From Bacteroidota bacterium (GTDB lineage Bacteria > Bacteroidota > Ignavibacteria > Kryptoniales > JAKASW01), in assembly GCA_021794075.1 (NCBI GenBank), contig JAJYRM010000038.1:1-35516 (forward strand): DNA of 35,516 bases, in the 5' to 3' direction. Below, one piece after another: positions 1 through 35,516 of this stretch (within the stretch, counting starts at the first letter, position 1; every line of letters starts with the position of its first letter). The translations under genes were made by a program, and so were the position numbers. The notes beneath the pieces were generated by a model. That model saw only the letters and a list, made by a program, of their open reading frames with translations. It was not told the DNA's origin and made no database searches.

Positions 1-1
1 G

Positions 2-142
2 CCTTGCGATGTCCCGTCCCCTTTAGAATGAGGCGATTTCAATAAACGGCGGTTGGCAGACTACGGAGGAGGTTCCCGAAATCGCCTCTACAGAAGTTGA
101 AGGATTTCGTCGGAACGGGGACGGGACGCCGTTTTCGCAAGG
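2..142. repeat. Nested palindromic element with three pairs of inverted arms
   Basis: Three pairs of inverted arms are nested around one centre: CCTTGCGA (2-9) with TCGCAAGG (135-142), GTCCCGTCCCC (11-21) with GGGGACGGGAC (117-127), and GAGGCGATTTC (30-40) with GAAATCGCCTC (78-88). All three pairs match perfectly. The whole could fold into one long interrupted hairpin of about 140 bases. It contains no ORF of its own. This looks like a non-autonomous mobile or REP-type repeat. The mobile-element reading is inference because only one copy is visible here. Confidence 0.6.
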
Positions 143-188
143 GGAAAAAAGGGATCGCCTTTCCGCATCGCATAAAAACCCAAACCCC

Positions 189-217
189 GCGAGGGCTCTT
201 GTTCCATGAGCCCCCGC
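189..217 (-). terminator. Probable intrinsic terminator of the 254-928 gene
   Basis: GCGAGGGCTC (189-198) pairs with GAGCCCCCGC (208-217) with one mismatch and a 9-base loop. Read on the minus strand, the stem is followed by GGGGTTTGGGTTTTT, a T-rich tract. It lies about 37 bases past the stop codon of the minus-strand gene, which is where a rho-independent terminator is expected. Confidence 0.55.
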
Positions 218-253
218 AGGGCTTAATGTACTTTCGCACCAACGATTACCGCT

Positions 254-928
254 TTACTGCGCCGCCTGTTCCGCTGGCGGCGGAGCGCTCTTCTTTCCTC
301 CCGCATTCGCGATCGACTCGAACTCGATCAGTACCAGCGGCTGGCCCGCAAAGATCGAATGCGCCGTGTGCTGTATCTTGCGCATCGTCTTCTGAAGCGA
401 CTTCATCGAATCGTTGCGCGCCTGTGTCGCCGCCTTCTGCAGCTTCTTCGCGTTCTCCTGGCTCTGGTCGATGTTCGCGAGGTCCGCTTCGATGGTCGCG
501 AACGACGCGATCTCCGCGTCCTTTATCCCGTGCGGTGCCAGGTCGGTCTTGTGTTCCATGACGACCGTCTGCTGATACTTCAGCTCGGAGCGCATCTTCT
601 TCACCGTCTTCGGCATTTCACTCCCGATGTGAAACGCTTTGTTAATCACCTCATTGCGTTCGCCGTATTTGCCCTTGACCGCCTGCCTGGTCTTCTGGAT
701 AAGGCCAGTGCCCTCGGCCATCTTGTCGTTCTGCTGAGCGGTAAGCTTGCCGACGGCCTCCACCGCTTTCTGCTGGTCCGTGTGCTTTTGCGAAGCATCG
801 GCCATCCCCGCGGCCAGGGATTCAACCTGTTCGGCCGGAATCCCGTCCTTTCCGTCGGCAGCCTGATACTTCGTTGCGGGCCCCTGAAGTGCCGTCGCCT
901 CTTGCAGCGTTTCATCCATTATTTCCAT
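254..928 (-). CDS. Hypothetical helical protein, probable coiled coil
   Basis: I do not recognise a family. The 224-residue product is rich in Ala, Lys, Gln and Glu, has no Cys or Trp, and has no signal peptide or membrane segment. Long stretches (about residues 35-80 and 100-205) have the composition of amphipathic helices or coiled coil. The C-terminus (GGKKSAPPPAEQAAQ) looks disordered. A cytosolic helical-bundle protein is the most that can be inferred. The start is supported by GGAGG at 938-942, nine bases before the ATG. A terminator-like hairpin follows the stop codon. The gene stands alone, with a 21-bp repeat array directly upstream of its start. Confidence 0.75.
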   Translation of the reverse strand: MEIMDETLQEATALQGPATKYQAADGKDGIPAEQVESLAAGMADASQKHTDQQKAVEAVGKLTAQQNDKMAEGTGLIQKTRQAVKGKYGERNEVINKAFHIGSEMPKTVKKMRSELKYQQTVVMEHKTDLAPHGIKDAEIASFATIEADLANIDQSQENAKKLQKAATQARNDSMKSLQKTMRKIQHTAHSIFAGQPLVLIEFESIANAGGKKSAPPPAEQAAQ

Positions 929-986
929 CAGAACAATCCTCCCTTTCTTTTCTTGTTGATAGAATGATGGATAATGTATGTTGACT

Positions 987-1343
987 GGGAAAACTGCGAA
1001 AAGCGCCGGAAATCGGATCGTTGATGAGAGGAATCACGTATTTTCCGTCGGGAATCACACTGAAAATGGCGGGAAAACGATATTCTCGCGCGGGAATTAC
1101 ACTAAAACCGTCGGGAATCACATTAGAAGCGGTGGTAGACCGGTACTTTTCTCCGGGAAGAACGCATTCGGCGGCAGATGACTCGCATTTTTGCCCGGTA
1201 GAGTCATAAGAATCGGCGGGAATGGAACATTTGAGGGCGGAAGTACCGGATACTTGTCCGGGAATCTCGCTGCTGTAAGGATGAATGGAGCCGAAATGAG
1301 CCGGGCTCCGGAACCTGCAAGCCGGATTTCTCTCGAAAGTCAT
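987..1343. repeat. Degenerate 21-bp tandem repeat array (about 14-17 units)
   Basis: From 987 the sequence falls into consecutive 21-base units with no indels up to at least 1280, and more weakly to about 1343. Unit starts are 987, 1008, 1029, 1050, 1071, 1092, 1113, 1134, 1155, 1176, 1197, 1218, 1239 and 1260. The best-kept part is the first five or six bases, GGGAAT (exact at 1050, 1113, 1218 and 1260, and as GGGAATTAC at 1092), often followed by NACA(T/C)T, with GGC, GTC or CGC at the unit end. The middle is nearly free. Because 21 is a multiple of three, several frames on both strands stay open and show heptapeptide periodicity. The Ile-Pro of the minus-strand frame is always written ATT CCC, which argues for conservation at the DNA level. 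It sits directly upstream of the 254-928 gene. Confidence 0.7.
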
Positions 1344-1622
1344 GGATGCACTTCTACCCGGGGCGCGCCGCCGTGGGTGTGCCGTGTCTCTTTCATATCC
1401 AGTTGTGGAGCCGCGGGTCGGCAAATCCGGATACGAGTCCTCCGCAATGTCGGACCGGTTACTGGAATGCATACGCCAATTACTACCGTGTGACTGTTTT
1501 ACTATCTGCCCTGACTACCTGACGTAGTGAACATAAACCAACGGAAATTGAAAGTCAAGAAATTGTGTAACGTCTCGGTTTGGGCCGATGATATCGGGTT
1601 TAGTTTGAACCAAAAATAGTTT
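1344..1622. other. Gene-free stretch
   Basis: Short overlapping frames occur here on both strands, but none has a credible start, ribosome binding site or recognisable product. The 21-bp periodicity of the preceding array has faded by about 1343. I see no hairpin or promoter that can be defended. Confidence 0.5.
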
Positions 1623-1683
1623 CCCGCAGATCACGCGGATGAACGCTGATATATTATCTGCGACGATCAGCGATATCTGCGGG
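1623..1683. repeat. REP-like nested palindrome
   Basis: CCCGCAGAT (1623-1631) pairs perfectly with ATCTGCGGG (1675-1683), and inside it CGCTGAT (1644-1650) pairs with ATCAGCG (1666-1672). The text (GCAGATCACGCGGATGAACG) resembles an intergenic GCAGATnACGCAGAT-type repeat I recall from many environmental genomes. A segment resembling another common intergenic repeat (TTGCGCCCTCGACGACTTCG, starting at 1692) follows at once. Probable dispersed intergenic repeat, non-coding. Confidence 0.5.
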
Positions 1684-1907
1684 AGATTCCCTTGCGCCCT
1701 CGACGACTTCGCGGTGAAATATCGTTTCACCTCACTCCAAACCCGCTGAACCGGAAACGGTCCGATTGTGTTTGCTTATTTTGTACCATCCTCTTACGTT
1801 CAATGTACTTTGGTGCACCGCTTCAACGAGTTGATTCACAAGCACAAATAACATCCGGGCGGTCCAACGCACACCCCCGCAGGATCCCCGGGAAAGGAAT
1901 TGGCTTC

Positions 1908-4346
<2,439 letters not shown>

Positions 4347-4819
4347 GAGCTTTGTCTAAAGGGTCGCGACGCAAGGCTATTGCGTCAATTCAGCAGCTGC
4401 ATTTCTATACAGTTCATTCATTGCTGATACTGATACCTGAGGTTGTAATATTACTGAATGTCCGCCGGAATTCAGACTTCCCTTCACAACGAGCCCATGA
4501 GAGGGCGATATGTGGGTGAACAAGAACACGGCAGGCAGTTGTACTTGAGCGATAGAATTTTCAAAAGTTCTTCACCTCCCTTGGGCAATGCGATGGTATT
4601 GACTTTTACTCATTGCACTGATTACCATTTTCCAACTTAATGGCGAGTCTGCTGTCGGCCCACGTTCGGCATGAACGCGGTAGCAAAAAAGTGGACGGGT
4701 TATGTGGACAGGCCAATAATCGATTTCAATTTTTTGAATCAGTCTCCGTTTAAGCGAACGCTGATGAAAGAATGTTCTCGATTCTTGTTTTGTCCAACTC
4801 ATAATCAGGAGATGAAATA
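4347..4819. other. Gene-free intergenic region with one hairpin
   Basis: No credible gene is seen over these 473 bases. GACGCAA (4368-4374) and TTGCGTC (4380-4386) form a perfect 7-bp hairpin 22 bases after the protease stop, without a T tract, so it is only a weak terminator candidate. The rest is unremarkable. The last bases carry the ribosome binding site (AGGAGAT, 4807-4813) of the next gene. Confidence 0.45.
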
Positions 4820-5215
4820 ATGAAGGTCATCATTCCTTTACTGGGGGCGGTTTATGTCGCTCTCTTTGCGGGCATCGGCTGCAAACAAAGCACACAACCC
4901 AACATTAATCCAGAAATAACCGCAGATAGTACCCTCCCCAGGCCATTCTCTGAGGCCACTTACTTCCTTTACGGTGCAGATCTGAGCAACGGGGGACTTC
5001 CCATACTGGATAGTCTTGAGAATGCCGGTATTCACCTGCAGGACGCATGGATACCAGATTCGTTCGCTGCGTGCATGGGGGCGATATTAAGGAGCCAAAT
5101 GGTAGTGCAACTAAAGTATCCGGATTCCTCGGTTTACGCATTTGGCTTTACGTCTGACTCGACACAACTGAGCGAATACTGCATCGTTACTTGGAAGCAT
5201 TACCATTTTAGGTAG
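4820..5215 (+). CDS. Small lipoprotein of unknown function
   Basis: The 131-residue product begins with a lipoprotein signal peptide whose lipobox AGIGC places the lipidated cysteine at residue 21. After it comes a short Ser/Thr/Pro-rich linker and a small, probably beta-rich domain (about residues 45-131) with no motif I recognise. It should be anchored to a membrane facing the periplasm or cell surface. AGGAGAT lies 7 bases before the ATG. The gene sits between an intact protease gene and a fragment that matches the protease C-terminus. Its stop codon is in the same reading frame as that fragment, so this gene may have replaced the 5' part of a second protease copy. Confidence 0.7.
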   Translation: MKVIIPLLGAVYVALFAGIGCKQSTQPNINPEITADSTLPRPFSEATYFLYGADLSNGGLPILDSLENAGIHLQDAWIPDSFAACMGAILRSQMVVQLKYPDSSVYAFGFTSDSTQLSEYCIVTWKHYHFR

Positions 5216-5416
5216 GGCAGACAAGGGGCGTTGCATTCTGGTCTCGACGGGCTGAAAGACTGGATGCAGTCGCGGATGAAATCGACAAAAGATCAGAATC
5301 TGAAAGGTCAGCACATGTATGAGCTTTCGCTCAGGCGGTTCCAGGAAAATCCTGTTAAATTCAAGGTGCTGCCGCCGATTGTTTTGCCGCCGGGAGATCC
5401 GATTGGAGAGAACTGA
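5216..5416 (+). pseudogene. Decayed C-terminal fragment of a second metalloprotease copy
   Basis: Translation of this stretch aligns with the last 60 or so residues of the protease at 1908-4346: LKDWMQSRMKSTKDQ corresponds to LKNWIQGRVSTVKDQ, and VLPPGDPIGEN to VLPPGDPIGER. A QGA just before it may match QGAPGQ of the parent, with a small deletion between. There is no signal peptide, no HExxH and no ribosome binding site; the first possible start is a TTG at 5231. This is the tail of a former tandem duplicate. Divergence is substantial, so the duplication is old. Confidence 0.75.
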
Positions 5417-5418
5417 AC

Positions 5419-5563
5419 GAGGCTGTCCCAAAAGTCGCGTTTCGTCACCCCGAACCCTGGACCGGAACGCTCCAGTGCAGGCTTGTTTCGGGATCTTAAA
5501 ACTAATGAAATCAGATCCTGAAACAAGTTCAGCCTAACCATTCCATTGTTTTGGGACAGCCTC
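5419..5563. mobile_element. MITE-like element with 15-bp perfect terminal inverted repeats
   Basis: GAGGCTGTCCCAAAA (5419-5433) and TTTTGGGACAGCCTC (5549-5563) are exact inverted repeats enclosing 115 bases with no transposase. Inside, CTTGTTTCGGGATCT (starting at 5481) and AGATCCTGAAACAAG (starting at 5513) form a second, one-mismatch inverted pair. The ends resemble the GAGGCTGTCTCAAAA ends I recall from IS1182-family insertion sequences, so it may be mobilised in trans by such an element. No target-site duplication is obvious. It separates the protease fragment from the DUF3788 gene. Confidence 0.65.
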
Positions 5564-5572
5564 AATAGCAAA

Positions 5573-5596
5573 AGCCCCGACATTTGTGTCGGGGTT
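5573..5596. terminator. GC-rich hairpin, terminator-like on the minus strand
   Basis: CCCCGAC (5575-5581) pairs with GTCGGGG (5588-5594), extended by an A-T and a G-T pair, around a 6-base loop. On the minus strand the stem is followed by TTTT. No minus-strand gene ends here, so it may be part of a repeat or a remnant brought by the neighbouring MITE. Confidence 0.35.
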
Positions 5597-6036
5597 CAGG
5601 GGAAGCTGAGACGAGCAAGGGCTTATTCACAGACGAGAATAAGAAGCCGACCTTGAAAGAGATCGAGTCTGCTCTCGGCAAGGCTCGAAAAACCCGCGAA
5701 AACATAAATGACTTTCTCGCCATAACACTCAAGCTCAAAGGCGAATTGAAATTCTACGGAGTCAATTACGGCTGGGCGATCCGCTACTCGAAATCTGGAA
5801 AATCTGTGGTGGCTCTCTATCCGGACAAAGACCGCTTCACTGCGCAAGTTTTTTTGAAACGTCCTCAGGTCGAGGCCGCGCTGGCGAAAGGAGTATCCAC
5901 CGCGACGAAGGAGGCCGTCAATCGGGCGACTGATTTCAAAGAAGGTAGATGGGTATTCATACGAGTCGAGGCGAAAAGCGGAATCGAAGATGCCGTGACG
6001 CTCATAAAAGCAAGGCTCGGCGTTGTGCAATCTTGA
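5584..6036 (+). CDS. DUF3788 family protein with doubtful start
   Basis: From FTDENKKPT onward the product fits DUF3788, a family of roughly 140-residue cytosolic proteins of unknown role: the central FYGVNYGWAIRYSKSGK segment and C-terminal EGRWVFIRVEAKS are typical. The only conventional start in the open frame is a TTG at 5584, which lies in the loop of a hairpin and has no ribosome binding site. A much better position is codon 5611-5613: AGGGGAAG precedes it by five bases, and starting there gives about 141 residues, but the codon is ACG, not ATG. Either the start codon was lost by a T-to-C change or translation begins inefficiently at ACG. The body of the frame is intact. A MITE-like element lies just upstream. 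Confidence 0.7.
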   Translation: MCRGSGEAETSKGLFTDENKKPTLKEIESALGKARKTRENINDFLAITLKLKGELKFYGVNYGWAIRYSKSGKSVVALYPDKDRFTAQVFLKRPQVEAALAKGVSTATKEAVNRATDFKEGRWVFIRVEAKSGIEDAVTLIKARLGVVQS

Positions 6037-6043
6037 CCAGGCG

Positions 6044-6175
6044 GTAAGCTCCAATTTTCAAACGCCAAGCTCCAACAATCAAGAAAATCTCAAACCTTAG
6101 CTTCTTGTCGTTTTCCCTGATTGGAGTTTTGTTTTTGTTTGGAGATTGGAACTTGGTCTTTGGAGATTATTCATG
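6044..6175. repeat. Imperfect inverted repeat, CCAAGCTCCAA type
   Basis: CAAACGCCAAGCTCCAA on the left and the complement of TTGGAACTTGGTCTTTG on the right match at 14 of 17 positions, around an AT-rich centre. I recall text of this type as a dispersed intergenic repeat in many environmental genomes. No gene is seen between 6037 and 6342. The remaining bases lead up to the GGAGGG ribosome binding site of the next gene. Confidence 0.4.
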
Positions 6176-6342
6176 TCGGTTGCTTTTCTCTGCCGTTCGG
6201 GATAGCTTTCCCTTGTCGGAGGTTAAGCAATGCAATTTTTTCCCGCAACTTCGCGGGCATATCGGTCACTTTCCCCTTCCATCGCGCCCGCGCTCTTCCC
6301 GCCCGCTGAGACTTGCGACGCCTCCGGTAGGAGGGATAATGC

Positions 6343-8649
6343 ATGAACAAGCCGACCTTTGAAGAACTTGAGGAGCGTGTCTCGGAACTCGAGAAGGAAA
6401 AAGCACAGCTCCGCGATCAGGCGATCTATCTGGAAAGACTCTTCAACAGCGCTCCGGAAGCGATCATCTGGCACGACAACGACGATGTCGTAATCAACGT
6501 CAACGACGAGTTCACAAGAATGTTCGGCTACTCCCGCGAAGAGTCGATTGGAAAACGAATAAACGATCTCGTCGCGCCGAAGGAATTCCGCGAACACGCG
6601 GAGATGTTCTCAGACATGGTCCTTCACGGCCAAAGGATAGAGGGGGACTCCAGGCGCAGGAGGAAAGACGGGTCTGTGTTCGACGTTTCGATACTTGGCG
6701 CGCCGATCATCCACGAGGGAAAACAAATGGGCGTGTTCGCCATATACAGGGACATAACCGAAAGGAAGAAATCGGAAGAGGAAAGCATTCTCCAGAAGAC
6801 TTACCTGGAAAGGTTGTTCAATAGCGCGCCGGAAGCGATCGTCTGGCACGATAAGTCGGATCGCATAGTAAACGTCAACGATGAATTCACGAGAATGTTC
6901 GGCTACACGAGAGAGGAAGCTGTCGGCATGCCGATCAACGCGCTCCTTGTGCCCGAAGAACTGCTGGACGAAGGAATTGAATTTTCGGAGAAGGTGATCG
7001 GCGGAGAAAGGATCGAAGCCGACACGAGGCGAAAACGAAAGGACGGTTCTCTGGTCGATGTTTGGGTCATCGGCTCGCCTATCATGCACGGCGGAAAGCC
7101 GATCGGCGACTACGCGATATACCGCGACATAACTGATAGAAAGAAGGCCGAGGAAGAAATCCTGTTGCAGAAATCCTACCTGGAGAATTTGTTCAACAGC
7201 GCTCCAGAGGGGATAATCTGGCACGACGATAACGATGTCGTCGTGAATGTGAACGACGAATTCACGAGGATGTTCGGCTATTCACGCGAAGAAGCTGTCG
7301 GGAGAAAGATAAACGATCTCGTCGCGCCCGAAGATCTCAAGAACGAAGCGGCCATGTTTTCTCACATGGTCAATCATGGCGACAGGGTATCCGCCGACTC
7401 GAGGCGCAGGCGGAAAGATGGGACGCTCTTCGACGTGTCGATACTTGGCGCCCCGATATTTCGCGAGGGAAAACAGATCGGCGTCTACGCCATATACAGG
7501 GATATCACAGAACGCAAGAAGGCGGAGGACGAAATACTTCTTCAGAAGACCTATCTGGAGAGACTCTTCAACAGCGCTCCTGAAGCGATAGTGCTCCACG
7601 ATAACCACGACCGCATCGTAAACGTCAACGATGAATTTACCAGGATGTTCGGGTTTGAACGGCAGGAAGCGATCGGGAAACAGATAAACGATCTTGTGAC
7701 GAGTAACGAGCTGCGGAAGGAAGCAGCCGAAATTTCCGCGAGGATCGGAAACGGCGAGTGGGTCGAAACTGAATCGAAGCGGAACAGAAAAGACGGGAAA
7801 CTCTTCGACGTCTCGATACTCTGCGCGCCGATAATTTATAATAACAAACAGGTCGGCGATTACGCGATTTATCGCGATATAACCGAGCGTAAGAAGGCGG
7901 AGGAGGCTCGAATGCGCGTGGAGGCGGAGGCGCGAACAGCTAGAGAAATTCAAATGAATTTCCTTCCCGAGTCCGACCCGATCATATCCGGCTATTCCGT
8001 GGCCGGAAGGAGCATACCCGCCTTGAACGTGGGCGGTGATTACTACGACTTCATACGCCTGGATGAGCACAGGCTCGCCATCGGACTCGGCGACGTGAGC
8101 GGTCACGGCCTTCCTTCCGCACTTGTGATGGCGAATCTTCAGGCCACTATCCGAAGCCAGGCCGCGTTTGATCCCGATCCGGCAAGGTGCCTCGAAAGAG
8201 CAAACAGGCTTCTTTACCACAGCACCGACGCGCACACATTCGTGTCCCTATTCTACGGCATACTCGACATCCGGAATCATTCGCTGACGTACGCGAACGC
8301 CGGCCAGAACTGGCCGATCATATTTCCATCTGCCGGCTCCCCAGCCATGCTTACGGGGCATGGGCTCGTTCTCGGCGTACGGGAGACCACGGAATACACA
8401 AACGAGGAAATAGAACTGAGATATGGCGACCTCATTGTTTTTTACTCCGACGGCGTAACTGAAGCGATGAACGAAGCGAGGGAACAGTTCGGCGATGAGA
8501 GGCTGATTGGCGCGGTGCGTGGGCTTTCCCGGGGAACGCCTCAGTCTCTTATAGACTGTATTGTCAGGTCGGTCAGCTCCCATGTCGGGAAAATGCCTCA
8601 GGCCGACGACATGACTCTGATTGTTGCCGAGCGAAAGTCGTCCGCGTGA
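6343..8649 (+). CDS. Four-PAS sensor PP2C/SpoIIE-type phosphatase
   Basis: The 768-residue cytosolic protein has a short N-terminal coiled coil (residues 5-30), four PAS domains, a linker helix and a C-terminal SpoIIE-type PP2C phosphatase (about 530-765). The PAS units start with the same LFNSAPE motif at residues 33, 158, 283 and 408, an exact 125-residue period. Each ends with AIYRDIT(E/D)RKK. Units 1 and 3 resemble each other most, as do 2 and 4. Phosphatase metal-site motifs are visible: GGDYYD (565-570), GDVSGHG (583-589), YSDGVTE (701-707) and QADDMT (753-758). By family knowledge it dephosphorylates a STAS-type anti-anti-sigma protein in response to a PAS ligand; the partner is not encoded here. 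GGAGGG lies about 10 bases before the ATG. There are no transmembrane segments, so the signal is intracellular. Confidence 0.92.
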   Translation: MNKPTFEELEERVSELEKEKAQLRDQAIYLERLFNSAPEAIIWHDNDDVVINVNDEFTRMFGYSREESIGKRINDLVAPKEFREHAEMFSDMVLHGQRIEGDSRRRRKDGSVFDVSILGAPIIHEGKQMGVFAIYRDITERKKSEEESILQKTYLERLFNSAPEAIVWHDKSDRIVNVNDEFTRMFGYTREEAVGMPINALLVPEELLDEGIEFSEKVIGGERIEADTRRKRKDGSLVDVWVIGSPIMHGGKPIGDYAIYRDITDRKKAEEEILLQKSYLENLFNSAPEGIIWHDDNDVVVNVNDEFTRMFGYSREEAVGRKINDLVAPEDLKNEAAMFSHMVNHGDRVSADSRRRRKDGTLFDVSILGAPIFREGKQIGVYAIYRDITERKKAEDEILLQKTYLERLFNSAPEAIVLHDNHDRIVNVNDEFTRMFGFERQEAIGKQINDLVTSNELRKEAAEISARIGNGEWVETESKRNRKDGKLFDVSILCAPIIYNNKQVGDYAIYRDITERKKAEEARMRVEAEARTAREIQMNFLPESDPIISGYSVAGRSIPALNVGGDYYDFIRLDEHRLAIGLGDVSGHGLPSALVMANLQATIRSQAAFDPDPARCLERANRLLYHSTDAHTFVSLFYGILDIRNHSLTYANAGQNWPIIFPSAGSPAMLTGHGLVLGVRETTEYTNEEIELRYGDLIVFYSDGVTEAMNEAREQFGDERLIGAVRGLSRGTPQSLIDCIVRSVSSHVGKMPQADDMTLIVAERKSSA

Positions 8650-8824
8650 ACCGAAATCTTTGAGAGCTTCATCAGCGGACGTCTCTAAAGCTATTCGCAC
8701 CCATCTCAATTCTTACGGAGAAAAGACCGGCTCTTTTTCTGAATCGCGCAGCAGAATTGAAGGGGAATAAACGATCGCGTTTGTTAAATTTTCATCTGGC
8801 GGAATCAAATAGACATTAAACGTG

Positions 8825-9319
8825 ATGAAGAAAGTAACCATACATACCGACGGCGGTTGCCGCGGAAATCCCGGACCCGGAGGATGGGCGGCCACACTTG
8901 ACTATGGCTCTCACCATCGTGAGATAAGCGGTGGCGCCCCTGCGACCACAAACAACAGGATGGAACTGCAAGCCGCCATCGAAGCGCTCGACACGCTGAA
9001 GGAACCGTGTGAAATCGAATTCTACACCGACTCGGAGTATTTGAAAAACGGCATGACGGCCTGGCTGGCGAATTGGAAGAGAAACGGCTGGAAGACCAAA
9101 TCGAGGACGCCGGTGAAAAATGAAGACCTTTGGCGAAGCCTCGACTCGCTATCTACGAAGCACACGATAAATTGGCACTGGCTAAAGGGACACAATGGAC
9201 ACGCGGGAAATGAACGCTGCGATTTCCTTGCTAACATGGAAATGTCCAAAATAGAAAAAGAGTTCTCCCCCGGGGAGCTTGGAAAGAAACTGAAGGAGTT
9301 CGCGGCTGGTAATTCCTAA
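8825..9319 (+). CDS. rnhA: Ribonuclease HI
   Basis: RNase HI cleaves the RNA strand of RNA-DNA hybrids, removing primers and R-loops. The 164-residue length is normal. All four carboxylates of the active site are visible: Asp9 (TDGGCRGNPGPGG), Glu47 (NNRMEL), Asp69 (YTDSEY) and Asp133 (NERCDFLA), plus the catalytic-loop His123 (KGHNGHAGN). The basic substrate-binding segment WKRNGWKTK is present. A GTG three bases upstream (8822) is an alternative start; I prefer the ATG because MKKV is the usual family beginning. No strong ribosome binding site precedes either. It stands alone, 175 bases after the phosphatase gene. Confidence 0.95.
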   Translation: MKKVTIHTDGGCRGNPGPGGWAATLDYGSHHREISGGAPATTNNRMELQAAIEALDTLKEPCEIEFYTDSEYLKNGMTAWLANWKRNGWKTKSRTPVKNEDLWRSLDSLSTKHTINWHWLKGHNGHAGNERCDFLANMEMSKIEKEFSPGELGKKLKEFAAGNS

Positions 9320-9406
9320 TGCGATTCCGGCCGATCTTCCCTGGAGAAGTTGGAGCCTGGGAAGGTCGCGCCGGAGGACCCGGCAAAAAGACAACGAAAG
9401 GATTTT

Positions 9407-9967
9407 ATGAACGACGAAAACTTGAATTTCGGACCCTTGAGATCGCTTGTCGGAACTTGGGAAGGCGTGACCGGCGACGACACCGCGCCGTCGGATGATC
9501 GCGGAACAGAAAACAACAAGTTCAGAGAACTGATGATTGTCGAACCGATGGGGCTCACCGAGAATCATGAGCAAGCCCTCTACGGCCTTCGGTACAAGAT
9601 GCAGGCCTGGCGAATCGGCGAGTCCGATCCCTTCCACGATGAGACCGGCTACTGGCTCTGGGATCCGAAGGCGAAACTGGTCATGAAGTGTGTTACGATT
9701 CCAAGAGGTGTGGCTTTGATCGCTGGAGGTCAAGCGGAGCCTGACGCGCAACATTTCAAACTTACCGCTAGGCTGGGCGAGTCCGATTTCGGAATCTGTT
9801 CCAATCCTTTTCTCGACAGGGAATTCAGGACGGTCAGATTCGATTTTGAAATGACATTCAATGCCGATGGGAGTTTCACCTACGACGAAGTGACGGCAAT
9901 TCAGATCAAAGGGCAGGATAGACTCTTCGAACACAGGGACAAGAACACGCTCAAGCGCGTCAAATAG
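9407..9967 (+). CDS. Heme-binding-like beta-barrel (FABP/nitrobindin-like) protein
   Basis: The 186-residue cytosolic product has the LVGTWEG motif (residues 13-19) and alternating beta-strand pattern of the lipocalin/FABP-like haem-binding barrel superfamily. The motif FRELMIVEPMG and the C-terminal segment DRLFEHRDKNTLKRV fit that fold, with His177 a possible axial ligand near the C-terminus as in nitrobindins. That residue assignment is inference. The start at 9407 has AAAGGA just upstream; the frame extends to a TTG at 9350 but the extra residues do not fit the fold. A more canonical nitrobindin-like gene lies at 13328, so the window holds two barrels of this type. Whether this one binds haem is uncertain. 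Confidence 0.75.
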   Translation: MNDENLNFGPLRSLVGTWEGVTGDDTAPSDDRGTENNKFRELMIVEPMGLTENHEQALYGLRYKMQAWRIGESDPFHDETGYWLWDPKAKLVMKCVTIPRGVALIAGGQAEPDAQHFKLTARLGESDFGICSNPFLDREFRTVRFDFEMTFNADGSFTYDEVTAIQIKGQDRLFEHRDKNTLKRVK

Positions 9968-10114
9968 GGCGCAATCCGCGAATTTTCCGGAGCAGCTTCA
10001 GAGTCTCGGAACCGCCAAGGGTTAAATAATTCTTCGCGATCAGTTGAGAATCGTCTTCAGGCGAAGCGCGACCGCGAGGAACAAGCGCGAAATTCTTTTC
10101 GTTCTAAAGATGCT

Positions 10115-10909
10115 ATGAGAACGATGCTTGTGTTGTTTGTTGTTTCAACCGCCACCGCGCTAAATTCGTGCAGTCAACCTCCACCCACTGCTCCGGGATC
10201 TCCTTCTTCCCCGCATTCGAACTCTTCCCCTTCGTTTAGTTTCATTGGATACGGCGTGGCTCTCGATTCCACATACTATAAGGTATGGTCGGACAGCTCG
10301 TGGGAAGAGTTCTATATGGACACCACGATAAACGGAACCCAATACTCCGTGCTGCTGGATAACACGGGTTACGAATATTTTTACGGTCCGAGCGGCTATG
10401 ATGGATTCCTTCCTTACGGCGGGAGCCTCGTAATGTTCGACTCGACGCTCGCTTCGCTCCCCGACACAATGATGGAGGGCAAGACTTACATCATGAAGAC
10501 GACCTTCTCCATCCAGGGCGTCGGTTATGTGCTAACTGACCAGGCCATCCTCCTGGATACTGGGTCGGTCACGGTTTCTTTCGGCACGTTTAACGATTGC
10601 CTGTACCTTCAATCGACTAGCACGCTGTCGGGCGGAGGCCAGTCACAAACACAGACGACGCAATACTGGTACGCGAAAGGTCCATCGGATATTAAACGCA
10701 TATACGAGAATACAGGCGTGACTATATTCATGGCGTACGGCGTGGTTAACGGAATGGGATGGGGCACTTCGATCAGCAAGGAGCTTCCGGGTGCTATTCC
10801 CTTGCGGGAGTCATCGGCCGCACCGGCGATTTCACTCACAAGTACGGCGAATTCGCGGCCAAGCATAATGTCAATTGCTCCTAAAATTATGAAAGGCCTG
10901 ATGAGATGA
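10115..10909 (+). CDS. Exported lipoprotein of unknown function
   Basis: The 264-residue product starts with a lipoprotein signal peptide and lipobox ALNSC (lipid cysteine at residue 19), followed by a Pro/Ser-rich spacer to about residue 45. The remainder is a beta-rich domain with many Tyr, Thr and Gly residues and repeated aromatic patterns (YYKVWSDSSWEEFY, TTQYWYAKGPSDIKRIYE), as in outer-membrane-associated lipoproteins. I recognise no family. Its stop codon overlaps the start of the next gene (ATGA at 10906-10909), so the two are probably translated together. That ties an envelope lipoprotein to a cytosolic diiron protein, which is unexpected. Confidence 0.75.
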   Translation: MRTMLVLFVVSTATALNSCSQPPPTAPGSPSSPHSNSSPSFSFIGYGVALDSTYYKVWSDSSWEEFYMDTTINGTQYSVLLDNTGYEYFYGPSGYDGFLPYGGSLVMFDSTLASLPDTMMEGKTYIMKTTFSIQGVGYVLTDQAILLDTGSVTVSFGTFNDCLYLQSTSTLSGGGQSQTQTTQYWYAKGPSDIKRIYENTGVTIFMAYGVVNGMGWGTSISKELPGAIPLRESSAAPAISLTSTANSRPSIMSIAPKIMKGLMR

Positions 10910-11631
10910 CCGGCATAACTGAGATAGCGCCCGACGTATTCAGGATCTCGACATTCATTCGGGAAAACAACATACAGATGAACCAGTTTCTCGTAAGAGA
11001 TGACGAGCCGCTTCTATGGCACACCGGGCAGAGATATCTTTTCGAAGAAGTGAGGGAGGCGACAGCTAGTCTCATCGATATCGGGACTCTGAAGTGGATC
11101 GGCTTCAGCCATTTCGAGCCGGACGAATGCGGATCGCTCAACGAATGGTTCCAAACGGCTCCGTTGGCGGAAGCGTTTTGCAGTGTTGTGGGTGCGAGAG
11201 TGAACATGACTGACTTCGCCTCGCGGAAGGCAAGTGGATTGCAGCATGGCGAGACCATATCGACGGGGAGATACAGTTTCCGATTTCTGTCCACTCCTCA
11301 CCTTCCTCACGGATGGGACGCGGGGCTCCTCTTCGAGGAGACGAACAAGACGCTCTTCTGCTCCGATGTGCTTCACCAGAACGGCAATCTTGCCGCGCTG
11401 ACATCCTCCGACGTGATCGGTGGCGCACGAGAAAATCTGAAGTTGACGCAGTCGGGTCCGATGAAGAACTATCTCCCATACACATCGAACACCGAGAGTC
11501 AGATTGATATGCTGGCGGGACTGAAACCGAAAACGCTCGCGATCATGCACGGATCGAGTTATAACGGCGACGGCGCGAGGGTTCTTAAGGAGTTTGCCGA
11601 AGTCATGAAAGAAGAGCTAACCGTGAGATAG
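10906..11631 (+). CDS. Stand-alone oxygen-binding diiron (ODP) metallo-beta-lactamase-fold protein
   Basis: The 241-residue protein resembles the diiron metallo-beta-lactamase domain of flavodiiron proteins, but without a flavodoxin or rubredoxin domain. Metal-ligand motifs are visible in order: HFEPDE (His69, Glu71, Asp73), TPHLPHGWDAG (His131, His134), CSDVLHQ (Asp153) and IMHGSS (His214). The classical motif is HxExDH; here the last position is Glu74 instead of His, with Cys75 next to it. By family knowledge, ODP proteins bind or reduce O2 or NO, or act as oxygen-sensing modules. Without a flavin domain it would need an outside electron donor or act as a sensor. It overlaps the lipoprotein gene by 4 bases. 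Confidence 0.85.
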   Translation: MTGITEIAPDVFRISTFIRENNIQMNQFLVRDDEPLLWHTGQRYLFEEVREATASLIDIGTLKWIGFSHFEPDECGSLNEWFQTAPLAEAFCSVVGARVNMTDFASRKASGLQHGETISTGRYSFRFLSTPHLPHGWDAGLLFEETNKTLFCSDVLHQNGNLAALTSSDVIGGARENLKLTQSGPMKNYLPYTSNTESQIDMLAGLKPKTLAIMHGSSYNGDGARVLKEFAEVMKEELTVR

Positions 11632-11880
11632 TTCGCGGGGCGCGTTGACCCGTTGAGCATGGGCGGTCGGGCAGGTAATCGGAAGACTCTTTACATCACA
11701 TCTGAGCCTTACTTCGCTATGAAGACCGGGGCCTACTTTCAGGCTTCGTTTGGCACGCGATTCTGAAAGTCTAACGACATAATAGGACGAAAAATTTGAA
11801 TTCTTTTGACAACGCCTCCCCCGATTTCAGGTAGATTGGCAGCGATGCGTATGTTAATTTAAATGAAAGAGAGTCAGGGC

Positions 11881-12285
11881 ATGAAGGGCACAATTTTGAT
11901 GGCGATGTTTGCCGCCATCGCGTTTGTATCTTGTGACCAGGATCCGGGGAGCACTGTCGTCGGCTCGGCAACAGACACGCAAATAAACGGCGTGTCGTTC
12001 GCAGTCGATACAACCGATGTGGACGCCGGAGGATCCTGGCAGCTCGTTGCTCGCGGCATGGTAAAGACAACTGTCAACATATCTGCTCCGTGGTACATCG
12101 AATGTCAATTCTATGCCGACAGCACCATGACTGTAAAACTTGGAGGCAACGATACGCAACTTTCTTTTCCTCTTTCGCCGGGACAATCGACATATGGGAC
12201 GATCTATTTCTATACTTCATCGGTCGATGTCAGGCAATTCACTGATTTTCGAATCGGTAATCTGAGGGCCATATACAAGAACTGA
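11881..12285 (+). CDS. Small lipoprotein, first of a tandem pair (FxLYD-like)
   Basis: The 134-residue lipoprotein has the lipobox FVSC (Cys18). Its mature domain carries VARGMVK, SAPWYIECQFYADS and FPLSPGQST, a pattern like the small FxLYD beta-sandwich found in exported proteins. An ATG at 11863 in the same frame is an alternative start, but AGAGAG lies 10 bases before 11881 and that start gives the cleaner signal peptide. The next gene encodes a clear paralogue ending in the same YKN. Role unknown; the protein should be membrane-anchored and periplasmic or surface-exposed. Confidence 0.72.
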   Translation: MKGTILMAMFAAIAFVSCDQDPGSTVVGSATDTQINGVSFAVDTTDVDAGGSWQLVARGMVKTTVNISAPWYIECQFYADSTMTVKLGGNDTQLSFPLSPGQSTYGTIYFYTSSVDVRQFTDFRIGNLRAIYKN

Positions 12286-12389
12286 AGTTTCGGAAAAGAA
12301 TCCTGCTGGTGACGAGAAGGGGCGGGAACACACCAAGTGAATGACGCTGTAAGGTGGCGGAAGAAGCTTATCCGGTGGGAAAACGGCAA

Positions 12390-12797
12390 ATGAGGGTTAA
12401 GACTTTTTTGCCGGCCATTTGTTCGACGATCCTTGTATCATGCGAGGTCACTACGCACGATGGTCCGGTAGGGCCGCCGGCTGGCAACGGGATCGACAAC
12501 GTATCGTTCGTTGTCGACACCACTTATTTGCTCGCCAGTCCCGCAATGCTCGTCGCCAAGGGCGTCGTAAAGAACACGGGAACTGGAAATATCAACTCCC
12601 CATGGTATGTTGATTGTTATTTCTACACGGACTCAACGACGTCTGTGACGCTCGGTAGTAACGACGAAAAGATCGGCGTGCCGCTCTCACCTGGGCAGTC
12701 TGCATTCTGGATGATCACCCTTTCGAGCCCTAACGTAGACGCGCGTCGCTTCCCCAACTTCGCGGTTAGTAATTTCGGAGCGCTGTACAAGAATTGA
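12390..12797 (+). CDS. Small lipoprotein, second of a tandem pair (FxLYD-like)
   Basis: The 135-residue product has a lipoprotein signal with lipobox LVSC (Cys18). It aligns along its full mature length with the preceding gene: VSFVVDTT/VSFAVDTT, PWYVDCYFYTDSTTSV/PWYIECQFYADSTMTV, PLSPGQSAF/PLSPGQSTY, and identical YKN ends. The frame is open back to a GTG at 12354, but that would put 12 polar residues before the signal peptide, so the ATG at 12390 is preferred. The pair arose by tandem duplication and has diverged considerably. Confidence 0.72.
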   Translation: MRVKTFLPAICSTILVSCEVTTHDGPVGPPAGNGIDNVSFVVDTTYLLASPAMLVAKGVVKNTGTGNINSPWYVDCYFYTDSTTSVTLGSNDEKIGVPLSPGQSAFWMITLSSPNVDARRFPNFAVSNFGALYKN

Positions 12798-12825
12798 ATC
12801 GTACGAAAATAAGTGGTGATATGGC

Positions 12826-13299
12826 ATGGAGATGAAACAGTATTTGCTGGATACATTCATGTATAACGATCACGCCAATAAGATGGTCCTGGTTAAGATG
12901 CGCGAGATGCGAGATCCCGCGGAAGCGATAAGATTGTTCAGCCATCTCATCAATTCACAGTACAAGTGGATGGCGAGGATAGTGCGAGATCCAAACGCGC
13001 CAGCGATGGACTGGTGGGAGCCTCTTTACGCGTCAGGTGATCTTGAAGAAAAGTGGAACGACAGCCTTCGGATCTGGACCGCGTATATCGGAGAAAGGAG
13101 CGAGGAGCAAATGTACGAAGAAAAACAATTCGTCGGCTTCGATGGCGGTGAGTGGACAGCTCCGCTCAAAGATATCGCGCTGCAACTGAATTATCATTCC
13201 ATCCATCATAGAGCTCAGATCCAATCTCTTATCAGGGCAGAGGGAATCGAGCCGGATTTTGTAGACTACATTGGTACTGTTTACAGAAAACTTTCATGA
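12826..13299 (+). CDS. DinB-like metal-binding four-helix protein
   Basis: The 157-residue cytosolic protein fits the DinB/YfiT-like fold, a four-helix bundle holding a divalent metal with three histidines. Candidate ligands are His40 (LFSHLINSQYKW) and His124 with His128 (NYHSIHHRAQ), the HxxxH pair of the family. Family members include thiol transferases using bacillithiol or mycothiol and many proteins of unknown role; the substrate cannot be read here. The gene starts 29 bases after the lipoprotein pair and is followed 29 bases later by a nitrobindin-like gene, suggesting cotranscription. A second ATG at 12832 is an alternative start. Confidence 0.8.
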   Translation: MEMKQYLLDTFMYNDHANKMVLVKMREMRDPAEAIRLFSHLINSQYKWMARIVRDPNAPAMDWWEPLYASGDLEEKWNDSLRIWTAYIGERSEEQMYEEKQFVGFDGGEWTAPLKDIALQLNYHSIHHRAQIQSLIRAEGIEPDFVDYIGTVYRKLS

Positions 13300-13327
13300 A
13301 GGATCCACTAACTCTGGGAGCATATAA

Positions 13328-13816
13328 ATGTCTGTTACTATATCAGATTTCGGCTTCATAATAGGTAAGTGGGAAGGAACGGGAATCGCCGAGTATCCGA
13401 CGATAAGACCCGTCGATTATGATGAGGGCCTTGTCTTCACTAGGAACGACAAGGACCATGTGATCCACTACGAGCAGCGAACATGGATAAAGTCTTCCGG
13501 GGAAGATAACGGCCAGCCGGTGTTCTGGGAATCCGGGTTCCTGATCGATAAGGGAGACGGTGTATTCGAGCTTGTGAACTCTCAGAAGAGCGGTCGGATG
13601 GAATTGCTCAGGGGCCAGGCAAAAATGTCGGATGGAAATGGAATCGAGCTGTTGCTATCGAGCGTGATTATTTCAAACGATCCCCGAACGGTAAAATCCG
13701 GCCGCAAGTTTCGATTCCTCGAGAATGTCATCGACTACGAGTTGCAGATGGCCACTTCAGAGAACCCGGGTTACGACAGACATTTGAGAGCGCGACTCAG
13801 GAGACCGGGGCCGTAA
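13328..13816 (+). CDS. Nitrobindin-like haem-binding protein (THAP4-type)
   Basis: The 162-residue product has the nitrobindin fold signatures: FIIGKWEGTGIAEYPTI near the N-terminus and HYEQRTW in the second strand pair. The C-terminal DRHLRARL contains His152, the expected proximal haem ligand. By family knowledge, nitrobindins bind ferric haem in an open beta barrel and can bind NO or isomerise peroxynitrite. It is cytosolic with no signal peptide. The ribosome binding site (GGGAG, about 9 bases upstream) supports the start. It follows the DinB-like gene closely and may share its transcript. Length is normal for the family. Confidence 0.85.
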   Translation: MSVTISDFGFIIGKWEGTGIAEYPTIRPVDYDEGLVFTRNDKDHVIHYEQRTWIKSSGEDNGQPVFWESGFLIDKGDGVFELVNSQKSGRMELLRGQAKMSDGNGIELLLSSVIISNDPRTVKSGRKFRFLENVIDYELQMATSENPGYDRHLRARLRRPGP

Positions 13817-13874
13817 GAACGCCCGGTCGTCTGCGCTAGATCATGGAAGGTTCCGAAGGACAATTCGGAGATCA

Positions 13875-13911
13875 ATACGGTAAGGAAAGAATGGTATGCC
13901 TTACTCCGTAT
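13875..13911. terminator. Hairpin between convergent genes
   Basis: ATACGGTAAGG (13875-13885) pairs with CCTTACTCCGTAT (13899-13911) with a 2-base bulge and a 13-base loop. It lies between the ends of two convergent genes and could serve both as a terminator, though there is no strong T tract on either side. Confidence 0.4.
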
Positions 13912-13970
13912 GCGGACTCTACCGGGAAATAATTTAAGGCCATATCCGCGCTGATAGCCGGTCCGCTTCT

Positions 13971-14819
13971 TTACTTCTTCCTCAGAGAGATTACTTCTTT
14001 CAGCGTGTATATGAAAGCCGGGATCGCGATCACGATCATGAACAATCCGATCAGCACGTATCCTTCATCGACGGGGAGATGGCGGTCCAAACCAAGAAAT
14101 GTCACTACTCCAAAAGCTGCGAAGAGGATTCCGCCGAAGAACAGAGTCCTCCCTCCGGTCTGTGCTCCTATCTGCTTAACTTCCTGCTCACTCAAGAGGT
14201 GAGTCCACTTCATCGATGCCCCGAAAAGATATCCTACTATTATCAGCATGAGAGTCGTACCTACGCCGAAAGCGAGTCCGGGAACGAAACCGAACCACGG
14301 GCTACGCATCGCGGGCGCGGCAACCGTGTTCACGAAGAGCGAGAATCCTCCGAATCCGAAGCCGGCGATGAAGCCGTGGATGATAGTCCACTTCGCGGGC
14401 AAGGGGCCTGAGCCTGGTACGGCGGATTCCTTGTGGTGTTTTGAGAGAACGGACATGGATGTCCCCATGTCGCGGGCCTTGTCGTGGTGATGACCGAAGA
14501 TATGCAAATGGGGATAGCGATTTTTTCCTACCACAATGAAGCCTGCGGCGGACATCGCAATCCCGACTATCACATAAACGATGCCGTTTATGGTTGGCGA
14601 GAGGAGGAACGGCGCGAGCGCGAGATACGCGGCTTCGGCGAGGAGCATCCTCTGCAACGTGAAAGCCGCAGAAAAGTAAAGTCCAGCTTTCATTCCTTCC
14701 CTTCCGCTCGCTCCGCCAATCGCATAACTGAAAGTGATCGGCCAAGTGTGTTCGTCCGGAAGGATTCCGTGAAGAAGGCCGAAAAGGAGAGAATATATCA
14801 CGGCTGTTAAAGGAGTCAT
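13971..14819 (-). CDS. Polytopic membrane protein with NicO-like metal motif
   Basis: The 282-residue inner-membrane protein has about six to seven hydrophobic segments. The first (residues 5-20) leads into LLHGILPDEHTW, where His17, Asp22 and His24 resemble the HX4DH signature of nickel/cobalt transporters (NicO/RcnA/NiCoT), with one extra residue between Asp and His. A cytosolic loop (about 102-115) is histidine-rich (HLHIFGHHHD), as in metal exporters. A second conserved region, IIHGFIAGFGFGGF, also carries His in a membrane segment. Metal transport, probably Ni or Co, is a reasonable inference, but a TauE/SafE-like exporter is possible. It starts 52 bases after the DsrE-like gene on the same strand. 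Confidence 0.65.
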   Translation of the reverse strand: MTPLTAVIYSLLFGLLHGILPDEHTWPITFSYAIGGASGREGMKAGLYFSAAFTLQRMLLAEAAYLALAPFLLSPTINGIVYVIVGIAMSAAGFIVVGKNRYPHLHIFGHHHDKARDMGTSMSVLSKHHKESAVPGSGPLPAKWTIIHGFIAGFGFGGFSLFVNTVAAPAMRSPWFGFVPGLAFGVGTTLMLIIVGYLFGASMKWTHLLSEQEVKQIGAQTGGRTLFFGGILFAAFGVVTFLGLDRHLPVDEGYVLIGLFMIVIAIPAFIYTLKEVISLRKK

Positions 14820-14871
14820 GCTTCTTTCCTCAAATCATAAAAATACAGCTCTCGGTCAGGTTTCATCATTC

Positions 14872-15222
14872 TTATGGGCGTATGTATGCCCATCCCTCCG
14901 CCTGCTTCCTTGCGAGTTCCCCGACACCGGCGGGAACGATCTCAATTTGATTCACCAGGGCTTCTTTTGTGAGGTGGAGCTGGCGAAGAGAATTTTCACA
15001 CGCGGTGAACCTGACGCCTTTCGCAGCAAGCCGCTCGACCATCGCCCCATGAAGATTGGGTACTTTCAGGAATGCCGTTACCCCTTCTGAGTTTGACACC
15101 AACTCGACTTCCACATTTTCCTGGCCGAGGTCGGTAATGAGATTCTCTATATTGTGCAGGGCAAGATCCGCGCGGCCCTTCGCCCCTTCGTCAAGGTGAA
15201 ACAACACTCTATATTTTGCCAT
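14872..15222 (-). CDS. DsrE/YchN-like sulfur-relay family protein
   Basis: The 116-residue cytosolic protein fits the DsrE-like fold: an N-terminal strand (YRVLFHLDEG), a helix with LALHNIENLI, and a conserved Cys75 in FTACENSLR followed by the typical ending PAGVGELARKQAEGWAYIRP. In DsrE/TusD relatives this cysteine carries persulfide; in many single-gene relatives the role is unknown. AAAGGA lies about 10 bases before the ATG. It is the first gene of a likely two-gene minus-strand operon with the NicO-like membrane protein, suggesting a link between metal or sulfur handling and transport. Confidence 0.82.
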   Translation of the reverse strand: MAKYRVLFHLDEGAKGRADLALHNIENLITDLGQENVEVELVSNSEGVTAFLKVPNLHGAMVERLAAKGVRFTACENSLRQLHLTKEALVNQIEIVPAGVGELARKQAEGWAYIRP

Positions 15223-15264
15223 TTCTTTATTCCTTTAGTAATCGTATTCATGGAAAAAGCCTGC

Positions 15265-15299
15265 TCTCCCCCGGCGCAAGCCCGGCTTACGCGAGGAGA
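15265..15299. other. Interrupted hairpin upstream of the DsrE-like gene
   Basis: GCGCAAGC (15274-15281) pairs with GCTTACGC (15285-15292) with one mismatch, and TCTCC (15265-15269) pairs with GGAGA (15295-15299) outside it. It would lie in the leader of the minus-strand DsrE transcript. The function, if any, is unknown. Confidence 0.25.
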
Positions 15300-15425
15300 A
15301 AATAACTTGCTCAGGCATCTGGCGGGGAGGCGTCCGTCGGTTTGTCGGGTGTCCTTGAAGTAATTACCGGTGGCATCCAGATATACGGGGAGCATCATGC
15401 TTTATATGATATGATGCGTTTGCTA

Positions 15426-15453
15426 GGGCGCGGATTCATTCATACCTGCGCCC
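15426..15453 (-). terminator. Possible terminator hairpin after the desaturase gene
   Basis: GGGCGC (15426-15431) and GCGCCC (15448-15453) form a perfect 6-bp GC stem with a 16-base loop, 16 bases past the desaturase stop. No T tract follows, so termination strength is doubtful. Confidence 0.35.
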
Positions 15454-15468
15454 ATCGGATTGATAAGT

Positions 15469-16449
15469 TCAGGCCATCTCAAGTATTCGGCCGAAGATCA
15501 GGTCAAATGTGAAACTCTTGGCGTTAACCCGGGACTCGATGAATTCCGCCACCTTCTGAAGCCGCGCCGGTATAGACATTATCTTTTCTTGGGCTTTCGC
15601 GCCGATCGAATTGAGCTGTGTCAGGAATTCGATGTTCCATGAACTGATCAGCTGTTCCACGATCTTCTGGTAATCTCTCGGTCCGTAAATACCGGAGCGG
15701 CGCACGACATCCGAATAGTCGTTGAAGTTGGCCATAGAAATTCCCGGCATGTCGATGCTCGGCATGACGGTCGCGGCGCACTCCAGGGCGACGTTCGGAT
15801 CACGCGCTATGATTTCTCTGAAGACGTTCAGGTAAAACGCGTAGTGCCTCGCTTCATCCTGGGCGATTTTCTGCGTGATAGTATAGAGAAGCGGCTCCTG
15901 TTCCCCAACGAGTTTTCCGGTGTTGGTGTGTGAGATAAATGTCGCCTTCTCCTGAGCGCTCGTGTAAACAAAAATCTTGTAGGGGTCACCGTTCCACGGA
16001 GGATGGAAGCCGGATTTGATGTAATCGAACTGCAGTCGCTCAAGCGCGGAAAACTTGAGCAATCTGGAGTCCCTTATGTAGTCGCGGAGTACGTTACCGT
16101 GTCTGTCCTCCTCGGCTGTCCAAAGACCGTTCCACTCTTTCCATGTCGGGTCCTCACCGAGTGCGTGGAAGATGAGCCTGTGGAAATGAGGAAGTCCTTC
16201 CTCAGTAAGTATGTTCAGCGAAATGGCTACTCGTGCGACGTCGCTGATGCCTTCGGCGCGCTTGCGAAGCTCGCAGATCTGCTTATCGTCGCCGCTTCCC
16301 TGATCTGCGGGGAGAAATTCGGACGGATACCAGAGCTCGCGTTTCGATACATGGCGTGCGATTAGCCCCTGCACTGTACCCTCAAGGTCGCGCAGCACCT
16401 CATACTTTTTCTGAATCACCTTATCTTGCGGTTCGTGCGTTCTCTGCAT
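15469..16449 (-). CDS. Acyl-ACP desaturase (soluble diiron, plant stearoyl-ACP type)
   Basis: The 326-residue soluble protein matches the acyl-[acyl-carrier-protein] desaturase family, which uses O2 and reduced ferredoxin to put a cis double bond into fatty acyl chains on ACP. The ferritin-like diiron ligands are visible: LTEEGLP (residues 81-87), EEDRH (Glu113 or Glu114 and His117), TSAQEKATFISH (Glu167) and DEARH (Glu199, His202). These line up with the known ligands of the castor enzyme. Length is close to that of mature family members. A promoter-like site and a 22-bp palindrome precede the gene. It implies oxygen-dependent unsaturated fatty acid synthesis. Confidence 0.92.
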   Translation of the reverse strand: MQRTHEPQDKVIQKKYEVLRDLEGTVQGLIARHVSKRELWYPSEFLPADQGSGDDKQICELRKRAEGISDVARVAISLNILTEEGLPHFHRLIFHALGEDPTWKEWNGLWTAEEDRHGNVLRDYIRDSRLLKFSALERLQFDYIKSGFHPPWNGDPYKIFVYTSAQEKATFISHTNTGKLVGEQEPLLYTITQKIAQDEARHYAFYLNVFREIIARDPNVALECAATVMPSIDMPGISMANFNDYSDVVRRSGIYGPRDYQKIVEQLISSWNIEFLTQLNSIGAKAQEKIMSIPARLQKVAEFIESRVNAKSFTFDLIFGRILEMA

Positions 16450-16527
16450 CGTTCACTTTTCTTGAATTATGGGAAATATCAGCCGAAAGGGGCTTTCTGG
16501 GCAACCTCAGCAACTCGTTTACTCGAT

Positions 16528-16556
16528 ATAATATGACAGTTGAAAAGCATAAACAA
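16528..16556 (-). promoter_or_regulatory. Putative promoter of the desaturase gene
   Basis: On the minus strand TTGTTT (16556-16551) and TATTAT (16533-16528) are separated by 17 bases. The -10 matches the sigma-70 consensus at five of six positions, the -35 at three. The start codon is about 80 bases downstream. Confidence 0.4.
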
Positions 16557-16581
16557 GGAGGGTTCATGCCGGCGAGATTCG

Positions 16582-16603
16582 GCCGCCGGATATATCCGGC
16601 GGC
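16582..16603. promoter_or_regulatory. Perfect 22-bp palindrome, candidate operator
   Basis: The half-site GCCGCCGGATA is followed immediately by its exact reverse complement. It lies 26 bases upstream of the putative -35 of the desaturase gene and past the end of the winged-helix gene. A perfect uninterrupted dyad of this length fits a dimeric regulator site. It could alternatively act as a hairpin for the upstream operon, though no T tract follows on the minus strand. Confidence 0.45.
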
Positions 16604-16729
16604 GAACCGCATTCGAAGCTGATTAGCTTTTTGGCCCGGCTCACTCCTTTCGTTTTTAGTTAACCTATCCCCTCAGAGGCTTGGTTCAAACATGTGCCAA
16701 TTGAAGCGAGACTGACCTCTCGTCTGAAT

Positions 16730-16978
16730 TTAAGCTCCCGTTGGAGAATCGCTCCTCGCCTTTTTCAGCCTCGCGGAACCATCTTCAGTGAGATAGTAAA
16801 GAACGTCCTTTTCCACGGCGAGCCCAGCATTGATGAGGTCTCTCGCGGTAGCTCTGACGAGGTACAGCGGAATGCCGCTGACACCGGCGACCTCTTCCAG
16901 CGAATGATGGTCTTCTATAACCGTCATCAGACTCAAGGCTGCTTCAGTCAGCGTTCCGTCCGGATTGATGCAAGCCAT
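16730..16978 (-). CDS. Small winged-helix-like protein cotranscribed with peroxiredoxin
   Basis: The 82-residue product has the layout of a small winged helix: helix (TEAALSLMTVIEDH), a probable helix-turn-helix (SLEEVAGVSGIPLYLVRATARDLINAGL) and a beta wing (EKDVLYYLTEDGSARLKK). It looks like a MarR/ArsR/Rrf2-sized DNA-binding domain without an obvious ligand site; its single Cys is near the N-terminus (Met-Ala-Cys). The start ATG lies two bases after the stop of the peroxiredoxin gene, with AAGAAGG inside the end of that gene, so the two are almost surely translationally coupled. A role as local regulator of the peroxiredoxin is plausible but inferred. The frame also extends upstream to 17008. 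Confidence 0.72.
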   Translation of the reverse strand: MACINPDGTLTEAALSLMTVIEDHHSLEEVAGVSGIPLYLVRATARDLINAGLAVEKDVLYYLTEDGSARLKKARSDSPTGA

Positions 16979-16980
16979 TT

Positions 16981-17640
16981 TCAGATCGCCTTCTTGCTTA
17001 AGTACCAATCGACGACTTCGAGACTCTTGTCCTTCACGCGCTGTTCCGCCGTCGCCGTCGTGTTCGGTGCGGGAACCACGACCTTGTCGCCCGGTTTCCA
17101 GTTCGCCGGTGTCGCGACCTGATTCTTGTCGGTTGTTTGGAGAGCGTCTATCACTCTCAGGATTTCCTGCATGTTTCTGCCGGTCGTGAGAGGATAGTAA
17201 ATCATCGCCCGCAGTTTGCCGTTCGGATCGATGATGAAGACGCAGCGTGTCGTCTCAGTCTTGCTTTCGCCGGGCATGATCATGCCGTACTTCATCGCGA
17301 CTTCTTTGTTCAGGTCGGCAATAATCGGGAACGGGATCTTCACGCCGAGTTTCTCCTCGATGTTGCGGACCCACGCGATGTGTGACGAGACGGAGTCGAC
17401 GCTTAGGCCGAGGAGTTGGGTGTTCTTCTTCTGTAGTTCGGGATAAATCTGCGCAAAAGCGACGAACTCCGTTGTGCAAACTGGTGTGAAGTCTGCCGGA
17501 TGAGAAAAGAGGACGAGCCAGCTCCCTTTGAAGTCGGAAAGCCTGAGCACGCCTTGTGTCGTCACAGCCTCGAAGTCAGGCGCCATTTCGCCGAGCCGCG
17601 GAAGGCTATGATTCGTCTGATTTCCACTTGATTCAGTCAT
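16981..17640 (-). CDS. Peroxiredoxin (Prx6/1-Cys type)
   Basis: The 219-residue enzyme reduces peroxides through Cys55 in the active-site motif FTPVCTTEF (Thr52, Cys55), supported by Arg132. The C-terminal extension (KPGDKVVVPAPNTT... VVDWYLSKK) is that of the Prx6/AhpC-TSA 1-Cys subfamily. A second cysteine, Cys133, directly follows the conserved arginine. The CxxxxxC of archaeal relatives near the C-terminus is absent, so the resolving thiol must come from another molecule or Cys133. AAAGGAG lies nine bases before the ATG. It is the first gene of an operon with the winged-helix protein. A perfect 16-bp palindrome lies 74 bases upstream. Confidence 0.93.
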   Translation of the reverse strand: MTESSGNQTNHSLPRLGEMAPDFEAVTTQGVLRLSDFKGSWLVLFSHPADFTPVCTTEFVAFAQIYPELQKKNTQLLGLSVDSVSSHIAWVRNIEEKLGVKIPFPIIADLNKEVAMKYGMIMPGESKTETTRCVFIIDPNGKLRAMIYYPLTTGRNMQEILRVIDALQTTDKNQVATPANWKPGDKVVVPAPNTTATAEQRVKDKSLEVVDWYLSKKAI

Positions 17641-17713
17641 ATTCCATGTCTCCTTTCTATGGGACTAGTAGCGAGCAGAATCCTCGATGTGGGTAGCATA
17701 CTGTTGTTGTCAT

Positions 17714-17729
17714 ATGAAATCGATTTCAT
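17714..17729. promoter_or_regulatory. 16-bp perfect palindrome upstream of peroxiredoxin
   Basis: ATGAAATCGATTTCAT reads the same on both strands. It lies 74 bases upstream of the peroxiredoxin start, in the usual place for an operator. It matches neither the Fur nor the PerR consensus that I know. The winged-helix protein of the same operon is a candidate binder; that is inference. Confidence 0.45.
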
Positions 17730-18042
17730 CTCTGCATCTATCGGAACATTTCCCGCTTGTCCGGTCGATGAGATTATAATGGGCCGCTTCGGCCGGATGT
17801 CTATGGATGTTGTGTGGTACGGTGCAGTATTAATTAGGATGTGCTATTGATGATAAGAAGAAGCGCTCGATTGAAGGTATCTTCCGCATACAAGAATGTC
17901 AATGCTCAATCCGCGGTTGATGTTTCGTTTTATGGTGCACATCATTGGTTCCATTGAGTCCTCACCGCCCGACGAATTTGGATTAACGTCGCGAGTTCGA
18001 CTTTGAGGTATTACTGACCTTTGTTAAAATGAATTCGTAGCC

Positions 18043-18072
18043 GGCGACAACGTCGCCTTCGCTATTTACAAT
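18043..18072 (+). promoter_or_regulatory. Putative promoter with palindrome overlapping -35 (cupin/MFS operon)
   Basis: GGCGACAACGTCGCC (18043-18057) is a perfect inverted repeat with a 3-base centre. It covers GCGACA (18044-18049), which with TACAAT (18067-18072) 17 bases on makes a reasonable sigma-70-like pair (four of six and five of six matches). The cupin ATG is 36 bases downstream. Confidence 0.4.
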
Positions 18073-18107
18073 GATACTTCATTCCTTAGCACGGAGGATC
18101 TACTGCG

Positions 18108-18464
18108 ATGGATAAGATAAATCTCGTCGAAAAACTCGGGCTGATCTCTGAATACTGGCACCCGAAGATTGTTGGTGAGATCAACGACTCGTTTGTCAAG
18201 CTCGTGAAGCTGAAAGGCGAGTTCATCTGGCATTCGCATGAAAACGAGGACGAAATGTTTCTCGTTCTAAGGGGAAAACTTCGGATTAAGCTTCGAAGTG
18301 GTGACATACTTTTGACAGAGGGCGAATTCTTCATAGTCCCGAAGGGAGTCGAGCACATGCCGGTTGCAGACGAGGAGGTGCACGCCTTGCTCCTAGAACC
18401 GAAGACGACACTAAACACCGGGAACGTCGTCAATGAGAATACAGTGGAAGCTGAATGGATCTGA
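18108..18464 (+). CDS. Small single-domain cupin
   Basis: The 118-residue cytosolic protein is one double-stranded beta-helix barrel. The first cupin motif FIWHSHENEDEMFLVLRG gives His42, His44 and Glu48 or Glu49 as metal ligands; the second, FIVPKGVEHMP, gives His83. It therefore should bind a divalent metal. Similar small cupins act as isomerases, dioxygenases or sugar-binding sensors; the substrate cannot be read. GGAGG lies 12 bases before the ATG. It is followed after three bases by an MFS transporter gene, so it probably acts on, or senses, what that transporter moves. Confidence 0.88.
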   Translation: MDKINLVEKLGLISEYWHPKIVGEINDSFVKLVKLKGEFIWHSHENEDEMFLVLRGKLRIKLRSGDILLTEGEFFIVPKGVEHMPVADEEVHALLLEPKTTLNTGNVVNENTVEAEWI

Positions 18465-18467
18465 ATT

Positions 18468-19607
18468 ATGTTTAACGTCATCATACTTGGCCTTACATCC
18501 TTCTTCACCGACATCGCCAGCGAAATGGTGTACCCGCTCATCCCCTTCTTTCTTACGTCGGTACTCGGCGCGAGCCCTGCAGTCCTAGGTCTCATCGAAG
18601 GCGTCGCCGAAAGTGTAGCAAGCATCCTGAAAGTTTTCTCGGGATATATCTCAGACAAATTTAAGAAGAGGAAAATTCTGGCGATCAGCGGTTATTCGTC
18701 CTCAGCCGTAGGCAAATTTCTCCTATATGTTGCCAACAGCTGGGGCTTCGTTTTCGCGGGGCGCATCGTGGACAGGCTCGGTAAAGGCATCCGGACCGCC
18801 CCGCGTGACGCACTCATAGCGGACAGCATCGATCCGGCGAAGAAGGGAACCGCATTCGGTCTGCATCGCACCATGGATACGGCAGGCGCCGCGATAGGCG
18901 TTGTGCTTGCGTATTTATTCCTCACTCATTATTCCGGGGCGTATTCGAAGGTTTTCCTTTGGTCGCTTGTCCCGGCCGCTATCGGCGTGCTACTTCTGTT
19001 CTTCGCACGTGAGAATAAGGTGGAAACCACCGATAGAAAACCGCCTTCTTTCAAATGGAAAGTCCTGCCGCGCAAGCTCCAGCTGTTTCTCATAGTGGCG
19101 TTCATCTTTACGCTTGGGAATTCGTCGAACACCTTCCTCCTCCTTCGCTCGAAGGATATCGGTTTCACACCGGCCACTGCAATTCTTCTTTACCTTCTCT
19201 ACAACGTCGTGTACGGCGCGGTATCTTATCCGGCGGGACGATTGTCGGACAGAATCGGGCGGAAGAGACTTCTCGTATTAGGGCACGTTTTTTACGGGCT
19301 CGTTTATCTCGGTTTCGCCTTTGTCTCGGGACCTCAGCACACCTGGTTCCTGTGGGGACTCTTCGGAATCTACGGACTCTATAGCGGTTTTACGGAGGGT
19401 ATCGAGAAGGCGCTTGTTGCCGATCTCGCACCTGCCGAGATTCGCGCCACGGCGATCGGACTTCATGCCATGATCCTCGGAATCGGCCTCTTCCCTGCTT
19501 CTTTCATCGCGGGAGAACTCTGGCAACATTTAGGACCGTCATTTGCGTTCTACTTCGGCGGCGGAATGGGAATCATCGCTGCCATCGGACTCTTGCTCGT
19601 CCTCTGA
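18468..19607 (+). CDS. MFS transporter
   Basis: The 379-residue inner-membrane protein has about 11-12 hydrophobic segments and the MFS loop signatures: GYISDKFKKRKILAISGY between segments 2 and 3 (motif A), its repeat GRLSDRIGRKRLLVLGH in the second half, and GRIVDRLGKGIRTAPRDAL in the fourth segment and following loop. The start GLTSFFTDIASEMVYPLIPF is typical of a subgroup of uncharacterised bacterial MFS permeases often annotated as multidrug transporters. The substrate is unknown. It starts three bases after the cupin stop, hence cotranscribed. It ends slightly short in the last segment, but the stop is clean. Confidence 0.9.
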   Translation: MFNVIILGLTSFFTDIASEMVYPLIPFFLTSVLGASPAVLGLIEGVAESVASILKVFSGYISDKFKKRKILAISGYSSSAVGKFLLYVANSWGFVFAGRIVDRLGKGIRTAPRDALIADSIDPAKKGTAFGLHRTMDTAGAAIGVVLAYLFLTHYSGAYSKVFLWSLVPAAIGVLLLFFARENKVETTDRKPPSFKWKVLPRKLQLFLIVAFIFTLGNSSNTFLLLRSKDIGFTPATAILLYLLYNVVYGAVSYPAGRLSDRIGRKRLLVLGHVFYGLVYLGFAFVSGPQHTWFLWGLFGIYGLYSGFTEGIEKALVADLAPAEIRATAIGLHAMILGIGLFPASFIAGELWQHLGPSFAFYFGGGMGIIAAIGLLLVL

Positions 19608-19735
19608 TTTCTGCGGCCGGCCCGGGTGCAGTCTGGATCGACCGTGCCAACATCATGGTTGTCGATTCAGGAATGTGTATCAATGTTTGAAATGCACGAC
19701 CTCTCATGCTAAGTTATCGTGGACCAGGAGGTAGA

Positions 19736-20692
19736 ATGAGTTTGAACGCAGTCCTTGGAGCTGGCGGAGTTGTCGCGGATGAGCTGGCGAAGCGTCTCAT
19801 CGCCGAGGGCGAAAGCGTAAGGCTGGTATCAAGGAGCGGAAGCTCTATGGAAGGCGCCACCGCCGTGAAAGCAGATGTGTCTCTGCCGGCCCAAACGATA
19901 GCTGCCGTCGAAGGTTCATCGGTTGTCTTCCTGTGCGTCGGTTTGAAATACGACAGGAGAGTATGGTCGGAGCTGTGGCCTCGGATCATGTCGAACACGA
20001 TAGAGGCTTGTAAGCGAAGCGGCTCGAAGCTGGTTTTCTTTGACAACGTTTACGCGTACGGCAAAGTCGAGGGTCCGATGACCGAGTCGACGACATACAA
20101 TCCATCCAGCAAGAAGGGCGAGATTCGAGCGGCGATCGCCACAAAGCTGATGGACGAGGTGAAAAGAGGAAGCCTCCGCGCTCTGATTGCCCGAGCGGCA
20201 GACTTCTACGGACCTTTCGCTGAAAAGGTGGCCGTTCCAAACTCTCTGGTATTCAACCGTCTGGTCGAAGGTAAGAAGCCCAACGTGCTCGCGCGAGCTG
20301 ACAGGAAACACTCATACACTTTTACGCTCGACATGGCCGAAGCGCTTTACAGGTTGTCGACATCCGACGATGCGTACGGACAGGTCTGGCACTTGCCCAC
20401 AGCACCGGACCCGCCGACGGGACGGGAGTTTGCCGCTCTCGCAGCTGACGCTTTCGGTTCGGAACGGACCTACTCGGTCCTGTCGAGATGGATGCTGAGA
20501 CCTGCGGGCATGTTTGACAGAACTATACACGAAATTTCGGAAATGTTGTACCAGAATGAGTACGATTATATTTTCGATTCGTCAAAAATTCGGGGCGCCT
20601 TTGGCCTGAATGCCACTTCTTACATCGATGGCATTCGACAGACCGCTGCTTTCTACAAACAATCGGGAAGAAATCAAAAGGGAGTGAAATGA
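19736..20692 (+). CDS. NAD(P)-dependent epimerase/dehydratase-like (extended/atypical SDR)
   Basis: The 318-residue protein begins with a Rossmann strand and dinucleotide-binding loop (VLGAGGVVADELAKRL), then SVRLVSRSG for the ribose/phosphate side, and VVFLCVGLKYD. The mid region FFDNVYAYGKVEGPMTE and the later RAADFYGP are typical of NAD-dependent epimerases of the NmrA/extended SDR group. The Gly loop differs from the usual GxxGxxG, so it may bind nucleotide atypically or act as a sensor. The strong AGGAGG at 19726-19731 sets the start at 19736; an upstream ATG at 19706 has none. Its stop overlaps the next start by four bases. Confidence 0.85.
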   Translation: MSLNAVLGAGGVVADELAKRLIAEGESVRLVSRSGSSMEGATAVKADVSLPAQTIAAVEGSSVVFLCVGLKYDRRVWSELWPRIMSNTIEACKRSGSKLVFFDNVYAYGKVEGPMTESTTYNPSSKKGEIRAAIATKLMDEVKRGSLRALIARAADFYGPFAEKVAVPNSLVFNRLVEGKKPNVLARADRKHSYTFTLDMAEALYRLSTSDDAYGQVWHLPTAPDPPTGREFAALAADAFGSERTYSVLSRWMLRPAGMFDRTIHEISEMLYQNEYDYIFDSSKIRGAFGLNATSYIDGIRQTAAFYKQSGRNQKGVK

Positions 20693-21267
20693 AAAAAGAT
20701 AAGATAATTGAATTCCTGCTGGACGCGCTCCTCGCTGCTGTCGGCGCCATCCTGATCGGCCTGATCTTTTTCGGTCGGGGGATCTTCAATTCCAATCGCG
20801 TCGGTTATCAGTTTCTATCGTTCGGTATCATCGGGGGATTCCTCTTCTCGAGCTTCCGCTTCTTGAAATTGTGGATGGCGGCGATCATCTTCGTTGTCCT
20901 TCTCGTTCTGAACGAGGTCGCGTTGCATCTGGGAAATTGGGATTTCATTTGGCAGGATGTCTTATACTTCGTCGCGATGGCATCCTCGGTTTTCTTCTTC
21001 GCCAGGTATTACATGCCGAAACTTGCCGGTACGATACTGAGCAGGTTGTTCGCTATAAGTTCTCTGTTCGCTATAGGATTCACGCTCGTGACAATCATCT
21101 TCTATTTCATTTTCGCCGCGAACCCGAACATACCTCGCTTCAATCTTGCCCAGATGATTTACTATGACCTTGCTCAGGGATTTCTAGTGGGCTTCGGGCT
21201 CGGAGCTGGGGTCGAAGGGGCGGAATATGTGGTTAAGAGGACGATGAAAAGCGGGGCGCAAAGTTAA
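20689..21267 (+). CDS. Integral membrane protein of unknown function
   Basis: The 192-residue product has five to six hydrophobic segments (about residues 9-29, 42-58, 60-78, 84-103, 115-145 and 165-180). I recognise no family motif. The start overlaps the stop of the epimerase gene (ATGA), so the two are translationally coupled and probably form a functional pair: a soluble NAD(P) enzyme and a membrane partner. The 3' end is followed by 240 bases without a gene. Confidence 0.75.
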   Translation: MKKDKIIEFLLDALLAAVGAILIGLIFFGRGIFNSNRVGYQFLSFGIIGGFLFSSFRFLKLWMAAIIFVVLLVLNEVALHLGNWDFIWQDVLYFVAMASSVFFFARYYMPKLAGTILSRLFAISSLFAIGFTLVTIIFYFIFAANPNIPRFNLAQMIYYDLAQGFLVGFGLGAGVEGAEYVVKRTMKSGAQS

Positions 21268-21508
21268 TCTTCCCTCTTCTGAGTCCATAAAATGGTGAAA
21301 ATCGAAGCGATTTTGCTTGTTTGTGGTTGGTGGGAATGTCTCCGCGTTTTCGTGTTGCCACTGGAAGCGGGCAAACCGGCAGTCTATGTCAACGGTTGTT
21401 TCTCTTTCCTCTCATTTTGGCGGGGCTGAATGAAACAAGATTTTCGCCAAACCGTTGTCTCCTTTGAGAATTGTACCCGCAGACATTTAGAGTAGAGGCG
21501 TTTGGACA

Positions 21509-22630
21509 ATGATTGAAGACAAATCGACAAGAAGTGGGCCACGAAAGAAGGACCACGTTCTCAGGGAGACGATAGTCAACGATTTCAAGAAGGGGGAAAT
21601 CGGAGAGTCGCTGAGAAGGGACTTCAAGGAGCTTTATAGATTTTATATCGATGCCGAAACGCAACATCGGCTCGAATCGTATCCACGCCTGAAGAGGTTT
21701 CTCTTAGCTTCGTGGTACCTTTTGAAGAGTCTCATTTTGCATTTGAATCCGGCGCGGAGATTCTTGCTTCTTCTCAGCATCATTTTCTTTTTCTGGGGGA
21801 ATGCAAACTGGTCGGGGCACAACTACAACATTACGATAGATACAAGCCCAATCAGCTATCTCCTGGTTCTTCTCGTTCTTATGCTTGAGTTGAAAGACAA
21901 GCTTCTTGCGCATGACGAGTTGCGGATCGGACGAACGGTGCAGAAGGCCCTTCTCCCCGATGACAACCCGACTCTCGCCGGATGGTCGGTTTGGCTTTTC
22001 ACCCGGCCGGCAAACGACGTTGGCGGTGACCTGGTAGACTACATCAATCTCGATGAGAACCGGCTGGGACTTGCCCTCGGAGACGTAGCGGGCAAAGGGC
22101 TCGGGGCCGCCCTGCTTATGTCGAAACTCCAGTCAACTTTACGGGCAATCGCGCCTGAATACAATTCCCTTTCCGAACTTGGCGAGCGTATCAACCTGAT
22201 ATTCTGCCGCGACAGCCTTCCTAGCAAGTTTGCCACGCTCGTGTATGTCGAGCTGATCCAGAACTCGGGAGCGATACGACTACTTAACGCGGGCCATCTT
22301 CCGCCGCTTGTGCTTCACGGAGCGAACGTAGAAGAACTTCCTCACGGCGCCCCGGCGCTTGGGTTGATAAAGACGTCGAAGTTCGGCGAGTCCACCGTCG
22401 AACTCGATCCGGGCGACATTTTCGTCGCGTATTCTGACGGGGTGACGGAGGCGCGGAACGAGCGCGACGAGTTCTTCGGCGATCAGCGCCTCAAGGCTAT
22501 CCTCGGAAAATCGGCGGGGATTTCTCCGGACCGGCTTGGCGAGAGGATACTTTCAACGGTGGATGCGTTCGTCGGCGAGGCGCCGCGCAGCGACGACCTG
22601 TCGCTTGTCATAATTAAGAGATGGAGCTGA
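21509..22630 (+). CDS. Membrane-anchored PP2C/SpoIIE-type phosphatase
   Basis: The 373-residue protein has a charged N-terminal part (1-80), two hydrophobic segments (about 84-97 and 115-127) and a C-terminal SpoIIE-like phosphatase (about 140-370). Metal-site motifs are visible: VGGDLVDY (171-178), GDVAGKG (191-197), YSDGVTEARNE (about 309-319) and RSDDLSLV near the end. A segment AHDELRIGRTVQKALLP links membrane to catalytic domain, as in RsbU-like enzymes. By family knowledge it dephosphorylates a STAS-type antagonist in a partner switch. Unlike the four-PAS enzyme at 6343 it has no sensory domain, only a short periplasmic loop (about 98-114). Confidence 0.9.
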   Translation: MIEDKSTRSGPRKKDHVLRETIVNDFKKGEIGESLRRDFKELYRFYIDAETQHRLESYPRLKRFLLASWYLLKSLILHLNPARRFLLLLSIIFFFWGNANWSGHNYNITIDTSPISYLLVLLVLMLELKDKLLAHDELRIGRTVQKALLPDDNPTLAGWSVWLFTRPANDVGGDLVDYINLDENRLGLALGDVAGKGLGAALLMSKLQSTLRAIAPEYNSLSELGERINLIFCRDSLPSKFATLVYVELIQNSGAIRLLNAGHLPPLVLHGANVEELPHGAPALGLIKTSKFGESTVELDPGDIFVAYSDGVTEARNERDEFFGDQRLKAILGKSAGISPDRLGERILSTVDAFVGEAPRSDDLSLVIIKRWS

Positions 22631-22735
22631 GGGAGCAGAACTCGAAATACTAAACCCTAAACGATTCACAAACCTTGAAATTCAAAAATCTAAAAATCGC
22701 TTCAGGTTTGATGATTGTTATAGAGTTCAGGGTAT

Positions 22736-23512
22736 TCACCGAAGTTGCTTCGGCTTGAAAATTCCATACAGATCGTGCTCGAAATGATATACCTTCGCCA
22801 CTTCGACTTCGAACCGCCTGAGCCAGCTGAACCTATGTATCGATAATCCCACAGCCATTCCTATCAGCGGCCCTACAATATAGATCCACCATCCCGTCCA
22901 TATTCCAGCAACGACAGAAGGGCCGAAGCTTCGCGCCGGGTTGGTGCTCGTACCTGATAAGGGCGCTTCCAGGTAGACCATTACCGCGTAAAGAAAAGGA
23001 AAGAGCAGCGGAGTGTATTTCCTCAATCTTTTGTGACCAAGGAAGATGAAAAGGCCTACGATTAGTCCTATTGTCGTGACTATTTCGCCGAGCATCGCTT
23101 CCCAGAAGGTATAACCTATCCCCGGTGTCGTGCTTCCGAACCCGACGCTCTTCCCTGCCGATCCCCAGAGCAAGAGAGGGACGCATCCTGCGACCGCACC
23201 TGCGAACTGTGCCACGATGTATCCGACTGTCTCCCGCGCGGAGAGTTTCTCTTTTATATGGAAGGCGAGCGTAACCACGGGGTTGATGTGCGCCCCGCTT
23301 ACCTTGCCAACACGTGAGTACGCGATGGCGGCGCCGGTGGATCCGAAAAGGAAACCTGTTATCAGCCTCCGTAGCCCGGCATCCGGGATGGCGTTCACGA
23401 CGAAGCTTCCCTTCCCGAAATCGAGTATTACAAAAGAGAGTCCGAAGAACAAGAGAAGGGCCGTGCCTATCAGCTCAGACAGGTAAAGGCCCCATGGAAT
23501 TTTGTTTTTCAT
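22736..23512 (-). CDS. Aquaporin / MIP family channel
   Basis: The 258-residue inner-membrane channel has six hydrophobic segments and the two half-helix motifs: SGAHINPVVTLAFH in the first half, with Asn-Pro-Val in place of Asn-Pro-Ala, and TSTNPARSFGP in the second. Water or small-solute conduction is expected. NPV in the first loop occurs in some MIP members, so it need not mean loss of function. The C-terminus is extended by a charged tail (LRRFEVEVAKVYHFEHDLYG). The ATG at 23512 begins just before the first membrane segment (MKNKIPWGLYLSELIG); the frame is open up to 23605 but the extra residues are polar. Confidence 0.9.
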   Translation of the reverse strand: MKNKIPWGLYLSELIGTALLLFFGLSFVILDFGKGSFVVNAIPDAGLRRLITGFLFGSTGAAIAYSRVGKVSGAHINPVVTLAFHIKEKLSARETVGYIVAQFAGAVAGCVPLLLWGSAGKSVGFGSTTPGIGYTFWEAMLGEIVTTIGLIVGLFIFLGHKRLRKYTPLLFPFLYAVMVYLEAPLSGTSTNPARSFGPSVVAGIWTGWWIYIVGPLIGMAVGLSIHRFSWLRRFEVEVAKVYHFEHDLYGIFKPKQLR

Positions 23513-23716
23513 AATTGGCAATTTAACAAGAGTGTCCGGTCGTATCCATACTTCGTTAGAATGTCTTTTATCTTTCCCGCTAGAAGGCATTGATATAGTT
23601 GACAAAACAGAAATCCCGGTACGAACTGCTCAAACACTTCCTTCTGATAGGCATCGGATGAATGTGCTCTACTCGTTTTCGCACCTTCATTGTCTAATTT
23701 GTCTATGACTCAATCG

Positions 23717-23758
23717 GTGGTCAACCACATTGGAATTCCCTTTCTATTGAGTTATAAT
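23717..23758 (+). promoter_or_regulatory. Promoter and candidate operator of the GH3 gene
   Basis: TTGGAA (23730-23735) and a perfect TATAAT (23753-23758) are 17 bases apart. Directly upstream of the -35 lies GTGGTCAACCAC (23717-23728), an inverted repeat of 5-bp arms. ACTCAAT (23708-23714) and ATTGAGT (23746-23752) form a second pair reaching into the spacer. The GH3 start is 86 bases after the -10. The remainder of the 23513-23844 gap holds no gene that I can see. Confidence 0.55.
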
Positions 23759-23844
23759 TTCATCGATGTTTTTTCGGCGTCAGCTTTCAAATGTCCTAAG
23801 CTACGGAGCTTAAATAGGAACTCAACCACCATAGGAAATCTAAA

Positions 23845-26502
23845 ATGAAACCCACCGCGAGAGTTCTTCTCTTGTCAATGATTATATCGGGAGTTTTCTC
23901 TTTCGCCGCGCGCGCGCAAGGCGTGTCCGGTGTTTCAGGGAAAAATTTACCCGCTTACATGGATACCAGCCTTACTTTCCGGCAGCGAGCGTCCGACCTG
24001 GTTTCGATGATGACGCTCAAAGAGAAAGTTTCTCAGATGCAAAACAGTGCGGTTGCGATTCCGAGACTCGGGATACCGACGTATAGTTGGTGGAGCGAAG
24101 GTCTTCACGGTGTGGCCAGGAACGGAATCGCGACCGTGTTCCCGCAGGCGATAGGGATGGCCGCGACATGGGATCCGAAACTGATACACGAGGAGGGAAG
24201 CGTCGTCTCGACGGAAGCGCGGGCGAAATATAACTACGCCATTAGCCTCGGCCAGCACCGACAGTACGCGGGGTTGACATTCTGGTCTCCGAATATAAAT
24301 ATCTTCCGCGACCCACGATGGGGGCGAGGACAAGAGACCTACGGCGAAGACCCCTTCTTGACATCGAAGATGGCCATCGCGTATATCACCGGATTGCAGG
24401 GAAATAATCCGAAATATTTCAAAGTAATCGCGACCGCGAAGCATTTCGACGCCTACAGCGGTCCGGAACCGCTCAGGCACGAGTTCAGCGCAAATCCTGA
24501 TATGACTGACCTTTACGATACGTACCTCCCGGCTTTCAGGGCGGCGGTGAAAAAGGCGAAGGTATATTCAATCATGGCTGCTTACAACAGCTTGAACGGG
24601 ATCCCGTGCAGCGCCAACCAGTTTCTGCTGACTGATATTTTGCGAAAGGATTGGGGCTTCAACGGTTATGTCGTTTCTGACTGCGGCGCGGTCTGGGATA
24701 TTTATTACGGTCACAAATACGCTCCGAGTATCATGGCGGCATCTGTACTTGCCGTCAAAGCGGGTTGTGACTTAACCTGCGGCAGCGAGTATTCGACTCT
24801 CGACGAAGCTGTTAAGAAAGGGCTCATATCGGAGGCTGACATCGACACTGCGGTGACGAGACTGATGCTCGCCAGATTCAAGTTGGGAATGTTCGATCCG
24901 CCGGGCGCGGTCCCATATTCAAAAATCACGATTGCCGATAACAACACTCCGGCGCATCGCGAGCTCGCCAGGAAGGTGGCGGACGAGAGCATCGTCCTCC
25001 TCAAGAACGCGGACAACACCCTTCCTTTGAGCAAGAAACTGAAATCGGTTGCCGTGGTGGGCCTCTACTCTCAGGACGAAAAAGTTCTTCTCGGAAACTA
25101 TCATGGCACACCTTCCAATCCTGTCACGATCCTCCAGGGAATTAAAGACAAACTCGGGCCTTTGGTGAGGGTGCGTTTCGCCGCCGGCTACAACCTCCTG
25201 GAGGACAAGATCGTCAATCCGAGCGCGGTCCCTCTGGAAAATGTAAGTCCGTCGAACGGTTTCGGGGGACATGGACTGTACGCGGAATACTTCGACAACA
25301 CGAATTTGTCGGGGAAGCCGGTGCTCACTCGTGTGGATAGCGCGACTCACATGTATTGGGGATTCAATTCACCGGGGAAGGATGTCCCGCCCCATGACTT
25401 TTCCGTCAGATGGACCGGCATTCTCACGCCGACGGTTACAGGAACCTACAAACTTGGCATAGTTACCGACCAGAAAGGAAAACTCTTTCTGAGCGGGAAG
25501 CTCATCGTCGACAATTGGACACATTTCCAGATAAACTCTTTTAAATCAAGAACCGTGCACCTTGTTAAGGGGAAGAAATACAGTGTCAAGATCGAATACG
25601 CGGATGACGGCGATTTTGCGGGAATGAGATTCGAATGGTTCAGGTTCATGAGCGAGCCTCCCTCCGCGAAGCTCATCCAGGATGCCGTGGACATTGCGAA
25701 GAAATCCGACGTAGTAATAGCCGTCGCCGGAATTTCCCCGCAGCTTGAAAGCGAAGAGAATGATAATATCAACCTACCGGGTTTCAAAGGTGGTGACCGG
25801 ACATGGCTGAGACTTCCGGCCGGAGAAGAGCGCATGCTGCAGGCAATTCGCAAAACCGGGAAGCCAACTGTGCTCGTGCTTGTTGGCGGAAGCGCGCTCG
25901 CGATTGACTGGGCTCAGAGAAATATACCTGCCATAATGGACGCGTGGTATCCCGGCGAAGAGGGAGGTGCGGCAGTAGCGGACGTCATTTTTGGAGACTA
26001 TGATCCTGCCGGAAGGCTTCCTGTGACATTCTATAAATCGGTGAAGCAGCTCCCTCCTTTCACCGACTACAGCATGAAAGGAAGAACCTACAGGTATTTC
26101 AAAGGGACGCCGCTTTATCCGTTCGGTTACGGATTAAGCTACACGACTTTCAAGTACTCGGATCTAAAGGTGAGCGGGGGCAAAGTGGGTTCGACAGACA
26201 CAGTTGCCGTTTCAGTAAATGTGAAAAACACGGGCGACCGCGACGGCGACGAGGTCGTCCAACTTTACGTGAAGGATCTCACCGCGAAAATCCCGTACCC
26301 GATCGAGGCGTTGAAAGGTTTCGACCGCGTCTCAATTCCGAAGGGGGAGACCAGAACCGTCATGATGTTGCTTCCGGTGAAATCGTTGGAAGCTTACAGT
26401 CCCGAGAAAGGGAGGCTGTTCGTTGCGCCAGGCAATTACGAGCTCAGAGTCGGTTCGTCCTCAAGGGATATTAGACTTACGAAGACCATAACGGTGGAAT
26501 AA
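23845..26502 (+). CDS. Secreted GH3 glycosidase with PA14 insertion (beta-xylosidase/beta-glucosidase)
   Basis: The 885-residue protein starts with a signal peptide (about 1-24, ending AARAQ). The GH3 TIM barrel runs about 45-345 with RDPRWGRGQETYGEDP, KHFDAYSG and the nucleophile Asp279 in VVSDCGAVWD, a form common in beta-xylosidase-like GH3 enzymes. The second sandwich domain (about 375 onward) is interrupted by a PA14 domain (about 470-600, YAEYFDNTNLSGKP... WTGILTPTVTGTYKLG), then resumes with LVGGSALAIDW and GRLPVTFYKS. A fibronectin III-like domain (about 775-885) closes it. It releases terminal sugars from oligosaccharides in the periplasm or outside. No T9SS tail is present. A good promoter precedes it and a terminator follows. 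Confidence 0.93.
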   Translation: MKPTARVLLLSMIISGVFSFAARAQGVSGVSGKNLPAYMDTSLTFRQRASDLVSMMTLKEKVSQMQNSAVAIPRLGIPTYSWWSEGLHGVARNGIATVFPQAIGMAATWDPKLIHEEGSVVSTEARAKYNYAISLGQHRQYAGLTFWSPNINIFRDPRWGRGQETYGEDPFLTSKMAIAYITGLQGNNPKYFKVIATAKHFDAYSGPEPLRHEFSANPDMTDLYDTYLPAFRAAVKKAKVYSIMAAYNSLNGIPCSANQFLLTDILRKDWGFNGYVVSDCGAVWDIYYGHKYAPSIMAASVLAVKAGCDLTCGSEYSTLDEAVKKGLISEADIDTAVTRLMLARFKLGMFDPPGAVPYSKITIADNNTPAHRELARKVADESIVLLKNADNTLPLSKKLKSVAVVGLYSQDEKVLLGNYHGTPSNPVTILQGIKDKLGPLVRVRFAAGYNLLEDKIVNPSAVPLENVSPSNGFGGHGLYAEYFDNTNLSGKPVLTRVDSATHMYWGFNSPGKDVPPHDFSVRWTGILTPTVTGTYKLGIVTDQKGKLFLSGKLIVDNWTHFQINSFKSRTVHLVKGKKYSVKIEYADDGDFAGMRFEWFRFMSEPPSAKLIQDAVDIAKKSDVVIAVAGISPQLESEENDNINLPGFKGGDRTWLRLPAGEERMLQAIRKTGKPTVLVLVGGSALAIDWAQRNIPAIMDAWYPGEEGGAAVADVIFGDYDPAGRLPVTFYKSVKQLPPFTDYSMKGRTYRYFKGTPLYPFGYGLSYTTFKYSDLKVSGGKVGSTDTVAVSVNVKNTGDRDGDEVVQLYVKDLTAKIPYPIEALKGFDRVSIPKGETRTVMMLLPVKSLEAYSPEKGRLFVAPGNYELRVGSSSRDIRLTKTITVE

Positions 26503-26538
26503 TGTGAGCTCTGCCGGCCGATCCTGGTCGTGAATTCG

Positions 26539-26588
26539 AAGTGGTCGCTGTCTCGCTTGACCGAGTGAGGTGGGGCCACTTTTTTTTA
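26539..26588 (+). terminator. Intrinsic terminator after the GH3 gene
   Basis: GTGG and CCAC flank GG immediately before a run of eight T (26580-26587). A longer fold pairs AAGTGG (26539-26544) with CCACTT (26576-26581). Position and T tract fit a rho-independent terminator, 40-80 bases past the GH3 stop. Confidence 0.6.
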
Positions 26589-26845
26589 CAGTTTCGCTAG
26601 AAACGCGTTATGGCTGCACAACCACCCTTATCAGTACTATCGGAACTTTTCTTTAAAACTTCACTTGCAATTCATCTACTGTGTTGTGAAATTGAAGCCG
26701 TTGAGCGAGCGTCCTGACGTATAGCAACTCGCCGGCGGATCCCCTCCTCGGTGTTGTTGCGGCAACACGGGACTTTTGACCTGGTAACAATCGGTCGAAT
26801 ATCCCTCCCTAATATTAAAGCGTTGGCAGAAAACAGGACGGAAAA

Positions 26846-27088
26846 ATGCGTTTATTCACGGCAGTATTCTACTTCTTGTTCTTTTCCCTTACGGCTTGGG
26901 GGCATACTAGTCGAGTGGATGATCAAAACGCGGCGAAGTCGCGCATGCGCGTGGTTGGTCTTTCGATGAAGGGGGAGCGTAGCGGTCTCCATTTCAAATG
27001 CCAAACCGTTGAAGCTTCTGCTCTTGAAGTCTCATCAATTAGTCGATTCGCGCGACCTGCTCGAAGTATTCCTGATTGTCAAATTTAA
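26846..27088 (+). CDS. Doubtful small exported protein or remnant
   Basis: The first 19 residues (MRLFTAVFYFLFFSLTAWG) make a convincing signal peptide, with AGGACGG just upstream of the ATG. The remaining 61 residues are basic, of odd composition and resemble nothing I know. The simplest reading is the 5' end of an exported-protein gene that has decayed or frameshifted soon after the signal peptide. A genuine 80-residue secreted peptide cannot be excluded. Confidence 0.3.
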   Translation: MRLFTAVFYFLFFSLTAWGHTSRVDDQNAAKSRMRVVGLSMKGERSGLHFKCQTVEASALEVSSISRFARPARSIPDCQI

Positions 27089-27139
27089 TGGCGATATAAC
27101 GTCATGGTACGCCGGACCCATCGGCGCAATAAATTCTAC

Positions 27140-27168
27140 TTGACATTCGCTCGATACCTTCTCAAATT
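27140..27168 (+). promoter_or_regulatory. Promoter-like bipartite motif shared with 32168-32196
   Basis: TTGACATT, 12 bases, TCTCAAATT. The -35 hexamer TTGACA is perfect and 17 bases separate it from CAAATT at the -10 position. The same two blocks with the same 12-base gap, and a common TCG within it, recur at 32168-32196. The site lies 194 bases before the ATG of the T9SS gene at 27334. Confidence 0.45.
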
Positions 27169-27333
27169 AACGGCGATGGGAACTCGGAAGAAAATGGTTC
27201 GGATCAAAATATAGGTGGCATGTTTACGAATCCTCTTCGTAGCACAATGCCGATTCTTTCGTTAAACTCATAAGCAGCACACTCGCGTAGACATACCTCC
27301 GCATTTTGACATTCTCAAACACAGGAGGATAAA

Positions 27334-28617
27334 ATGCGTGTCGTCACATCTTTTCTTTTCCTCATTCAACTGTCTGCTGTCGCGTTCGGTCAGGTGAAGT
27401 TATCTAACATTGGCAGTGCATACGTTCAGGACTTCAATTCGCTCGCGTCAAGCGACACTAGCAGTCTGGTCCCGTCAGGATGGGCCTTTCATGAGAGCGG
27501 AGACAAGGCGGACACAACTTACGTTGCCGGAACGGGCAGCAGCAACTATGGAAACACCTACAGTTTCGGTCTTGCCGCTTCGACAGATCGGGCGCTGGGT
27601 ACATTGCAAAGTGCCACACTGATACCGGTCTTCGGTGCCAGCTTTCAAAACAAGACCATCGCAACGATCAAGTCGCTACAAATTTCATACGTGGGCGAGC
27701 AGTGGAGGTGCGGTGCCACGGGACGCCAGGATAGACTAGATTTTCAGTATAGTACGGACGCTACAAGCTTAACTGATGGCAATTGGATAGATGTTGATCT
27801 CCTGGATTTTGCGAGTCCAAGCACAACATCGACAGGTGCATTGAATGGGAATGATCCCGCAAACAGGGATTCGATCTCTGCGACGATATCCGGCCTTAAC
27901 ATCGCGAGCGGCGCGACCTTCTGGATTCGCTGGTCCGACTTTAACGCTACGAGTTCCGACGACGGACTCGCTGTCGACGACTTCTCGCTTACTCCACTTA
28001 CCAGTGAGGTACCGCTTCGTGTCGTGATGCGCGAAACGTCCGCGAAGGCCGAGCAGGGAAGAGTAATGCTTACCTTTTCAACTTCGAGCGAGCTTGGCAT
28101 CGCGGGGTTCAATATTTCTCGCGCGATTGAAAAGGCGGGGCCATTCGATTTGATCTCCGGTTATCTTTCGAACCCCGCGCTGAGAGCGCATGGCGAGGAT
28201 AACTTCGGCGCAGATTATGCATTCGCCGACCTTAAAGCATTACCCGGAAAGACATATTACTACAAGATAGAAAGTGTTAGCGAGACAGGGGTTTCTGAGC
28301 AGGAGGGCAGCATTCTTACCGTGTCGGTGGAAACGCCGGGGGATTTCGTGGTTTTTCAGAATTTTCCGAACCCGTTTAATCCGCTGACCGCGATCGGTTA
28401 CCGGCTCTCCGCGCCGAGTCGCGTGACGCTGAGAGTCTACGACGCGGCGGGAAGAGAAGTCGCGTTGCTTGTCGATGCTCTGCAGTCCGCGGGCGCTCAC
28501 AGCGCAACTTTCGATGGATCGGGACACGCGAGCGGAGTTTACATCTACAGACTGGAGTCTGAATCACTCGAGGGTCAGAGAAATATTTCGGTGAAGAAGA
28601 TGATTTTTGTGAAATGA
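27334..28617 (+). CDS. T9SS-exported protein with lectin-like N-terminal domain
   Basis: The 427-residue product has a signal peptide (1-20, ending AFGQ), an N-terminal beta-rich domain (about 22-225; SGWAFHESG, GNTYSFGLA, SYVGEQWRCG, DRLDFQYSTD, FWIRWSDFN) and a fibronectin-like segment (about 228-335; SELGIAGFNISRA, TYYYKIESVS). The C-terminal T9SS sorting domain runs about 340-427 (FQNFPNPFNPLTAI to KKMIFVK). It should be carried to the cell surface or released. The N-terminal module is a type I have seen in secreted proteins next to lamin-tail and nuclease domains, which fits the next gene; that is from memory. A strong AGGAGG precedes the ATG. No catalytic motif is visible. Confidence 0.85.
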   Translation: MRVVTSFLFLIQLSAVAFGQVKLSNIGSAYVQDFNSLASSDTSSLVPSGWAFHESGDKADTTYVAGTGSSNYGNTYSFGLAASTDRALGTLQSATLIPVFGASFQNKTIATIKSLQISYVGEQWRCGATGRQDRLDFQYSTDATSLTDGNWIDVDLLDFASPSTTSTGALNGNDPANRDSISATISGLNIASGATFWIRWSDFNATSSDDGLAVDDFSLTPLTSEVPLRVVMRETSAKAEQGRVMLTFSTSSELGIAGFNISRAIEKAGPFDLISGYLSNPALRAHGEDNFGADYAFADLKALPGKTYYYKIESVSETGVSEQEGSILTVSVETPGDFVVFQNFPNPFNPLTAIGYRLSAPSRVTLRVYDAAGREVALLVDALQSAGAHSATFDGSGHASGVYIYRLESESLEGQRNISVKKMIFVK

Positions 28618-28809
28618 TGTCAACTGCGAGGCCTTGAAACTGCGGCCCGCTTGCCTACGGAACTGTTAGCTGAAGCGAGTCGTAGTTTTGATGCCAATCC
28701 GTTATATTTACGGCGAGTCGTGTAATGATTTTGTGGCGCCGTTAGGCCGGCAGCTCACAACTATTTCCAACACAATTGCGGATTGGTTTCTGCCGCGGAT
28801 TGGAGTACC

Positions 28810-31800
28810 ATGATGAGTTTCAGGGCAGCGCTGTATGCAGTAATCCTTCTATTTCTTACCGTCAGCTCGGTTTCTGCAATTGGCCAGACGGCGGACCATG
28901 TTGTCATAAGCGAGATACTGATAGACGGAGTCAACGAGCAACTGGCGTCGAATAACGACGAGTTCGTCGAGATATACAATCCGACCTTGTCGTCGATCGA
29001 TGTCGGAGGATGGACGATCGACTATCGCTCAGCCACTTCGACATCATTTACTAACAAATACAAATTCCCTTCCGGCACGATCATCCAGCCGCACAAGTAT
29101 TTTCTCTTCGGCGGAGGTGGAGTGTCCAACCGCGACAACAATCCCGCTCCATCATCGACGTTGGGGCTCAGCAACACCGGCGGAGCGGTGTTTGTGAGGA
29201 ATTCATCAGGGACGGTCGTCGATCTCATAGGGTGGGGGACGGCCTCTTCAGGCAATTATGAAGGGACCGTTGCGGTAAAACCGGCCCAAGGGGTCTCTCT
29301 CGAAAGAAAAGCGAAGAGCACTTCGGATGCCTCGTCGATGGGAGCCGGGGGCGCCGACGAGTTCGACGGCAACGGGCTTGACAGCGACAACAACGCGGCT
29401 GATTTCGTCCAGCGCACGACACCGCAACCGCAAAGCTCATCAGATCCCGCCGAGCCGTCAACTGCCATCGTGGGTAGCGGAATAGGCTCTGCGACGATCA
29501 CCCCATCGTCTGTGAGCGCGGCTACGATTTCAGATTTTTCCATCAAAGTCTTGAGCGACGAAAAAGACACGATCGAAACTGTCATTGTCGTCGTCCCGGC
29601 CGGGTTCAAGTGGGCCGGAAGCGTTTCTGCTCTTACCGTTTCGGGTTCCGGTGCGGCCGGCGCGCTTGTCAGCGTTGATCAGGATACGATACAGCTCAAA
29701 GGAGCCGCTGTAACGAACAGCGACACGGTCCTGATAGTGATTAAATCCGTGTCCGTGCCGGACTCGGCCATGTCCGCGAACTTCGTTATCAAGACGGCCG
29801 CCGCCGGAGTGAGTCCATCCGAGGTGAGCTCGAAACTTACGGTCACCCTAACGAAGCTTATAAGGATAATCGATCTTCACGTCAATGATTCACAGGGAGT
29901 GCCGGCACAGCCGTACCAGGAAGGTGCGACGGTAACCGTATCCGGAATCATCACGGCGGTTACCAGCACAACCAGTACTAGCCTCTTCCTTCAGGATGCC
30001 ACCGCGGGAGTGAATATGTTCAGCTATACTTACTTTCCCGTCTTCCAAGAAGGAGACAGCGTCACATTCACGGGAGTCATAAAACAGTTCCGCGGAACGA
30101 CTGAGGTGATGCCCGACTCTGGAAAATGGACGATCCATTCCCACGGCAGGCCACTACCGAAGCCGCTCCTTCTTACCGCGGCGGATGTGAACCAGACTTT
30201 TAACGACGATTATTCGGAGCCGAACGAAGGTCGGTTGGTCAGGCTCAATGGTGTTACATACGACGCCGCTAACCAGACGTTCACCGATGCTACGGGCACC
30301 ACCGGCGGATATATATCCAGCTCGTGGACGATTCCATCGGGGACATTCGACGTTGTGGGAATTCTAAAACAATTTAAGCCCGGCCTGACATCCACGATGA
30401 CACCGCCTTACACAGAGAATTACGAAGTGGTGCCCAGGACTCAGGAGGACATCATAACACACCCGGGCCCCACATTCACTCAGGCGCCGGAGGAGACGGA
30501 GATTCAACCCAACTCGGTCGTGATCGCGTTTAAAACCGGAACCGCATCTAATGCCGTTGTAAGATACGGCACGACTGACGCTTACAGGGATACGGTAACT
30601 GCCGCAACGCCGGATACCGTAGGTAGAATAACTCTGAGCGGTCTTGCTCCAGCGACCGTTTATCATTACCAGGTGGCGGCCACGGATCTTGCGGGGACGA
30701 ATCAAACAGGCGATGCCATCTTCAGCACAGCATCACCGGTTGGAACAACAGGAACCATCGATGTCTTCTTCTCGAAATCAGTTAACACTTCAGTCGCGCG
30801 GGGTCAGGACGCACAGACTATGGACATATCGAGTAAGTTCATCTCGCGCGTAAACGCGGCTAAGTATTCCATTGACGTGGCGCTATACAGTCTCAGCGGG
30901 ACGGTGGGTACCAATATCGCGAACGCGCTCATTGCGGCGAAAGGCCGAGGCGTGAAGGTCCGCATGATCGTCGAGAACGAGAACTTCGACACCGCACCGA
31001 TGAACACGATGAAGTCGAGCGACATACCATTCATCACCGACACTTTCGATCCGGTGAACGCCGGGAACGGACTCATGCACAACAAGTTCGCGATCTTCGA
31101 CTTCCGGGATACGAGCTCGTTCACGGATGATTGGGTATGGACGGGGTCATGGAACGCGACCGATCCCGGGACCAATAACGACGCGCAGAACGCGTTGGAG
31201 ATTCAGGACAAGTCGTTGGCAAACGCCTACACCATGGAGTTCAACGAAATGTGGGGGAGCTCAACCGATTCACCCAATTCCTCCCTATCGCGGTTCGGCA
31301 GCAGAAAAACGGATAACACCCCGCACAGGTTCAACATAAACGGGATCCCTGTGGAGCTGTATTTCAGCCCGTCCGACCAGACGACGCTTCACATTCTTAG
31401 TGCTCTAGAGAAAGCGAAAGAGTCTATTAATGTCTGCATGCTGACATTCACGAGATCCGATCTCGCTCAGGCTCTTGTTTCCGCAAAGTCCGCCGGAGAG
31501 AAGGTCAGGGTGATCCTCGACAACAATGTTGATTCGGGAAATCAGTTCGCCTTTTTGAAGTCGGGCAATGTCGATATTCATCTTAAGGGGGAAGCGTTGA
31601 CCGGGCTGCTTCATCATAAATATGCGCTGATTGACGCGGATGATCCGAGGGCGGATGCAACCGTGATAACCGGCTCGCACAACTGGTCCAATTCCGCCGA
31701 GACCTCGAACAACGAGAACACGTTGATAATCCATGATACACGGGTCGCGAACCTGTATCTTCAGGAATTCAAGTCAAGGTACCTGGAAGCGGGTGGGACC

Positions 31801-32109
31801 GATGCGATCGAACTCGGCGTGAAGAGAACAGACGGAGATGTGCCTGAACATTTCGGGTTAGGCCAGAACTATCCGAATCCTTTCAACCCGACCACGCATA
31901 TCGGATTCCAGATTGCGAATACTGAATTTGTCTCCCTGAAGATTTACGATGTGTTGGGGCGTAAGGTGCGGACACTCGTGAATGAAGTCAAGAAGCCCGG
32001 GAGATATGACGTCCAGTTTGATGCCGGAGGTCTGCCGAGCGGCGTGTATTTCTATAAGGTTCAGGCGGGCCCGTACACTTCTGTCAAGAAGATGATTCTG
32101 CTCAAGTAA
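28810..32109 (+). CDS. T9SS-secreted PLD-fold protein with lamin-tail and OB-fold domains
   Basis: The 1099-residue product reads in order: signal peptide (1-23), lamin-tail domain (about 30-160), a Thr/Ser-rich beta domain (about 210-345), a YhcR-like OB-fold region (about 350-545), a fibronectin III-like domain (552-645), paired phospholipase-D domains (647-1000) and a T9SS sorting domain (about 1017-1099). Both PLD half-sites have HxKxxxxD: HNKFAIFD (His757, Lys759, Asp764) and HHKYALID (His935, Lys937, Asp942), followed by GSWNATD and GSHNWSNSAE. The active site is thus complete. PLD folds of this kind with LTD and OB modules are likely nucleases, so extracellular DNA or RNA cleavage is my inference; phospholipid hydrolysis is the alternative. 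ATG 28813 is an equal start. Confidence 0.9.
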   Translation: MMSFRAALYAVILLFLTVSSVSAIGQTADHVVISEILIDGVNEQLASNNDEFVEIYNPTLSSIDVGGWTIDYRSATSTSFTNKYKFPSGTIIQPHKYFLFGGGGVSNRDNNPAPSSTLGLSNTGGAVFVRNSSGTVVDLIGWGTASSGNYEGTVAVKPAQGVSLERKAKSTSDASSMGAGGADEFDGNGLDSDNNAADFVQRTTPQPQSSSDPAEPSTAIVGSGIGSATITPSSVSAATISDFSIKVLSDEKDTIETVIVVVPAGFKWAGSVSALTVSGSGAAGALVSVDQDTIQLKGAAVTNSDTVLIVIKSVSVPDSAMSANFVIKTAAAGVSPSEVSSKLTVTLTKLIRIIDLHVNDSQGVPAQPYQEGATVTVSGIITAVTSTTSTSLFLQDATAGVNMFSYTYFPVFQEGDSVTFTGVIKQFRGTTEVMPDSGKWTIHSHGRPLPKPLLLTAADVNQTFNDDYSEPNEGRLVRLNGVTYDAANQTFTDATGTTGGYISSSWTIPSGTFDVVGILKQFKPGLTSTMTPPYTENYEVVPRTQEDIITHPGPTFTQAPEETEIQPNSVVIAFKTGTASNAVVRYGTTDAYRDTVTAATPDTVGRITLSGLAPATVYHYQVAATDLAGTNQTGDAIFSTASPVGTTGTIDVFFSKSVNTSVARGQDAQTMDISSKFISRVNAAKYSIDVALYSLSGTVGTNIANALIAAKGRGVKVRMIVENENFDTAPMNTMKSSDIPFITDTFDPVNAGNGLMHNKFAIFDFRDTSSFTDDWVWTGSWNATDPGTNNDAQNALEIQDKSLANAYTMEFNEMWGSSTDSPNSSLSRFGSRKTDNTPHRFNINGIPVELYFSPSDQTTLHILSALEKAKESINVCMLTFTRSDLAQALVSAKSAGEKVRVILDNNVDSGNQFAFLKSGNVDIHLKGEALTGLLHHKYALIDADDPRADATVITGSHNWSNSAETSNNENTLIIHDTRVANLYLQEFKSRYLEAGGTDAIELGVKRTDGDVPEHFGLGQNYPNPFNPTTHIGFQIANTEFVSLKIYDVLGRKVRTLVNEVKKPGRYDVQFDAGGLPSGVYFYKVQAGPYTSVKKMILLK

Positions 32110-32167
32110 GTGGGAATTTGTACGGACCACATCGCAATTGTTAAGAGGAACTTTAGAGGCGAAGCTA

Positions 32168-32196
32168 TTGACATTTCATCGGCAGAATCTCAAATT
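32168..32196 (+). promoter_or_regulatory. Promoter-like bipartite motif, second copy
   Basis: TTGACATT, 12 bases, TCTCAAATT, with 20 of 29 positions identical to 27140-27168, including a TCG inside the gap. It lies 189 bases before the ATG at 32357, nearly the same distance as the first copy from its gene (194). Confidence 0.45.
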
Positions 32197-32356
32197 GATT
32201 TTGTTCTTCCAGTTAGAGTCGTGCAACAAAAAACGGGCGTGCCCGCGGTTCGTAATTCAGTATATCGGACGGACGATTTCTGTTCGGGGTCTTTCTGTCC
32301 AATCGCAGGCACTCGCTTTCTTTCATACGTACGGGCATAAAATGTCAGGAGGGAAA

Positions 32357-32431
32357 ATGCGGGCTGCATCGCCTCTCATCATGAGTCTACAATTGGTAAC
32401 ATTTCCCGGGAAAACTCTTTCCGTGGTTTGA
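32357..32431 (+). pseudogene. Relic 5' end of an exported-protein gene
   Basis: AGGAGG, four bases, ATG is a near-ideal translation start, yet the frame closes after 24 residues (MRAASPLIMSLQLVTF then seven polar and small residues). The first 16 look like a worn signal peptide. Upstream text (GGCACTCGC, CATACGTACGGGCAT, CAGGAGG, AAAATGCG) parallels the leader of the 27334 gene in the same order. I read it as the start of a lost paralogue; a short leader peptide is possible. Confidence 0.35.
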
Positions 32432-32624
32432 ATTGTCGTAGTGATTCTTCGGACCGGTGCTCCATACGAGAATCGCCCGGAACGAACAGTTCCGTGTCGC
32501 GCGGGCCTTTAGTGCAGCTACCGGGGTACTTCCTGCAAGGCATTGGGATGAGTCGATCGTCAGCCTGTAGCCTATTCGGATTCCTGAAGTATGAACAATT
32601 CCAATCCACAAGAAAGGAGTTATC

Positions 32625-35219
32625 ATGAAACACGTTGTCACATTGCTGATGCTGCTGGCGGTAAGCTCAATTGCATCGGCTCAGCTCGTGAAGGAAGACT
32701 TCGATTACACGGCGGGGGATTCCTTGCGCGCTCACGGCTGGCTGCTTTCTTTGACTTCCACTGTGAATACTGTCAAAGTCACTAGTCCTGGGTTGACCTT
32801 CACTGGCTACTCATCGTCAGGCGTGGGAAACGCGACTACACTTGCAACAACAGGAGAGGATGTCTACAAGAAGTTTTCAGCGCAGACTTCTGGTTCGGCT
32901 TACATGTCCTTCATGGTGAATGTAACAAGTGCTCAATCCACAGGGGATTACGTCATCGGCCTGTCCCCTTCAACAGCACAAACCAATTACTATGCGAGGT
33001 TATTCATAAAATCCAACGGTTCGGGTTTCCTGTTCGGCATCAGCAAATCCAGCGAGTCCGCCACTTACGGCTCAACTGTCTATTCGTTGAATACGACCTA
33101 TCTGGTTGTGGTCAAATACACCTTCGCTGCGGGCGCAATGAACGATCCGGTGAGTGTATACGTGTTGACAAGCGGTGCCAGTTTGGCTTCGGAACCAACT
33201 ACTGCTGAGATCTACAATTACGTCGATGCAACGAAGGGAGACGCCTCAAATCTTGGCATAGTTACGTTGCGGCAGGGCACGGCAAGCTCCGCACCTACCC
33301 TTGTTGTAGATGGTTTAAGGATAGCATCTTCTTGGCAAAACAGCGTCGGTGGAGTTGACGTGCCGGACGCTAGGTTTTCCGCCGGTGTGCTCAATTTCGG
33401 GAATGTTTATGTCGGCAGCAGCAAGACCGATTCAATAACTGTCGGTAACGGCGGATATGCAACTCTTAATATTTCCTCCACTACAGCGAGCGCCTCCATG
33501 TTCGTGGTCAGCCCTGCAAGCGCGTCGATACCCGCTCAGGATTCGATGAAGTTTGCCGTGAAGTATACTCCGACGGTGGCGCATTCCGATTCTGAAAATA
33601 TAGCCTTTATGAGTAATGCAGCTTCTTCGCCGGATACCGTCATAGTAAAAGGTGTCGCTAAGGTTCCGGGTTTTTCTGCCTTGCCGAAATCACTCGACTT
33701 CGGAAACGTCTGGGCAGACTCGACAGTCACCGACACTCTCTTTGTCACGAACAAGAGCACAACCGACAATCTCGTTATCGATTCGATAAAGAGTTCAGAC
33801 ACGCTTTTCACGATCTCTAAGACCAACGCCAACATAAGCGTGTCTGCCAGCGACACATTCCTGGTGAGTTTCAAACCTGATTCGAAAGGATCGAAATCGG
33901 CTTCAGTAGTATTCTTCCACGATTCGCCGGCAGTAGGTGATACGGTGAGTGTTAGCGGGAATTGCATTACCCACGAGCCGGGCTTCATGGCAATGCCCGA
34001 CACGCTCGATTTCCATAATGTGCTCGTCGGCAAATCGGTGACCGACACGATCATTGTGAAGAACGACGGCTACGATTCGCTGTTCATAACATCTATCGTT
34101 TCCAGCAGTGACAAATTTGTTGTCACTCCGGCATCGGCAAGGCTGGACAGCATGGCGACACAAAAATTCGCGATCACGTTTACCCCGTCGGTGGTCGGAC
34201 CAGTTTATGCTGCCATTGCTTTTGCCAACAACACGAATGAGGCCCACGACACTGTCTGGGTCACCGGCACCGGCGCGAGCGTCATCAGCATTGCCGACGC
34301 GAGGAAAGACGCGGACACCGATTTCAAGCCTGATAACCTGAAAGACACACTGTTCGTCGCCGGCGTCATCACAAGCCTCAATTTCCAGGCAGCGCCTAAG
34401 ACCGGTTACTTCATGCAGGATGCTTCTGCGGGGATAAATCTTTTCTCATACGACTCGACTCCCTCCCCCCTCGCCATCGGAGACTCGGTCTTTGTCGTTG
34501 GAACGATCGAACAGTTCCGCGGCCTGACTGAAATCACGCCGCTGAAGATGGACACGGCCAATATCAAGATCCTGAAACACAATGCGGTCGTGCCGAAACC
34601 CAAGGTCATTACTGTTTCCGAGTTCAACACGGATCCCGAGAAGTATGAGGGATCTCTCATTGAGATCGACTCGCTTTACTTTTTATCCGGGTCTTGGCCG
34701 GATGAGGGAAACAACGGCTACCCATACTACAAGGCGAAAAACGGGACTGACAGCGTCCTAGTGTTTATCAACCAGTATACACAATTAGACGGGACGACAC
34801 AGCCGAAGGATCCGGTCAACTTCACAGGAGTAGTCAGCCAGTATACGTCATCCTCTTCCGTTTACAACGACGGATATGAGCTCATGCCTCGCGACACGAG
34901 CGACATAAAATATGATAAACCTAGTGCTATTACCGGCCCCACTGGTACGATTCCGAAGGAATTCTACCTGAGCCAGAATTACCCGAACCCATTCAACCCG
35001 ACAACCGCGATCGATTTCGGCTTGCCGAAAGAAACGCAGGTAAGGGTCGTTGTCTACAATATCCTTGGCCAGCGCGTCGCGACTCTCATCGACGGTGTGC
35101 TGAAAGCCGGAAATCATAGGATCAATTTCAACGCGGGCAGACTCTCGTCCGGCGTGTATTTCTATGTAATGCAAACCGGAGAAAAGATGTTCAAGCAAAA
35201 AATGTTGCTCATGAAATAA
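32625..35219 (+). CDS. T9SS-exported protein with Hydin-like repeats and OB-fold
   Basis: The 864-residue product has a signal peptide (1-20, IASAQ), a jelly-roll-like N-terminal domain (about 22-245), and three ASPM/SPD-2/Hydin-type immunoglobulin-like repeats of about 100 residues each (about 250-347, 349-450, 453-550). Each repeat begins L(N/D)FGNV or LDFHNV and contains KYTP, SFKP or TFTP. An OB-fold region (about 555-765) and a C-terminal T9SS sorting domain (about 778-864, SQNYPNPFNPTTAI to KQKMLLMK) follow. The OB region is a clear paralogue of that in the PLD protein next door: FMQDASAGINLFSY matches FLQDATAGVNMFSY. A surface adhesin or structural partner is likely. AAAGGAG lies 8 bases before the ATG. 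Confidence 0.88.
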   Translation: MKHVVTLLMLLAVSSIASAQLVKEDFDYTAGDSLRAHGWLLSLTSTVNTVKVTSPGLTFTGYSSSGVGNATTLATTGEDVYKKFSAQTSGSAYMSFMVNVTSAQSTGDYVIGLSPSTAQTNYYARLFIKSNGSGFLFGISKSSESATYGSTVYSLNTTYLVVVKYTFAAGAMNDPVSVYVLTSGASLASEPTTAEIYNYVDATKGDASNLGIVTLRQGTASSAPTLVVDGLRIASSWQNSVGGVDVPDARFSAGVLNFGNVYVGSSKTDSITVGNGGYATLNISSTTASASMFVVSPASASIPAQDSMKFAVKYTPTVAHSDSENIAFMSNAASSPDTVIVKGVAKVPGFSALPKSLDFGNVWADSTVTDTLFVTNKSTTDNLVIDSIKSSDTLFTISKTNANISVSASDTFLVSFKPDSKGSKSASVVFFHDSPAVGDTVSVSGNCITHEPGFMAMPDTLDFHNVLVGKSVTDTIIVKNDGYDSLFITSIVSSSDKFVVTPASARLDSMATQKFAITFTPSVVGPVYAAIAFANNTNEAHDTVWVTGTGASVISIADARKDADTDFKPDNLKDTLFVAGVITSLNFQAAPKTGYFMQDASAGINLFSYDSTPSPLAIGDSVFVVGTIEQFRGLTEITPLKMDTANIKILKHNAVVPKPKVITVSEFNTDPEKYEGSLIEIDSLYFLSGSWPDEGNNGYPYYKAKNGTDSVLVFINQYTQLDGTTQPKDPVNFTGVVSQYTSSSSVYNDGYELMPRDTSDIKYDKPSAITGPTGTIPKEFYLSQNYPNPFNPTTAIDFGLPKETQVRVVVYNILGQRVATLIDGVLKAGNHRINFNAGRLSSGVYFYVMQTGEKMFKQKMLLMK

Positions 35220-35264
35220 ATCCTTGTCCCGCGTTTGAACGCGAGGCAAGCGATGGGCATGCGG

Positions 35265-35293
35265 CGGGAGGCATCGGCCTCCCGTTTTTTTTT
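35265..35293 (+). terminator. Intrinsic terminator
   Basis: CGGGAGGC (35265-35272), loop ATCG, GCCTCCCG (35277-35284), then nine T. The 8-bp stem is perfect. It ends transcription about 50 bases after the 32625-35219 gene. Confidence 0.9.
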
Positions 35294-35335
35294 GAGGGGT
35301 CGGACGAGTCCGAGACAATTTCTAATTGATAGTTC

Positions 35336-35383
35336 TTACGCAACCGGCTATGTTTACGCAACCGTCGGAATACCGTAATTCCG
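35336..35383 (+). promoter_or_regulatory. Direct repeat and inverted repeat before the last gene
   Basis: TTACGCAACCG occurs exactly at 35336-35346 and 35354-35364, with starts 18 bases apart. CGGAAT (35366-35371) and ATTCCG (35378-35383) form an inverted pair right after. Together they look like regulator sites upstream of the gene that starts at 35426. Confidence 0.4.
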
Positions 35384-35425
35384 AAATTCTGACCAATCTT
35401 AATCATGTGAAAAGGAGTAGAACAA

Positions 35426-35516
35426 ATGAAACCGACCTTAAGGAAACTAATCATAGCTGCCAGCGTGCTCGTGGCGCTTTCGATCTCCCTCATGCTATTC
35501 ATGCCGGGCAGGTCGA
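35426..35516 (+). CDS. 5' end of an exported or membrane protein (truncated by window edge)
   Basis: Only the first 30 residues are present. MKPTLRKLIIAASVLVALSI and the following hydrophobic residues look like a signal peptide or signal anchor. AAAGGAG lies 8-9 bases before the ATG and a strong terminator separates it from the previous gene, so it begins its own transcript. Nothing can be said about the mature protein. Confidence 0.7.
   Translation, partial: MKPTLRKLIIAASVLVALSISLMLFMPGRS

Follow-up and report, generated by a model that had tools for sequence, protein, structure and literature searches.

A 21-bp tandem array paired with the gene for a PQLLE-like helical protein

The locus in the window

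The window (that is, the whole stretch of 35,516 nucleotides analysed here) carries a minus-strand gene for a helical protein and, upstream of its start codon, a degenerate tandem array. The features discussed below are as follows.

254–928, minus strand: gene for a 224-aa helical protein with two homologous halves and a Pro-rich tail, a distant NF052641 relative
929–1,001, minus strand: leader from the array core to the start codon, with the ribosome site GGGAGGA (complement of 937–943)
987–1,301, no strand assigned: array of 21-bp units of two helical turns each, delimited by lag statistics and the unit list
1,002–1,274: array core of 13 units, with recognisable edges at 987–1,301
912–1,472, minus strand: spurious 186-aa open reading frame (ORF) across the array

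The 21-base periodicity at 987–1,343 is real: self-match reached 0.387, 0.454 and 0.463 at lags of 21, 42 and 63, whereas dinucleotide shuffles gave 0.254 (z = 5.5, 8.1 and 8.1), a clear excess in the comparison that the initial annotation had put forward as its own check, and the mean over the three lags (0.434) exceeded the highest value that 300 shuffles gave over lags of 12–30 (0.309). That annotation had described at least 14 contiguous units reaching position 1,343; the repeat itself held up, but the core comprises 13 units, and the last 42 bases (1,302–1,343) are non-repeat. The units are free of indels relative to one another, as had been claimed, and the proposed common box (GGGAAT on the plus strand, ATTCCC in gene orientation) survives as a local version only: among the 14 units spanning 987–1,280, 5 carry it exactly and 10 are within one mismatch, while the remainder of the unit is degenerate. 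Tandem Repeats Finder missed the window array because it is too degenerate, and searches of its own genome with this array recovered only the array itself, degenerate arrays not being findable in that way. The window array contains no inverted units, its 10.5-bp signal taken alone is not significant (p = 0.12), and the TAnnTTTG/TAnnTTG promoter motif is not enriched between array and gene.

The helical-protein gene is real, with its ribosome site at 937–943 and its start 73 bp from the array core. Against the NCBIfam model NF052641 (‘PQLLE family protein’), which is matched by all 16 aligned members of the superfamily, the window protein scored 42.4 bits (E = 6e-11), below the curated cut-off of 80 bits, and by its sequence it is a distant relative rather than a formal member. 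The homology extends over about 170 residues; true members also have 21-bp arrays, as does one encoded elsewhere in the window’s genome (L108, 161.7 bits). No function is attached to the family name, and our literature search found no mention of an array. Relatives of the window protein occur in its genus and class, the named records being metagenome-assembled genomes labelled Bacteroidetes, Ignavibacteria or Candidatus Kryptoniota. The window protein consists of two halves homologous to each other (hhalign probability 98.8, E = 7.5e-17), and its structure was predicted with a pLDDT of 88.9; structure searches returned generic helical bundles only, none with an E-value below 0.001, which is not evidence of a new fold. 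Pfam has no family for the window protein and no DNA-binding domain is recognisable in it; PHROGs likewise has none, with only isolated single-member matches for other members. Among plasmids, phages and viral contigs there was no relative of the helical domain, weak plasmid matches being largely to a fibronectin-type (FN3) part.

Many members (L018, L019, L034, L040, L051 and others) are extended at the C terminus, in several cases by an FN3-like part, and these show no obvious N-terminal signal peptide. At L014 (G006:C35), the helical-protein reading frame continues out of the array and residues 1–63 are missing from the match, so that this gene may be a truncation or rearrangement. Elsewhere in the window, the tail (PPIVLPPGDPIGEN) of a 61-aa ORF at 5,231–5,416 (plus strand) equals that of the DUF5117/DUF4953 metalloprotease at 1,908–4,346 (PAPMVLPPGDPIGER), and the ORF is perhaps a fragment of a second metalloprotease copy.

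Pairing of array and gene across the superfamily

The neighbourhood of every relative, sought in essentially one phylum, was scanned for periods of 15 to 30, and a locus was taken to carry the array if its top period was 21 with a score of at least 0.43. On this basis, 97 of 101 superfamily loci have a 21-bp array, a statistic that, like the others computed family-wide, rests on loci related to one another; L036, L107 and L121 failed, and L190 fell narrowly under the score. Random segments passed in 35 of 948 cases (3.7%) and in none of 131 from the window’s own genome, and 22 of the 35 were stretches of G205 or G005, where gene-less arrays occur. In most cases 50–500 bp separate the gene from an array upstream of it, and the median array in the first 56 loci has 12 units. 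The window locus matches the description of the superfamily as a whole (that is, a helical two-half protein together with a 21-bp array), and the suggestion that its array is tied to the adjacent gene is well founded in its relatives: the array is one half of a conserved two-part module with a PQLLE-like gene, found phylum-wide.

Two loci carry other repeats as well. One paralogue has a distinct tandem repeat of 42 bp upstream of its 21-bp array (L187:391–765, gene orientation), and at L075:14,011–15,331 tandem palindromic repeats of 43–44 bp surround a 211-aa ORF that, judged by eye, looks like a REP-associated (RAYT-like) transposase.

Array and gene can travel together. G172 has two copies that share 94% identity across precisely the array and the gene, which were copied as one 1.14-kb unit; their flanks are otherwise unrelated except for dispersed repeats of about 100 bp (L103:10,278–10,378 and 11,503–11,601), which also occur elsewhere in that genome. 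Array similarity is 0.28 where the proteins are under 27% identical and climbs to 0.85 where they are 75–85% identical, and paralogues of the same genome seem more different than orthologues of equal identity, although these pairs are not independent. In G205, where one query gene found ten matches, the linked arrays resemble one another only at background level (0.32). These observations bear on the possibility that the array is bound by an unlinked DNA-binding protein, whether a global regulator or a nucleoid protein, and serves only to control or insulate the gene next to it. Such a reader would fit the lack of a recognisable DNA-binding domain in the linked protein and the position of most arrays in the upstream region of the gene; however, different arrays on paralogues of one genome, similarity that follows the linked protein, joint copying of array and gene, and the existence of downstream and solo arrays all speak against it, and we regard it as unlikely.

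G205 also has solo arrays, which lack a gene. Those at C81 and C30 repeat the unit of the gene-linked C13 array, and that at C115 repeats the unit of the gene-linked C107 array. The C81 array departs from its linked twin by 8%, without gaps, whereas the leader differs by 23% and the upstream flank by 31%; the identity of the array has thus been kept without a gene, by selection or homogenisation. The arrays of the orthologues L171 and L165 have diverged by 16% without gaps, as against 34% at four-fold sites. Arrays of L198 and L202 differ by indels of whole units, and arrays of close orthologues in genus g109 change in concert. Within that genus, L196 and L197 differ by 3% in the gene and by 31% in the array, with the box changed in nearly every unit.

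Conservation within the unit

Comparison of the relatives showed that the unit sequence varies between loci while the 21-bp length is nearly always kept (42 bp in some). The consensus GGGAAT offered by the initial annotation therefore does not generalise: it is this locus’s form, on the opposite strand, of a TTTCCGAA-like box, which together with an A-rich patch makes up a weak common 21-mer standing about 12 s.d. over genomic 21-mers. Palindromicity of the unit is at chance level. About a fifth of loci have clear inverted units, and several arrays finish just before the gene with one to three of them; they score on average 19.5 bits against their own array and 6.9 bits against other arrays, and they track the forward units when the box changes (L204 versus L206).

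When column conservation was Fourier-transformed across 96 arrays, a single strong peak stood out, at two cycles per unit (that is, 10.5 bp; z = 15.6); it is retained when the large genus g109 is left out (z = 11.2) and in the window’s genus alone (z = 5.8). There is nothing at period 7, a deficit at period 3 (z = −3.2) and no signal at period 5.25 (z = −0.4); purine content follows the same 10.5-bp period (z = 10.1). Within each unit, the conserved positions thus form two patches that mostly share a single face of the double helix, strongly supporting the earlier idea of two-turn phasing, with the proviso that a grid of 21 positions cannot separate 10.5 from 11, so that the spectrum alone is also compatible with an RNA duplex.

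A protein-coding heptapeptide repeat is rejected on the Fourier result and on permutation of the 21 columns, in which codons left no signal (mean p of 0.46 across 56 arrays, 3.6% of them under 0.05; p = 0.67 for the window array). The inference that constraint acts on DNA rather than protein is accordingly supported, although the argument first given for it, the constant use of ATT CCC codons, is uninformative by itself. The 186-aa ORF has no Pfam match and no codon signal, and is not a gene. We consider it very unlikely that the array is a neutral satellite arising from slippage during replication, or the decayed remnant of a repeat that coded for heptapeptides. Homogenised arrays and the whole-unit indels mentioned above do show unit turnover, and the ORF does stay open across the window array; however, slippage gives no reason for a unit of exactly 21 bp beside one family at 97 of 101 loci, solo and linked arrays keep their identity while their flanks diverge, and a coding relic is at odds with the missing codon signal, the lack of a peak at period 3 or 7 and the ORF without a Pfam match.

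A structured RNA element was rejected, as Rfam gave no match and neither strand showed an excess of RNA structure (mean z = −0.16 and −0.23). The array might still be transcribed and act as RNA, with the PQLLE-like protein coating it in 21-nt steps and the variable bases serving as guides, in a manner recalling VIPR or TIGR. The position of arrays next to one lone protein gene, the fixed unit length, the preservation of unit-specific bases between L171 and L165, and an array that changes fast while the protein is nearly constant (L196/L197) would all suit such an arrangement. The absence of a fold signal on both strands, the almost identical units and hence lack of spacer content in several arrays (L018, L040, L055 and L083), and the failure to find a Nop or RAMP domain in the scanned members count against it, and one-face conservation at 10.5 bp with units in both orientations suits duplex DNA better; an RNA role therefore seems improbable to us.

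Neither TIGR-Tas nor VIPR fits. TIGR-Tas, which likewise pairs a tandem array with one protein gene, has two alternating repeats (edge and loop), 9-nt spacers, 36-nt guide RNAs and a Nop-domain protein (PMC12045711), whereas here the unit is 21 bp (42 bp in some) without a contiguous spacer, and none of 16 members matched the Nop domain. VIPR RNAs, in which fixed and variable positions are likewise interleaved in a tandem array, alternate GGY and NN motifs with a 5-nt step and work with a RAMP-type protein encoded by phages (PMC13142463); here, the period is 21 with 10.5 inside, there is no peak near 5, and no RAMP domain was found. A CRISPR array is also rejected: the 21-bp units abut one another, no repeat of constant sequence alternates with unique spacers, and the scanned proteins gave no Cas match.

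A proposed address array on duplex DNA

Taken together, the linkage, the phasing and the copy-specific units indicate that something recognises duplex DNA from one side in steps of two turns, with a specificity that varies from copy to copy. On the basis of these sequence patterns, we suggest, with a probability of roughly 0.6, that the array is a duplex-DNA address of which one helical face is read, most likely by the linked protein. As its halves are homologous, this tandem-duplicate protein would be a natural reader with one half per turn. We infer that it reads the array itself, and that the stoichiometry and autoregulation would be as follows.

In the proposed mechanism, the array would act as a double-stranded DNA element, half of the two-part module, with units of exactly two helical turns. 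The two-half protein would bind its own array cooperatively from one helix face, with one molecule (or dimer) per 21 bp and one half per turn, and the product would be a one-sided nucleoprotein row of about 6–30 units. The unit sequence may serve as a locus-specific address that prevents cross-talk among co-resident modules and solo arrays, and at loci with inverted units just before the gene, the protein probably autoregulates its own gene. As a first guess, the cellular role may be that of a scaffold or centromere-like element. Several observations count against the proposal: the PQLLE-like protein is near neutral in charge, a few arrays lie downstream of the gene or up to about 1 kb away, and the contrast between L196 and L197 implies that binding specificity would need to rest on very few residues. 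A further, doubtful possibility is programmable recognition, in which PQLLE-like proteins would form rows on a 21-base framework of DNA or RNA whose free positions spell out an exchangeable address; a single fold could then read many addresses, and the target would be set by the array instead of the protein.

Iterons and plasmid partition sites (of the ParR/parC and TubR/tubC types) are direct repeats of about two turns beside the gene for their presumed binding protein. The present arrays resemble them in having direct repeats, an adjoining gene for a candidate binder and possible autoregulation; in contrast, the unit sequence here differs at almost every locus and a DNA-binding fold is not recognisable in the protein. 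A non-systematic look at the neighbourhoods showed no Rep, ParA, ParM or TubZ partner beside the gene, and no relative was found among the plasmids, phages and viral contigs searched.

The helical-protein gene and its own 21-base array thus apparently form an undescribed two-part module: our literature search, in which subscription papers and preprints were thinly covered, found no description of the pair. We rate the pair as new as a system, although a protein together with its binding sites would, if the address reading were confirmed, be a known kind of arrangement. For the family, which occurs phylum-wide, the pairing adds an almost inseparable partner, one whose unit length is fixed at two turns while its sequence drifts. 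If the protein reads the array, the family would offer an unknown way of DNA recognition, with many apparently orthogonal pairs of protein and address, and a clear case of concerted co-evolution between a protein and dozens of its sites; if the array instead works as RNA, it would represent a new array-guided system.
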